From: Symbiodinium sp. CCMP2592
Taxonomy: Eukaryota > Sar > Dinophyceae > Suessiales > Symbiodiniaceae
Direction of reading: 5' to 3'
Length of the DNA: 64,000 bases
Assembly (NCBI GenBank): GCA_905221615.1
Contig: CAJNDT010000315.1
Location: 1 to 64,000 of the forward strand
Shown here: positions 1 to 64,000 of the stretch, piece by piece
Layout: each line of letters starts with the position of its first letter
Numbering within the stretch: the first letter of the stretch is position 1
Notes under the pieces: generated by a model
What the model saw: the letters and a program-made list of their open reading frames with translations, nothing else
Told to the model about the DNA's origin: nothing
The model's database searches: none
Translations under genes and position numbers: made by a program

Positions 1-66
1 AAAAGAAGCCACCCTGCCGTTCTATCGGTTGAAATAGGGTGTCTTCCTTGTGGGCTCGATTTGGTA

Positions 67-208
67 CCCAGGGACTCCAATATCCCTTAATTAACGAATC
101 CAGAGACTCCAATATCCCTTAATTAAGGAACATACGTTAAAATTATAGTAGGCTCCCTAATAGGATTGAAGGAGTACTCCTGAATTAAAGGGTATTGGGG
201 TCTCTGGG
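67..208. mobile_element. MITE-like element, family A
   Basis: Inverted-repeat element with termini CCCAGGGACTCCAATATCCC and the matching GGTCTCTGGG. The interior is AT-rich with TTAATTAAGG motifs. GTAC is present immediately outside both ends (64-67 and 208-211), consistent with a 4-bp target duplication, although GTAC is itself palindromic. There is no coding capacity. At least eight more copies lie in this window. Confidence 0.7.
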
Positions 209-774
209 TACTTGTCCCCAATAGTCCAACATCCAACATCTAAGGGGCGATGGCTAACCTGACAAAATTCCAAGGGTTAGTGAGCCTTAATAAGGACTCC
301 TAGGTATATACCCTTAATATAGCTATCAGGCTATTATATACCCATTATATAGCCCATTACAGGGTAGGGGTCCCCATGAAGGGTCCCTCCTTTTCCCCTT
401 TGAAAAATGAAGCAGGTGACTGGCAGGTCCTACACCCCAAGATCCCGAAAGCCTAAAACCTAAATAGCTTCTGACCCTGAATCAGTCGTGTCGCGCAGGC
501 CTGTGCCACCGTCCCTCAAACACGAGCTGTCCACATCGCACAAGAACACACAACACCCGCGAGTCCACGAAAACCCGCTGCCGAAAGCTCAGATCCGATG
601 AACGACTCGGTGAGTTACCAAATGGACCTGACAGAGGATTTCATTTGGAAACCACGTTGCAAGGGCGAGGCGCCCACGCCCGTCGGCAGCATAGGAGACG
701 CGTCGATGCAGTGCAAATGCAGTGCGGCCTGCAGAGAAAGGGATATGACCAGTGACGGTCCCAGCTCAAACGCA

Positions 775-892
775 CTCTAAACATGCATGCAGCTTCATTC
801 CCATCTCACAGGCCAGCAGGAGGTAGAATCCGGACAGAATGTAGTGCAAGCGGACGCCCTGCGCGATGCAAAGAGCCACTTTCTCCCATGTG
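775..892 (-). CDS. Exon candidate with a hydrophobic segment, function unknown
   Basis: The minus strand reads EKVALCIAQGVRLHYILSGF followed by a Leu-rich stretch, plausible for a membrane helix. A TGA (about 892-900) separates it in the same frame from an upstream hydrophobic segment, about 900-1080, that includes PRLVLQSGFVLVYGTEAR. GTGAGA near 810 could be a donor. No start, stop or family could be assigned. This may be an exon of a minus-strand membrane protein, a pseudogene or chance. Confidence 0.25.
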
Positions 893-2333
893 CCTCATCT
901 AGCCTCCGTGCCGTAGACTAGCACGAACCCGGATTGGAGCACGAGGCGCGGCGGATGGCCCTGCGAGCGACTGCACGGACCCAGCGAGGCCCACACACTG
1001 CATGCCAAGGTTCTGACGCCGAAGGCAGGGTGTATGCCCCCCACGGCAACGACCTGAACAACAGCCTGCTGCAGCCGTCTGCGTGCAAAAGAGCGGCCTC
1101 GTCATCGGTTTCGATGCCCTCGTGCCAGCCACGGGAGTCCTTTCTCGGGTCCCCGAAACCTACCTCTGGCACGCCATCACGGCCTGGCGCCCTTGCCGTC
1201 GACGACGAGCACCGCCGCGGTCATGAGGCCCGCGTCGATGCGGATTGCCCTTGTCAGGCGTTCGCTGCATCAACTTGCAGAGTCATGCCAACACCGTGAC
1301 CTCGCTTCGCGTAGGCGCGGATCCGGGTATCGGACGATGTGCACGTTGGCATATCCAAGCCGCCAAGGCTGACAGGCTGGGAAGGTCTAGACGGCAAGCA
1401 ATCTGGTCGCATGTACACCCTTGTCGAAACAGCGCCTGCAGGAAGGCCATGTCGCCGCGGGAAGACCTGAAGCGGAAAACGTACACAAGCTGCAGCACAG
1501 GACGTCAATCGACCACTAAACACATGATGACTACAGAATGCAGGCCGAGCTCGAACACATTCTAGGTGCGACTGAGCTCGCCACGGGGTCCTGGAACCTC
1601 AACAACTAGCTTGCTGTTCCCAATGATTGAGCGTAGCGCACCACAGACGGCTGCGAACATAGAAGGCAAGATTCCAACCAAGGTATGCCAAGCATGAAAC
1701 ACATGCATCTGCTTCTTACTGCACTTGCATGCAAAGCGGTCTCTCTACTGAAGCCTCCATTCCAATTTTGAGTTCGAAGCGCGAGATCAAAGCGCGAAGA
1801 TGCAGGATCTCTTTTAGCTCCGCATGCTATCAAATGATCCATAAAAGCTGTGGTTCGAATGCTTGACTGAAAGTTTGAGATCAACGCAAGAAATCAAAGT
1901 GCGAAGATACCGGAATTTTGTTTGGGCTCTGCACGCTAGAGAATCGACGGTCACTGCAGCGGTCTTTCTACCGAAGCGGTCTCGCTGCATGCCTCTCGTC
2001 GCAATAGCCGCGAGTTTCCGCTGCCGCTCCCCCAGTCCACGACACACACACTCGAGGCAGTCACAGTGCATGCCTGGGGCTTCGATAATTGACGGCGACA
2101 GCTCGTGGAGACTCGTCAATCAGCCTGTGTATACACTAAAGCTTGCGTCGGGCGCAGCTCCGGTTGAACCGACGAACGCGACACCCTCGTCTGTTCAAAG
2201 AAATCGTTCCAACTCACCTCGCCCCTGCAGACATGGAGATGCGGAATCGAGGCGGAAGGAATCTCTGAGTTTCGAGCACAGTCTTGTGGAGGTTCTCGGC
2301 GACGACCATCACCTGCCGCAGTTAAGACGCTGC

Positions 2334-2490
2334 AAGGACGACGAAGCACATCTTGCCAGCCTCAATCTCATCCGGAAACATTGCTTGAGCACATTGTCGC
2401 ACGTCTTCGTCTGCGAGAGCGCCTCAAGCTCGCTCGCGACGACGAGACGACAACGGATCTACGCGAGGCTGAGAGACTGGCAAAGCGATA
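2334..2490 (+). CDS. Exon candidate, charged alpha-helical segment
   Basis: The plus strand reads HPETLLEHIVARLRLRERLK, then LARDDETTTDLREAERLAKR and a TAG. The strongly charged, heptad-like composition is more protein-like than the two overlapping frames, including the longer 247-codon frame at 1863-2606, which looks like a shadow. No family was recognised and the 5' boundary is unknown. Confidence 0.3.
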
Positions 2491-2577
2491 GAAGACATAC
2501 GGCGTCTCGCCCTTCGTCTCCATCAGCTTCTCCTCGAAATCTATCGCCTGCCCCTCAAACCCAAAACCCCACATGGG

Positions 2578-2673
2578 GATTCCGAAAATGTGGGACTCTA
2601 ACATAGTACCCTAATAGTAGGATGATCATTATAAGGACCCCAATTAAGACACCCCAAATGTTCGGAAACTCCC
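2578..2673. mobile_element. MITE-like element, family E
   Basis: Inverted repeat with GGATTCCGAAAATGTGGG at one end and CCCAAATGTTCGGAAACTCC at the other. The middle contains TAGTACCCTAATAGTAGG and ATTATAAGGACCCC. The same family recurs at 6105-6199, as an isolated terminus at 6003-6029 and as a partial copy at 13259-13326. Confidence 0.6.
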
Positions 2674-2807
2674 ACGTCCTGACAACCGAAACCCCTACAC
2701 TCCCAACTATACCTCACATTTGGGATCCATCGGCTAAGGGCTTAGGGTTTAAAGCTTATACCCAAACCCCAAATGTAAACTCCCAAACCCTAAACCCTAA
2801 CATACGG

Positions 2808-2912
2808 GCTTGATGATATAAACCTTACATTACAAATAGTTTCTGGAATATACATAATTCCCAGAGTTTAGGGTCCTTAAGGTAATGCAGGATTTATATC
2901 ATCAACCCTTAA
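2808..2912. mobile_element. MITE-like element, family N
   Basis: An inverted repeat of about 28 bp: GGGCTTGATGATATAAACC on the left and, in reverse complement, GGGTTGATGATATAAATCC on the right, both continuing to GCATTAC-like sequence. About 50 bp lie between. A half terminus recurs near 5548. The surrounding 2720-3040 is degenerate CCCTAAA text with TATAGATCCCTT motifs and no gene. Confidence 0.6.
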
Positions 2913-3047
2913 CCCTAAACCCTGAAACCCCTATAGATCCCTTAAAGGGGCCCTTAAGGGTACCCCTTATAGATCCCTTCAAAGGAACCCTAGGACTTAT
3001 ACAATCAACTCGAGGGTTGAAGAGAAAGCTCCCGGGTTCAGGGTTTA

Positions 3048-3236
3048 CCCAGAGACTCCAATATCCCTTAATTAAGGAATACCTTGGGCTCCTTTAAAGG
3101 GATCTATAGGGTTTAGGGTTTAGGATTTGGGGGGAGTCTAATATCCCTTAAGTAAGGAACATACCTTAAAGTATACTAGGATCCCCAATATGATTTAAGG
3201 AATATTCCTTAATCAAGGCATCTTGGAGTCTCTGGG
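3048..3236. mobile_element. MITE-like element, family A, enlarged copy
   Basis: It starts CCCAGAGACTCCAATATCCC and ends TTGGAGTCTCTGGG. An extra internal block contains GGGTTTAGGGTTTAGG and a second AATATCCCTTAAGTAAGG. A telomere-like segment therefore appears to sit inside the MITE, as also seen in the family F copy at 18545-18667. Confidence 0.65.
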
Positions 3237-3292
3237 TTAAGTAGGAGTTCGAGGCTTCGGGTCTCCGGCCGAACCTCTAGACCTAACGTTGC

Positions 3293-3430
3293 ATAGGGGT
3301 TTAGGGTTCAGGCGTTTAGGGGCTTAGGGTTTAGGGGTTTAGGGTTTAGGGGGGTTTAGGGGTTTAGGGTTTAGGGGGGTTTAGGGGGTTTTAGGGTTCA
3401 GGGGTTCAAGGGTTTAGGGGTTTAGGGGGT
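3293..3430. repeat. Degenerate TTTAGGG array
   Basis: An interspersed array of TTTAGGG and GGGGTTTAGGG variants. TTTAGGG is the usual telomere unit of plants and many alveolates, but an interior, imperfect block between two MITEs is not a chromosome end. Confidence 0.8.
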
Positions 3431-3437
3431 TTTTCGT

Positions 3438-3543
3438 CCAGAGACTCCAATATCCCTGAATTAAGGAATATACCTTAAACTATAGTAGGCACCCTAATAA
3501 GACTTAACGAGTATTCCTTAATTGAGGGGTATTGGAGTCTCTG
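3438..3543. mobile_element. MITE-like element, family A
   Basis: CCAGAGACTCCAATATCCC at the left, GGTATTGGAGTCTCTG at the right, with a 70-bp AT-rich middle containing TTAAACTATAGTAGG. This is close to the minimal family A length. No gene was recognised in the following 3544-3870. Confidence 0.7.
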
Positions 3544-3870
3544 CGCGGATGCTTTCTTAAAGTCCTAAAGATTTGACCTTGTCATCAGTATCTCAGTCAT
3601 CAGAAACATCACAAGCAGCTCATGCGAAGCGAAACAACTTGCAAGGAATAGAAAGAAGAACCAGGGCATAATCAAATCAATCGCTGCGTCTATATATCTA
3701 CCCATCCATCTATCTGTTAAATGTATTCGTTCATTTTCCTTTCCATGGACTTGTTGCAACTGACTTAAGCATGTACACTCCGAACTTGTTTGTCACCGTC
3801 TTCAGATTCGTCGGTCCAGCATAGTGGGGGCTGCAAGCCCTCTGCTGCACTTCCCCGACCTGGTTTGGGA

Positions 3871-6800
3871 TTAGAGTTGAGGGTTTTGCATTTCAGGTTT
3901 GGGGCGCTGGACCCTAAACCCTAAACCGCAGGGTTTGGGCTGAGGGGCTTGGGGTTTATGGTTCAGTGCGGCCCTGCCTGCAGCTGGATCTGAGATCGCA
4001 TAGTTTGCCGAGTCTGAGGAGGCACCGGCTGGGACAGTGGACTTCTTTTTCTTTCGTTTCTTCTTTTTGGGCGGGCGTGGGGTTTGTGGTTTGGGCTGTT
4101 GGGATGATTGGGGCTTCTGCGATGATTTGAAAGGGCCACCGCAATAAGGGACCACGATGGAGCCATGGCTGCCAGCGAACTCCCTCAAGGTGTCCAGATA
4201 CCTCCACCATCACAGAGAAGAAGCCGGGGGTACTTCGAGGTAGAGAACAGAGAACCCTAAACCCTCAACCAACCCTAAACCCTAAACCAACCCTAAACCC
4301 CTGTAAACCCCAAACCCTAAACCTACCCTCCCTAAACCAACCATAAAGGGCTAAAGAGACATGGAAAAAGCGACTCTGTGCAAAACGAGGCACTGGGTCA
4401 TGATCATCATCTGCACCGCCTCTTTCTCGCTCATGCCACTGTCCTTCATAAATAAGACAGTAATAAAAATAGCAAAGATAAGGATGATGATACTAGCAAT
4501 GATAATGATGGTTGCTACTACGTAGTATATACTTAGTATATATGGTTAGAATTACGACTATTGTATTCATATCTTATTAGGAGCACCTTCATGAACTTCA
4601 TGGAGTCTTGGAACCCCCGCGCCATGGCTGCACGCATGTTGGCCATGCCCACGCCGGCCAGGCGCTTGGCTTCGGCATCAGCTTCTGAGGCCTCCACCCG
4701 TTTCGTGTTCAGGTTTGTAGGCGCCTTAATAATTAGAAGAGGGTTTTGGGGCCCATCATACTATAGCTAGCATAAGGAACCCTAGGTAATTATTAAAGCC
4801 CCTACAGTATGCGGCTTAAGGACCTCCCGGCGAGCCACCCTTGGGTTCTGTAACAACCCTTAGCCTTAATACTTTCCTAGTCCTTCAACCCTGAAACATA
4901 AACTTTACACTCCACCATCCCTCGACCCCCAAGCCCGTGACATGGGAGGCCAATTTGTAGGATCCTTGATATGGGTAGTTGTCAAAATGAGGGTCCCTTT
5001 TATTGGGTCCTTATTATAATACGGCACCTATCATTTAGGGTACCCAAAAAGGGATCCTAATTCCCCAAAAAACTCCAGAGATCTAGCTGTTGTAGAAGCC
5101 CATCCCCAAGCCGCGCTGAGAAACCCTATTCAGCCCGGGTTTAAGTTTAGAGCCTTACGCTAAACCCTCGACCCTAAACCCCAAACCCTCAACCCTAAAC
5201 CCTAAACCCCAAAACCCAAAACCCTAAACCCTACGCCCTAAACCCTGAACCCTAAACCCTAAACACTAAGCCCTAAACCCCTAACCCCCTAAACCCTACA
5301 CCCTACGCCCTTAAACCCTAAACCCTCAACCCTAAACCCTCAAAGAGCCCTGGTATAGCAACGGCTCTGGGCCTTAGTAAGTAAGGTTATAAGTAGGCTA
5401 TACTTAGGATAACCCCACTTAGGGGACTTATAACCCCACTTATAACCTACTTACTAAGTCCCATGATCCTCCAAAACCCCTATAGATCCCTTGAAGGAGC
5501 CCCTTAAAGGTACCCCTTATAGATCCCTTTAAAGGAGCCCCAGGATTTATATCATCAAATCTGCAGCTCCTTAAAGAGCCCAACCTCTAAGTATAACCTA
5601 AACTACCCCTTATAGAACCTGTATATTATAGATCCCTGAACCCTAAACCCTTTAAGGAGCCCTTTAAGGAACTCTAAGTCACTAAACCCTAAACCTAGAC
5701 CCAAGAGTAACCCAGGCAAAAAAAGGATGCCCTTTTTGGTTTAAAGGGGCTTATAAGGGAACCTGAACCCTAAAAAAGGGAATAAGGGCCTACTCTGGGT
5801 CCTAGCTAAACCCTAAACCCTAAACCCTAAACCCTAAACCCCCCAAACCCTAAACCCTAAACCCTAAACCCTAAACCCTAAACCCTAAACCCTAAACCCT
5901 AAACCCTAAACCCTAAACCCTAAACCCTAGTGGAGCAACGGCTCTGGGCCTCGATCCTCAAGAGCTTCTCGGCCTCGCCCTTCTCAAACGCGGCCTCACC
6001 TGGGAGTTTCCGAAAATTCGGGGGGGGGTACCTTTAAAGGGATCCTGTAAGGGCTCCTTAACAGGATCTATAAGGGTTCTATAAAGGGTTTAGGGTTTAG
6101 GGCTTCCGAAAATTTGGGGCAACTTTAATTCGGGGCCCTTCTAATAAGGATCCTACTATTTAGGGTACTGTATTAGGGTCCCCTATGTTTGGAAACTAAC
6201 ACCCGAAGCTTAGAGTGTACCAGAGACTCCAATATCCCTTAATCAAGGACAGTTCCTTGAACCATCTCAGGGGTCCTACTATATATTCAGGTATATTCCT
6301 CAATTAAGGGATTTTGGGTAGGCTCGGGGCCAGGGATTATGCGGATTATCGGCATAAGTTTGCGGCTGGGAGTCTTTAAGTAACCAATCTTACGCTACGA
6401 GTGCGGAAGCAATGTCTCAATTTTACAGATAGCGACTATGAACTATATCAAGTTACTCTGAACCCTAAGCCCTGGATGTAGCTAAGTCACGCCGTCTTCT
6501 GGAGGCATTGATTTCGTTCATGGCGTCGAGGACAGACTTTTCGGGACGGATATCAGTGATAAGGACGTTAAGGATGTCATAGCCGTATTGGCCCATGGCT
6601 TTCCTTACGGACACCAACATGCCTCCCACCATCCTCTCCTTGGCTTCGTAGCTCTCGTCGAGGGTCCTTTTTTGGGCAGGGTTGGCATCGTATGAAACAT
6701 GAAAACAGATTTATTCCCACCTTTGGTTTAAGTACCCATCAACATGTAACATGTTACCCAACTACGACTGAGGGTCATGATGGGCATGGTGGACCTCAAG

Positions 6801-7346
6801 ACGTTGTCCACTTCGGCTCTGATCTGATCGAGCGGGCTGGCGATGTCGAATGTTGCCACCTGAGGGCGTGTGAAAACCCCCCGCTAATTTGCTTGACCCT
6901 CAATTCGGTTTTCGTTTCTTCTTACTCTTATCATTTTACAGGACTTTGGATGACTTTGGGACCGCATGATGTAGCATATCTTCGTTACCTTTGTTACTCT
7001 TATCGTCTTGCAAGGAATTCGAGTGGACTCAACTTACGGACGCATCTGCTTGAAAAAGGCTCTCTTGTTCTTAATCCCTCACCTTCACCATGTCTTTGAG
7101 GATTCGGTACTGCACGGCAGTCACCACCAGGACCGTGACATTGTCCTTCGTCTTGCACTCCGACTTGCAGGTGAGTTGGTTCACGGCCAGCGAGACAGAC
7201 TGGACGGTCGCGCATGGGAAACAGATGCAGCTGAGACCCGGCTCCTGCCAGCCCTGGTATTCTCCGAGAAACTGACGCACACCGACGGACCCAGTTGGAA
7301 TGCTAGAAAGGCAGCAGCAAGTCCAGGCGTCGATATTCAACGCCAT
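3871..7346 (-). CDS. HIR/SPFH (band 7) family protein, eight exons
   Basis: Reconstructed minus-strand gene with exons 7346-7083, 6859-6777, 6666-6491, 5999-5950, 5372-5349, 4724-4587, 4443-4394 and 4201-3871, giving 371 codons in one uninterrupted frame. HIR proteins are membrane-associated SPFH scaffolds. Matches to the family follow in order: Cys-rich N-terminus (MALNIDAWTCCC); KTKDNVTVLVVTAVQYRILK; PLDQIRAEVDNVLRSTMP; YGYDILNVLITDIRP; MNEINASRR; EKGEAEKLLRI; EADAEAKRLAGVGMANMRAAM; MSEKEAVQMMIMTQYLDTLREF. Introns 1, 3, 6 and 7 are GT-AG, introns 4 and 5 are GC-AG and intron 2 is GA-AG; the last three types are known in dinoflagellates. The usual HIR length is near 285 residues. Here a Lys-rich tail of about 85 residues follows VVPYCGGPF, so the 3' end of exon 8 is the least certain part. 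Exon 5 (24 nt) and the first codons of exon 6 also rest on splice logic alone. Confidence 0.82.
4202..4393 (-). other. HIR intron 7, contains CCCTAAA array
   Basis: A GT-AG intron of 192 nt: donor CA|GTGCCTCG, acceptor GTGGAG|GTATCTGG. About 90 nt of it (4250-4340) is CCCTAAA on the plus strand, which is TTTAGGG in the transcript. GT is shared at the two junctions. Confidence 0.65.
4444..4586 (-). other. HIR intron 6 with 7-nt junction repeat
   Basis: A GT-AG intron of 143 nt. ATGAAGG occurs at both junctions (ATGAAG|GTGCTC and ATGAAG|GACAGT), so the precise cut is ambiguous by several nt, but the protein is unaffected. The interior is AT-rich with TAGTATATACTTAGTATATA. No known MITE family was recognised in it. 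Confidence 0.65.
4720..4806. mobile_element. MITE-like family B at the 3' end of HIR intron 5
   Basis: The plus strand begins GGCGCCTTAATAATTAGAAG and ends GGTAATTATTAAAGCCCC, the inverted termini of family B. Read in the gene direction, the element ends AATTATTAAG|GCGCC, and that AG is the inferred acceptor for exon 6. The terminus would then continue into the exon, giving the codons Ala-Pro-Thr. Confidence 0.65.
4973..5076. mobile_element. MITE-like family D inside HIR intron 5
   Basis: Begins GGGTAGTTGTCAAAATGAGG. The far end is a degenerate TTTGGGGAATTAGG in reverse complement. The centre contains ATTATAATACGGCACC, shared with the copies at 23116-23216 and 44936-45030. Confidence 0.6.
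5150..5345. repeat. CCCTAAA array in HIR intron 5
   Basis: A run of CCCTAAA, CCCCTAAA and CCCTACGCC variants. In the transcript sense this is TTTAGGG, which contains TAG|GG, a sequence resembling a 3' splice site. Confidence 0.75.
5373..5465. mobile_element. MITE-like family C at the 3' end of HIR intron 4
   Basis: The plus strand runs CCTTAGTAAGTAAGGTTATA to TATAACCTACTTACTAAG, a long terminal inverted repeat. Its left end supplies the TACTAAG acceptor in the gene direction. Further family C copies lie at 13436-13536 and 43862-43935, with a relative of longer terminus at 24727-24858 and 44036-44167. Confidence 0.7.
5697..5795. mobile_element. Dispersed repeat, family K
   Basis: Shares GGCTGCCCTTTTTGGGTTAAAG-like text, CTTATAAGGGAACC and GGGAATAAGGGCCTACT with 8748-8853. 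The termini are weak and its boundaries are approximate. Confidence 0.5.
5810..5928. repeat. Longest uninterrupted CCCTAAA run
   Basis: About 16 perfect or near-perfect CCCTAAA heptamers, interrupted once by CCCCCC. This is the most regular telomere-type run in the window, and it lies inside an intron rather than at an end. Confidence 0.9.
6003..6199. mobile_element. Family E MITE plus an isolated family E terminus in HIR intron 3
   Basis: A full copy runs 6105-6199 (TTCCGAAAATTTGGGG to CCTATGTTTGGAAAC). An extra terminus (GTTTCCGAAAATTCGGGG) lies at 6003-6029. In the gene direction that terminus ends ATTTTCGGAAACTCCCAG| directly against exon 4, so it carries the acceptor. Between them is a TTTAGGG-containing stretch. 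Confidence 0.6.
6220..6318. mobile_element. MITE-like family A in HIR intron 3
   Basis: The left end, CCAGAGACTCCAATATCCC, is intact. The right end is degenerate (AATTAAGGGATTTTGGGT). The middle shares AGGGGTCCTACTATA and AGGTATATTCC with other copies. Confidence 0.55.
6667..6776 (-). mobile_element. HIR intron 2: MITE family F forms a GA-AG intron (introner-like)
   Basis: GACCCTC occurs at both junctions (AT|GACCCTCAGT and AAAAAAG|GACCCTCGAC). The only cut leaving an AG acceptor gives a GA donor. Almost the whole 110 nt aligns with family F copies at 40973-41070 and 41789-41885: TAGTTGGGTAACATG, TGATGGGTAC, GGGAATAAA, then degenerate CCAACCCTG. The intron is in effect one MITE with target-duplication-like edges. 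Confidence 0.72.
6860..7082 (-). other. HIR intron 1
   Basis: A GT-AG intron of 223 nt with donor ATGGTGAAG|GTGAGG and acceptor CGCCCTCAG|GTGGCA. AGGTG is shared by the two junctions. No MITE or telomere-like block was recognised in it. Confidence 0.7.
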
Positions 7347-8093
7347 GCTTTGGGCCTAGTGCTGCACCAGCCATGTGCAGGAAGTGAACCACTGGAGAAG
7401 CAGATGGGGGTTATGTTACTTTGACGAAGACTTGATATAAGGAACTAGATGTTATGCATGCAATGTAATGCCTGTAATGTAGGGACCTATGCTACTCCCT
7501 GGTTCCGTGGACACCCTGCACCCTCAAAAGGTTTAGGGTTGAGGCTGCTCCAGCCCTACTTGTCAAACGGTGCTCTTCCGTCTTGAGCCACAGCCCGAAC
7601 CTTGATCTGACTGCGAAAGACCAACGAACAGCTATGCCGCGCTGCAAAGGTGTCGCACGGATAGTTGAGGAACGTGGTTATAAACCGTTCTATGTATAGG
7701 TAGAACAATTAGTGCCGAATTATTAGTCCCTGATGACGGACAGACAGACGGACAGACATGTGTGTACTCATATGTACAGTCACAGACTCGGCTAAGGCAC
7801 TTGTCTCCCTACGCAGCCGGTATGAGTTTCAGACACGCAAGAACCCCGTCATCAATGCTGCGACGCTGTGCTTTGATGTTTTAGAGCCAACTCAACACCA
7901 GAATGTCTGTTCTGAGAGCTGCAAGAGACAAGGCTGTCTGTTCTAACGCTAAACCCGAAACTGAATGCAAGCATGTGTCAAACAGACTTTCTGCCTGTGC
8001 AGATGTCGGCTGAACTATGAAGCCCTGGAAGTATTGGGGCTCAGGGGAAGTTTAGACCCTAAGCCCTAAGGACTTCAGGGCTTGGACGCTGCC
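7347..8093. other. Upstream flank of the HIR gene
   Basis: No gene recognised. It would contain the 5' UTR and promoter of the minus-strand HIR gene, but dinoflagellate promoters have no reliable motif and none is called. CTTGAGCCA at 7582-7590 is the reverse complement of the last nine bases of the spliced leader, too short to accept as a relict. A 62-codon plus ORF at 7758-7946 has no recognisable features. Confidence 0.4.
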
Positions 8094-8222
8094 GTAAGGT
8101 ACCGCGTCGCTCCATGTGTCAAGGTCAGGCATGGCGGGTCAGAGCTTTATTTGGGGACTCTCAAGGTGGTTTGGGAGAAGATGGCGGCCGATGTCTTGAC
8201 GAAGCCAGCCCACATAGCCTAA
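8094..8222 (+). pseudogene. Fragment of Copia-type retrotransposon RNase H (C-terminal end)
   Basis: 42 codons and a stop. The conserved end of Copia RNase H is visible: KVRHGGSELYLGTLKVVWEK followed by MAADVLTKPAHIA, the ADxLTKP signature at the end of Ty1/Copia pol. The upstream catalytic part is missing and the preceding DNA is telomere-like, so this is a truncated relic. Identification rests on that motif and the spacing from VRH to it. Confidence 0.6.
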
Positions 8223-9000
8223 GCCTAAGCCTCATAGGCCTCAAAAGAGGAAACCCAAGCAACAACACTCAAAACCTGAACCCATAAGCTTTTGCAGAAC
8301 TTCAAAAACACATCTAACACCTGGTTATTCAAGAACCCTCGTACGTGCCTCAAGCCCGAAATTGCTAGACAAAGCCCTGAACCATGCAAATCCAAAACCC
8401 TAAACTATTCAGGGTTAAGGTAAATCCTAAACGCCCTAAACCCGAAAAGCCCTAACCCCTAAACCCTAAGCCTCAACCCTTAAAAATCTTAAAACAAGGC
8501 AAGACCCCGAGACCCCAAAAAATGTTAAGGTAAACCCCCAACACACCCAAAGATGTCGCCTAAACCCTAAACCCCTAGAAACCCCTAAACACCCCCTAAG
8601 CCCTCAATCCTAAACCCTAAACCCCTAAACCCAAAACCCACCCCCAACACACCCAAAGATGTCGCCGAGTTTTCGTCACGCTCTTCCCAGCTTTAGGCCG
8701 CTTTTGGGATCCACCTCGTGGCGAAAGCATGTCGTTTCATTTAGGGCTAGACCTAGGAGTAACTTAGTAATAAAAAGGCTGCCCTTTTTGGGTTAAAGGG
8801 TGCTATAAGGGAACCTAAACCCTCAAAAAGGGAATAAGGGCCTACTATGGGTCCATGTCGTTTCATTTAGGGCTGAGGGTTTAGGGCTTTCAGGGTTTAG
8901 GGTATTAAGGTTTAGGGTGTAGGGTTGAGGGTTTACGGTTTTAGGGTTGAGGGTTTAGGGCGATTTTAGGGTTCAGGGTTTAGCTTAAGTGGTGAACCCT
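8223..9000. repeat. Telomere-like text and family K element
   Basis: Degenerate CCCTAAA at 8400-8645, including a repeated ACACACCCAAAGATGTCGCC block (near 8542 and 8648). A family K element lies at 8748-8853. The array then changes strand to TTTAGGG at 8870-8995. No gene. Confidence 0.6.
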
Positions 9001-9775
9001 GAAACCCAGAGCTCAGCACGGGTTAGGGTTTGAGAGCATCGAAACTTCGAGCCGCCCAGTAGAATCCGAGTCAATTCTCTTACTAGCTATAGGCGGCTAA
9101 GGAAGCTGCAACTTTGCTACAGATCAGATGATCAAGTCGCAATACCCAACAGCTTGTGACCATTGACTAAGCAAGAACTTCCTGCCGACAGTTCTGCTTG
9201 CGCGTGTGGTTTGTCCTCTTTGTAACAAACCCTCAACCCTGCGACCCAACACCTTCTCGTCGCAGATGCTAAGCCCAAAATCCGTACTGCCGAAACCGAA
9301 ACCTTGGATTTCAGATGTCGCCTTCGCCAGAGATATTTGTTTTTGCGTAGTTGGATCCGGGCGTGGTGATTGTGGGCTGTGGATATGATTTTTGGACTTC
9401 CTCGGTGTCCTCCTAGTAGAAGCGATCATGAAGGCACTCTTCAATTTGAATTCGATCTAGGATCAGCAGGGCTAGAGAAGGAACATAAATCAACAAGATG
9501 CTTTATTGACTGCGGTTATTGTTGGATCATTACTTAGGTCCTCCGAAAGCGTCGAAGGCTTTTCTGCAAAAAAAACACTAAACGCTACACTCCCCCCTAA
9601 CTCCTAAATTGCAGCTGCAGGTCCTCAGTCAACATCGACATTGCGACATTTTACATGCTCTCCAGGTTCTACAGTAAGGTATCACACGACATTGCTAAGG
9701 ACATATGGGGGAGGGTTGTTGGCTTTAGAGATTTAGGATTCAGTAGCAGAGCTATCTATCTATCGATCTCTCTAA
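9001..9775. other. Unassigned stretch with short ORFs
   Basis: Overlapping 60- and 106-codon frames at 9124-9444 lie on opposite strands and show no family features. The rest is AT-moderate unique DNA leading into a CATA microsatellite. Confidence 0.3.
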
Positions 9776-9779
9776 CAAG

Positions 9780-9958
9780 CTATACCTACATACATACATA
9801 CATACATCCATACATACATGCGTACGTACATAACATATGTGCATACGCACATACATACATACGTACATGAACACATACATCCATGCATGCATACATACAC
9901 ACCTACATGCGTACGTACGTACATTGGTACATGCGTGCACACGTATATATATATGCTA
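9780..9958. repeat. CATA/TACG microsatellite
   Basis: Imperfect ACATACATAC, CGTACGTACATA and CACACGTATATATAT tracts. The 60- to 98-codon Tyr/His/Thr-rich frames reported in it on both strands are artefacts of the repeat. Confidence 0.9.
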
Positions 9959-10279
9959 CCCCCCCCCCCGACGTACCTACCTATTTGGTGTGTTTGTCTC
10001 CATGTGTTGAACACTTCGACGTATTACAAAGACTCTGTGAGCCAGATACAACAGCTATTGATGTGTAAACAATCTTCTTTTGACATGGTGCAACTGTCAC
10101 ACATGGGCCACTGAAGTAGGCCCACTACGATAATAATATGATTACAGTCATTCACTTATTAACTGTATCACCATAGTCTTCGCAACACCATGCAGCTATT
10201 GTTATCAATTGGTGTTACTAAAAGAAGTTGCCCTTCCATCTATATATGCTGGTTGTTGACAAAAAATGATTTAACGCGC

Positions 10280-11352
10280 AACCTCTAACCAACTGAACTA
10301 GTGTTATTTCAACGATTATGAATTAATCTCCATAGTCTTTTACTCTTCTAGGCATAACATTAGTAGCCACTTAGATGTAATGGTGTAGACGGTAACATAA
10401 TACCACTGGAACACAACTACCATGAATAACCTAGATAACTTAACTTGCTACAACTACTAAACATAGCTAACCTAAACCATTCATACCACTAGCTGTTAAC
10501 CTACTGTTAGTAAGTCATGTTGATCCTGTTATCAACCATACTTCATCTGACTGTACATATAATAGACTGAACAGAATAGCAATGACTGTACCTAATGATA
10601 AGACACAAGGAAAGCGTGCAACAACATGATAAGAGTCATGTAAATCTATGTCAGCATTTCTTATTTAGCCAAGTACAATTCCAGTTGGACCACCTACTAT
10701 ATACAGTTTATATGAAAGATCTACTATACCAGAGAGCATTAGCTGTGAACTAGTATCAGTAATTATGCATTAGGTATTCAGATATAGAGAACACCAACTA
10801 AAAGATCTTAACGAACCAGTTGGTACTCATATTATCAATTTACTAAGTTGTAAAGTTAGCTCTTGTATCACTATTCCATACTATTTGTAAATATATGATG
10901 TGGCCAAACTAAACTTTGCTAATAGACAAATACAACTCATAGCTAAGATCATAAATAAGGTAACCAAGACGTGTAATATGCCAATTACTGTCAAACTATT
11001 GAATACCAACTGGTCCAAAGAACCCAACAAATGTTGGTAGAGTATAGGATCACCTCCAAAGTATGGTTCATAGAATATTGTATTACCGTGTATACCTGTT
11101 AATAACATTAGCAAAGCTCCTGTCAATATTGGTAGCCTATTAACAAAATATATGATGTAATCCCAACTGATCTGGTTATATGTTGATAAAGTAACTAAAC
11201 GTAAACCTAATAATCTCATAATATGACAACTAACACAGAAGTTATAAAGATGTTAATGTTGATGATAGACCTGATGTAATGAAACTGTAGCTAGTAAGAC
11301 TGGTACCATAAGTTGCAAATGAGATTAATGAAGTACTAATAATACAAACCAT
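10280..11352 (-). pseudogene. cox1: Nuclear copy of mitochondrial cox1, decayed (NUMT)
   Basis: The minus strand carries successive blocks of cytochrome c oxidase subunit I in the correct order: STSLISF and LSSTLTS (11340-11250); [39 protein letters not shown]; after a +1 shift GFFGPVGI (family FFGHPEVYI); [10 protein letters not shown] (family GYLGMI); VPTGSLRSFSW; GGPTGIVLG (10668-10694); DIDLHDSYHVVARFPCVLSL (10588-10656); NVMPRRVKDYGD (10323-10360). The active gene is an inner-membrane oxidase subunit. This copy covers roughly the C-terminal two thirds and has several frameshifts and in-frame stops. The His-Pro pair of the HPEVY motif is lost. It is AT-rich compared with its flanks, as expected for transferred mtDNA. 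Confidence 0.88.
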
Positions 11353-11617
11353 TCCTCTTATGATTACAGGATATTTATGGCTATCAACTATGTGCTAACT
11401 GTTATCATCCTACTAAGTACGTTTGTTGCTACTCATTCCATTTCATACCATTACAGTCTATCAACATCTGGGGGCTATGGGGCCCTGGGACTACAGGTGC
11501 CTACCTCACATAGCAGGTGTTTCAACGCATAAGACTTAGCCTGGCCATCTTGAGACGTCTTCTGGCACTCAGGATATTGACGACTGATTAAAGCCTTGAT
11601 CTTCAATCCTCACAACT

Positions 11618-12390
11618 AGAATGTGTGCCACTTTTATTGTTTTTTTCCAGTTCCAATGCTTTGGACTCCTGTGTGCCATTTTTATTGGTTTTTCCACTGT
11701 TTCCGAGTTTCAGAAGCCGAAAACATTGGAAAAACCAATAAAAACCATAAAAACCATGATTTGCAATCTATGTCCAGGCGCGACACCACTTCCCGGGCGA
11801 TAGTTTGAAAATCATGGTTTTTTATGGTTTTTATTGGTTTTTCCAATGTTTCGGACTCCTTGTGTGCCACTTTTATTGGTTTTTCCAATGTTTCCGAGTT
11901 TCAGAAACCGAAAACATTGGAAAAACCAATAAAAACCATAAAAACCATGATTTTCAATCTATGTCCAGGCGCGACACCACTTCTCGGGCGATAGTTTGAA
12001 AATCATGGTTTTTATGGTTTTTATTGGTTTTTCCAATGTTTTGAGCTCCTTGTATGCGTTTTTATTGGTTTTTCCAATGTTTCGGACTCCTTGTGTGCCA
12101 CTTTTATTGGTTTTTCCAATGTTTCCGAGTTCCAGAAACCGAAAACATTGGAAAAACCAATAAAAACCATAAAAACCATGATTTTCAATCTATGTCCAGG
12201 CGCGACACCACTTCCCGGGCGATAGTTTGAAAATCATGGTTTTTATGGTTTTTATTGGTTTTTCCAATGTTTTGAGCTCCTTGTATGCGTTTTTATTGGT
12301 TTTTCCAATGTTTTGGATTCCCTGTGTGCCATTTTTATTTTTTTTTCTAGTGTTTTTGGTTCCCTGCATGACACATTTATTGGTATTTCC
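11618..12390. repeat. Array of long hairpin repeats beside the cox1 pseudogene
   Basis: Alternating direct and inverted copies of a module with ACATTGGAAAAACCAATAAA, AACCATAAAAACCATGATTT, a GC-rich core (CAGGCGCGACACCACTTCC, CGGGCGATAG) and the inverse arm. The core recurs near 11756, 11946 and 12178. Each core sits in a predicted stem longer than 50 bp. ORFs of 60 to 163 codons here follow the repeat and are not genes. Confidence 0.8.
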
Positions 12391-12599
12391 AATCGCGACC
12401 GTGTGGTTTTGGGACGGTGTGCAGGAGCACGATTGGGATCGTGTATAGGAGCACCATCTTATCCTACTGCAGCCCTTATCCCCTGGATAACATAAACCTG
12501 CATCGGCTTGCTGAGCTCCGCACCTGAACAGGAAAGCAGGAAAAGGGTAGGTACGTGGGGGGGGGGGGTACCATATATATATATATATATGTATATGTA

Positions 12600-13013
12600 A
12601 AACTGCTGTACATATATGGATGCTTAAAAGGGTTATGTATATGTGTATGTGTGTACATACAAAAACATATAAGCCAAGCAAGATGTCGCGTGACAGTGAC
12701 GACCCAAGAACTTAAGCTTAATCAGAAACTCAAGCATTGGACCCTAAGCAGTTACAGTCTCACATGCCTCTTAGCCTAAACCCTAAAATACCCTAAACCC
12801 TGAAAGAAACAGCCTAAGTCCTACGCCATCAACTTTGCCCGACACCACCTCCAAGCCGTTCAGCAAAACACATAGCCATAGATCTTACACCCGGCGACCC
12901 TGAACAAGGCCCTCACCCCCGGTAAAAGGTTAAAAGGCTCTACATCCCAAAGCCCCAACAGCCCATGAGCTCCCAGCCCAAGTCATCTGCCCAGGAAGTT
13001 GCTCCGGTGGAGC
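12600..13013. other. No gene recognised
   Basis: TATG-rich text trailing from the AT repeat, then unique sequence with scattered CCCTAAA. Nothing else is seen. Confidence 0.4.
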
Positions 13014-13190
13014 TTGCGGGTTGTCGTAGTAGAAGAGGATGTTCTGGCAGCTTTGACTTCAGGGCTTTGGACCTAAACCTTAAACCCTAGGCCCTAAGCC
13101 CTCAACCCTCGGCCCTGAACCCTAAACTGAGCCTGAAGCTCTGCGAGGGTTGCCGTAGCAGAGGAGGCAGTTCTGCTTTGACTTTGGGGC
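13014..13190. repeat. Duplicated unique segment around a CCCTAAA tract
   Basis: GGGTTGTCGTAGTAGAAGAG with TTCTGGCAGCTTTGACTT (13018-13060) is repeated imperfectly as GGGTTGCCGTAGCAGAGGAG with GTTCTGCTTTGACTT (13148-13184). Between the copies lies CCCTAAACC-type text. On the minus strand the first copy reads SCQNILFYYDNPQAPPEQLP, so it may be an exon edge. Confidence 0.5.
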
Positions 13191-13258
13191 TTATGGTTTA
13201 GACCCTCAGACCTTAAGGGGGCCTGGGTTTGGGTTTTGGGTTTAGGGCTAAGGCCCTG

Positions 13259-13326
13259 AACCCCAAATAGTACGATCCTTATTATAAGGATCCCAAAATA
13301 AGGTGCCCCTATTTTCGGAAACTCCA
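13259..13326. mobile_element. Partial family E element
   Basis: Contains CCTTATTATAAGGATCCC and ends CTATTTTCGGAAACTCC. The left terminus is not preserved. Confidence 0.45.
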
Positions 13327-13435
13327 ATATGCAAATATGCGGACATAACCCCCATACTCATACGGTCGGAGTAGTTAAACCCGAAACCGGAGGGTCTAGG
13401 GTCGAAGAAGGTGAGGTCAAGGGCCTAGGGTTGAG

Positions 13436-13536
13436 CATGGGACTTAGTAAGTAGGTTATAAGCGGGGATATAAGTCCCCTAAGTGGGGTTATCCTAAGTA
13501 TCACCTACTTATAACCTTACTTACTAAGTCCCATGA
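13436..13536. mobile_element. MITE-like element, family C
   Basis: ATGGGACTTAGTAAGTAGG at the left is the reverse complement of CCTTACTTACTAAGTCCCAT at the right apart from small changes. The middle contains AAGTCCCCTAAGTGGGGTTA. It matches the copy at the 3' end of HIR intron 4. Confidence 0.7.
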
Positions 13537-13597
13537 GCCTCCAAGTAGGGTTACTAGAAGTGGCCCTGAATCCCCAACCCTCTGCTTCTTTGGAGCC

Positions 13598-14150
13598 TTA
13601 ATACAAAAAGGGCTCAGCAACTAGACTAGGGCTTTGGGGTATTGGGGTATCTTCTAGTATATAGGTAGTATGAGGAACCGTATGGGTATCTTCTAGTATA
13701 GGTATTATGAGGAACCGTACGGAAACCTTTCCAGTAAGTAAGACTTGTTCAAGCTTCAAGTCTAGACCTGACAAGTCCCCCCTAAACCCTGTGTCAGGGA
13801 GTGCTTCTTCGCTGGTGACCAAACTTCGTGGAAGCATTGGCCTTGAACCTGAATATAGGAGCATGAAAATTAAAATTGGGTCCTGAGCTACACTCTGGGA
13901 TAAGTGGAGTCAAAGTCCCTCAGCGCCAAGCCCTGGCCCGAAACTAGTTAACCCTAAAGCCTACACCCGCCCGAAACCCTAAACCTGTCTTGCCGACTTC
14001 GCCATTTGGTCACTCGGATGACCACTAACCTAGGAGTTTAGCATTGGGTAATTTTAGGTGGAACCTCAACCTTACCTCCTCAACCTTAAACCCTGCCCAC
14101 AGAACGGGAAAAAGGGCCGGCTCGAAGCTGAAAGTATTTCAAAGAACTCG
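13598..14150. other. No gene recognised
   Basis: Contains a short tandem duplication of GGTATCTTCTAGTATA (near 13639 and 13684). The rest is unassigned; the 88-codon minus ORF has no recognisable domain. Confidence 0.35.
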
Positions 14151-14410
14151 GCTGCATCATGCTGCTCAGCTGGGAGCGCCATTCTGGCATAAGTTGTCTC
14201 CAAGCAATGTCCCAGACTCAAGCCCCAGAGCCTGCACTGCTGGATCTGGGCAATGGTGTCATCTTCGCGGTGATCATCGGTGGAGGCTGCCGGTTTCTCT
14301 GCAAGCAGCTGAATACATCTAACAACGTGAGATCTGCCAATGCCCGGACGAGCACGGAGGGGCAGTGCACTGCCTTCTCTTTACAGCGGCAAGCCAGCGC
14401 ACTAGTCGAA
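14150..14410 (+). CDS. Exon candidate with one hydrophobic helix
   Basis: The frame beginning 14159 reads APEPALLDLGNGVIFAVIIG, then GGCRFLCKQLNTSNNVRSAN, with a plausible single membrane segment. It runs straight into a family A MITE at 14411, a position compatible with an intron boundary. The overlapping frame from 14044 is an alternative. No family was recognised. Confidence 0.3.
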
Positions 14411-14516
14411 CCCAGAGACTCCAATATCCCTTAATTCAGGAATATTCCTTCACTCATATTAGGGATACTATAATTTAAAGTATATTCCTTAATTAAGGGG
14501 TATTGGAGTCTCTGGG
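14411..14516. mobile_element. MITE-like element, family A
   Basis: CCCAGAGACTCCAATATCCC to GGTATTGGAGTCTCTGGG, an almost perfect terminal inverted repeat, with TTAATTCAGGAATATTCC and its inverse inside. Confidence 0.75.
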
Positions 14517-14578
14517 AAGCAGGGGGCTAGGTCCCCAGCCTCCTCAGTGTGGGGACCTGGACCAAGCTCATGACCTTC

Positions 14579-14678
14579 CTTAGGGGTACTTAGAAATATT
14601 TTTTCAATTTTTGGCTATTACGATCCTTAAGAAACAGCTAAAAATACAATTGTTGCTAGGGTTCTAAGTTCAGTATAG
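14579..14678. mobile_element. MITE-like element, family G
   Basis: CTTAGGGGTACTTAGAAATA at one end and, in reverse complement, CTATACTGAACTTAGAACC at the other. The middle is AGCTAAAAATACAATTGTTG-like. Three copies occur here; the other two (22424-22522, 24330-24433) are in the opposite orientation. Confidence 0.7.
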
Positions 14679-14751
14679 CTTCGTAGCTAGTTCAGACCAT
14701 GCTTGGCTGCTGAACCCAAACTCAGATTATGCTGGGCTGCTGAACCCGAAC

Positions 14752-14861
14752 TCAGAGACTCCAAAACCCTCTGATTCAAGAAAACACTCTTTTATATCGA
14801 AATACCGACCGTTGTCATGGTTTAATGCATATTTCTGAACGATTGGGTTTTGGAGTCTCTA
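14752..14861. mobile_element. Divergent family A-like element
   Basis: TCAGAGACTCCAAAACCCTC and GGGTTTTGGAGTCTCTAG form the terminal inverted repeat. The interior differs from the main family A copies. The same variant occurs at 54810-54922. Confidence 0.55.
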
Positions 14862-15204
14862 GAAACTCAAGAACCTCTTTAAGGCTTTCAGGTTTAGTGT
14901 TTAGGCTTTGGGTTTAGTGTTAAGCCTCTAGGGTTTAAGGCTTAGGGTTTAGGCTCTAGGGTTCCTAAGTGCCCTGATCCTCTAAGAACCCACATAAAGG
15001 GTCCGCCAATCATTGGGCCAGTCATTACTTCTTAATCACGCAGCATTCCTAAAGCGTATGAGTTCCGGGATAACCCTAAGCCCATCAAAGTAGAAACCTT
15101 AATCCTAAACCCCTACACCTAAACCCCTTCATTAAGGATATGGAAACCCCATATAAAACCCCTTAGAATGAAGCCCAGTCAGGTAGGGATGTCCACTTAA
15201 GGGG

Positions 15205-15301
15205 CATCGGGATCGAGCCCTGCTGGGCGGCACCCTCACGCTTTCGACGCGAGTGACCAAGCCATATTCGGCCAGGTAGGCCAGCCTCGGAATGGGGTTA
15301 G
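15205..15301 (-). CDS. Exon candidate, function unknown
   Basis: The minus strand reads NPIPRLAYLAEYGLVTRVES followed by VRVPPSRARSR, with strong GC bias at the third position, flanked on both sides by telomere-like AT-richer text. No family was recognised. Its size resembles HIR exons. Confidence 0.35.
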
Positions 15302-15930
15302 GATGTAGCATTTATGGTATAGGATTTTTTTTGGTTTTAGGGTCTAGGAGTGTAGGGTTTAAGGTCGAGGGCTGACGGTTGAGGAGTAGCCCAACATCAC
15401 TTAATGAAGCGATGTTTGTTGCATGCTTGTGGGGTTCCTCAGATAGGTAGTAAAAGCCCCTGAATGACTGAAACAGGGTTGAGGTGTATACTTGGTCATA
15501 TTAATTCAAGAGCTATGCTGTGAAACCTTTTCAACTCTCTAGGGAATACAACTTACGAAACCGAGAGCTCCGAACCGAAAATCCGAGTCGCTGCGCTGAG
15601 TTTGGGTGATAAGGGTTTAGGAGTTTGGGGCTTTGTGCTACTTGGGTCAGGGCTTGGAGAGGAACTCCAAAATGCTTGATTGCGGACCCCATCCCAAGTC
15701 ATGCGAATCCGAAGACTTTAACCCAAATAGCCTGATCCAAGGATGCAGATCAAGACGGGCCTCCCTCACTTTGATTGCATACCTGGAACCTATGTTCTAC
15801 CCTCAAATAAAATCTGGATGCAAGACCGAACCTGGAAATTGTCGAGTCTTAGCTACGCCATCAGGATTGCAAGGCCTCTGAAAACCCTGGATCTACAGGA
15901 AAAGATGTGCAACTGAGGTTTAAGGGCTAT
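15302..15930. other. No gene recognised
   Basis: TTTAGGG variants at 15320-15390, then unassigned sequence. An 82-codon plus ORF at 15633-15881 has no features. Confidence 0.35.
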
Positions 15931-15944
15931 ATTTTAGGCATCTG

Positions 15945-16090
15945 AGGCCGCGTGCTCGTTGCTTTCATTCTGCAAGATGAAGGTGCGGTAGAACTGATCT
16001 TGGTCCTGACATCGGTGGCGGGCATATTCACGATCCCCACCATTCAACGGCGCTCTCCCAAGCAACATGAGGGCTTTCCTCATGCTCTCG
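15945..16090 (-). CDS. Exon candidate beside a GAT-rich stretch
   Basis: The minus strand reads ESMRKALMLLGRAPLNGGDR, then EYARHRCQDQDQFYRTFILQ. The adjoining 16083-16200 is a GATGATGGTGATGAC-rich tract that yields Ile/Val on one strand and Asp on the other. The opposite strand frame (acidic, 75 codons) is an alternative. No family was recognised. Confidence 0.25.
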
Positions 16091-17190
16091 ATGATGGTGA
16101 TGATGGTGGTGATCCTGATCTCGATGACGATCCGAACCATGACGATCATGATTCTAACGACGATGGTCATGAGTCATGACGACGGTAATGATGTCAGTCA
16201 GCGTGATTTGTAGCGATGGTGCTGCTGATGACAAGAATCGTCACTATGACTGCACTGTGGCATGCCACATCGGAGCCTGGTATCACTCCTTACTCCACGC
16301 GTAAGTCTCGTTGTATATCTACTGTCGCTTTATCTATCGCCTTGGAATGCTATCCCCGCACTTTTCGACGAAAAAGCCACTCCCTCGCTCATCACCTCCC
16401 CCCCAATGTGCGCTTCAACTCCTGCACGTCAAGGGGTCCTAATGCCGACACCCCAAACCCAGTTAGAAAAGGGTTATGGGGTATATGGCGATACAATCAG
16501 TCATTTATACGGGGCCGTTAAAGGATGCTGTTAAAAAGCTGACGGCCTGCCTACATACTCCTCTCTAGGACCCAAACGACATTTGTGCGTTCGAGCTCCA
16601 ACCCCTCATGCCAGGATCTGATGCCTGCAGCGATTAGGGCTTGGGGTTCAGACATTACGGTTCGGGATTAGGTAACATGTACAGACCTTAGCACCTGTTA
16701 CTCTGGAATTTTTCATAGTTCAGCTCGCTTCTCACATTCCACGGATCCCGTATTTGGAGAAGCACGTGTTATCAACATCAGTTTCAGTCCTACAGTACTA
16801 CACCCGAACCCTGCACCCGCAAACCCTGAAGCCCGAACGCTCTAACCCCAAGACCCTAAAGCCTGCAATCCACTCTCCCTATTATTACCCCAACCCTAAA
16901 ACCCTAAGTTCTGGTGGTTTTCTGAAGTGCAAACCCTGAACCCTCAGATCCCCAACCCGAAACCAGGTGCCGATTTCAGCAGTCAAAAGTATACTCAGCA
17001 AGAGTTCCATCTTAAACCAATGTAGGATCGCATCAAGATGAATATCCCAAGTAGACCCTCGCCCCTAACTAATCCCTAAAGCCCTAATCCTATAGACCCT
17101 AAACCCTCAAACTCTAAATCCCAAAACCCTTAGACCCTAGACCCTAAACCCCGCAACCCCTTCAACCCCAGACCCTGAACCCCTAAGCCC

Positions 17191-17295
17191 CCTATAGGGG
17201 CCTTAATAAGTAGAATAGGGCTTTGGGGCCCGTTGTACTATAACTCGAATCAGGAATCCACAAAATGGTATAGCTGATTATTTAGGCACCTATAT
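17191..17295. mobile_element. MITE-like element, family B
   Basis: CCTATAGGGGCCTTAATAAG to GATTATTTAGGCACCTATAT. The shared core is TAGAATAGGGCTTTGGGGCC and a TACTATAACTCGAATCAGG stretch. This is close to the family consensus. The preceding 16200-17190 has no recognised gene. Confidence 0.7.
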
Positions 17296-17365
17296 AATCC
17301 CTAAACCCTAGACTCTTAAATGAACCTCGGCACGTATACCATCTTAAACCCTTGAAGGAAGGACC

Positions 17366-17470
17366 GGAAGGACCCTAAACCCACATCTTTGCCGAGCTGG
17401 GGGCTCGCCGTGAGCCGTGTCGGACTACCGCCCTGGACGCCAAGGCGGTCCTTCGCTGCTCTTACGGTGC
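17366..17470 (+). CDS. Exon candidate, function unknown
   Basis: Reads IFAELGARREPCRTTALDAK, then AVLRCSYGAYG and TAG. It is a compact GC-rich island between a telomere-like tract on the left and TTTAGGG text on the right (17478-17530). No family was recognised. Confidence 0.3.
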
Positions 17471-17736
17471 ATATGGTTAGGTTAGGGTTTAGGGTTTAGG
17501 GTCTAGGGTTCAGGGTCTAGGGCTTCAGGGTTTATGTTTTCGTAGGGTTTATGGTTTCAAGTCTGAGGGCGTTTTAGGATGCAGATTTATAAAGGGCTTA
17601 GGGTTGTTGTCGTGGCTCCTATACTAGGTTGTAGGGTTAAGGGTTCGGGGGTTTGTGGTTGGGGTTAGGGCCCCGGAAAAGCACCTATAGATAAAGTTGT
17701 TAATCATTTAACACACTGTAGTACAGGTAGATTTAC

Positions 17737-18018
17737 GTGCATACTTCATTTGTTGTCATGCGGTTTCTGGAACTGCTAGTCCATGTTGTTTTAAGCTTAA
17801 GGTTTCGGGCTTGTGGATTCGAGTTGAAGGTGGAGGTTTGTCATTTTATGTGGAAGCATATCGCTCCTTGTAATTATCTCAGTGAAGGCCCGGATCCACT
17901 AACCTCGTTCTTTACAAAGGAAGGTTTCGGCAAAGGCTCAAGGGTTTGGAGCGAGATTTATTTCAAGTTGTTCAAGCTGTTGAAGCTCAACTTCCTACTA
18001 TACTCCAGATGGCTTTGA
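17737..18018 (+). CDS. Hypothetical 93-codon ORF
   Basis: ATG-started frame with a hydrophobic N-terminus (FLELLVHVVLSLRF) and a charged C-terminal part. No homology is recognised and it could be chance. The following 18019-18427 has no assigned gene. Confidence 0.2.
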   Translation: MHTSFVVMRFLELLVHVVLSLRFRACGFELKVEVCHFMWKHIAPCNYLSEGPDPLTSFFTKEGFGKGSRVWSEIYFKLFKLLKLNFLLYSRWL

Positions 18019-18427
18019 GTTGTGCTCCTCCGAGTACATGACGTGCCAGTTATCTATCACGTTCAGTATTGCTTGCGTCGCCATCCCAGCGTCAAATGAG
18101 GATTCTACGATTTGAAGGCTCTATTCAAGCAGCTTAGGCTTTCCTTGCAGGTTCAGCGAGAGTCTTAAACAGTGCTCTATGTCAGGTGACTATCCTAGAC
18201 TCCTTGACAGCCGCAGTGAAGGTGCCTCCAAACCTACGTACAACTGCCCATGAACCTTTGAAACAAACCTGCTAAATTTCTGGCATTTGTTCCAAAATAG
18301 GTGTCGGTTGAAGATCTTTCTTGCTCTTCTCCCGCAGCTGGGTAAGCGTAGCACACTAGAAATGATCTAGGGCTTTCTAGACGAAGAGTATAAATCTGCA
18401 ATTGCTGAGGACGGGAATCTTGAATAT

Positions 18428-18480
18428 GGGGGCCTCAGTAATTAGAATAGGGTTGGGGCAATAAGAGACGACTCGTCTGC
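18428..18480. mobile_element. Family B half element
   Basis: GGGGGCCTCAGTAATTAGAA TAGGGTTGGGGC-type text matches the left half of family B. The right half is missing. Confidence 0.4.
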
Positions 18481-18544
18481 GGAAAACCCCGTCAAGGGTT
18501 TGGGGGCTTGGGTTTGGAGATCGTGTAACAGGGAGCCAGAACCT

Positions 18545-18667
18545 CTAGTTCATGGTCGGGATAGTATTAAAAGTCTACATTCGCATTCCTTTCCGGTTTA
18601 GGTACCCATAAGCAACCCTAAACCCTAAACCCTAGCCCGTGTAAACTGTTTCCCAACTATGGCAAAG
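18545..18667. mobile_element. MITE family F copy interrupted by CCCTAAA
   Basis: TAGTTCATGGTCGGGATAG at the left and TTTCCCAACTATGGCAAAG at the right match family F. Between TACCCATAAGC and GTAAACTG the copy contains an extra AACCCTAAACCCTAAACCC block that the copies at 40973 and 41789 lack. Confidence 0.65.
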
Positions 18668-18689
18668 ATCTAGTGCACGAGACTTTGCA

Positions 18690-18985
18690 CCTCTCGGGTT
18701 TCAGAGTTTCGGGTTCAGATCGGGGGATTCAGGGTTTGGGGGTTTGTTTTGAAGGTTTGAGGGTTGAGGGCTTTCAGGGTTTTTAGCTGTTGTTAGGGTT
18801 TAGAACTTGAGGTTTTAAGGTTTGGGTTTGAAGGTTTCGGGCTTCTAGGGTCTAGGGTTTGGCATCAATTTGAAGGTTTAGGGGTCTGTCTTGAAGGCTT
18901 TTAGGGTTTAGGGTTTGAGGGTTTCGGGTTTTGGTTTGAGGGTTAACGGCTGTTAGGGTTCAGGGCTAGTTTTTCAATAAATCTT
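18690..18985. repeat. Degenerate TTTAGGG text
   Basis: GGTTTAGGG, GAGGGTTTCGGG and TTTGAAGG variants, not a regular array. No gene. Confidence 0.6.
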
Positions 18986-19570
18986 TAGAATACAGTTGAA
19001 CCAAAACCCTACTAAGAGTTGAAATTAAGATCACCGGTTTCTGCAACTGTCGCCTAATCTTTCTGCAAGAGACCCGAGGCCGTAGTGCCTAGGTTAGGGT
19101 CCTACTTGCCTCACCTTTGCCCGCATGTAGGGACGAACGTAGAAAAAAAACAAATGGAGAGTTTGTGCTAGTATTCCTGGACCATCAAAAGGCGGTTTAG
19201 AAGCACAATGCATCGAGTTTTTCGCAGCCCGAAAGCCCAAAACTCGTATCTTGAATGCCAACCTCGATGGTGGGTCGCAGTCGTCAGCCACAGGCAGCTC
19301 GCCTCTCAGGAAAGCTCAAACCCTCGTAAACCGGATCCGGCACTTCGCCAGCGGTCCAGCAAGGCTTGTTTAAACGGATTTAGGGTTCGGGGGTCGACGG
19401 TTCAGGGGTTCTGCAATCGGAGAGACTAATGTAGGTTTTAAAAGTTGAAAGGTTGGAAATTTGGGGTCTACAGGGTTCGACGCCTTACGGCCGGCTTAGC
19501 AACCTAACATCCCAAAGTGCGTTCGTGTCGGCTCCACAGCGCCTGTGCCATAGTTGAAGATCTGCGTGCT

Positions 19571-19835
19571 GGTCGTCAAAGTCGTCCACGTTCCCAACAT
19601 GGAAAATGTAGCCCAGCTTGCCGTCTGGCTGATATCAGCACATGGCATCACGGACTGGGCTTCTCCCGGAAATAGCTGGGTGAGACATGAGCGTGAATTC
19701 ATAGAGAGCAAAAAGCGTCTGTAGTCAAGACCTCGGCAAAAGCACTCTGCTTTGCAAAACAAGCGCTGAAAACCTGGATCGCCGACCACAGGCAACTGCC
19801 TAAACATAAAAGATGGGATCTCGAGCTTGAGACAT
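19571..19835 (+). pseudogene. Coding-like relic in two frames
   Basis: The plus strand reads VVHVPNMENVAQLAVWLISA and HGITDWASPGNSWVRHEREF to KKRL and a TAG. After a frame change it continues KTSAKALCFAKQALKTWIAD and HRQLPKHKRWDLELE. The two parts adjoin at about 19722, suggesting one frameshifted coding unit. It may belong to a dispersed dinoflagellate repeat-associated protein, but the family is not certain. The overlapping 138-codon minus frame is judged a shadow. Confidence 0.4.
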
Positions 19836-20478
19836 GAGGTGTCTTTCTCTCGAAAGGATAACTTGCATATCCACAAGCCACCCTGTTTCCTCAAACCCAA
19901 AATCCTAAACACTAAAACTCAGAAGGAGGTCTCGGATCAAAAGGCTCCAAGTTGATGAGAACAGCAGCAAAAGATGCGCAATGGGGCTTAGAGCTTAGTC
20001 TCCACAACCCCAAAAACCGAAACTTTCAAAGACCTAACTCCAAAAAACCCAGAAATCTAAACATAAAGGAAAAACTTCAACAGCAAACCAGTCCTTCCGA
20101 AGATCAGCCCAAGCCAGAAATCAAGTTAGTGTTTGGGGTCAGGCCTAAACCCAAAATCCCTTAATTTCCCGGTGTGGCTTTCTAAACTTTAGTCTGGGCC
20201 CACGGGCTTCCGGTTCAAGTCTTGGCACGAGGTCTGTACCCTTATTGTGCAGGGGTTTGGGACTTCAAGGTTTAGGGCTTCGGGTTGGGCTCCTGGTCAT
20301 GTACAAGCCGCAAGGCTTTCAACTGCCAGAGGGCCTCCCTGAATCCGAAACCGTAGCCCCGAATTAGTCCCTAAGCCCGAAGCCCAAGTCCCTAAGTCCT
20401 GGACCGCAAGCCGTAGAACCTCAACCCTAGTCCCCATACCCTAAACCCGAAGCCGGAGACCCCAGTCCCCAAACCCCA

Positions 20479-20640
20479 CTAGTTGGGGAATGCCATTGCG
20501 AACGCCAACCCGATCGCTGCCGCTTCTTCGAAGGTTGCTACATGTTGCCTGTGCATACTTTCCGCAAGGGATTCCAGCTCATTTATCTCAAGCCTTACTT
20601 GGTTCACATGCAACTCCATGTTGTACGGCGGAGCATACAC
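20479..20640 (-). CDS. Exon candidate, function unknown
   Basis: The minus strand reads NVYAPPYNMELHVNQVRLEI, NELESLAESMHRQHVATFEE and AAAIGLAFAMAFPN before TAG. Composition is helical and charged. The final AATGGCATTCCCCAAC recurs as AATGGTATTCCCCAACC at about 20862-20880, a duplicated edge like those flanking other inserts in this window. Confidence 0.35.
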   Translation of the reverse strand: MYAPPYNMELHVNQVRLEINELESLAESMHRQHVATFEEAAAIGLAFAMAFPN

Positions 20641-21413
20641 ATTGAACTGCTGAATTGAGGCCGGGACTCCACCTGGCGGTGGACATGCGATAAGGTCGGT
20701 CCACCTGCCCCTGTGTGACCGGTTCCGTGACTCGGGACTGAGCATCCTCGTCCATTCCTGGAGTATGAAATGTGCCAGGTACCAACTCTGGCGAATCATT
20801 CAGCACCGACTGTAAACCAGTTGTAGACCAGGCCGTAGGCTATACGGCTGATATCCTATGGTTGGGGAATACCATTGCGCACAAGCACTGATCAGTATAC
20901 CCGTTCAAGTGTTACTGGCACACTATGTTTTCGTGCTAGAGCACTGTAGCCACGGTCCAATGCACAAACGTTATACTTCATACGTGCACAAATTACAACC
21001 CCAAACCCTCCAACTTACTGTAAACCTTGATTGAAAGCACAAGGCTCTAAAGCTAAGGCCTCATACTGCACGAGGCTCAATAATTACAGCCACTACTCCT
21101 GAGGGTTCCTTATGATAGCTATATTATCAAAGGCCCCCAAACCCTACTCTGATTTATTAGTGCTCCTGATTCTGTCGCAGAAGAGAGTTCTTTATAGTAA
21201 TCCGTGTGGAACCCTCCCAAGGAATCTAGACCCCCAAGCCCTAGAAGTCAAGGCATGTCCTAAACGCCTTAAACCCTCAAAACAGAACCCCAAACCCTAA
21301 ACCCTACCATTAGTCTTAAACCCTAAACCCTTATGGAACCCTTCAAAGAACCCTTAAGGGAACCCCTACAAAGCCCTAAACCCTAAACCCTCCCAAAATA
21401 GGGTCCTTGCGTT

Positions 21414-21476
21414 CAACTCCGAGCCTTGGGCTTCGTATCTGCCGCGCCAGTTGGACATGCCGGCCTTGGCGCCAAT
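21414..21476 (-). CDS. Small exon candidate
   Basis: The minus strand reads QIGAKAGMSNWRGRYEAQGS followed by ELNARTLF. It is a GC-rich islet between telomere-like tracts. No family was recognised. Confidence 0.3.
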
Positions 21477-22423
21477 TTGTGGTTTAGGGCTTATGGGGTT
21501 TAGGGGATCCTAGGGATTTTTAGGGTTTATATAGGGTGTAGAGGGTTTACGGGTTTTATAAGGTTTTGATTTTATAGGGTTTACAGGGTTTAGTGTTTTA
21601 TAGGGTTTAAGTGTTTAAGTTTTAGACCTTGGCCCCGAAAGCTTAAACAACACCGATAATTAAGAATCTTATCGGAATGTTAGGGTCTTTTTTTGGTAGG
21701 CGGTTTTGCGGCCTCTGATTAGTGAATATACCGGAAAAGGGGCAGGAGTTGGGGTTTGGGGTCAAATTCCCAGATCTGGAGTATTCAAGTTTCGCTGTTT
21801 TGAATGCCTCTTGGTGAAGGCAATCCCTTGTCAAGGAAGACGAGCGACAGAAACCCTAGCCCATGTGCATGTCCGATACGTTTGGGTTGAAATTGTCATA
21901 CACCTCTATTTCCTGACGGGCCTTAATATTTGGATCCTCGTAAGTTCTTAGGGGAAGAGGTTTATTAGGCTTATTGATCAGCGGTCGAGCTTACACCCTG
22001 TTGATTAGAATAGGAATTGGGGGTATACAGGTGACCTGAAAGCTTAGGTTTGGGGGTTCAGGTTTTGAAGTATAGATGTAGCACAAGAGCCTCGAGAAGG
22101 GGATAAGATTACGACCCCTACTACATCTGTTTGTGGCTCGATTCGAACTGACAGTCTCCGGGCTTGAGATTCCCAAATTTATGACGGACACGAGTGGGGA
22201 CTGACAGTCCGGCCGCTCAGAATTTATGCCTAAAGCAAGGTGTTTGGAGTAGAATAACTAGACTAATAACTAAGAGCGTCGCAATAACACGAAATTGGGG
22301 AATCCTATTAAGTGTTGTGATTGCTGCTTCAGACCTCGAAATCTACCCAATGAAAAGCTTCAAAGCTGACAACCAAATGCGCCAGAATCTTGGATGGAAG
22401 TCCCGAAACCCCTCAGCCCTGAA
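21477..22423. other. No gene recognised
   Basis: TTTAGGG variants at 21480-21620. A family B-like fragment (TTGATTAGAATAGGAATTGGGGG) lies near 22000. Other frames of 60 to 93 codons have no recognisable features. Confidence 0.35.
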
Positions 22424-22522
22424 CTATACTGAACTTAGAACCCTAGCGAAACTTATAATTTTAGCTGTTTCTTAGGGATTGTAATAACCAAAAATTAAAA
22501 ACTATTTCTAAGTACCCCTAAG
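22424..22522. mobile_element. MITE-like element, family G
   Basis: CTATACTGAACTTAGAACCC to TTTCTAAGTACCCCTAAG, with TTTTAGCTGTTTCTTAGGGA inside, nearly identical to 24330-24433. Confidence 0.7.
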
Positions 22523-23115
22523 TGAACCCCGGAGCAACCACCTATAAACCTAAGATCACACAAAGGAAGGAACCCCAAAGCCCTAAAGCCCCGAAAACCC
22601 CCGACGTCCCAGACTCTAAACTCTAAACCCTAAGTCCTAAACCCGGAAGCCCTAGACGTCTCTCCACGCACGGCCTAGATCCTTGAACTTTGGCTTTGGA
22701 GTTAAAGGTCTAGGGTTTAGGCTTGGGCTAAGGAATGTACCTCAAATTTTGTGAGAGGGACCCCTCTATGGTTTTGGCTATCTTCCTTGATTTGGGGGTT
22801 GGCATTGTCTTATATAAATGATGTACGGTCTATTTTGGGTACGGCCCCCACTCAGTACTAGTTGAATGATATTCGCAATATAGATATATTAGGACCTTCA
22901 TAGTAGCCCGATTATAGACTCTTACTGTAAGGGGGCAGTACCGAAGCTCTATTCCTTTTGTAAGAGGGTCTGCGAGTTTCTGGGTAGCCCAGGCTGTCGA
23001 TTTTTACGGACCCAACCTCAAAGGTTTAGGGTTTAGGGTTTTAGGGTTTAGGGTTCATAAAGCGCCAAGATCCTCAAAAACCAATGACCCACAATAAAAA
23101 TTATCAGTGTGATAC

Positions 23116-23216
23116 GGGTGGTCGTCAAAATTAGGGTCCCTTTTTGGGTCCGTATTATAATACGGCACCTAATCTTTAAGGTACCCAAAACGGGACGATA
23201 ATTTTGACAACCACCC
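23116..23216. mobile_element. MITE-like element, family D
   Basis: GGGTGGTCGTCAAAATTAGG at the left and, reversed, GGGTGGTTGTCAAAATTATC at the right. Internal TCCGTATTATAATACGG is itself palindromic. This is the best preserved family D copy. Confidence 0.75.
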
Positions 23217-24123
23217 GGACGAATATTAAGGCCTGTAGAGCAGGGAGGTTTATTGATCCCAGGTCTGCATTAGGGAGGTCAAGCCAAGCTACCATAGTCG
23301 GGGCATATGATTAAAAGGATGGTAACAAGAACCAAGACAACAATGAACCCAACGCAGAACCTAAAACTCAACTGCTCGCAGAGATTTCTGTCCAGAAGCG
23401 CCCAGAGGTTTTTCTGAGGAGCGAACATTCGGATAATGCAGAATCACGGCATCGTCGCCTTTGTTTGCCTGCGTTGACATAGGGCTTCTTTGGGATCCAA
23501 AGGTACGAAAATGCGCATTAATCCTGAATAGTCAACCGTCTGAGGTTTCGTGTTAGCTTAGCCCAGGCCGGGTCTTTAACTTATCGCGGTCTGGGATTTT
23601 GGGTCTGGCTGCGCAGCATTTCTGCGTTGTCTCCGGCTTCGAAATGTGTAATACAAGGCTCGAAATACATGATTACAGGACTATGCGGGGGCACCGCTCA
23701 ATATAACCCGACTATAACATACTTGTACGAAGCCTCCTCTAGTCATTGAAGCCCGACAGTAGAGCAGCTTCTGTGGCAGACATGCGCAAAGTGTGCAGAT
23801 AGTCGCTCGGGGTCCATGTGTGTAGAAAACAATCCGATTACAACCGGGCCCGAACCTAAATAAAACAAATCCGAGGCAATACCAAACTCAGGCCTCAAAA
23901 AAGCACCAGCTCCGCATCTTACCCAGAAGTTCTAAAACCTAAAGCGCTAAGCCCTTAAGGCCATAAACTCTGACGTCCTAAACTGAGCACCTCCCGGTTG
24001 AATCCCGAGCCCGGCCATCATCTGTTTCAAGGATCGCAAAGCTGCTTTCTTCCCGAAGAGAACCAACCCTAAATCCTAAACCCTAAACCCTAAATCCTAA
24101 ACCTCCTCGCGGCCACTGGGACG
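23217..24123. other. No gene recognised
   Basis: Mostly unique sequence with no long frame. A short CCCTAAA tract lies at 24063-24105. Confidence 0.35.
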
Positions 24124-24270
24124 GTGAAGTCCGTGGAACACGAGGCTTGTTTGCAGGATTCATTTATTGGAAGTCTGCTTCCTTGGTCCCTGCGACGGTC
24201 GCAGCTCCCCTTGATGGAGTTCCCACAGCCACCACCATGCCGTAGTCCAGGGATACTGATCGCAAAATGC
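24124..24270 (+). CDS. Exon candidate, function unknown
   Basis: Alternative frames read SVEHEACLQDSFIGSLLPWS or GLFAGFIYWKSASLVPATVA. The GC-rich islet ends shortly before a family G MITE at 24330. No family was recognised and the frame is undecided. Confidence 0.2.
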
Positions 24271-24329
24271 GCCGCCGCCGAGCCCAGAAAGAAGGGGTGT
24301 GGCCACCAGGTTGGGTCCTGAAGTGTTCT

Positions 24330-24433
24330 CTATACTGAACTTAGAAACCTAGCAACAATCATAATTTTAGCTGTTTCTTAGGGATGATAATAACCAAAGA
24401 TTAATTCAAAAAATATTTCTAAGTACCCCTAAG
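24330..24433. mobile_element. MITE-like element, family G
   Basis: CTATACTGAACTTAGAAACC to TTTCTAAGTACCCCTAAG, same orientation as 22424-22522. Confidence 0.7.
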
Positions 24434-24726
24434 TTCTCTTGATCTTACTCAGTTCGCCCTGATGCCTTGAATCCTGAACCCCGAAGCTCGAGCAAGAGCA
24501 AAAGATCTGTTGTGCGCCTGGTAGATCTCCTGCAGAAAGCCACCTCAAGGCAAGTTTGAGGGATTGAGACCTACGGTTTAGGGTTTAGGATTCAGACTTA
24601 CGTTTTTTTTGGATTCAAGGTTTCGTCTTGAAAGGGATGGAGTGAAGGTTGAAGGGTGAAGGGTTTACGGTTTATGGGCTATAATTCCCATAAGAGATTC
24701 AGGGTGCCGAGTTTCTAAACCCCCTA

Positions 24727-24858
24727 CTTGGAGGGTCAGGGGACTTAGTAAGTAGGTAGTAAGTAGACTTATAAGTACCCTAAAAGGGACCCTGATTGGG
24801 GTTATGGTACTTATAAGTCTATAAAGTAACGAGTTACTAAGTCCCCCGACCCTCCAAG
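24727..24858. mobile_element. MITE-like element, family C variant with long termini
   Basis: CTTGGAGGGTCAGGGGACTT at the left and AAGTCCCCCGACCCTCCAAG at the right. The middle has AAGTACCCTAAAAGGGACCC and GGTACTTATAAG. It closely matches 44036-44167. Confidence 0.75.
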
Positions 24859-25139
24859 TAAACCCTGAGATGACGCCGGCCGCACGACCGAACCGTGACG
24901 GGCCCCACCCGCCAGCAGGTCACCGAGCCAGTGGGGTTTAGGGTTTAGGGTCATACAGTCGGGGTCGCCCATGACTTACAGGTTGATCTATACATGAACT
25001 TTTACAGCATCACCTTTCGCACTACAGAGTATGACGTGCAATTTTGGGAGACTTTAGCAGGGCAGGTGAGCCCAATAAATTGCAGGAAACAAAACGCAGC
25101 GATTTAAAACCGCTCTCTTGGACAATATTGCTTTTCGCA

Positions 25140-25630
25140 TCATTTAGTTTGATCTCATGGCCTGGCTTGTTGGACATTGTTGGACACGGAGAACCCCACG
25201 CATAATACCTTCAAGTGCATTCCACGTTCGCCATTTCTCCCTTCTGGGAGAAATTCTGTCGAATATATGGCACGTCATAAGACTGCCAGTCCTTCACATA
25301 TGTGCGGCGCGGGCCTCGGATGCAGCATCGTCAACGATACCACCATGACGTCAAACGCAAGCGACACGACACGTGCGCGGATTCGCCAGGTTAGGTCATC
25401 CAAAGTTGCCCGGTTAACCCACAAACCTCGCTGCGGACTTCGGCTTCGAATCAACGATGTGGCCGCAAGGCCCCCATCCAGCATCTTCTATTACCAAACG
25501 TCTGAATCCGACGCAATTAGTTTTGCTGCAAGTCCGCTAAGAAGGACCCCCGCAAATAGTATGGGTAATTATGTACACCCACCCAAGGTTTCGAGCTGTC
25601 ACAGCCTCCAGCATCCAACTTTCCAACCCT
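25140..25630. other. GC-rich island with overlapping frames
   Basis: A 151-codon plus frame (25177-25632) overlaps 63- and 69-codon frames. None has a recognisable motif. It may contain exons. It is followed by degenerate CCCTAAA at 25625-25975. Confidence 0.3.
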
Positions 25631-26142
25631 AAACCCTGAACCCTCAAACCCTGAACCCCTAAACCCCAAACCTTAAGACCACGAGCTGCTGAGACCGTGG
25701 CCGTTATCCGCCAAGTAGTAGTGCTTGCTCGCCGGAAGAGGTGGAGGCAAGAGCCTGGTGTAAACCATCAACCGAAACGCTAAATCCGAAACTCTAAACC
25801 CTACCCTGCCCCAAGCCTTTAAATCTAGACGGCACAAACCGAAATCTTAAACACTGAACCCGAATTCCTAAACCCTAGGCCCGAAACCCGAGTTCCTAAA
25901 CCCCAAACCCGAAATCTCGAACCCTAAGTGCTTAACCCGAAATCTTAAACCCTAAACCTGAAATCCTAAACCAAAAAAGGGAACTGTCGATCCCCATTGC
26001 ATTATGTGCTTTGGTTGGTATAGAGCCGGGACAGGAAAGGATTGGCTACGGTTTAGGGCCCTAGACTCACTTAAGCCCCGAAAGACCAAGCAGTTCAAAT
26101 CCCACGGGAGTTTCAGTTGACTTCGATTTCGTGGCGAAAAAA

Positions 26143-26250
26143 GGGCCTTAATAACTAGAAGAGGGTTTGGGGGTCCATTATACTGTAATCATAATAAGGA
26201 ACCAGTAGGTCATTATCTAAACCCCCTATACTATACTAAGCCCCTATAAT
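26143..26250. mobile_element. MITE-like element, family B
   Basis: GGGCCTTAATAACTAGAAGA with GGGTTTGGGGGTCCATTATAC, then GGAACCAGTAGGTCATTATC. The right end is degenerate. Followed by CTTATAGAACCCTTTAAAGG repeats. Confidence 0.6.
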
Positions 26251-26369
26251 ACCCCTTACAGCAATCCTTATAGAACCCTTTAAAGGAACCCTTAAAGGAA
26301 CCTTTAGGTAGGTTTTTAAGGTCCCTCTATTAGAGGCTTCGCGCGGAAGCAGCCTGAAGACTGGCTGTC

Positions 26370-26625
26370 CAGGTTTAGGGGTTTATAGGGTTTAGGGGTT
26401 TAGGGTTTAGGGTTTTAGGCCTAGGGTTTACAGGTTTAGGGGTTAGGGGTTTAGGGTTTACAGGTTTAGGGGTTTAGGGTTTACAGGTTTAGGGGTTTAG
26501 GGTTTACAGATATAGGGGTCTAGGGCTTACAGATTTAGGGGTTTAGGGGTCTTTTTTTTTTTAAGCACCTTTTTCCGTCAGCAAACCTCCGGGTTTAGGG
26601 GTCTAGGGCTTTAGGTTTAGGGTTT
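26370..26625. repeat. TTTAGGG array with a TTTACAGG variant
   Basis: GTTTAGGGTTTACAGGTTTAGG is repeated about five times in tandem with decay at the right end, then more TTTAGGG after a T-run at 26552. Confidence 0.75.
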
Positions 26626-26630
26626 TAGGG

Positions 26631-27740
26631 TTGTCCAGTGTCCCGGCTTTCAGTTGTAGCAGGTACTATAACGAGAAGCTAAGGGCTTACGTCTACTACC
26701 TGGGAAAATTCAGAAACTCTGGCATAGCTATCCTACAAAATACATCGCAACCTCTACGCAACACTCTTAAGTCCGCTCCTGTCCAATCGGACAATCATCC
26801 GGCCGCGTTCGTAGGAGTTGAAGCCACAGAACCTCAGGCTGCGGCTTGGTTGCGCAGCGAGGGAGACAAGAAACACTTCGGGACATCCGCACGCATCAGG
26901 CTTTCTTTAAAACTTTAGTGCTGATAGACAAGCTGGGCTCCACGCGTCTCGATGAACTCGCCTGCAAACCAAGCTTCGACATGCATGCTCGATACTGATG
27001 TACGGCATGTTCTTTCAAGAGACTGTTCGGTATACTGCCTTGCTATTGTCGTGTGACGAGCATCACCTGCTCACATGTGTCGAAACCCAATTACACAAGG
27101 GTGCAATCTGACCCTGTGTTGCATGTGCTGCAAGCGTGTAGGGAACCGACTCCGACATGCCGAAGCGAACAAAAACCTTGTCGGCACCACCAGCTCGCTA
27201 TCAGAGTGAGGACTTTTCTGACACACCACCATCGATGTCCGATATCATTTCTGACCATAAGAAAGCTTCCTTTGGCGCTCACGGCTTCGTGAGGTCGCAG
27301 AAACTCTTCCCGAAGCGCAAGCGCTAAAGTTTGCTCAAAGGGTTGTGGTGAATTTTGCCACTAATTCACGAATCAAAAGTCTTTGTGAATTACCCATCAA
27401 TACCAATACTCCTCAACCAGCGAATATTCATTAAGCCACAAGTTGAAACCGGCAGAGTTCAAAAATGTTCCCTGAATACGAGATGGTAACTCGATCCTCG
27501 TGTGCTTAAGCCTCAAACATGTCGCCCCAAAGCCACAATCCAACTTCCTAAGCCTCCTCAAACTGCACTCCCAGCACTCCCAAACAGCTAACTCTGAAAG
27601 TACCTGAAGTCGCAAAACAGCTCCGAAAAGGAGCAACCTTGAACAAGCGCATACACCCCACAGACACGGAGTTCAAGTAAGCCCACACCCCAAGCAAGGC
27701 TAAAACCTCAACCCCGCCCATCAACAAAACCAACACAAAC
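26631..27740. other. Unassigned frames
   Basis: Plus frames at 26631-26918 (95 codons) and 27053-27292 (79), minus frames at 27397-27636 and 27548-27736. None shows a recognisable domain. They may be exons of an unrecognised gene or chance. Confidence 0.25.
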
Positions 27741-28059
27741 TAAGCAAGCCTTGTCCGGCTGTCGCAAGGCCCTCCAGACCTTACTCGCAGTGTGGGATTT
27801 TGGCTTTTTCCGTTGGGGGTGAGGGTGAGAGGACGAGGGTTGAAAGGTTCGAAGCTAGGCTCAGGGTCTAGGGTTCAGGGTGTATGACGGCATATGGAGT
27901 TTAGGGGCTCTGAAGATTCCCTGAACCCTAAACCCTATAAGATATGGGGCTTGAGGCTTCAGGTTTTGGAGCTCGGTTTAAAGGCAGTCTTCCTGGCTCG
28001 ATAGTTCTTTGTAGCCCGTAATGAGGAATTTCAGGTTCAGCAACCCCATATGCTTAGGG

Positions 28060-28158
28060 GTTAGGGTTTAGGGCTTAGGGGCTATACGGCTTAGGGTTTA
28101 GGGGTTAGGGTTTAGGGGGTCGGGTTTAGGGTTTAGGGCTTAGGGTTTAGGGGGTCCT
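28060..28158. repeat. TTTAGGG array
   Basis: TTAGGGGTTAGGGTTTAGGG variants, ending at CTTAGGGTTTAGGGGGTCC. Confidence 0.7.
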
Positions 28159-28235
28159 CCTTCAGCTACCTCTACCGCACGCCAAACTCGGCTCCGGCCT
28201 TCCAGGGCTTCTTGGAAGATCTAGCGGATTGTAAT

Positions 28236-28412
28236 GTAGGGGCCTTCATAATTAGAATGGGGTTTTAGGGCACATCGGACATACGTCTGAGGCGAACGAA
28301 GCTGTAGATGACATGTGCATCCATAGAATGTGTAGGGGTTTTCGGGTACATTTATGGTATAGTTATAGTATGGAACCGTTGGAATCATATGAGTTATTAT
28401 TTTGGCTTCTAC
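28236..28412. mobile_element. MITE-like element, family B with internal insertion
   Basis: TGTAGGGGCCTTCATAATTAGAATGG at the left. TATAGTTATAGTATGGAACC and a degenerate right end (TGGCTTCTACATTA) follow about 80 bp of non-family sequence. Confidence 0.5.
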
Positions 28413-28485
28413 ATTAGGCTTGAGAGTGTTCGGGAAGCACGGGATCCGGAAGGTGGTAAGGGGTGTGGTACAAAAAAGTAAGTGT

Positions 28486-28790
28486 CTAGAACACTTGCCA
28501 TTGCTTTCTGTCCGGACACTGACACTGGTGTTGTTCAAAGGCGTCATCTTTCTCTTGGTGCCATGTGCAGATGCCAGCTTCTGACCCTTGGGTCTGTCCG
28601 AGCGGGAAACTTGAAGTCTTGACTCTGCAGGTGCAGCAGAAAGAGTTGTGACCCTGGAAGTCGACCCTCTGGCACTGGAACCGGAGACTTTGCCAGACGA
28701 AGGGAACGCCTTGTTGTCGTAACACTTGTGCAATTTCGAGGGTGCACAATGTGCACGTCTGAGCATTGCAGCAAAGTGGCGATCAGATTT
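28486..28790 (-). CDS. Exon candidate, frame uncertain
   Basis: Three minus frames of 83 to 181 codons overlap. One reads TLEIAQVLRQQGVPFVWQSL and another GQKLASAHGTKRKMTPLNNT. The longest runs into the family B MITE and so is unlikely as a whole. No family was recognised. Confidence 0.25.
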
Positions 28791-29357
28791 ATCATTACAG
28801 GATATAATAACTGCTTTCTATTGTGAAATGCTCACTTGCTGACACTTTTTCGAGACACACTGTTTCCAATCCACAGGTGATACCATAAATTGAGTATTCC
28901 GACCTCTATATAACAAACCCTTATAGAACCCTTCGAACAGAACCCGATAATTTTAGGCAGGCCCCTTATGAGAGTCCCATATAGCAAGTCAGTCGTCGTC
29001 CATTGTAGGTTTAGGGTATCCCAAGCCTCCAAGTACCAGCTCGAACCTTGGAGCCCGATGCCACTGTTCCTAGTGTACCTCCCAAAGACCCGGAAGAACC
29101 CGCCGCCCCCTTAACAAAAGACCTTAGAAGCAAACGTACGCCACCAGCACAAAAACACGCAAGCCCCCATGACCCTAAGCTACCCTAAACTACCCTAATT
29201 ATCCTAAACTACCCCAAACCTTAAGCCTTAAACCCGGGTCCCTAAACCCGAAACCCCAAACTACTGTACTTTCTCCAGGCCCCGGCATGGCTTTGCGCCG
29301 GGAGGTCCCGGCAACTTCAGGTTCAAGCGCTTCCTTGGAGGCACTCAGGCGGGTAAT

Positions 29358-29373
29358 ATAGGGGTCTTAATGA

Positions 29374-29454
<81 letters not shown>

Positions 29455-29590
29455 CACTACTACCACTACTACGAATAACAACAATAGTAATAACAATAGT
29501 AATAGCAGGGTTTTGGGGTATATTATGCTATATTTATAGTAAGGACCACCCAAAATAGTATAGGTAATTACCAAGGCCCGTATTGTAGTC
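29358..29590. mobile_element. Family B MITE carrying an expanded CTA microsatellite
   Basis: The left end TATAGGGGTCTTAATGATA grades into about 30 units of CTA, then ATAGTAATAGCAGGGTTTTGGGGTAT and a normal family B right half to GGTAATTACCAAGGCCCG. The expansion replaced the AATTAGAATAG part. The poly-Leu and poly-Val frames here are artefacts. Confidence 0.65.
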
Positions 29591-29703
29591 CGCTACATTA
29601 CCCCTACGAAGGGTAGTTCTCTAAATTAGGAATAAGAGGTCCTACTACAAGGGAACCATAAGGGTTACTTCAAGGGATCTATAGGGGTTTGGGGTTTAGA
29701 ATA

Positions 29704-29806
29704 TGGGTAGATCTCAAAATTTGGGTCCCTTTTATGGTCCCTTTTCCACGCGCGCCGTACTATTTTGGAGACCTAACACGCGACCCTAATTTGGGGAACT
29801 ACCCAT
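29704..29806. mobile_element. MITE-like element, family D, divergent
   Basis: GGGTAGATCTCAAAATTTGGGTCCC at the left, GCGACCCTAATTTGGGGAACTACCC at the right, with CGCGCGCC in the middle. Confidence 0.55.
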
Positions 29807-29879
29807 GTCTACGCAGTCTTGGTTGACTGGTCGGGGTCTGGAGTGCAGAAATGTGGCGTAAGGGCTCAGGGTCACGCTT

Positions 29880-30540
29880 TACAGGTTTAAGGATGACGGG
29901 AAGCGTGTTTCAAACACTGAGTTGGTTTCAGAGGTTTTGGTGACGCGGGCTGTATGAGTGCCACCGTCGTTCTATGGAACTTGTGCAGCCTCTCTGCATG
30001 CTGTGTCTTTTGCATGCTCCCACGATGCACGACCTCAGCCTTCGTTTTTGTCAGCTGCACACCCCTGCCCCACAGCGAAACTGAACCTTTGGAAGCATGG
30101 GAGCAGAAAGCCATGCAATATAGGGGCCGTAGAAACTTGCAAAGGATTCCCTAGGCTTCCTTGATATAACCAAAAATATTGCCTCCCAGTTGCTGGTTGA
30201 AACCTTAAGGCTCATAATCAGGCTCGGGGGATCACTCTCCAGCCACGACTTGAGTTCAGCACCTTTTCTCCCCTAAACCCCGAACTAAGGCCCTAAACCC
30301 TGAACCCTAAACCCTGAACTAAATCCCTAACCCCTAAACCACTAAACTCTAAAACCGCTCTGAGACCAAGGCATAGCTGCCTGGCGCCGAAGGTAAATCT
30401 TGCCCATAATCTGATCCCGCCAGCCTGTGGATGGTTTACGGTTTTTAGGGTTTAAGGTTTATAGGGCTTAGGATTTTAGAGCTTAGGATTTTAGGGGTTG
30501 AGGGGTTTAGGCTTTTAGGCTTTTAGGGTTGCAGGTGAGG
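29880..30540. other. No gene recognised
   Basis: Overlapping frames of 66 to 75 codons at 29887-30164 on both strands, without features. Degenerate CCCTAAA at 30270-30355 and TTTAGGG at 30440-30530. Confidence 0.3.
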
Positions 30541-30544
30541 GGCT

Positions 30545-30788
30545 GAATATAGGGGCCTTGAGAATCGAATATCATAGGGATCCTTAGGGGTGTAGGGGGG
30601 AGGGGTGTAGGGGACTATATTTCCTTAAATAGGCCTTATTAGTCCTTGTTATGGGCCATAAGGCCCCCTACCCCCCCTCCCCCTACACCCCTAAGGATCC
30701 CTATGAGAATAGGGTTTTGGGACCCTATATAAGTATAGCGAGGAATTCGCAAAATACTATTGGTAATTATCACGGGCCCTACATTAGC
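30545..30788. mobile_element. Family B MITE with a nested family H MITE
   Basis: The host family B runs TATAGGGGCCTTGAGAAT and then AGGGTTTTGGGACCC to GGTAATTATCACGGGCCC. Element H (30566-30704) is inserted within it, flanked on both sides by GAGAAT (30560-30565 and 30705-30710), a 6-bp target duplication. H has termini CATAGGGATCCTTAGGGGTG and CACCCCTAAGGATCCCTATG. Confidence 0.75.
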
Positions 30789-30789
30789 G

Positions 30790-31640
30790 GTCAGGATGCT
30801 GGCTTTTCGGGTGGTTGGCTGAGGATTTGGGTTCTTGTTTCCGGCTAAATTATGGATCGGACATGGTTTCTACTTGAATCTACGTACCCTCACCACGCGA
30901 ACCATAAGCCATCTCGCCTTGCCAGGCCATTCCAGCCACTCTCTGAACTTGCTTTACAACCACCCGTGAAATCTAAACTCTACAACTTGAAGCCTTGACC
31001 CTAAACCATAAATGCTAATCCCTACAAATCTTAAACCCTACCCTGAAGCCTGAATCTGCAAAGATGAATCCTAGACTGTAAGTCATGAGCCCTAAATCCT
31101 AAACCTTAAGTCTATAAGCCCTACAAATCCTGATCCCTGAACAAGATGTCCTCAAAACCGGGCTTCGATCATTCTTGAAAAACGCATTGCTGTAAAAAGA
31201 GCCGCCGCAGGAAGTTTGGTGCTACCGAACAGCCCCTTAGGTTCCTGAAAAGCTTAATGGTACGGGTACCCTTTTTCCTGCTGATTGGTTCACATAGGTG
31301 GACCCTTTCCTTTCAATCAAAAGGCAAAGGGTACTACTCAAGAACCCAATAGACTCTTCACCCCTCATAGATCCCTTGTAGAACCCTTTTAGGAACCCTT
31401 TAAGGGGCGCACTTGAAGGAACGTAGTACTTGGATGACCTAGCGGCTCCACGGCCCAATGTATGAAAGGAGAGGCAATCAAGCCCCGCCCCTTGCTGCCG
31501 TCGTAGCAGCAACCTGGCAGAGGGCTACACAACTCCGAACCCTCAAAGCCTTAGGAGCCCTCATTAAACCCAAACCCAACGCTAAACCCTGAAACCTAAC
31601 TCCTAAACCCCAGACCCTATACTGTAAATCTGTAAATCCT
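30790..31640. other. No gene recognised
   Basis: Degenerate CCCTAAA at 30975-31130 and 31560-31640. A 91-codon minus frame at 31237-31512 contains TATAGATCCCTT repeat text and is not convincing. Confidence 0.3.
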
Positions 31641-31741
31641 AAATGTGCCTGTGTCTCCGCTCTCCTTGTCGGGCTCGAACTCGCGGCCCTCGCGCTGACG
31701 GAGCAGACGGTCCTTTGGAGACAAGCTTGTTGATCGTTTCA
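31640..31741 (-). CDS. Exon candidate adjoining a family A MITE
   Basis: The minus strand reads LKRSTSLSPKDRLLRQREGR, then EFEPDKESGDTG. Composition is charged and GC-rich, unlike the flanks. The segment stops within a few bases of the MITE at 31743, compatible with an exon-intron edge. No family was recognised. Confidence 0.35.
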
Positions 31742-31742
31742 G

Positions 31743-31976
31743 CCCAGAGACTCCAATATCCCTAAATTAAGGAATATTCCTTAAATCAGATAAGGAATCC
31801 TACCATAATTTAAGGTATATCCCTTAATTAAGGAATATTCCTTAAATCAGATAAGGAACCCTACTATAATTTAAGGTATATATTCCTTAATTAAGGAATA
31901 TTCCTTAAATCATACAAGGAATCCTACTATAATTTAAGGTGTATATTCCTTAATTAAGGGACATTGGAGTCTCTGG
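31743..31976. mobile_element. MITE-like family A with internal triplication
   Basis: CCCAGAGACTCCAATATCCC to GGACATTGGAGTCTCTGG. The internal unit AAGGAATATTCCTTAAATCA with CCTACTATAATTTAAGG occurs three times (about 54 bp each), making this copy more than twice the usual length. Confidence 0.75.
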
Positions 31977-32094
31977 AAGGGTTTGGGCTTCTTGCGGCTT
32001 CAGGCTTCGAGGCTTGGGGGGGGGGGCTTGAGGTGAAGGGTTCAGGGAGTTTAGATACCTCTCGCAGAGTGAAAGAGGGCTTAGCAACCATGCA

Positions 32095-32112
32095 TATGCG
32101 TACGTATATGTC

Positions 32113-32192
<80 letters not shown>
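32095..32192. repeat. TA and GTAT microsatellite
   Basis: TATATATATA, then GTATGTATGTAT, then a longer TA run. It is preceded at about 32010-32022 by a G-run. Confidence 0.9.
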
Positions 32193-32194
<2 letters not shown>

Positions 32195-32279
32195 GCCAGT
32201 TTTACGCAAAGTTATTGCTGGAATTTTAGGGTCTAGTAAAGCGACATAGGGTGCAGTCTTCGCTGGGCAAGCTTTTCAA

Positions 32280-33720
32280 AACTTCAGACCAAGGGCGCGG
32301 CATACTCCCGAGGAGCTTTGAAACCATGGCAGTGGTACCGGTTGAGCTGGAAAAGGGTGCACTCACGAAACCTTGGTTTGGCGTTTGTGGTTGGCCCTAA
32401 GCTGCAAGCCCTGAAGCTTTGAGTTTCCCACTCCACACCTACCAGAACTCTATGCTAGCAGACTCACGTTGAACACTCGTCATCCTCAGTCCATCGTTTG
32501 ACATGCAGGGCTGGCTTATTGCGAGTATGGCACCCAAAACATGCCCTCACCGATAAGCAAGACAAACACCATATACCCTTCGCAGAATCCTGAGAAATCC
32601 GTATTTTGTCCTGTACCCAACAACCTTAGAGGACCCAATGGACATGTTCGGGACAAGTTGACATGAGCGCCAAGTCCGGTCTTGACTCTGGACTAGCCAG
32701 GGCACATGGGGTTCAGCGCTTCAGGCGTGAATCCTAGGCTTCACGGATTCATGTTTTAAGGTCTAGGGCTAGGGTTTTAGGGACTTCCATTTGGACTTCC
32801 ATTTGCGACTCGCAACTAAACGCTCCCAAACGCCAATTGTGACCACAGCTCTTCAAAAACCCTTAAATCCAAACTCCCGGATGCCGGTCAAAATTCTTGA
32901 CATGCGAACCTGCAACGCCTGTCGTCTGGGATGCCCCGCCAATCATGACACTCCAGGTTTTCGGGAATCGCCTGAGACCATGCAAAGGATGGGTTTAATA
33001 CTCCAGTTACCCAGGCTGCTGCCGATCCTGCTGCTGCTGCAACGGCAACGACGGCTTATTCTATCTCGACTACGATTCTATAAGACTACCGCCAGCACCG
33101 CCACGATGGCTACCAAAAACAAGAACGACGGTACTAGTAAGGATGATTAGCTTAACAGTAAAAGCAGATAATGAGCAATAGTATCAACAAAGCAAAGCAC
33201 AGCAACAGTGATAACAACGAAAACCAGCAACGGTAAGAACAATGACAACAACAATAAACATTGCCCAGTCGCCACCACGACTTCTAAAACTGCCACTGCC
33301 GCCACTACTACGACTCCCGGCAACTTCTACTATTGGGACCTATTCACGTTGGTTGCTACTACGACTACAACCAAGCTTCATCACAATCATGACCAGCATC
33401 CTGGTAGAACTGCATATGCATCACGGGGTCATATCAATGGCACGTCAATTTCATCATCGCCATCACCATCATCATCACCCTCACCATCACCATCGACGTC
33501 ATCATCAACATCATCAGCATCATCGCGTAGAGCCCTTGTGCCAGACCCGAACCAAAACCCCAAATCCCAGCCCCAAATCATAAGACCTGTACCACATGCT
33601 GAACCCAAACACGGATGCCTGAACTGCAAACACAGGCTTGAATTACCCAACTCGCGCTTGGAAGTCTCTATACCGTATATACGTGCAGCAACCCTACCGA
33701 ATTATTAGTTTTTCCGGGCC
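32280..33720. other. Unassigned region with simple-sequence coding frames
   Basis: A segment at 32285-32395 reads GRGILPRSFETMAVVPVELE on the plus strand. At 33180-33380 the sequence is rich in AAC and ACTAC. At 33440-33530 it is a CATCAC-type tract encoding Ser/His on the plus strand or an Asp-rich run on the minus strand. No gene could be assigned. Confidence 0.3.
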
Positions 33721-33947
33721 TATACAGCCCGATAAGAACACCAGGAATACAGAACCCTGTAAGAAGAAATAAGAAACCCCCTATAACAAGCCTTGTTCAC
33801 CGCGATATAACCCAAAAGAAAGCTACTAGCATCTAGACTTCCAAAAAAAAACTCTGAACCCCAAGCAAACCCTCAGCTTCAAATCGCCCAAGCCCTCATC
33901 CCTGTAATTCAGATCGGAGCTCTTAAAAACCGTAAAGCCCCAAAATC

Positions 33948-34052
33948 GGGGGCCGTAGGGCCGTAAGAACTAGAACAGGGTTTTTGGATACATCATTGTA
34001 CAACTACAACGGGAACCGTGAGGAATAGTATTGGTAATTAACTGTTCAGGCC
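33948..34052. mobile_element. MITE-like element, family B
   Basis: GGGCCGTAAGAACTAGAACAGG, GGTTTTTGGATACATCATTG, then GGAATAGTATTGGTAATTAA. The right terminus is degenerate. Confidence 0.55.
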
Positions 34053-34059
34053 GCTAGGT

Positions 34060-34800
34060 TCTAAACTTTCTAAACCCTAAACCCTAAACCCTATTGAAAC
34101 CTCAGCCCCAAACCCCAATCCTAAACCCTAAAACCCTAAACCTGAAACCCTGCTTAACCCGACAGCCCACTCCTAAACCCTTGAAACCCTACACCCTAAA
34201 CCACACCTCAAACCCCAAATCCACAAGCCCAAATCCAAGCGACCTAAACCTGAAACCTCTAAAAACCCCCTTAAAACAACCCTGAAACCCTTCAAGGAAA
34301 CCCTTTAAAAGGACCCTAGGCCCTAAACCCAAAAGCCAGAAACCCTTAAAGGAAAAATTTAAAGGGCCCCTTGACCCCAAAAGCCCTTCAACCCAAGCGA
34401 TCCCCTAAGCCCAAACCTGAACCTACAACCTGAATCCAAACTCAACTCCTAATATAGCGGCATTAATAGTTAGAATAATGTTTTCGGACCCAATATCCTA
34501 TGAATTTCATAAGGAACCCCAGTAGATCCCTTTAAAGGAACCCCTATAGATAAAGGAACCCCTAAACATCCCTTTGAAGGAAAACCCCTATCTCTTCCTT
34601 GAAAGGAACCCTAAACCCACAAGCCCAAACCCTAAACCCTAAACCCTAAAACCGTAAACCCTGAACCCTAAAACCCTAAAACCCAAAACCCTAAAACCCA
34701 AAACCCTAAACCCTAAAACCCTAAACCCTAAACCCCTAAACCCCTAAACCCCTAAAACCCTAAACCCCTAAAGCCCTAAACTCTAAACCCTCAAGAAAGT
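34060..34800. repeat. CCCTAAA arrays with a family B half element
   Basis: Dense CCCTAAA/CCCCTAAA at 34065-34200 and 34610-34795. Between them lies a partial family B (34456-34520: GCATTAATAGTTAGAATAAT) and CCCTTTAAAGGAACCCC repeats. Confidence 0.7.
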
Positions 34801-35065
34801 GATAAATAGAAATTGCTTGTCCTTGTTTGTAACCGCCGCTAGGGCCCAGCATTTCGGTTAAAACTGGCGTTAGCTTCTTGATAATCCAATTTCGCACAAC
34901 CACAACCTCAACCATTAACTCAGCCCAGCCAACTCAAAACAGCCACCACAACCTCAACCATTAACTCAGCCCAGCCAACTCAAAACAGCCACCCGGTCAA
35001 AAACGGAATAAGCTTCTTGATAAACCAATTTCGCACAACCACGACCTCAACCTCTAACTCAGCCC
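34800..35065. repeat. Minisatellite, about 54-bp and 130-bp units
   Basis: CCACAACCTCAACCATTAAC with TCAGCCCAGCCAACTCAAAACAG is repeated in tandem. The leader GCTTCTTGATAA(T/A)CCAATTTCGCACAACCAC occurs at about 34873 and 35010. Confidence 0.8.
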
Positions 35066-35660
35066 AGCCAGCCCAACCAGCCCGGTCCAGCCCAGCCCAG
35101 CCCACCCCAAAAGGCCCAAAATCCATGCCCCAAATCCAGGCCCACCTTCCCTAGACCACCGCCCCCAGGTCGCCCCAGACCCAAATCCAGGCCAGCCCCA
35201 AATCCAGGCACGGCCCCCAAATCCAGGCCAGGCACCAAATCCAGGCTCCAGACCCCAAATCCAGCCCGCCCCAGCCCCCAAATTCAGGCTCCCAAATTCA
35301 GGCCCAGTCCCAAATCCAGGCCCCAAATCCAGGCCCCAGGCCCCAAATCCAGTCCCAGTCCCAAATCAGGGTTGAAGCCCCAAACCCATCAATACCCAAA
35401 TCCAGGCCCCTCCCCAAATCCAGACAAATCCAAGTCCCAAAACGCCCAAAATCCAAATCCAGGGCCGAGACGCCAAATCCAGGCCCACCTTCCCAGAGCC
35501 CAGATCCAAGCCTGCAAGTCCCAAACCCCAAATCCAGGCCCAGCTAGTCCTACCCAAAATCCAGGCCCCACCCCAAATCCAGGCTTCAAGGCCCAAATTC
35601 CAGGCCCGGACCCCAACTCCAGGTCCGGCTCCAAATCCAAGCTGCCCCAATTTAGCTTTT
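35066..35660. repeat. CCCAAATCCAGG minisatellite
   Basis: About 30 irregular copies of CCCAAATCCAGGCCC and variants. Plus frames give Pro/Asn/Gln-rich text and minus frames Gly/Trp/Phe-rich text (GFGAWIWGLG-like). The long open frames on both strands follow from a repeat without stops and are not accepted as genes. Confidence 0.8.
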
Positions 35661-35671
35661 CCGTTTTGTTC

Positions 35672-36120
35672 CACCCGATTTTGTTTTGCTTTTCCCACAT
35701 CCACTTCACCCCTCAGCAGCCCCAGGCCACAGCCCAACACCAAATCAAAGTTCCAAAAAACAAAACTCTTGTCGATCAAAACTTTCGGCAAACCTTATTG
35801 CCAGGCCCCAGCCCCAACCCCCCCCCAGCCCCCAGCCCCCAGCCCAGCCCCCAACCCAGCCCTCCCATCCCAGCTGAACATGCAGAAAGCCTACCCAGCC
35901 CCCAGCCCAGGCTGGCCACAGCCCAACACCAAATCAAGGTTCCAAAATCAAAACTCTTGTCAAAACTTTCGGTCAAAACATCAACCACGGAACGGACACT
36001 ACAGAAGAGTGCATCCGAACAAACAACCAAGACAACCGCTTTGCGGCTGCGGAAGTACTGGCAGCGAGTGGACAGGACCTGTGCAGCAAGAACACAGTAA
36101 TGCTTGAGATTCATTATCTG
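35672..36120. repeat. Segmental duplication, copy 1 (blocks A1 and B1)
   Basis: Block A1 (35672-35985) contains CATCCACTTCACCCCTCAGC, CAACACCAAATCAAAGTTCC, AAAACTTTCGGCAAACC and poly-CCCCAGCCC. Block B1 (35985-36112) contains CAAGACAACCGCTTTG, CGGAAGTACTGGCAGCGAGT and AGCAAGAACACAGTAATGCT. B1 has an open plus frame (EVLAASGQDL) and an open minus frame (KHYCVLA); neither is recognised. Confidence 0.75.
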
Positions 36121-36199
36121 ATTTTCAAAAAGTGGCACTGTTTCGATATGGGGAGAGAATAGGACACTAGTTCGAAGCCATATTTGTAGCCAGGCCGAC

Positions 36200-36815
36200 A
36201 TGAGCAGCGTCAGCCGCAGTGAAGTAAGAGCAAACGTGCTAACAGCAAGAACACCTTAGCAGCAGACGCGGCGATGCGGTCGGCTACCGGATTCCAGAAT
36301 GAATACCAGTCTACGGTACATGCCAGGGTGCCATGTGACACTGCCGTGCAAGCCACACTCCAAGCAAGCGGCTCCATCATTGTGGCCGGGACGCGTGCCG
36401 TCACAGGTCCTCAAGTATTGGAGCACGTGGCTGGATGCAATCGCATTCAACAATGCAAGGACAGACAGAACAATACGATCAAATCTATAGGAATCCAAAC
36501 CGCGCACCGCACAACGATGCGGACACGTTTTAGCTACAGAACACACTAAATTCACGTGTCCGTCACATTACAAGGAGTTAGCCTGACGATACTGAGTCCA
36601 GCACAACGTGCGCGGCGCATCATCATGGCAGTCCTCAAACAATAGTGACCAATAGTGGGCCCAAACGCCAAAACTACATTCCAAGACTGTCCTGATGGCT
36701 ACTACTCCTCGTCTCCGTTTCGGTCCTGCTTAACAGCTAAGTTCCTCGCTATGTTCCCGTTCTCTGCTCGCTTCGCGTTGTTCATCGCCTCAGAACAAGA
36801 TCCTCTCCCAAACAT
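36200..36815. other. Unassigned frames between duplicated blocks
   Basis: Minus frames of 64 and 99 codons, one reading FWNPVADRIAASAAKVFLLL, overlap a 91-codon plus frame. They could be exons of a membrane protein. No family was recognised. Confidence 0.25.
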
Positions 36816-37700
36816 CAACCACGAAACGGAGACTACAGACGAGTGCACCCGAACACACAGCCAAGACAACCGCTTTGTGGCTGCGGAAGTACTTGCAGCG
36901 AGTGGACAGGACCTGCACAGCAAGAACACAGTAATGCTTGAGCACAGATCCCAAATCCGAAACAGCATGGCCTGCATGTTTGGTCGCCCTCCTGTGACCT
37001 TGCCAGACAAAACAGCTAAAACCCACTAGAATGTTCAGAGCCATTGCTACGCAACCACCGAGTCTCGCGCGACCGGGCGCACGCCGAAGCCCAGATGTGG
37101 TGGACGTTCTCCCTGAATGTGAAGCCATTGCACTTGATCCCGCTAACCCAATTTCCGAAGAGGGAACCTCTGGAAGAGGCTTGCACAGTCCTGCAGGCAG
37201 CAGCGCACTTTGGCTTTTTGGCTTTTCCCAAACCTCTTCCAAAGCCCCATTTGTTTTTGCTTTTCATTTTTTCCCACCAGATTGTTTTTAGCTTTTCCTA
37301 CATCCACTTCACCCCTCAGCAGCCTCAAGCCCCAGCCCCCCCCCCCCCCCCCCCCCAGGTCCCCGGGCCCCAGCCCCAGCACCCCCCAGCCCCCGGCCCA
37401 GATAAAAAACCCACCCTGGCCACAGCCCAACACCAAATCAAAGTTCCAAAAATCAAAACTCTTGTCAATCAAAACTTTCGGCAAACCTTATTGCCAGGCC
37501 CCAGCCCCAACCCCCCCCCCCCAGCCCCCAGCCCCCAGCCCCCAGCCCCCAACCCAGCCCTCCCATCCCAGCTGAACATGCAGAACATGCAGAACGCCTA
37601 CCCAGCCCCCAGCCCAGGCTGGCCAGAGCCCAACACCAAATCAAGGTTCCAAAATCAAAATTCTTGTCAAAACTTTCGGTCAAAACTTTCGCCCAAAACT
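36815..37700. repeat. Segmental duplication, copy 2 (blocks B2 and A2)
   Basis: B2 (36815-36946) is roughly 85 to 90 percent identical by eye to B1. A2 (about 37270-37700) matches A1 with C-run expansions near 37336 and 37512. The block order is reversed compared with copy 1 (A1-B1 versus B2-A2) while strand is kept. The last part is a tandem of CAAAACTTTCGGT units. Confidence 0.7.
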
Positions 37701-37829
37701 TTCGGTCAAAACGTTTTTGGGACCCAAACCCTGAACAATTTCTATAAACCCTTAAACCCTAAAACCCTACACCCCAAACCCATGCGATCCGAACCTCCAG
37801 GTTCCAAAGCCTCACGGCCTCGACTGACC

Positions 37830-38020
37830 GCTCCTTGTTTAGGGGTTTAGGGGTTTAGGGGTTTAGGGTTTAGGGGTTTTAGGTTTTGGGGGTTTAGGGG
37901 TTTTAGGGGTTTGGGGGTTTAGGGTTTAAGGGTTTAGGGTCTAGGGGTTTAGGGGTTTAGGGGTTTAGGGGTTTAGGGGTTTAAGGGTTTAGGGTTTAGG
38001 GGTTTAGGGTTTAGCTGATG
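37830..38020. repeat. GGGGTTTAGGGG array
   Basis: Regular TTTAGGGG octamers mixed with TTTAGGG heptamers. Confidence 0.85.
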
Positions 38021-38379
38021 GGTTCCGGTGCATCAGATGGAAAATACAGGGTGTTGGGGTGCCTTTAAAACGCTCCTTTAAGGGATACTATAGGGTACTA
38101 GTTTGGGTTCTAGGGTTTTGGGTTTGGGATTTAAGGTTGGGGGTACTGGTTCGGGCTTTCAGGTTCGTTGGCTCTCGCACGTCGCCTTAGTTTGTGGCTG
38201 TCGCATATGGCATTCACGGGGTCTGCATTCTCCAGAGCTGATCTTTTTCTGTGTGCTTTGGTTCCTTACCAGGACCCCCAAGGGCCCTTTCATGGAGTCC
38301 TTATGGCCCTTAGTAGTGGGTATTCGGGGTATACTAGAAGGTAGTTGGGGGGTTGAGGTACATCACCAAAGCAATAAAC

Positions 38380-38545
38380 CCTAAACGCTAAACCCTAAAC
38401 CCTAAACCCCTAAACCCCTAAACCCTAAGCCCTAAACGCTCAACCCCTATTTACTAAACCCCTAAACCCCTAAGCCCTAAACGCTAAACCCCTATTTACT
38501 AAACCCCTAAACCCCTAAGCCCTAAACGCTAAACCCCTATGCCCC
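38380..38545. repeat. CCCTAAA array with a 57-bp tandem
   Basis: CCCCTATTTACTAAACCCCT plus CTAAGCCCTAAACGCTAAAC repeats about three times. Confidence 0.75.
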
Positions 38546-38619
38546 CAAACCCCAAAGCTTCAGATTACATCGCAAATCGCATCCTGGCCTTGAACTCACG
38601 GCCCTGACTCAAAACCGGA

Positions 38620-39140
38620 ACCGCAAGGGTTTGGGGTTTGAGGTTCAGGGGTTAGGGTTTGAGGTTCAGGGGTTAGGGTTTGAGGTTCAGGGGTTAGGGT
38701 TTGAGGTTCAGGGGTTAGGGTTTGAGGTTCAGGGGTTAGGGTTTGAGGTTCAGGGGTTAGGGCTTGAGGTTCAGGGGTTAGGGTTGAGGTTCAGGGGTTA
38801 GGGTTTGAGGTTCAGGGGTTAGGGCTTGAGGTTCAGGGGTTAGGGCTTGAGGTTCAGGGGTTAGGGTTTGAGGTTCAGGGGTTAGGGCTTGAGGTTCAGG
38901 GGTTAGGGCTTGAGGTTCAGGGGTTAGGGTTTGAGGTTCAGGGGTTAGGGCTTGAGGTTCAGGGGTTAGGGCTTGAGGTTCAGGGGTTAGGGTTTGAGGT
39001 TCAGGGGTTAGGGCTTGAGGTTCAGGGGTTAGGGCTTGAGGTTCAGGGGTTAGGGTTTGAGGTTCAGGGGTTAGGGCTTGAGGTTCAGGGGTTAGGGCTT
39101 GAGGTTCAGGGGTTAGGGTTTGAGGTTCAGGGGTTAGGGT
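38620..39140. repeat. 21-bp satellite with higher-order 63-bp period
   Basis: About 24 tandem copies of a 21-bp monomer (TTTGAGGTTCAGGGG followed by TTAGGG). Monomers differ by TTTGAGG or CTTGAGG. From about 38800 to 39125 the order is T-C-C repeated five times, a three-monomer higher-order unit. The left third is uniform T type. Confidence 0.9.
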
Positions 39141-40107
39141 TTAGGGTTTAAGGTTCAGGGCTTCAGGTTTAGGGTTTAACGTTCAGGGGTTAAGGTTTTC
39201 TTTTAGTTTAGGGTTCAGGTTTGAGGTTTTGGGTTTAGGGAGAGACATTCAGCCGTACGCACCAAAACAGGAGTCTCAAGAAGACCTCATCATACCCCCA
39301 TATTTCACTGACGTCCGTATGTGACACCTCAAGTCGCGACTCCTAGACATCCTCCGGGGCTTGTACGTAATTCGAAAAGCCTTGAACCCAGTCTAGACCG
39401 ATCACTGTTCCTGCCATTCCTGTGGGTGTTTAGGGCTTTAGGTTTTTAGGGTTTAGGGTTTTAAGGTTTAGGGTTTTAGGGTTTAGGGTTTAGAAGGATT
39501 CCTGTGGGCTTTGGGGCTCAACCGCTCATGCAATCCTTGTCTGGGAGGTTGTACACTGAATCAAGCTGGTAGTTGTTACAGTTTAGGCTTTAGGGTTGAC
39601 GGGTAGAAGCCCGGTCGTAACCCACTCTTTTCTTTGCGCGTCCGCTGCAGGGAAACCTGAGAGGTCTCACCAGGAAGTGGGAGGAGAGCGTGGAGTCATG
39701 TAAAAGTCTAGTTAGAAAAACGATTCTAATATGGCTTGGCCTTCTTGGAGAGGAGTCTCAATATGCCAGAAGACATAAACTCGAATTTAAGGCCCTGCTG
39801 AAATTTGAAATTCTACCTTAATCCCTTTATTAAGACCTCGAGGAAAAGATGATTACTAATCGAGGTAATCCATCAAAACTGGAGGCCAAAAGGGTGGTTC
39901 AAGATTCTTGCGGAGTATGAACCCTATTATGGGAACCCTAATCCCTACTAAACCCCCATACGCTAAAACCCCTGTTGGCCTCCTATGAATTACGACTAAG
40001 ATGAACCCTAAATCCTAAACCCTAAACCCTAAAAATACAGAACGACTGGAAGGTCGACTTTGCATCGGGCAGGGGCTACGGCTTCGGGGTTTAGGGCTTC
40101 AGTCATA
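39141..40107. other. Telomere-like tracts and unassigned sequence
   Basis: TTTAGGG at 39140-39240 and 39425-39495, CCCTAAA at 40000-40035. No gene recognised. Confidence 0.4.
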
Positions 40108-40237
40108 GGGCCCCCAAAAAAGCACATAAGCAAACATAAGGATAGGGATTCTCCCGAAAAAACAACCTTAAAAAGGAAGCCCAGTAAGCTAGGGATATCG
40201 CCATAGAATGCTCATGCTTATGTGCTTTTTGGGGCCC
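40108..40237. mobile_element. Single inverted-repeat element, family J
   Basis: GGGCCCCCAAAAAAGCACATAAGCA at the left is the near-perfect inverse of TGCTTATGTGCTTTTTGGGGCCC at the right, enclosing about 80 bp. It has the MITE form, but no second full copy was seen here. Confidence 0.6.
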
Positions 40238-40555
40238 TAAAGTCAGGGCCCGCCAGCCGGTGCCCATAACCCGTAGAGGGGTTACGGTTTAGGGTTAACA
40301 GATAGAAACAGTACGAGCAAGCAGGGCGGGGTTACCAATACTCACCTATAAAGGCACTGACAATACTAGAAGCAAGTAACAAATAAGTCCCAGTTGGGAC
40401 GAAGAGGAAATAGACCCTAAGCCCCAAGCCCTAGTATGGACACAAAAGGAACTACAATGGAAACTTTCGTCTTAGGGGCTGACCCTGGCCCAAAAAAGGC
40501 TAACCTGTTGACTTATAGTAGGGTTATATAAACCCTAAAGGTTAAAGGCTACTAT

Positions 40556-40650
40556 AAGGGCCTTACTAATAGAATACGGTTATTGGGCCCATTTTACTGT
40601 AAATGTGATAAGGAACCCCCCAAAATAGTATAGGTAATCACAAAGGTTGG
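40556..40650. mobile_element. MITE-like element, family B
   Basis: AGGGCCTTACTAATAGAATA, TTGGGCCCATTTTACTGTAA, GATAAGGAACCCCCCAAAAT and AGTATAGGTAATCACAAAGG. Confidence 0.65.
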
Positions 40651-40761
40651 CCCTTTAAAGCCTCTGAAAAAGATTCGTAAATAGGGTCCTATTATGCCCA
40701 ACAAAGGAAAATCAAAAATGCCCCAATGGCCTACCTACCTACTCAGCCACTAAGTTGTCTT

Positions 40762-40847
40762 TACTTAAGGAATACTCCTTGAATCATACTAGGGATCCTA
40801 GTATAGTTTAAGGTATATTCCTTAACTAAGGGATATTGGAGTCTCCA
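40762..40847. mobile_element. MITE-like family A flanked by a 10-bp direct repeat
   Basis: AAGTTGTCTT lies on both sides (40752-40761, 40854-40863). The element has lost its outermost left terminus and ends GGATATTGGAGTCTCC. A 10-bp duplication is longer than the GTAC seen at copy 67-208. Confidence 0.6.
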
Positions 40848-40852
40848 AATAC

Positions 40853-40949
40853 GAAGTTGTCTTCCTGGTGTGAGCGCCAGAAGCCTTCGGCTTGCACAGG
40901 CTGCATCGCAAAGGGCAGAATGAGCTTCCGAATGCGGCACCGTGCACCC
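40853..40949 (-). CDS. Exon candidate, function unknown
   Basis: The minus strand reads RIRKLILPFAMQPVQAEGFW, then RSHQEDNF, ending at the 10-bp repeat that borders a family A MITE. No family was recognised. Confidence 0.35.
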
Positions 40950-40972
40950 CCTAAATCCCTAAACTTCAGCAA

Positions 40973-41070
40973 TAGTTCATGGTTGGGATAGGATTAACAA
41001 TTTACATGTTTATTCCTTATTGGGTTATGTACCCATAAACATGTAAAATGTTACCCAACTATGACAAAGA
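40973..41070. mobile_element. MITE-like element, family F
   Basis: TAGTTCATGGTTGGGATAGG to TTACCCAACTATGACAAAGA, with ACATGTTTATTCCTTATTGG and TACCCATAAACATGTAAAAT inside. It aligns along its length with HIR intron 2. Confidence 0.75.
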
Positions 41071-41787
41071 CGCGGTGCGTGCCCTGCTTTAAGGTAGAGG
41101 CTTTAGTTATGCTTTAGGGTTAAGGGTTTAGGGAGGGAGACGCTTCAACAAATGCAAGGTCGCTGCAGATCCCATAGGGATTAAAGTTTCGGGCCTGGGC
41201 TTCTAGATGATGCGATGGCTGTACACGAAAACTGCTGCCTGACCGAAACTGACAGGTCGACACCGATCTTCTCCTGTCTTGATCCGGCTAAACCGGGTTT
41301 AGAGTTTAGGGACGTAATTTAAATTTAATTAAGGACCCTTACTCTAAACCCCGAAACTCTTAACATCTGCAACCAAAACCCTGAAGCCCGCACCCTGAAA
41401 CCTGAAATCCCTGCACGCACTCGTCAGGCGCAAACCCCCGAATCCCAGACCATCCCGGCTCACTCTGCCTCAACCTGCTGCGGTGGGATTTACGCTTTCC
41501 TTTTTCGGGGGGTTTTGGGTTCAGGGTTTGTCAAGCCCCAAACTCCTTCAAACGCGAACCCCAGATGCCTAAACTTCAAACTCTACATATCTCTACATCT
41601 TGAACTCAAAACTCCCTATCTCCCTGAACACTGTGATTTCGGGTTCAGGGCTCGGGCTCCGGGTTTTGAGGAGTTTGGCTTTGGGGAGTTTGGGTTTTAG
41701 GGTGGTTGGGGTTGAGGGTTCGTCGGGCTCAAGTTTGCATGGAGCATAGTGTACTGTTGCTGCAAAAAGTCATGACTTGCTTGAGCA

Positions 41788-41885
41788 CTAGTTCATAGTT
41801 GGGATAGGATTGAAAATTGAATTTGTTATTCCTTATTGGGTTTGAGTACCCATAAAAATGTAAAATGTTACCCAACTATGACAAA
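41788..41885. mobile_element. MITE-like family F with 5-bp target duplication
   Basis: GAGCA occurs on both sides (41783-41787 and 41886-41890). The body is more than 85 percent identical by eye to the 40973 copy. The upstream plus-strand text reads VCMEHSVLLLQKVMTCLST and may be an exon edge. Confidence 0.75.
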
Positions 41886-41889
41886 GAGC

Positions 41890-42430
41890 ATGGTGAAGAC
41901 AAGGCCATAATATCGGAAGAACCCCGGCTAAGCCTAAAAAGATGGACCTGGAAGGAACCTAAATAAGCCAAAACAAGGTTTTGTTGTCATCCTTAAACAC
42001 GACACCCCACATGTGCACTCACCGACATTCCTCCAGTCTCGAGACACGAAACCCTAAACACTTTGGAAAGCACTCTGCCGAGCCTGCTCCACCCAGCCAC
42101 ACCCGTCTAAAAGATCCCAAACCCTGCACCCTAAACCCAAGACGCGATTACAAATACTCCCAACTAGGACAATAAACAATCGGAAGCGTATCCTTACAAC
42201 TGGGCCTTGCGAAATCCTATTCCTGGCCCTTCTCCCCCAAAGGCAATATTAACGATGCAATAGGTCTGATATGGGGGCTTGCAACATGAGACTAAGGATT
42301 TTGAGCATAAATGCACTTCTTGGGAACCCTAATACAGCCTTAAACCCCAACAAAAATCACTACCACTAAAAACATCACTACCCCCACCCCCTAGTTCGCA
42401 ACAAAAGCCAACGACAACGACCAAACGCGT
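41890..42430. other. No gene recognised
   Basis: A 64-codon plus frame at 41981-42175 without features. The rest is unassigned. Confidence 0.3.
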
Positions 42431-42437
42431 AGACCCG

Positions 42438-42830
42438 ACACCCTAAACCCTAAACCCCTAAACCCTAAACCCTTAAACACCTAAACCCTAAACCCGACAC
42501 CCTAAACTAAACGCGTACTATTTTCAATATTCTCTTGAGTTTTATAGGAACAAAAGTGAAAAAATCCTAAGGAGACCCTAAACGCGTACCTCCTTCAGTC
42601 GCCCGGCATAAGGGCGCATCGTCCTAGCGGGATCCGCTTCACCGGCGATCTCTGCCAGCCTTGTTTTGTCTATGGTTCCGGGGTTTATAGAGTTCGGGGG
42701 GTTTAGGGGTTTAGGATTTAGGGTTCAGGTTAAGGGTTTAGGGTTTAGGGGTTTAGGGGTTTAGGATTTAGGGTTAAGGGTTTAGAGTTCGGGGGTTTAG
42801 GGCTTTAGTTTAAGGTTCAGGGTTGAGGGA
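42438..42830. repeat. Telomere-like arrays in opposite orientations
   Basis: CCCTAAA at 42438-42515, then unique text containing a duplicated AACGCGTAC(T/C), then TTTAGGG at 42690-42830. The array orientation inverts within 200 bp. Confidence 0.7.
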
Positions 42831-43107
42831 TTTAAGGTTGAGGGGGGCAGCCTTGCTGTTTCGTGGAGGTTGGGCTCAGGCTCCTTTCGTGCTATGGTTG
42901 ACAAACGTGTTTTTGTGGGGATTCAGAAGGGTTGCTTTCTCTGGCATTTCTCTGGGATTGCAACATGGCTGTCGGAAGAGCTTGATATGCTTGGCGGGCT
43001 CATGTGGGCCCCAACTCAATAGCGCAGCGGAACCGACAATTCGGTGTGGGGTTGAGGGTGAGAGTAAGTTCAGGTTAGCAGTTTACGAATTTTGCCACTT
43101 GCATTAA
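42823..43107 (+). CDS. Hypothetical 94-codon ORF
   Basis: Starts inside TTTAGGG text. The later part (PFVLWLTNVFLWGFRRVAFS, then CLAGSCGPQLNSAAE) is more protein-like. It is followed at 43125-43195 by a degenerate family B MITE. No family was recognised. Confidence 0.2.
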   Translation: MRDLRLRGAALLFRGGWAQAPFVLWLTNVFLWGFRRVAFSGISLGLQHGCRKSLICLAGSCGPQLNSAAEPTIRCGVEGESKFRLAVYEFCHLH

Positions 43108-43124
43108 TGGAGTAATGCAGAGGG

Positions 43125-43195
43125 TTGACTGATTAGAACAGGATTTTGCGGCACATAACCGAAAGAGTAATCGGTAATAATTCCGACCGCCACTG
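43125..43195. mobile_element. Degenerate family B element
   Basis: TTGACTGATTAGAACAGGAT with TTTGCGGCACATAACC and GTAATCGGTAATAATT. The ends are eroded. Confidence 0.4.
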
Positions 43196-43546
43196 TTAAC
43201 CTCAAACCCCAAACCCTAAGGCACATTCGGACCTCTATATCATAGGTTCATAGTTTCGAGCTGGCGAAGGAGTGAGGCGTCAGTGGCTGCTTTGTCCGTG
43301 CTTTGTGTTTTTGGCTGGCGGATTCCGTCAAGAAAAGGCAAAGGGCCTGTGTGACATATAGGGCTTTGAGGGTTTATGCTTTCCGTGCCCAAATTTCGCG
43401 CTTGAATCGCTACTCGGATGGGTGCGTGAGACAGTTCGTTCGTCGCTAAAGCAGGTTTAGCTGGGTGTTTATATGTTCAATGTTTGCAAGGTCAATCCAA
43501 CACGTGGCTTCATTTGCCTACCCGTAACTTACTCCCCCAACAAGCC

Positions 43547-43609
43547 ACAGAAATAAAAGGTTAAACTTTCTGGTTCCTAGTAGACCATAAGAACCCAAAA
43601 GTTCAAAGG
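43547..43609. repeat. Dispersed inverted repeat, family L
   Basis: AAAAGGTTAAACTTTCTGG and ACCATAAGAACCCAAAAGTT. Shared with 44266-44338 and 47548-47613. It is a small hairpin-type element. Confidence 0.5.
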
Positions 43610-43639
43610 TTGGGTATTGGAGATCGAAGGTAAACCCTA

Positions 43640-43812
43640 AACCCTGGTCCTTCTCAAAAAGCTGACCCAGGCCTCCGTGTATGCTACATCTTGCATCCCG
43701 AATCCTCTTCAACGCCAAAGCAAAGCTGCAAGCTGCTGGGTTTGGGGGTTTAGGGTTTAGGGGTTTAGGGTTTAAGCCGAATCCTCTTCGACAAAGCTGC
43801 AAGGTGCCGGGT
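43640..43812 (-). CDS. Exon candidate split by a telomere-like insert with duplicated edge
   Basis: The minus strand reads AACSFALALKRIRDARCSIH, then GGLGQLFEKDQG. CCGAATCCTCTTCAACGCC with AAAGCTGCAAGCTGCTGGG (43697-43740) is repeated as CCGAATCCTCTTCGAC with AAAGCTGCAAGGTGCCGGG (43776-43811). Only TTTAGGG repeats lie between. This resembles HIR intron 4, where a 16-nt duplication flanks an intron. Confidence 0.4.
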
Positions 43813-43861
43813 TTAAGTGGGGTTCAGAGGCAGGGCCCCTCAACTAAACCCCACGCGCCAA

Positions 43862-43935
43862 TATAACTAGGGTTATAAGTAGGGTAACTATACTTATAAC
43901 CTATATTAGGGGACTTATAACCTCACTTATAACTA
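43862..43935. mobile_element. Degenerate family C element
   Basis: AGGGTTATAAGTAGGGTAAC and GGACTTATAACCTCACTTATAAC, with CATGAACCTCCAAGTAGGGTT after it, as at 13536. Confidence 0.5.
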
Positions 43936-44035
43936 CCCATGAACCTCCAAGTAGGGTTAAAGCGCCTAAACGTCTAAGCCCTCTTTGCGGCAAGAGGCTT
44001 TTGTCGCCGGCGGAACCTTGCCACTCGAATCTCTT

Positions 44036-44167
44036 GCTTGGAAGGTCGGGGGACTTAGTAAGCAGGTAGTAAGTAGACTGATAAGTACCTGAAAGGGACC
44101 CTAATTGGGGTTATGGTACTTATAAGTCTATAAAATAACCAGTTACCAAGTCCCCCGACCCTCCAAG
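44036..44167. mobile_element. Family C variant with long termini
   Basis: CTTGGAAGGTCGGGGGACTT to AAGTCCCCCGACCCTCCAAG. It is nearly identical in plan to 24727-24858. Confidence 0.75.
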
Positions 44168-44265
44168 TGCTTTTAACGTCTGAGCTTAATGCTCATTGCT
44201 TCGCTCGGAAAGTCTTTGCCGAGTTCCCTGAACTTCCCCAACACCCCTTGGCGGACTTCTGAACC

Positions 44266-44338
44266 CCTCCTAAAAGTTAAACTTTTAGCCTCCTTTTATA
44301 GTTCATATAGAAACTCAAAAAGTTAAAGTCTAAAGAGC
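44266..44338. repeat. Dispersed inverted repeat, family L
   Basis: CCTAAAAGTTAAACTTTTAG and AACTCAAAAAGTTAAAGTCT. The first half is itself a palindrome. Confidence 0.5.
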
Positions 44339-44548
44339 CAACCAGAAGAACACCAAGACCCCACGCGTAACCGGAAACCCCTAAACCCTATCCGGGACCG
44401 AGGCACAGCTTTTGAGACAAAGCACCCAAAAACACACAGAACTTTGGCTCCCAAGTCTAAGGTTAGACCCTCTGTAAGGCTTTCTGACGCTCCCTAAACC
44501 CAAAACCCTAAACCCAAAACCCTAAACCCTATCCAGTTTCACAGTGAT

Positions 44549-44740
44549 TTGGAGCCGGTCCTCCCCACCACAAGCTTTACGAAGCACATAGAAAAAAAGA
44601 CCTTCAAAGGCGGGCTGCAAATTCTTACCGCCCCAACACAGGCATCTCTAACTCTTTTGGTAAATGCCATGGAACTGCAAAGCTTAAGCTTAAGCAGTGA
44701 AGCCCAAACACGACAACACAACGAAGAAACAAGAACGTAA
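44549..44740 (+). CDS. Hypothetical 63-codon ORF
   Basis: Reads TSFTKHIEKKTFKGGLQILT, then APTQASLTLLVNAMELQSLS. The opposite strand frame of 60 codons overlaps it exactly, so the strand is undecided. It contains the palindrome AGCTTAAGCTTAAGC. Confidence 0.25.
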   Translation: MEPVLPTTSFTKHIEKKTFKGGLQILTAPTQASLTLLVNAMELQSLSLSSEAQTRQHNEETRT

Positions 44741-44935
44741 ACCCAACCCCATCGGTACGCAATCAGAGTTTGAAGCCCCCAAGTATGCTAATGGCTTGAA
44801 TTCAACACCCTGTACCCCTAAACCCCTTCAAAACCCTAACCACCAACTCCACCAACGACAGCAAACAATTCTAAGCCTTATGCCCTAGGGCCCTAAACCC
44901 TCGAAACGCTCCATAAAGCCCGCACCGAACCCTCT

Positions 44936-45030
44936 GGGCAGTTGTCAAAATTAAGGTCCCTTTTTGGGTACCCCCAAATATTAGGAGCCGCACGAACCCA
45001 AAAAGGGGACCCTAATTTCGACAACCACCC
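44936..45030. mobile_element. MITE-like element, family D
   Basis: GGGCAGTTGTCAAAATTAAGG and CCCTAATTTCGACAACCACCCC. It adjoins and partly overlaps the tandem duplication that follows. Confidence 0.7.
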
Positions 45031-45290
45031 CTTGCAGGTGAGAACTGTGATTCTAAACCCTAAACCCCTAAACCCCTAAACCCCTAACCCCTAACCCCTA
45101 AACCCCTAAACCCCTAAACCCCTAAACCCTAAACCCCTTCACCCTAAACCCTAACCCGACCACCCCTTGCAGGTGAAAACTGTGACTCTAAACCCTAAAC
45201 CCCTAAACCCCTAAACCCCAAACCCCTAAACCCTAAACCCCTAAACCCCTAACCCAACCACACAACCATCGCAGGTGAAATCTGGGAGCC
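45019..45290. repeat. Tandem duplication of a splice-like motif around CCCTAAA arrays
   Basis: CACCCCTTGCAGGTGAGAAC with TGTGATTCTAAACCC (45025-45060) recurs as CACCCCTTGCAGGTGAAAAC with TGTGACTCTAAACCC (45161-45195) and weakly as CCATCGCAGGTGAAATCTGG (45266). CCCTAAA arrays separate the copies. Each copy contains CAG|GTGA, which resembles an exon-exon junction or overlapping acceptor and donor. Confidence 0.65.
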
Positions 45291-45360
45291 TCTTGACCGC
45301 GGCTTGGCTGCTGCGGCCGATGCCTCGAGCTTCGAGGCCTCGACTGCTGGCTGTCGGCTC
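45290..45360 (+). CDS. Small exon candidate
   Basis: The plus strand reads EIWEPLDRGLAAAADASSFE, then ASTAGCRLLG. It follows the third CAGGTGAAATC copy directly. Minus frames are also open. No family was recognised. Confidence 0.25.
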
Positions 45361-45369
45361 TTAGGGCTT

Positions 45370-45640
45370 TGGAGGGTTTAGGGTTTAGGGGGTTAAAGGT
45401 TTAGAGGGTTTAGGGTTTAGGGCTTAGAGGGTTTAGAGGGCTTAGGGGGTTTAGGGTTTAGGGGGTTTAGGGTTTAGGGGGTTTAGGGTTTAGGGTTTAG
45501 AGGGTTTAGAGGGTTCAGGGTTTAGAGGGTTTAGGGTTTAGAGGGTTTTAGAGGGTTTAGGGTTTAGAGGGTTTAGGGTCTAGGATTTAGGGTTTAGAGG
45601 GTTTTGGGTTTTGGGTTTTGAGTTTAGATGGTAGATGGTT
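45370..45640. repeat. TTTAGAGGG/TTTAGGG array
   Basis: GGGTTTAGAGGGTTTAGGG and variants with irregular period, degenerating to TTTTGGG at the right. Confidence 0.8.
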
Positions 45641-45744
45641 TGGGGTTTAGGGTCTTCATTTGCATGCGGTACGAAGGTGCCTCCACAACTAGACTAAGGG
45701 TTTGGCAGTGCACTATCGTCTTATAGCAGTGTGGCGTGTTATTC

Positions 45745-45850
45745 AGGGGCCTTCAGAAGTACAATACGAGTTTGGGGGGTACAATACAGCATAACTATGA
45801 TAAGGAAACCTCAGGCCAATATCGGTAATTCATCCGGACTGTAGATTTCT
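45745..45850. mobile_element. MITE-like element, family B
   Basis: AGGGGCCTTCAGAAGTACAATACG, then GTTTGGGGGGTACAATACAG, ATAAGGAAACCTC and ATATCGGTAATTCATCC. The ends are partly eroded. Confidence 0.5.
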
Positions 45851-46220
45851 GCTGATTTGTTCATGGGTCTCAAAGGTCTGTCCAAGTTCTCGCAAGGTTT
45901 CCACAGGCTTTCATCGGGTTGTCGGGTGTTGGATCTTAGGTTGTAGTTATGCTCATTTGTTGTTGCCATCTAGGGTCCGGCATTCAGGATTTGCAGCAGT
46001 TGTTTTGTGGGGTTTTAAGGTTGGGGCTAGTGTTTGGGCAATGTTCCCTCGAACCGTTTATCATGTAGCGATGTAGCATAGCTTCTAAAGGTAAGGCTTA
46101 TGCAATGCTTATACTGGAGTTTTTTCTGGACATTCTCTCTAGGATTTCACACGGAATCGAAGTTGAGCTGTCCTGCTGTTATGGTTCACTGATGAACTCG
46201 CTGTCCCTCTTCCTCTCCTC
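45851..46220. other. No gene recognised
   Basis: Unique sequence without a long frame. Confidence 0.35.
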
Positions 46221-46229
46221 TTGGGTCTG

Positions 46230-46640
46230 AAATCATAAACCCTGAAACCCGAAAACCCTCAAGCCCTAAACCTTGAACCCTGAAGCCCTAAACCCACAAC
46301 CCTTGAACCCTCAAACCTCAAAGCCCAAAACCCTCAAGCAATCCTAAGGGTCCACAAAGCCTATAGAACCCTGATAGGATACCTTTACAGGAACCCTTGC
46401 AGGATACCTGTTTCTGAAGCCCAAACCCCTCAAATCTCAAAGCCCAAAACCCTCACACCTGAAGCCCCAAACCCTCAAAGCCTAAAACCCTCAAACCTGA
46501 AGCCCAAAACCCTCAAACCTGAAGCCCCAAACCCTCAACCCTAAACCCTCAAAGCCCAAAGCCCAAAACCCTCAAACCTGAAGCCCAAAACCCCCAAACC
46601 TCAAAGCCCAAAACCCTCAAACCTCAAAGCCCAAAATCTG
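46230..46640. repeat. Tandem CCCTCAAACCTGAAGCCCAAAA repeat
   Basis: A 21- to 22-bp unit (CCCTCAAACCTGAAGC, CCAAAA) occurs about ten times at 46430-46640, preceded by looser CCCTAAA text. Confidence 0.75.
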
Positions 46641-46731
46641 CTACCCAAAGGCCCCCTCCTTTTTGGGGTTCATATTTAGACTTCTATATGGTAATACCAA
46701 CAAGGGAACTACTATGGGGCCTATGGGTAGA
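46641..46731. mobile_element. MITE-like element, family I
   Basis: CTACCCAAAGGCCCCCTCCT at the left, AACTACTATGGGGCCTATGGGTAG at the right. Internal TATATGG. It matches 50011-50105. Confidence 0.6.
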
Positions 46732-46929
46732 CTATTTTTAATCTCTGGGAGGCTGACCGTAAGGCCTAAAACCTTCAAAGAATCCCTAAAAGTCCATAAA
46801 CCCTATAGAACCCGGATAGTAGACCCTAAACCCAAAACCCTAAACCTGAAGCCCAAAACCCTCAAAATCTCTGGGAGGCTGACCATAAAGCTCCAGCAAG
46901 TCTCGATCTCCGACCTCCTCTTCTTCCTC

Positions 46930-47190
46930 TGCTTAGGGTTTTTAGGGCTTTTAGGGTTTAGGATTTAGGGTTTTAGCATTTTATAGGGTTTAGGGTTTTC
47001 AGGGTTTTCAGGGTTTTTAGGGTTTAGGGTTTAGGATTTAGGGCTTTGAGGGTTTAGGGTTTTTTCGGGTGAAGGGTTTAGCATTCAGGGTTTCGGGTTT
47101 AGGGTTTAGGATTTAGGGTTTTGGGATTTAGGGTTTTTAGGGTTTAGGGTTTAGGATTTAGGGTTTAGCATTTAGGGTTTAGGGCTTTTA
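46930..47190. repeat. TTTAGGG array
   Basis: TTTAGGG, TTTTAGGG, TTTAGGATTTAGGG and TTTCAGGG variants in irregular order. Confidence 0.8.
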
Positions 47191-47204
47191 GGGTTTTGGG
47201 CGTT

Positions 47205-47423
47205 GAGGGTGCAAATCCGGCTTCGGGCTCCGGCCGGAAAAAAGCCATGAAGCTAAATGCTTTGCTGGCCTCAGCAATGCAGATGCAAGGCGTGGTCATC
47301 TTTCGCAGAACTCGATGGAGCATAAGCCCTTCCAGCCCGGGTGTGCCTGTTTTTGCTCCGCGGAGTAAGACATCGCACGCAACCGAATTAAAGCCGTTTA
47401 GGAAACTAACGTCTAGGGTTTAA
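47205..47423 (+). CDS. Exon candidate, function unknown
   Basis: Reads GANPASGSGRKKAMKLNALL, ASAMQMQGVVIFRRTRWSIS and PSSPGVPVFAPRSKTSHATE before a stop in TTTAGGG text. It is GC-rich compared with its flanks. No family was recognised. Confidence 0.3.
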   Translation, partial: EGANPASGSGRKKAMKLNALLASAMQMQGVVIFRRTRWSISPSSPGVPVFAPRSKTSHATELKPFRKLTSRV

Positions 47424-47547
47424 GATTTAGGGTTTAGGGAGTTCGCTGCCGGAGCAGAGCTTGGGACGAAGGTCTTAGGCATTTAGGAAGAAACGCTGGC
47501 AAAATCCTGGAAGAATGCCCCGCTCCAAAAACCAAGGAAAAAAAAGT

Positions 47548-47613
47548 TGAAACTTTCAGAATCGACTACCTTATAAGAACCCCAAAAGTTGAAAAGTTGA
47601 GTCTACAGCCAAT
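47548..47613. repeat. Dispersed inverted repeat, family L
   Basis: AAAAGTTGAAACTTTCAG, ACCTTATAAGAACCCC and AAAAGTTGAAAAGTTGAG. Confidence 0.5.
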
Positions 47614-47792
47614 AAAGTAAAGAACCCCTCTCTAGACCCCCTGAAACAATCCTTCGGGGTTCTGGCTTTGGGGCTTTTGGAGCTTTTGGGTCTCATTGTT
47701 TTTAGGGTCTCAGGGTCTTGCCTTGTTTTAAGATTTTATTACGGGTTAGGGCTTAGGGTTTAGGGCTTTTCGGGTTCAGGGCTGTTAGGATT

Positions 47793-47868
47793 TACCCTAA
47801 CTCTGCATATCCTACCTTTTTTAAGGACTTATACAAGGAAATCATCATAGGGAGCCCTAAAAAGGTAG
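47793..47868. mobile_element. Single inverted-repeat element, family M
   Basis: CATATCCTACCTTTTTTAAGG and GCCCTAAAAAGGTAGGTTC enclose about 35 bp. No second copy was recognised. Confidence 0.4.
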
Positions 47869-48429
47869 GTTCTTCAGGGTTAAGGTAGGGCATTCGGAGT
47901 TGTGTGGGAGGCTCTTGGTTGTGAGGTTCCAAGATGCCGCAGCCTGCGCCAGATACTTAGACCCGTGAGGATCTATGCTATACTAAGGTTTTGGGTTTAG
48001 GGTTTCTTTTTATCGGAACCCCGATAAGGTACTTTTAGGGGTCCTCCCGAAGTTCTGGGTAGTTATATTCAGGCCTTGAGGGGTCCCGCGGCGGCCCTTC
48101 GCCACACAGCTTCTGGGCTTGGCGCTGGACCAGCTCTAAACCCTCAAGACCCTAAAACCCTTAACCCTATTTGGGGGGCAAAGGTTTAAGGGATAAAGTT
48201 GACAGGCATTTTGCTTGAAAAGTGTCCATGGTCCAGGGATCTTCAAGCTTCGTGGGGTTTAGGATTTAGGGTTGAAGCCCCCCCCATAAATCCGACACCC
48301 AAGCCCCAATACACCACCCTGACTAAACCTTAAACCCCAAACCCTTTAACCCCAACCCTTAGCCCTAAACCCTTAAACCCTAAACCCTCAAGCCAACCCT
48401 GAAGCCTGAACCCTGAATCCCAAACCCAA

Positions 48430-48545
48430 AACCCTAAACTCGAGACCCAAGTCCTGCTCGCTCTCGTAGTCCTCATCGTCGCAGGCGTAGTCGCTGCTGC
48501 TCTCACCGTCATCAACTGCTTGGGCCTGGCAGCTTCGGTTTGCAA
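48430..48545 (-). CDS. Exon candidate encoding an acidic segment
   Basis: The minus strand reads CQAQAVDDGESSSDYACDDE, then DYESEQDLGL. The plus strand of the same DNA reads as a hydrophobic helix (LLALVVLIVAGVVAAALTVI), so the strand is undecided. No family was recognised. Confidence 0.25.
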
Positions 48546-48589
48546 TTTATGTAGGGTTTACGATTTAGGGTTGTTTGGATTTGCTTGGC

Positions 48590-49190
48590 GGTTTAGTTTT
48601 TAGGGGGTTTAGGAGGTTTAGGGTTTAGGGCATTAGAGCTTTATTTAGGGTTTTAGGGTTTAGAGTTTTCGGGTTTAGGGTTTAGAGGGCTTAGGGTTGT
48701 TTGGGTAACATACGGCATAGAGGACTGAATAGTAAGGACAGGGTTCGGGGGAATTTGATCGTATAGCTGTATAGGGACATATAGAGACTAAAACGTGCAG
48801 CGTGAAGAAGCTGCATGGGTCAGACCTTACAGCTCTGGGAATTGAAAATTTGAAGGTTTCGGGTTCAGTGTTTTGGGTGTAAAGCCCCTATGCGTGCTGA
48901 ACGAAACCCTAAACCTAAACCCTGTAAACTCTAAACCCTAAACCTAAACTCCCTAAACCCCAAACCTAAACTCCCTAAACCCTCAACCTAAACTCCCTAA
49001 GCCCTAAACCTAAACTCCCTAAACCCTAAACCGCCCCCAATTAAAACCCCAAAGTCGATGTCACTTTCTCCTGTGGAACCAGCTGCTCAGCGGCTACGGC
49101 ACTCGTAATGGAGGACTTTCAACATCATACCGTTTGGGGTGTAGAGGATTTGATCTCAGAGTTTAGGGTTTTAGGGTTTGGGAGAGAGGG
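48590..49190. repeat. Telomere-like tracts in both orientations
   Basis: TTTAGGG at 48595-48705. A CCCTAAACCTAAACTC tandem (17 bp, about seven copies) at 48905-49035. No gene. Confidence 0.65.
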
Positions 49191-49307
49191 CCCAGATCTA
49201 AATATTTAACTATTGTATAAACACAACCCGCAAATAACAAACAAGCGCCCACCGCGTCCCCTTCCGTAGGGTTTAGGATTCATGCATTTAGGGCCTTAAG
49301 GGCTTTT

Positions 49308-49795
49308 ATGGTTTATAGCTCACAAGCTTCCTCAAAATGTGTTGCAAGAAACCTTTGCTGTCGACCCTGCATTGGAATTTTTGCAACTGACTTTTGTTTC
49401 TGGGCACTGTCTGTGGGCCAACTGTCCCGTCTCAATCGTTTTCTCTTCGCAGCACAAATCCTACATCCGATAAGCCCTACTCCCGAACAAACACCGTGAT
49501 TTGAACCCAATCCTAAAACCAAAATCCGTCACCCCAGGCACAACACGGGATGCTTCATTCAGTGGCAGGTTTTGATGCAGAGACGAGAAACGAAATACGC
49601 GGAAGCGCTTTCAATGCACTCATTTTCGAGCAGCAAGACGCGAAACAGCTGGAGCAGTTAGCTCAGAAAACATGTCTCAGCTGTCCCCAAGTTCCAAACC
49701 CTTTTTCCCTCAACCTCGAAAACTGTAGAATCCTACTCAAGGAGCCTCTCGCCGATAATTTCTACATCCGAATCCCGTTTGCAACCCCAATATAG
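49308..49795 (+). CDS. Two short exon candidates
   Basis: 49308-49499 has a hydrophobic Cys-rich frame (CVARNLCCRPCIGIFATDFC). 49550-49795 reads GFDAETRNEIRGSAFNALIF, then EQQDAKQLEQLAQKTCLSCP. The second is the more protein-like and stops at the family B MITE that begins near 49793. No family was recognised. Confidence 0.3.
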
Positions 49796-49892
49796 GGGTC
49801 TCAAGAAGTAGTATATGTAGCAGACGAGACGGTTAGAACAGGGTTTTGCAAGGAATAGTATCTGTAACTATTTCGGCTTCTATATATTATCG
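49793..49892. mobile_element. MITE-like element, family B
   Basis: TATAGGGGTCTCAAGAAGTAG, then GACGGTTAGAACAGGGTTTTGC, then GGAATAGTATCTGTAACTAT and TTCTATATA. The middle is shortened. Confidence 0.5.
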
Positions 49893-50010
49893 CAAAACCC
49901 TGAAGCCAAGGGGCTGCTTTGCTCCCTCCCGACGGCGGTGGGGGCACGCAGTAGGGGACACGCCCTTGAAGAACGCCTCGGTGCTGTGAAGTTGCTCGGG
50001 GTTCAGGGTA

Positions 50011-50105
50011 TACCCATAGGCCCCAGAGTAGTTCCTTTTGGGGACTACCTTATAGAATTCTATATGTGAACCACAAAAAGGAACTACTTTGGGGCCTTTG
50101 GGTAG
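50011..50105. mobile_element. MITE-like element, family I
   Basis: TACCCATAGGCCCCAGAGTAGTTCC and its inverse GGAACTACTTTGGGGCCTTTGGGTA. The longest inverted repeat of the family here. Confidence 0.7.
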
Positions 50106-50488
50106 TGTTAAAAAACCTGTGAACCCCAAACTTAAACCGCAAACCCATGAACCAAAACACATAGTAAACCACTGAGATGCCACAACATCAGATAAACCCT
50201 AAACCTTGAAGCCTGTTAAAACTAAAAACCCTTAACCCTTAACAACAAAAGCAGGTGAAACCCCAGTTAAGCCAGGATTCGCTCGAGAATCTCAGTGCCG
50301 GCCTTCACGCAGTCGGGTCGGCCACTGTGCATAAAGCCACGCCTCAGAGGCCGACTCTTTAAAGGTTGTTTAGGGTTTAGGGCCGACTCTTAAATCCAAC
50401 TAGGCATTCAGGCTGCGGAGGCTCAGGTTTTCGGGCGGTCTCCGAGCCTGAACCCAACCAGTGTTTCACCAGGAACCTCAGGGCAGTA

Positions 50489-50575
50489 AGGGGGAAGGGG
50501 TCAGGGGACTATTACTCAAGTAGGCCTGGTTAAACTCTTATCAGGTCCTTATTGGGGTATCAAGGCCCCCTACCC
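50489..50575. mobile_element. MITE-like element, family H
   Basis: AGGGGGAAGGGGTCAGGGGACTAT, then GGTCCTTATTGGG and CAAGGCCCCCTACCC. A shorter, decayed relative of the nested element at 30566-30704. Confidence 0.45.
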
Positions 50576-50589
50576 ATCCGGGTGTATGA

Positions 50590-51230
50590 GTGTTTGAATT
50601 AAATCGGTGGGGCCTGTGGAGGTTCGAGGTGTCGGACAAAGGGGTTGAGAGCTTCATGGTTTGCAACTCTGCTTCTTTGACTCAGGGCCCTAAACCTGAA
50701 AAGGCTGAAGTTCACAAGCTGAAATTGCTTGGGGGTGCTAAGTAATGTATCTGAATTCCCACGTAGCTCCGTTAATCTAATTCTTGTCCTTCCTACTGTT
50801 CAGTCAATAAGGCTTCCCGGCTAGGGGAGAAGAGTTCGGGCATTGGGTTCAAAACTTCAGGGTTCGAAAGCGGTTCCAGGGTTTCCGGGCTAAGGTGGGT
50901 GTAGCAGGTATATCTAAGGTAGGACCCTGATGCGTGAGTGAAAGCCATGCACCAAAATGTAGGACCTGGGTTCTCAACCCTAATCACGGGATCCTGGTAG
51001 ATCCCAAGCCCAAACCTGTTTCAATCTCCTAAGCCCTGATAAACACAATGAAAGCTCTTAGTCCTGAACCACAGCCATTCCAAGAACCTCGACTTTGTCC
51101 CCAGTGAAGGTTTATTTGCCACGACCGGGTTTGGGGTTCTAAGGGCCAGAACCGTTGCCACTCCGACAATCCCGAAGCGCGTCTCGTGTCTATACTAAAA
51201 CCCCCTGAACAACTTCAATGCGAAAATGAT
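50590..51230. other. No gene recognised
   Basis: Unique sequence with a 64-codon minus frame at 50793-50987 that has no features. Confidence 0.3.
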
Positions 51231-51236
51231 GTGGGC

Positions 51237-51467
51237 CTACAATGATGAATGCTCCAGGTTTGCGACGTAGGCATAAGAAGAATACTCTATCCAAACGCAG
51301 GGCACGCCGTCGTCACCAAATTGATGTATGTTTGACACTAGCTGTTGGTTGAATGCCAATGACTGCTCATGCGCCTGACATGTCGCGACACTCACGATAA
51401 GCTGTAGGGGTTTAAGAATGAATAAGTTTTGGGGGATGCTGTAAAATCTTACCTTTTCATTCAGCAC
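51237..51467 (-). CDS. Exon candidate downstream of the nucleotidyltransferase gene
   Basis: The minus strand reads AHEQSLAFNQQLVSNIHQFG, then DDGVPCVWIEYSSYAYVANL and a stop. It lies about 280 bp 3' of the nucleotidyltransferase stop on the same strand. It could be a 3' exon of a longer transcript, a separate gene or chance. ACATGTCAG| just upstream could be an acceptor. Confidence 0.3.
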   Translation of the reverse strand: MLNEKVRFYSIPQNLFILKPLQLIVSVATCQAHEQSLAFNQQLVSNIHQFGDDGVPCVWIEYSSYAYVANLEHSSL

Positions 51468-51747
51468 CTACATTTTCTCAGCTAAGCCGTCATGAGCCTC
51501 GGATATGTCAGCATTTTGCTATCTCTTCCTGACTTGTGCACAGACTGGTCAACACCGATGAAACTTAAAGATGTCGGGCAGCAGAAAATGAAAGAAGTCG
51601 GAGGTAAACTTGAACCGGTTGAATTTCTTCGGGGCGCAGGTCCAAACTGTTAGATGCTTAGGTTGATTTTAAGCAGGTCTTACGTAGAATACCAGCTTTT
51701 CAAACCACCTGAACCTTCAAGCGGGGTTGCCCGACGTGTTTGCCAAC

Positions 51748-53016
51748 CTAAACTTGACCAGCGCAGATGCTCTTCTCAGAGAAGGCATTCTCAAAATACC
51801 ACTCCAGTCGATGAAGCACTTCAGTCATTCTTACAGTTGCACTTTCCTGTTCCGGAGCCTCGTTCAAGGCTCTCCGAACTTCAAGCTCGAGGGACTTGCC
51901 GAAAACATGCGCGTATTCATGTTGCACTGTCTCGGAAAAGCACATGGTCAAAATCTTATATAGACGGTGGTCCAAGGCGATGTCGCGCACTCTTGTCAAT
52001 CCAGTTGTGTACTTCTGCCTTTCCCGCTGAGACATCAACGACAGATCATGCATCAGGTCGAATGCAAAGCATGAATCTTCCCAAAACGTCATTTCCTGCA
52101 CAACCGTTAGGAACAAATTGTATGCTCCATGCCTCATGGGTACCCCTGCACGTTCTAGAGGAAAGCGCGCGGCGCTTGCCACTCGCCATGTGATTGCATC
52201 AAGCAGGATACCTTTCGGCCGACCTCCCTTTGGCAGGAAGATTCTTAGGCCACGAGCGGCAGCCTTTGCTGCAGGCATGCTGTCGAAAAAAGCGTTTATA
52301 CAGGCAGAGTTTCGGTAGAAATCGTGCCCTCCACGAAGTGCAGGAAACACTTCAGGCCTCTCCCTCCATAGCACAAGATCACACGGTATGTCTAAATAAT
52401 TGAACTTAATAGCCACACTGCCAATTCTGACATGTGAGACCATCTCCAACGACTCCAGGCTTTGCGCGACCCTTTCCTTGTCCATGTCCGTGAAAGGCAC
52501 ATTCAGTCGCCCACTCCTCCGAACCTGGATGTCTGCATCCAGGTCAAGTTGAGTGCTATATCCAGTGCCTCGAGCACGAGATCCCACAACTTCAAGAACA
52601 ACATCTTCGCCAAGGGCCTGCCGGCATGCAAGCTCCAGCTCAGAGTAGATTTCCTCGTCTAGCTGGAGGAAGAAAGAAACTTTCGCGGGATCTTCACATA
52701 AGTCTGTATAACGGTTGAAACTGTCCACGAACAGGTCTAGGTACCGTTCGCATATGGACTGTTTGCATTCCGGGGAGCTTTCGAGCCAATTCATCTCGTA
52801 TCTGTCTGCCAGAGCAAACCAATGGCTGTCGAAGCGCTTTAGCTCGGGTGTCTGCACACGCTGAAACATGTAACGAAGTGGTAAGTGTTGGGCTGGTACC
52901 AGGGTGCTCCGCACGTGTAAAGGATGCCGGACGACAAGCCACAAAGAGCAGCACAGGACCATGCTGCAAGCAATGGCAAGGCAGCGCGACATCTTGACAA
53001 TATCGAGCGAAGCCAT
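51748..53016 (-). CDS. Pol-beta-superfamily nucleotidyltransferase-like protein, membrane-anchored
   Basis: An intact 422-codon ORF without introns. Residues 11-30 (CLAIACSMVLCCSLWLVVR) look like a signal anchor. The nucleotidyltransferase core is visible: GSRARGT at 145-151, the metal-binding pair D160 and D162 in LDLDADIQV, and a third Asp, D213, in DIPCDLVLW after a hydrophobic strand. This order, and the following helical stretch RGLRIF with LDAITWRVA (about 256-281), resemble the catalytic and central regions of poly(A) polymerase/OAS/cGAS-type enzymes, which transfer nucleotides to RNA or make oligonucleotides. Substrate cannot be told from sequence. The second start at Met9 is possible. 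Lack of introns beside intron-rich islands suggests a retroposed copy (inference). Smaller plus frames here are shadows. Confidence 0.75.
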   Translation of the reverse strand: MASLDIVKMSRCLAIACSMVLCCSLWLVVRHPLHVRSTLVPAQHLPLRYMFQRVQTPELKRFDSHWFALADRYEMNWLESSPECKQSICERYLDLFVDSFNRYTDLCEDPAKVSFFLQLDEEIYSELELACRQALGEDVVLEVVGSRARGTGYSTQLDLDADIQVRRSGRLNVPFTDMDKERVAQSLESLEMVSHVRIGSVAIKFNYLDIPCDLVLWRERPEVFPALRGGHDFYRNSACINAFFDSMPAAKAAARGLRIFLPKGGRPKGILLDAITWRVASAARFPLERAGVPMRHGAYNLFLTVVQEMTFWEDSCFAFDLMHDLSLMSQRERQKYTTGLTRVRDIALDHRLYKILTMCFSETVQHEYAHVFGKSLELEVRRALNEAPEQESATVRMTEVLHRLEWYFENAFSEKSICAGQV

Positions 53017-54809
53017 ACTTGTCTAGTAAAGTATCCTAGCGGAACTACGCTTCATCTTTCGGATAGTATAGGTACTCCCAACAGCTTAAAGGTTCCCTAC
53101 CCTACTGCTGAGAAGCCCACTAACGAAAGCTTAGGAAATCCAAGCTCGATCGAACGGTCTGCAACAAGGTAAGCGCATTGAAACTGTTTAGGGCTTTAGG
53201 GCTGAGGGCTGGTTTATAAACAGTACCTTAACGTCACATAGACCCACGTAGAGAGTTCTCAAGTACAAGACTTTTCTTCTCGAGTCGAAATCATGATCAG
53301 CAGAGAATCATCACTCCAACGGAAGATTTCTGAAGCATTCGCTGCACGAGGTGCGTCAGGAACCCCGTTAAAGTCACTTGAAAGAACCCGGAAGATCTCT
53401 TTTGAGAACGGAACGCGATGAAGAGCAGACCTTGCTTTGCTAGTGCTTTTGTCTACAGCTGGTGTCTAGTGGACCTTTGCCCTAAACCCTAAAACCCAAA
53501 GTCCTGACCTCTTGGCTTTCGGTTTCTGAGGGCATTTCGCTGCTTTTATTCACCGAGACAGCGGCTGTGCGGCCATCTGGGCACAAAGTAGCATGGGAGA
53601 CCAGGGCACGGCATCGTTCTCCTCTCGAAGGCTGGACATAGGGGTTGTTTTAGAAAATCAACAAGACTGTAACAGGGGATGTATGATAGGGTCCACGAAA
53701 GCTGAGCGGCTCAAAAAGATTTTAATCACATCAGGGGGCCACAAGACCACAGAAAAATGAGCATCGCACAAATTAAGAGCTTCTGGAGTCTTCCTGACCA
53801 GTGAACAGAAGCTTCTCTCCCAAGGAGGATCCGGTGTGAGCGGGCTGTTGTGAGGTTTGAGTCCACTTTGCCAGTCTTTGTCATAAGACATAAGGCGCCA
53901 CCCCGACCAATCAACAAATGACACGAATTGGAAGCGGATTGAGCATGATCGGTGTTGGCAGTTCGGCCTCCTGGACAAGTGTCGCTGTCCCTAAGCAAAA
54001 GAAGTTGCGAGGGAATTGAACTGAGTGATCGGATGAAGCAAAGATAGCCCGCGGAGTGTTGAACAACTCTTATATGCAGTCTTAAGGCAAATCGAGTTGC
54101 AAACCGAGACCCAAATCACTGCAGATCACAAAACGAGGAAGTCTAGAATCAAAAAAAGTGTGGCCGGTGCAGTGATAATGAATGCTTTGTCGCACCTGTT
54201 CGAGCCCTCAAGGAAAAGTGCGGCGTAACTTTGCATCACGGCTTTCTCGGACTCAAACTGTAGTTCAACTCACTCCACAATCCGAAAAAGCCGTAGGCCA
54301 CCCAGTTTTTTTCTGGATTTGATGTCCTGCTCCGCAGCGACCAGGTCCACTCGCAAAGTTTCCTTACTTCTTGGGCTTTGGGCTTGGGCAGCGCTGGGGG
54401 TTCAGATTAAGGTGAATAGGGCTTAAACAAGGATGGGGCATTCAGGTTTTGCATGAACGCCGGTATGGGGTTCTAGAACTTGGCACGAGGGAGCAGGAAA
54501 GGGCGCGGTCTCCGGCTCCAGGTCTACCAAGGAACCGGGAGCCCCATAATCCTGAAGCCAAAACCTGGGACGGTTTAGAGTTTAGGGTTTAGGGTTCTAG
54601 ACTACCCTGCTTTTATACCTTTTTGGAGTGTAGGGTTTAGGGTTTTGGAAACTGTTACCTAAAAGCAGCCATTGTGAAGTAAAACTCAACGCCTTGGTGG
54701 ACTCACCCGAAACTCTAAACCCCGAAAATCCTCACGCTGAAGCCCGAATCCGAAACGAGTACGGCGCCAGCTCAAACTCATACCCGTCGCCCCGGCCACC
54801 AGTCGAATA
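53017..54809. other. No gene recognised
   Basis: The 5' flank of the nucleotidyltransferase gene, then unique sequence. Overlapping 90- and 106-codon minus frames at 53658-53998 have no recognisable domain. TTTAGGG traces at 54570-54645. Confidence 0.35.
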
Positions 54810-54922
54810 CCCAGAGACTCCAAAAATCCCCATCGGCATATACCTTAAAAGCGAATCCTAGAAAACCCTTTAATCCCGAAGAAACAACCATTAAGTATTA
54901 AGAGATTTTGAGAGTTTCTGAG
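54810..54922. mobile_element. Divergent family A-like element
   Basis: CCCAGAGACTCCAAAAATCCCC and GAGATTTTGAGAGTTTCTGAG, matching the variant at 14752-14861. Confidence 0.5.
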
Positions 54923-55639
54923 TACCTGCGCCTGTCCACTCCTCCTGGTGCCGACAGAGCTCCAAAACTTAGGTTGACGGTTTAGCGTTCAACTGCCTGC
55001 AGTTTACAAAGTATAGAAAGGGCTTTTCAGGGTTTCGGGGCGTTGGTGAGGGGTGCTGGCGAACTTAAACCTTTCGCGAGTCTAGGCTCGGAGTCTCCAA
55101 AATTTGGGATTTCGAATGCAGGGGGCTCGACGTTAAGGTTTAGGGGAAGAGGGTTTCGGGCTTAGGGCATCCGAGTTCAAGTAAGCTCGTAGCTTGGTTC
55201 TCGATCTTGGGCGTCATCCAACGAATTGCTTCATAGAAGTCACTTGCACAGAGTAACATGGGACCAGCAACGGACAAGATACGAAACCCTGCCCCAATAG
55301 CCTCAAAAAAACCTGCACAACTACATCACCACTAAGAAAACATATGACCATGTCATCCGTATAACAAGGTCACGCAACCCGCTGGTGGCCCCGTTGTTTT
55401 TGCACGCGAAATCGTGCATTTGTCCCACGAATACCAGCATTCTTGGTTATTAATGCGGTTCACGGAATCGTCTTTTTTTTCTTGAGTTGACAGCAGGAGA
55501 ACATTGTCGTAGTAACAAAAGTGACACGCCTGCCAGTGTTTTCGAAGGTTTGCATGTGTATGGTTTAGACGATGTTTTTTGTAAGTCGTGCGTCTTTTGC
55601 AAAGTGATCTTTGAGGTCTGTGCAGGAAGTCGCACTGCT
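54923..55639. other. No gene recognised
   Basis: Unassigned. A 60-codon minus frame and the start of a 152-codon plus frame that is mostly repeat. The plus segment 55487-55635 (TAGEHCRSNKSDTPASVFEG, then LHVYGLDDVFCKSCVFCKVI) could be a real exon. Confidence 0.25.
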
Positions 55640-55922
<283 letters not shown>

Positions 55923-56017
55923 CTGCCTTAGGATTGTGGGTTTAAGACTTAGGAGGGCCCGAATTTCCTCATCAGCGAGGCATGTCGTAGAGCCCCAGTT
56001 CCCATGCAATTGCTCCA

Positions 56018-56950
56018 ATGGAGAAGGGAACGACCCAGATCTCGTACGTGGTGTGGAAGCTATTCTTTGGGATCGCCCTCTCGAGGAGAAGCCTGTCTGC
56101 AGATGAAGTTGCCCTGAACGAGATCATGTCATGCAGATGGTTGTTCAGCCGGGTTTTCAACCAGGGCAGCCAACTACCCAACAGCCTGCAGGGGTTCATT
56201 CTTGGCTATGCGTTCAAACGGAGTTTGGCGCGAATCCAACTACCCCGCAGCCTGAAGAGGTTCGCCTTTGGTCGCCATTTCAACCAGGTCCTGGAAGGCA
56301 TCCGACTACGCAGCAGCCTGCACAGTACATGTGATCTCCGTTTCAACCAGAGCTTGGAGGGCATCCAATCACCCGGCAGCCTGCGGAGTTTGACGTTCGG
56401 TCGCCATTTACACCAGAGCTTGGAGGGCATCCACGCACCCAGCAGGCTGCAGAGTCTGACGCTCGGCAGTGCATTCAAGCAGGGCCTGGATGGCATCCGG
56501 CTACCCAGCGGCCTGCGGAGTTTCACGTGTGGCTGCCATTTCAACCAGCGTCTGGAGAGCATCCAATGTCTCAGTAACCTGTGGATTTTGACGTTTGGTT
56601 CGCATGTCGACCTGAGCTTGGAGGGCATCCCATTACCCAGCAGCCAGCAGCTTCTGAGGCTTGGCTATGCATTCAACCAGGGCCTGGATGGAATCCAAAT
56701 ACCCAGCAACCTGCAGAGTTTGACGCTCGGCTTTGCATTCACCCAGAGCCTGGACTGCGTCCGACTACCCAACAGCCTGCAGAGTTTCATGTTTGGTTGC
56801 CATTTCAACCGGATTTCGGAGAGCATCCAATTACCCAACAGCCTGCAGAGTTTGATGTTCTGCTATGCCTTCAACCAGAGCCCGCAGGGCATCCAAGTAA
56901 CCCCCACAACCTTCAGAGTTGACGCGAAGGCGAGATCGACTGTGAGGTAG
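56018..56950 (+). CDS. FNIP-repeat (leucine-rich repeat type) protein
   Basis: An ORF of 310 codons containing about 12 tandem 22-residue units of the form LPxSLQSLTFGxxFNQSLEGI, from about residue 45 to 296. Clear units include LPNSLQSFMFGCHFNRISES and LPSGLRSFTCGCHFNQRLES. This matches the FNIP repeat (pattern LPxSLxxLxFGxxFNQPL), a solenoid thought to mediate protein contacts, abundant in Dictyostelium and in dinoflagellates. The first 40 residues may not be coding: the opposite strand at 55972-56160 is also open (IWVVPFSIGAIAWELGLYDM). No membrane segment or catalytic domain is visible. The unit DNA is 66 bp, and two repeat-shadow frames with ITQQPA motifs should be ignored. The gene may have further exons. 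Confidence 0.75.
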   Translation: MEKGTTQISYVVWKLFFGIALSRRSLSADEVALNEIMSCRWLFSRVFNQGSQLPNSLQGFILGYAFKRSLARIQLPRSLKRFAFGRHFNQVLEGIRLRSSLHSTCDLRFNQSLEGIQSPGSLRSLTFGRHLHQSLEGIHAPSRLQSLTLGSAFKQGLDGIRLPSGLRSFTCGCHFNQRLESIQCLSNLWILTFGSHVDLSLEGIPLPSSQQLLRLGYAFNQGLDGIQIPSNLQSLTLGFAFTQSLDCVRLPNSLQSFMFGCHFNRISESIQLPNSLQSLMFCYAFNQSPQGIQVTPTTFRVDAKARSTVR

Positions 56951-57439
56951 CATAGGCAACCCAAGACCATCGAAGAAGTGTTGCGGCTTTCGTGATGGTG
57001 TGGGTGCAGCCTTAAAGTAGGCCAGTGAGAATAACTTGTAATGTATAGCTCGCTGGATGTTGTAGCTAGTCCCACGGCTTTTTCAGTTCTCCCATTTAGT
57101 AGTAGTGTTTATGGTCTGTACAGTTGTTGCCGACTGTTCGCTGGGCCCTGAGTGCTTTGCGCTTTCAAGCGGCCTGGCATGAGGGCTCCGGGGAAAGGGA
57201 TTGCCTGATTGGAGCCCGATGTGCAGGAAAATCCTTTCACCCGTAGGACTTGTAGGCCGTGGGATCTGAATTTTGGCGCTTTTCTGGTTAGCCTAAAGGC
57301 ATGCCAGGCGCGAAGGGGGGACCACCACCCCGTTTCGGTGGTATGAGCCTGTTTCACCTTAACTTGAATTCATTATGCTAGGCGAGCGCTCGAACCGAGC
57401 TCTACCGCAGAGAATGGAAAATAAGACTTAGGGGTTTCC
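56951..57439. other. No gene recognised
   Basis: 3' flank of the FNIP ORF. An 82-codon minus frame at 57109-57357 has no recognisable features. Confidence 0.35.
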
Positions 57440-57943
57440 TTATAGCTGTGGTACCCATGCAAGCACACTTTTCCGGGTGCTGAAGCCAAACTTCTGTGGA
57501 CTAGTGCCCTGCTGAAAGGGTACTGAAGCCAAAACTCTGTGGACCAGTGCCCTCTGCACGTAGCCGGCTTGAATCAGCTCCTTCAGAGCGGATTCAGGAG
57601 TCTGTCCGGTTGAACTGGGGCCACGCCAATGACGATGTCCGCTAGAAGCACGGTCCGGTTTCCGGCAGGAACCACTATACTGCTTCCTCCTCTGAGCAGG
57701 CTTGAGCCACTGCTTTTTCATCGGCGGCCCTCGTTTCCTCGATGCAGCAGCTCCCGTGCCCCGCAGCGCACGACCCTTGCGCCCACGCTTGGAGGACCGC
57801 TCGGCCCGCAGCTTACGAAACGCAGAGGCGCCTGGCAAAGAACAAGTCCGCAGGTTGTGTCCATGGCGTCCGCAGAGCAACGTTTGCTCTGATTCGCTGG
57901 CATCTCCCCGGAAAGGCTGCAATTGATGAAGCTGACAATGCAT
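57440..57943 (-). CDS. Zinc-knuckle-like basic protein, possible transposon relic
   Basis: A 167-codon minus frame. Near residue 24 it reads LLCGRHGHNLRTC, resembling the second half of a CCHC knuckle (C-x3-GHN-x2-TC); the first Cys of the usual CxxC is missing. An Arg/Lys/Ser-rich stretch follows (KLRAERSSKRGRKGRALRG), then a helical segment ESALKELIQAGYVQ. Similar GHNxRTC knuckles with basic tails occur in transposase-related dinoflagellate proteins (recollection, not checked). Part of the C-terminus contains a tandem of ACTGAAGCCAAA(A/C)TTCTGTGGAC. It may be a decayed copy. Confidence 0.4.
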   Translation of the reverse strand: MHCQLHQLQPFRGDASESEQTLLCGRHGHNLRTCSLPGASAFRKLRAERSSKRGRKGRALRGTGAAASRKRGPPMKKQWLKPAQRRKQYSGSCRKPDRASSGHRHWRGPSSTGQTPESALKELIQAGYVQRALVHRVLASVPFQQGTSPQKFGFSTRKSVLAWVPQL

Positions 57944-57950
57944 ATCATCA

Positions 57951-57978
57951 TCCCCCCCCCCCCCCCCCCCCCCCCCCC
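57951..57978. repeat. Poly-C tract
   Basis: A homopolymer of about 27 C after CATCATC. Frames through it are poly-Pro or poly-Gly artefacts. Confidence 0.95.
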
Positions 57979-57979
57979 G

Positions 57980-58776
57980 CTTTGGAAGCAGGCAAGAACC
58001 CTGAACAGCCTAAAAACATGCATTTGGCACGGGGCCGCGAGAGGTTGCGTGAGCTATAACAACCCCTCTTCCCGGCAAGAACACGTGTGACGAGGCAACT
58101 ACTGTAAACCCAAAATCCACCCATAGGAACTATCATCCACCCGAAACTTGGCCCTGCCCCTTAACCTGGCTTCCCGAAACCCTGAACTGAGCATCCTGAA
58201 CACAAAACTACCTACCTTCCCGGACCTACCCCAAAAGCCCTACTATAAACCCAAAACCCTCCACTAACTACCCTAAAACCCCCTGGCCGTGGTGCCAAGC
58301 CCAGCTCTTGCAGCTCCCAGACGCGCTTCAACGTGACAGGCTTCCTGGGTGGGTTTAGGGTTTCTAGGGCTTGGAGAATTGAGGGCTCGGGTTTCAGCTT
58401 TTAGGATTGGGGTTTAATGTTGCTGGGGTTAGGGCTTTGGGCTTAGAACTTTCGGTTGGTTTAAGGCTGCTAGAAACAAGCCAAGATAATCTAACGACTT
58501 TTGAATATCACTACTTAATACTTATATCTGATTTACTTCCCATAGATGTCATAGACCCAGATCCAGGGCTCTGTGTGGGTGGAAAGCTCCAAACCGAGGC
58601 ATGTTTCAAATTCAGGATTTAGAGGAATTGGGCTTAGACTATCGCTACGATTTTTTATGGATTAGAGTTTAAAGTTGAAGGCTGAGGGTATTTAGGTTTC
58701 AAGGTGAAGGCAAGTTTATAACGGCTCTCACACGAGACCAAGATCGAAACAAATCTAAGACCACCAGCCGCAACAT
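57980..58776. other. No gene recognised
   Basis: Degenerate CCCTAAA text at 58085-58280 and TTTAGGG at 58350-58460. The 71-codon plus frame at 58407-58622 is not convincing. Confidence 0.35.
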
Positions 58777-58881
58777 GGGTAGTTGTCAAAATTAGGCTTT
58801 CTTGCTGGGCACCTTAAATTTTAGGTGCCGCATTGAATTAAGGACCCAAAATGGGACCCCCCATAATTTTGACAACCACCC
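58777..58881. mobile_element. MITE-like element, family D
   Basis: GGGTAGTTGTCAAAATTAGG and CATAATTTTGACAACCACCC. Contains TAGGTGCCGCATTGAATTAAGG. Confidence 0.7.
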
Positions 58882-60010
58882 AACTGCCAAACCTAACAAC
58901 TGATGTCGTTGGAAGCCACAAGCAACATTTGAGACAGTTGGGTAACTCCTCATGTGATTCCTTCTGCGGCTACCCAAATGCCATTCACGAAACCCTTAAC
59001 CCCAAACCGCTGTTAAATCCTTAACCCGCAACCTCAAGCGCCGAACTCCTGCACCCCGAACTCTAAACCTAAAACCCCTGAACCTTGAACCCTATGCCAT
59101 AAACTGCTGTGATCCAGATCCAAGCTACAGACCCAGATGCTCCGGAAGAGGCCTGGCTCGAGGACAAGAGTTGTAGGTTTCATTGCGATACGCCTTTCGG
59201 GTTTAGGATTTTTGGGTTTCTTGAAGTGATCCCACAACCCCCAATAACACACCCCATTTGAGAAACCGGCTTCAAACGAGATGTACTAGTCTAAGGGCCC
59301 AGTCACGTCTCTGCTGGCTGCTTGTTGTGTTTGCGCAGCTCTAAGACCATCTAAATCTGAATCTGCTCATACCAACTCCCGAGGAAAGTGCTTTAGGGCC
59401 TAAAGTTGTGGCCTTTTATGGATTGGTGATCGCCGAGTTGCGGGTGAGGGCATCAGAACCCGCAGCCCGAAACCCTAAGTCCTATGAGGCTCAAAAATTC
59501 TAAAACTTCTCAAGCCGAGCAACTGGTGCAGTCGCAAGTTTGTGGTTTTTTGCAGGTTTAAGCGTCCTAAGATATCCTAAAGCACGCCAGACCCTGAAAC
59601 CCCAAAACTCCGCTTCGAGCGGGTGGCACTTCGCTAAACATTCAAGGTGCCAAGAACTGGAATGTGGACATTTGAAGCAAACCTGACCTACTCCTAAACC
59701 CCAAACTGCCCAAGCTACAGCCAAGCCTAATCGCTGGACCCTAAACACACAACTAATTCGTATGTTGTGGGATCCGTAAGGGACAAGGGTCCAACGGGGG
59801 TAGACAGTCGAGCAGCCTCTAATTCTGCCCCCTAGTACCCTCCCGGCTTGAACCACCCTCCCTTAAGAATCCAATAGTATATTTTCCGCCCCAAGCCCTG
59901 ACCGAAAATCACATCTTACATAGGGTTTCGCCTACAACTATGCAGGCCTCTGGATTATGAGCGGTTGGCCTGTGGGTCCCAGCCCTCCAGAAGGGCCTTT
60001 AATCACTTCC
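58882..60010. other. No gene recognised
   Basis: Telomere-like fragments and a 118-codon minus frame at 59500-59856 rich in Trp/Gly without a recognisable domain. Confidence 0.3.
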
Positions 60011-60049
60011 GCTTAAGCTTGCCTTTGAACTTCAAAGGAAAGCTTAAGC
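60011..60049. repeat. Near-perfect 39-nt palindrome
   Basis: GCTTAAGCTTGCCTTTGAA followed by a one-base centre and TTCAAAGGAAAGCTTAAGC. One mismatch per arm. It would form a strong hairpin. Confidence 0.8.
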
Positions 60050-60239
60050 TTATACTTCCTGTGTCATTAACCCTTTGGAACCCTACGTCCCAGGCCTCAA
60101 AGATCGCTCCATAACCCATCGGATCGCAGAGAAGGGCTCCCGAACCTGCGCCAACGGCATCAGCATTCCGACCTTGAGCGGCTTTATGAAATGTTAGAAG
60201 CTTTTACATGTGAGAAGGCTTTATTTAAATGCTTGAGAT

Positions 60240-60600
60240 TCTTTCGGTGTTATAGGGGTTAGGGTTTAGAACAACCTGGAGTGTTTCGGGCTTAGGGTTT
60301 GGGGCTTTAGAGTCTTTAGGGGTTTCGGGTTTATGGGGGTCAGGGGGGTAAGGTTTAGGGCTTGGGGTTTAAGGTTTTTGACGCTTTAGCAGTTTCGGGC
60401 TTAAGGTTCAGAGTATATAGCGTTTAGGGGTTTAGGGTTTTAAGGTTTAGAGCTAAGGCACTTTGAGAGGTTTTAGGATGTTTTAGGGCTTTGAGATTTA
60501 GGGTTTAGGTTTGGGATTTATGAGGTTTAAGGCGTCAGAGGTTTTAGAGGGTTTAGGGGTTTGAGGTTAGGGTTAAGGAGGCCCCTGTGCTGAAAACGGC
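60240..60600. repeat. Degenerate TTTAGGG text
   Basis: GTTTAGGG, TTTCGGGCTTAGGG and TTTTAGAGGG variants with irregular spacing. No gene. Confidence 0.65.
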
Positions 60601-60715
60601 CTCGGTCGTTTAAGGATGGGTTTGAGGGGGTTTAGTATAACTCACGCTTGCCTTGAGCGGTTGCACGGCGGGCGCAGTGCAGACCGCAGCGATGAATCCA
60701 GAGTCTGGGGTGAAA

Positions 60716-62287
60716 TCAGAGCGGTCTGGCGAGAATCTGTTTGGTTACAGTAGCTCGACCCTGTACAAATTGACCGACATGTGCACGCGCCCGTAGGAGC
60801 CGAGCATTGCGAATCCCGACAACAAGACCGTCAAGAGCAAAACGAACCCCTAAGTCAGCAAGACTGATGTTGCCAACACACATGTGCTCGAGCCCCAGGC
60901 ATCGCAAAGCTGGGCGCATTGCCCGTCGAACTAAACTAAGCCTCACAGCCACCGTATGCTCTGGCGGAGAAAACACAAGCGTCGCCGGATCCTGCCAGTG
61001 GCCCTGGTTGTCGCAGACTGGGTAAGGGTAGTGGCCTTCATGGTGTAGCAAAAAGACAAACTCCAGCCATGACAAAGTGTATGCCTCCTCCGCCTCCGCG
61101 TCCAGGCGGAAAAGAAAGGTGCACAACTGTTGTATAAAGCCGACCGGCAATCGGCATTGCACTCCGTCAAGCATAGGCTGCCAATTGATAGGCAGTACAT
61201 CTTCCAAATCAAGTCGCCTTGGCACGGTGCCCGGTGAAGGTACCAACTCCTCGGGGTCTTCTGTCGATGGGTCGATGTTCGAGTCCGAAGTGGATGTGTT
61301 GTGTGCTGCGACAGCAAAGAAGATGGAACGCAAACTGCGGATGATGCGTAATGTCTGCCTGTGGTAGCGGAGCGCGCTTTGGTGGACATCAACCAGTGCA
61401 GCAGGCCTGTTGCGATTGCTGAGCACGGCCAGGAGGTCCGCGTGTGCATTATGCTGGGCCAGCCAGTCCTCAAAAGGGCTGTCCGTGAGGCGGTCGTCCA
61501 GGTGGGACGGAGTATGCCGAGCCTGAAAGCGATGTGCCGGAAGTTGTTCCAGCAGCGCTGCCAAGTCCTGCCAGAGATCTGTATCCGCAAAGTGGGAAAA
61601 GTCGCCCCCATCCTGAATCAGTGTCACACCATCACAAACAGCCTGAGCATCGCACCAAACGAAACAAGGTAAGCCAAAACGTAGGGCCCACCTCGCTGCC
61701 GCTGTCATCGCTGTAAACTCTGCTCTGGGAGCGGTCTGGTGGATCCCAGGCAATGCCCCGCAAGCCAGCGCAGTGTTGTGCTGCGCATGCACAAGTCCCC
61801 AGCCAGCCAAAGCAAAGTCCATGTGTTCGTGATCGACACAAGATCCATCGGTAAACAGATGCTGCCAGCCAGAACCGAACCCTGAACAGAAGAAAACCCC
61901 CGTAGTATCCGTCGTGTGCTGCAGCAAGTAGCGGAGGCGTGGCAAGAAAGGATTAGCCGCTGGCAACAGATGGTGCGTCAAAGACAGAGGGAGTGTGGGC
62001 CACAGGTCACATACCCACTGGTGCTCCGCTCGTGCAGCGGCGTGGCGCTCGCAATGACAAATGCGGGGTGCGACAGTGTCCGGAACACCACATGTGGGGC
62101 ATTCGCCGGATTGGCTCAAATCATAATATGAGTGCTGGTGCCCAAACAGGAACGCGCCGGAGCGAATGGCCGCTTCGCGGGCGCCATCGAGGGCCGATAG
62201 TGTCCGGGAGTCCGCATGCAGAAGAGCCACATCAAGTCCCGATAGGTCAGCCATGGCAAAACCGATGGTTGTGGGAGCGGGCGACAT
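60716..62287 (-). pseudogene. LINE C-terminal part: zinc finger and RNase H
   Basis: 523 codons. Residues 33-52 (LDGAREAAIRSGAFLFGHQH) are followed by a CPTCGVPDT zinc finger at 63-71 with later His/Cys (HCERH). The type I RNase H domain is complete in its acidic residues: D147 in LFTDGSC, E190 in PRAEFTAM, D213 in VWCDAQAV and D284 in NAHADLLA. RNase H removes the RNA strand during reverse transcription. The listed start is arbitrary; the true reading frame enters from the RT through a frameshift. Confidence 0.8.
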
Positions 62288-62492
62288 GCTGAAGCCACGC
62301 GTGTTCCAGCAAACGCCTCAAGAGAGCCTTTGGCAGGCGCAAGAAGTTATGCACTAGCCCCTCATGGTCCTGAACTAAAGGTGGTTGTGGGACGCTCCAG
62401 CCAACCTTAGCAAGAGCCAGGCCAAGTTTTGTAAAAGGGCCGTGCAGGCGAGCACCGTCGAAGTGGGAGGCGAATTGATGCCAACACTGCAA
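62247..62492 (-). pseudogene. LINE segment displaced into another frame
   Basis: Between the RT frame and the RNase H frame, the protein-like text lies in a third frame: LQCWHQFASHFDGARLHGPF, then TKLGLALAKVGWSVPQPPLV and KALLRRLLEHAWLQHVARSH. The flanking frames hit stops here. Two compensating frameshifts bracket this 230-bp stretch. Confidence 0.65.
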
Positions 62493-64000
62493 GAAGTTGG
62501 TAGCTTGCCCGCCATCCGTCTAATCTCGCTGACGCAAGCCCAAAGTTCATAAAATCCCGGATCGGCCGTCATGGGATTGGAGAGGCTCAGTCGGAGCAGG
62601 GAAGAAGAACCACCGGGGCGGATGTTGAGGGCGGCCGTGGCAGCGGTGCGCAGGCGGTGGATGGTGGCATCGGCCAACGGGGCTCCAGAGCAACCATGGA
62701 GGGCCTTTGCCCAACACTTGGCAGGAAGAACCAGCAGTTTAAGGCAACCTGGTGCCCGAGAGCGACGCAGCGCTTTCCAGATGAGCGTCAAAGCCAAGCA
62801 GCAATCGCGAACCACAGCATTCCGGACACGGGCCCCGAACGAGAGTACACCGCCCAACTCCCGGGCGGCCTCCACCACAGGAAAGCCCAACCCCTTGATG
62901 GCCTTGCGACATGCAGGCTGCGTGGCCCAAACAAAGGTCTTTAAAGAGTCCAGCTGGAGACGGAGCAGATCCATGAAGCACTGGACCAGCGTGCAGGCTC
63001 GCGCCAAAGATGCGGGAGAGTGAGTGGTGCAAGCCAGGTTGTCGACATAGCTCAAAGAGCGAATCGACGGCGCGAAGACCTGCATATATGAGTGGAAGGC
63101 CCAGTCGGCCAGCACCATAGCAACAGGGCTCAGGGGACAACCTTCGGGGAAACCCGATGTGGACCGAAGCGGAGGGCCCACCTGGCCACGGATCAAAAAG
63201 CGACGTTCAGTGCCTTGAAGAAAAGAAGTCCAAGGTGCAAGGAGCCGCCAAGGAAAACCAACTTGGGAGGCCAATGCAAGCAGTGGTAAGCGGGGCAGGT
63301 TATTGAAGCACTTGATGATATCCGTGGAGAGACCCAACATGGGGGTACGGCCCTGGCAACTAAGCTCAACCTCAAGCTGCAAACTGAACCAGAGCTCGGC
63401 AGCCTCATGGCCGGGTACAAAGCCAAACAGGCCGTCGGGTACGAGGCGTCGCAAGGCGGAAAGAGTCTGACGGGCCCTGATCCCAGCCCAGGTTCGCTAA
63501 ATCACGGAGTAAAGGCAAATGGGCCGAAAACCCTGGGCATCAGTGCGACCGTTGCGCTTGCTGAGCATGCACACAAAGCCTACCAGCAGTTGTCGAGGCC
63601 ATTCCCGCTCCTCCAGCTCGATGGCTTTCAGGAGAGCCAGCAGTTCTGCCGTGCGACAGGGAGGCAGATGAAGGAGGTCGTCGCGAGCCCAGCCATCGGG
63701 GCCGCGGGCGGCACGCACCTTGAAGCGCCGGAGGGCGGCACACCAGCACGCAGCATCAATGTCAGGCAAATCAAAGGTGTGCCGAGGCATGAAAGCCTTT
63801 GCAAAGTCAAGGAAGCGCTGCCAATCATCAGCAGTAGTGGAAGCATGTTGTTGCCAACGGGGGGCCCATAATTGTTGAAACTCAATACACAAATCGGTCA
63901 CAGAAGAGAGCGTCTGTACCTGCTCAAGTTCTTGGCCGAAAGAAGAAAGGCTTTCCGCAAGTGTGCACACCGTATCATCAGTAGCAATGACCTGAGTGGG
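62375..64000 (-). pseudogene. LINE reverse transcriptase with one internal stop
   Basis: The frame is open from the window edge to 62375 except for TAG at 63497-63499, where related RTs usually have an aromatic residue (FRPICLYSVI*RTWAGI). RT motifs are in order: AARGPDGW (fingers), STDIIKCFN (motif A Asp), GFPEGCPLSP (motif B) and SYVDNL (motif C, YVDN in place of YxDD). The Asn in the last position may be a family trait of dinoflagellate LINEs or a loss. Reads such as the 133- and 154-codon frames overlapping it are shadows. Confidence 0.82.

Follow-up and report, generated by a model that had tools for sequence, protein, structure and literature searches.

Introns and MITEs in a Symbiodinium HIR gene: one probable introner family and several passengers

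Can several unrelated families of MITEs supply the splice sites of one and the same gene? The question is raised by a window of 64,000 nucleotides, part of the Symbiodinium (tridacnidorum) CCMP2592 genome (1.1 Gb), in which a first reading of the letters (hereafter the sequence-only reading) reconstructed a HIR gene of eight exons, equated its intron 2 with MITE family F and placed the acceptors of the three following introns at the last bases of E, C and B termini.

The HIR gene and its paralog

The gene is a genuine Band 7/SPFH gene (HIRL2) located on the minus strand (3979..7346), as had been proposed, but it comprises seven coding exons (7346-7083, 6859-6777, 6666-6491, 5999-5950, 4691-4587, 4443-4394 and 4201-3979) instead of the eight claimed. 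Indeed, the protein encoded by these seven exons and six introns is identical to the deposited P0001, HIRL2 [Symbiodinium sp. CCMP2592] (100% identity, 267 residues queried), with Pfam Band_7 matches in exon 1 and exon 3. Nine related proteins align without gaps to the spliced product up to residue 260, none of the nine presenting an insert at intron 2, and peptides derived from the F or E inserts were found in none of the 148 HIR relatives retrieved (0/120 in the first list). An eighth exon was considered and rejected, the C and B junctions of the sequence-only reading lying within one 1,258-bp intron.

A paralog of this gene on another contig (C1010, in the region 97,700-100,500) shares intron 2 and introns 4-6 with the window copy and lacks introns 1 and 3. 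Intron 1 (6860..7082, minus strand; 223 b, GT-AG) had no other copies in the 264 kb searched. Introns 5 (4444..4586; 143 b) and 6 (4202..4393; 192 b), both GT-AG, on the minus strand and common to the paralog, are free of A-F termini up to 25 bp from either end; intron 5 of the paralog holds another repeat. Loss of introns 1 and 3 by the paralog, as opposed to their gain by the window copy, is regarded as rather unlikely. The comparison involves two genomic copies only, precise loss through reverse-transcribed mRNA would likewise produce clean sites, and the published account of the CCMP2592 genome (PMC8045281) reports signs of retroposition. However, the introns still present in the paralog (2 and 4-6) lie between the two missing ones and beyond them, a pattern that a single mRNA-templated replacement does not explain, and a direct repeat (AGGTG) lies on both sides of intron 1.

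Family F and intron 2

The identification of intron 2 (6667..6776, minus strand) with family F is borne out. The window intron matches free F copies over bases 9-55 of its 110, its worn second half being recognisable as F-like in alignment only, and the paralog intron matches them over 5-88 and 4-84 of its 96. According to element ends and a target-site duplication (TSD) rule established on 42 F copies, the intron starts, on the minus strand, with a left GACC duplication (6776-6773) that holds the GA donor, followed by the F element (6772-6667), whose last bases form the acceptor AG, and then by the right GACC duplication (6666-6663), which provides the first bases of the next exon. The F intron of the paralog is at the equivalent site, preceded by GACC and followed by GACT. 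The 3' end of F has diverged in both HIR copies, for which automatic parsing is a few bases off; both were scored as TSD mismatches and GACC is read there by position. Deletion of the element and one duplication restores the reading frame of HIR.

Intron 2 was thus very probably made by the insertion of family F into a HIR exon, the AG of the element acting as 3' splice site and the TSD as donor of a predicted splicing event. In the proposed sequence of events, a short element of about 99 bp bearing terminal inverted repeats (TIRs), presumably mobilised by a transposase supplied in trans, would have inserted into the exon and duplicated 4 bp of its target, GACC. Ending in AG, the element would thereby bring the 3' splice site with its own last bases, and the duplicated target would bring the 5' splice site (GA), GA being one of the donors in use among dinoflagellates. 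At the RNA level, splicing would remove the element together with one duplication and keep the reading frame, as suggested by the deposited protein model and by homologous proteins free of the insert.

Family F is not restricted to HIR. Three free copies lie in the window (41789..41888 on the minus strand, about 40974-41070 and about 18547-18663), and a genome search yielded 55 candidate matches, 40 of which were scored; 38 outside HIR were retrieved, as those most similar to an intronic query and not as a random sample, and 36 could be parsed. Together with four further copies and the two HIR introns, these 36 form the set of 42. The 4-bp TSD is exact in 24/42 copies and presents at most one mismatch in 29/42, G being its first base in 13 of these 29 (binomial p 0.016), and the last two bases of the element are AG in 29/42 copies. 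The termini are imperfect inverted repeats, 5' CTTTG[TC]CATAGTTGGG and 3' CCCAACCATGAACTAG, and an F-like end sequence reads CTTTGYCATAGTTGGG. An early idea of a 15-17-bp duplication flanking F was dropped once further copies led to the 4-bp rule.

F-like sequences occupy predicted introns at non-homologous sites: one is intron 2 of both HIR paralogs, the other lies in an unrelated, oxidoreductase-like gene (L071). In the latter, a copy with the TSD GTAT sits in a FAD-oxidoreductase/phytoene-desaturase-like exon, where the 103 b inserted, a length not divisible by 3, consist exactly of TSD and element, with a GT donor within the TSD. Removal of the element and one duplication restores the frame and a Pfam NAD_binding_8 match (residues 44-104, E 1.8e-15) spanning the junction at residue 59, and the restored protein aligns ungapped with one structure over residues 36-81. 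Any Pfam match was obtained for 2 of the 10 F-copy joins tested; for an LRR-like locus (L044), the LRR match stops short of the junction and a further F intron is plausible only. Open frames over the F joins have equal sense and antisense medians (65.5 vs 65.0 codons, n = 42), and most sampled F copies lie outside evident coding sequence.

Could F have landed within an intron 2 that already existed? Repeats do enter introns here, as exemplified by B, C and D in intron 4 and by intron 5 of the paralog, but nothing other than F and its 4-bp duplication is present between the exons in both HIR paralogs and the same exact fit is encountered again in the oxidoreductase-like gene, which makes this scenario very unlikely. 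The view that a TIR-bearing element is a source of splice sites in HIR is therefore supported for family F, with which the other F copies of the genome agree.

Families A to E in introns 3 and 4

Intron 4 (4692..5949, minus strand; 1258 b, GC-AG), which is common to the paralog, contains a C copy (about 5363-5477), a D copy (about 4967-5062) and a B copy (4716-4806). The C copy occupies bases 476-587 of the 1258 and ends 671 nt ahead of the acceptor, and the B terminus (4716) lies 24 nt from it. The acceptors attributed to C and B, which had been proposed without junction coordinates and are here deduced from the positions of the termini, consequently fall inside intron 4 and are not splice sites of the gene. 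The paralog intron 4 (869 bases), compared with 264 kb, gave short simple or telomere-like matches only and none to these MITEs. An 18-bp stretch at the junction of exon 4 with intron 4 (5934..5951, plus strand) recurs at 5357-5374, beside the C copy, which lacks its outer end there. Altogether, the A, B, C and D copies in HIR lie within introns at some distance from the intron ends, and resemble ordinary MITEs of high copy number.

Intron 3 (6000..6490, minus strand; 491 b, GT-AG) is absent from the paralog and harbors E sequence (6002-6200) as well as an A copy (about 6220-6329). An E terminus (6002) almost reaches the acceptor end of the intron, whose last base (6000) is 2 bp away. That families A-F have copies elsewhere, as stated for B to F in the sequence-only reading, is confirmed by 250 termini in the 244-kb contig, or about one per kb. 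The 12 real splice boundaries were displaced along this contig by 20,000 random shifts. In 8.3% of them, one boundary or more came to lie 3 bp or less from an A-F terminus, against one observed (E), and in 1.2% two or more came to lie 5 bp or less away, against two observed (E and the F 5' end); the terminus pattern used in this test does not recognise the worn 3' end of F. The E coincidence by itself is compatible with chance.

Intron 3 might nevertheless have been founded by E inserting at an AG/GT target, F and E then both giving splice sites. Such an origin, consistent with the position of the terminus relative to the acceptor (CTCCC/AG/GTGA), with GTGA flanking the intron on both sides, with the paralog devoid of intron 3 and with a further E copy within a paralog exon, is judged unlikely, given that about 290 nt of other sequence, A copy included, separate the other end of E from the donor, that free E copies have AT-rich 4-bp duplications, that AG stands beside only 1/32 ends of 16 free E copies and that 8% of placements would bring at least one of the 12 boundaries into such a coincidence.

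More broadly, open frames running across the flanks of A-F copies were compared with those at 2000 random sites; none of the 78 copies tested (82 found) exceeds the 95th percentile of the latter (maximum 128 vs 153 codons; medians of 62 for the copies and 66 for the control), and there is therefore no sign of these copies lying in exons. Ten long open frames (from 206 of at least 110 aa), taken as candidates for further genes on the same contig, gave no Pfam match. That four unrelated families (B, C, E and F) would each provide HIR splice sites is extremely unlikely. F and E termini do occur at real splice boundaries, and the families are present elsewhere too, but the deposited protein contradicts this reading, and the extent of intron 4 (5949-4692), with C and B termini away from its acceptor, and the flanking frames of the 78 copies speak against it. 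From the initial proposal of several unrelated families, F is retained; C and B are set aside, being inside an intron that the paralog has at the same place without them, and E is a candidate compatible with chance.

A different use of E is suggested by exon 3 of the paralog (L009 6912-7025), where an E element short of about 18 bp at one end is flanked by two exact 26-bp exon copies, free E duplications being 4 bp. A GC-AG intron cut across the 26-bp duplication is predicted to yield an ordinary HIR protein, making this insertion a candidate newborn intron. Besides clean introner insertion, introns may be made in this genome when DNA repair, or template switching in replication, captures broken MITEs, of which the C copy in intron 4 could be a second case; this suggestion is speculative and on balance quite unlikely.

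Comparison with known introners

The study of one gene with its paralog as control allows an intron-making element to be told apart from intron passengers. With an A-F terminus roughly every kb, coincidences arise by chance often enough for claims of many families per gene to require a paralog control. With family F, a probable introner family is defined in the published genome of a coral symbiont. Multi-family introners and the F-type mechanism in Symbiodinium are already published, and the contrast with a single introner family, drawn in the sequence-only reading, is not new, several families per dinoflagellate genome being on record. Indeed, work on the introners of Polarella glacialis and other dinoflagellates, species other than the present one, describes many distinct families within one genome (12,253 introns; 15 families of at least 100 introns each; Roy et al., 2023, summarised in PMC11453091).

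The closest description is that of Symbiodinium microadriaticum introner family 1, which has a 4-bp TSD, TIRs and a size of about 100 bp (115 positions in the example of Fig. 2B; Gozashti et al., 2022, PMC9860276), the introners of this species carrying the 3' splice site in the element and co-opting the 5' splice site from the TSD (PMC9860276). Family F resembles it by genus, 4-bp TSD, TIRs, splice-site origin and size, a likeness between descriptions, and differs from it in that the majority of sampled F copies have no evident genic setting. In Amoebophrya, introner elements are described as MITE-like (Farhat et al., 2021, PMC7789003), with inverted repeats and short direct repeats at the intron ends, as in F; unlike F, they were defined among non-canonical introns, their direct repeats measure 3-5 nt and the parasite genomes that hold them are compact (PMC7789003). 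Ordinary MITEs, represented here by A, D and E, share with F a size of about 100 bp and TIRs, and occur at high copy with a TSD of 2 bp (A) or 4 bp (D and E), the best of many offsets tried; F ends in AG, whereas E has no AG at its ends.

The HIR gene of the window

The HIR gene, a Band 7/SPFH gene on the minus strand (3979..7346), is carried by contig C315 (245,966 b) of the 1,098-Mb assembly of CCMP2592, the window being the first 64,000 b of that contig and the strain being referred to S. tridacnidorum in PMC8045281. According to the same paper, the gene models of this genome made use of transcripts, full-length ones included, and GA donors were permitted (PMC8045281). Exon placement was guided by homology to HIR, with plant HIR as reference, and by a local rule under which an intron closes with AG and the next exon opens with G. 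The resulting model has seven exons and six introns, with AG acceptors throughout and donors that are GT at introns 1, 3, 5 and 6, GA at intron 2 and GC at intron 4. Its closest deposited protein is P0001 (HIRL2, partial, Symbiodinium sp. CCMP2592), identical at 267/267 residues, and up to residue 260 nine relatives, among which are several named dinoflagellates, align with it free of gaps (10 of the 120 listed proteins were aligned). The sequence-only reading had predicted eight exons; seven are present in the model matching P0001, and the eighth finds no place there since intron 4 spans 5949-4692 (1258 b, minus strand) and exon 5 begins at base 4691 of that strand. The C-terminus of P0001 departs from the usual ...KGGLFG end. 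At window positions 4201-3979 (minus strand), the usual HIR C-terminal tail is lost and a lysine-rich stretch is found, the tail being retained in the paralog.

Repeat families and splice boundaries

Four MITE families (B, C, E and F) had been proposed to supply splice sites in this gene. The six introns were searched against the window sequence: the F match begins at base 9 of intron 2, intron 3 contains A (intron bases 162-271 of 491) and E (from base 297 of 491), and intron 4 contains C (476-587 of 1258), D (888-983 of 1258) and B (1140-1232 of 1258). Only F ends and one E end are located at splice boundaries. The proposal is thus supported for F and contradicted for C and B, which stop 671 and 24 b, respectively, before the acceptor of intron 4. 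E, whose terminus is at 6002 where the final base of intron 3 is 6000, is a possible supplier of that splice site. Chance was assessed with 250 A-F termini across 244 kb of contig C315, along which the 12 HIR splice boundaries were circularly shifted 20,000 times. At least one boundary fell within 3 bp of a terminus in 8.3% of shifts (observed: one, E), so that on this contig E alone does not stand out from chance; at least two within 5 bp were rarer, at 1.2% (observed: two, the F 5' end and E).

Families A, D and E behave as ordinary MITEs. Exact target-site duplications (TSDs) of 4 bp flank 6/16 free E copies and 7/14 free D copies, and TSDs of 2 bp flank 15/20 A copies, each figure being the best of many offsets tried. 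An AG adjoins one of 32 E ends (16 copies), which is not above chance, and the coding context of 78 A-F copies showed no excess over random sites.

Elsewhere, retroelement frames with reverse transcriptase (PF00078) and RNase H (PF00075) are found at 60719-63496 (minus strand), and a 319-aa FNIP/LRR_5 repeat frame at 55991-56947 (plus strand), directly preceded by an extended tract of triplet repeats whose unit varies (about 55640-55920). A 21-bp unit is repeated in 26 tandem copies at 38626-39178, and TTTAGGG telomere-like arrays are scattered across the window. The stretch at 10000-11450 is AT-rich (36% GC over 10001-12000) and has a 123-aa frame on the minus strand with a motif that we take to resemble cox1; it may represent a piece of mitochondrial DNA within the nuclear genome.

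A second HIR gene as comparison

The paralog (contig C1010, stretch L009, 6427-9144) shares introns 2 (F), 4, 5 and 6 with the window gene at the same positions. Introns 1 and 3 are absent from it, and gain and loss are alike compatible with the two copies compared. An intron specific to the paralog (L009 7114-7387) lies 25 coding nt upstream of the window intron 3 position. The F intron of the paralog (96 b) aligns with free F copies over almost its full length. The B, C and D elements of window intron 4 would most simply be later passengers of the window copy, because a search of the paralog intron 4 (869 b) against 264 kb found nothing beyond short hits in simple or telomere-like sequence. 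Paralog intron 5 has another repeat (bases 75-199 of 226, L009 about 8511-8635), with relatives in two other stretches, L022 and L024, and the window copy is without it.

The most interesting by-product is an E copy of 114 b, lacking about 18 b at one end, within an exon of the paralog (L009 6912-7025). It is in frame and stop-free and can also be excised as a predicted GC-AG intron, leaving an ordinary 286-residue HIR protein whose best match is S. microadriaticum HIRL2 (P0003), also of 286 residues; peptides of the insert occur in 0/148 HIR relatives retrieved. On either side of it stands the same 26-b piece of exon, without a mismatch (L009 6904-6929 and 7018-7043), a duplication too long for a family E TSD; the insert may have arisen through repair or template switching. 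The C copy of window intron 4, with one end missing, has a similar arrangement on one side only: an 18-bp sequence at the junction of exon 4 and intron 4 (5934-5951) recurs as a direct repeat next to the element (5357-5374).

Family F as a probable source of introns

A genome search with the paralog F intron as query gave at least 40 matches (55 candidates, 40 scored). Our sample of 42 copies comprised 36 parsed of 38 fetched non-HIR matches, three free window copies, one in stretch L014 and the two HIR introns. The element starts with CTTTG[TC]CATAGTTGGGTAAC and ends with ATCCCAACCATGAACTAG, its final two bases being AG in 29/42; in one orientation the element end is thus the acceptor, and the 4-bp TSD determines whether a donor is present. 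TSDs were exact in 24 copies, had one mismatch in five and were worse in 13. The two HIR copies are among these 13, their 3' ends being worn and misplaced by the parser. Read by position, both of these have GACC before the element and, after AG, GACC (window) or GACT (paralog). Where the TSD has no more than one mismatch (29 copies), its first base is G in 13 (p 0.016 vs 25%).

For each of the 42 copies, the element and one TSD were removed, the flanks joined and open frames measured. Joins open over at least 119 codons numbered four in sense and none in antisense, whereas the medians were equivalent (65.5 vs 65.0 codons), which places the majority of sampled copies outside clear exons. Donor-capable TSDs (G then T, C or A) were commoner among open non-HIR copies (5/6 vs 12/34, one-sided p 0.04), a comparison based on manual counts and on groups picked after the data were seen, open meaning at least 99 codons. 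A Pfam scan of ten joins gave no match in eight; the join in stretch L044 matched LRR_6 (residues 24-47), ending before the junction at 60, and that in stretch L071 matched NAD_binding_8 (residues 44-104, E 1.8e-15) across the junction at residue 59. The L071 insert is 103 b long and would shift the frame if unspliced; the single alignment shown to one solved flavoenzyme has no gap across the junction, and the best partial NCBIfam matches are carotenoid desaturases, all under cut-off. L071 holds a second gene, unrelated to HIR, with an exactly fitting predicted F intron.

Transposon-made introns are already known in Symbiodinium. Published work describes 548 introner families across 175 genomes, with 1 to 43 families per genome, and in S. 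microadriaticum a family with 4-bp TSDs and inverted ends that brings the 3' splice site and takes the 5' one from the TSD (PMC9860276), 12,253 recent introner introns in Polarella glacialis, where 15 families have at least 100 introns each (PMC11453091, citing Roy et al. 2023), and inverted-repeat introners in other dinoflagellates (PMC7789003, PMC10666404). Since introners have already been published, family F is a further case of a known phenomenon, or possibly its rediscovery.
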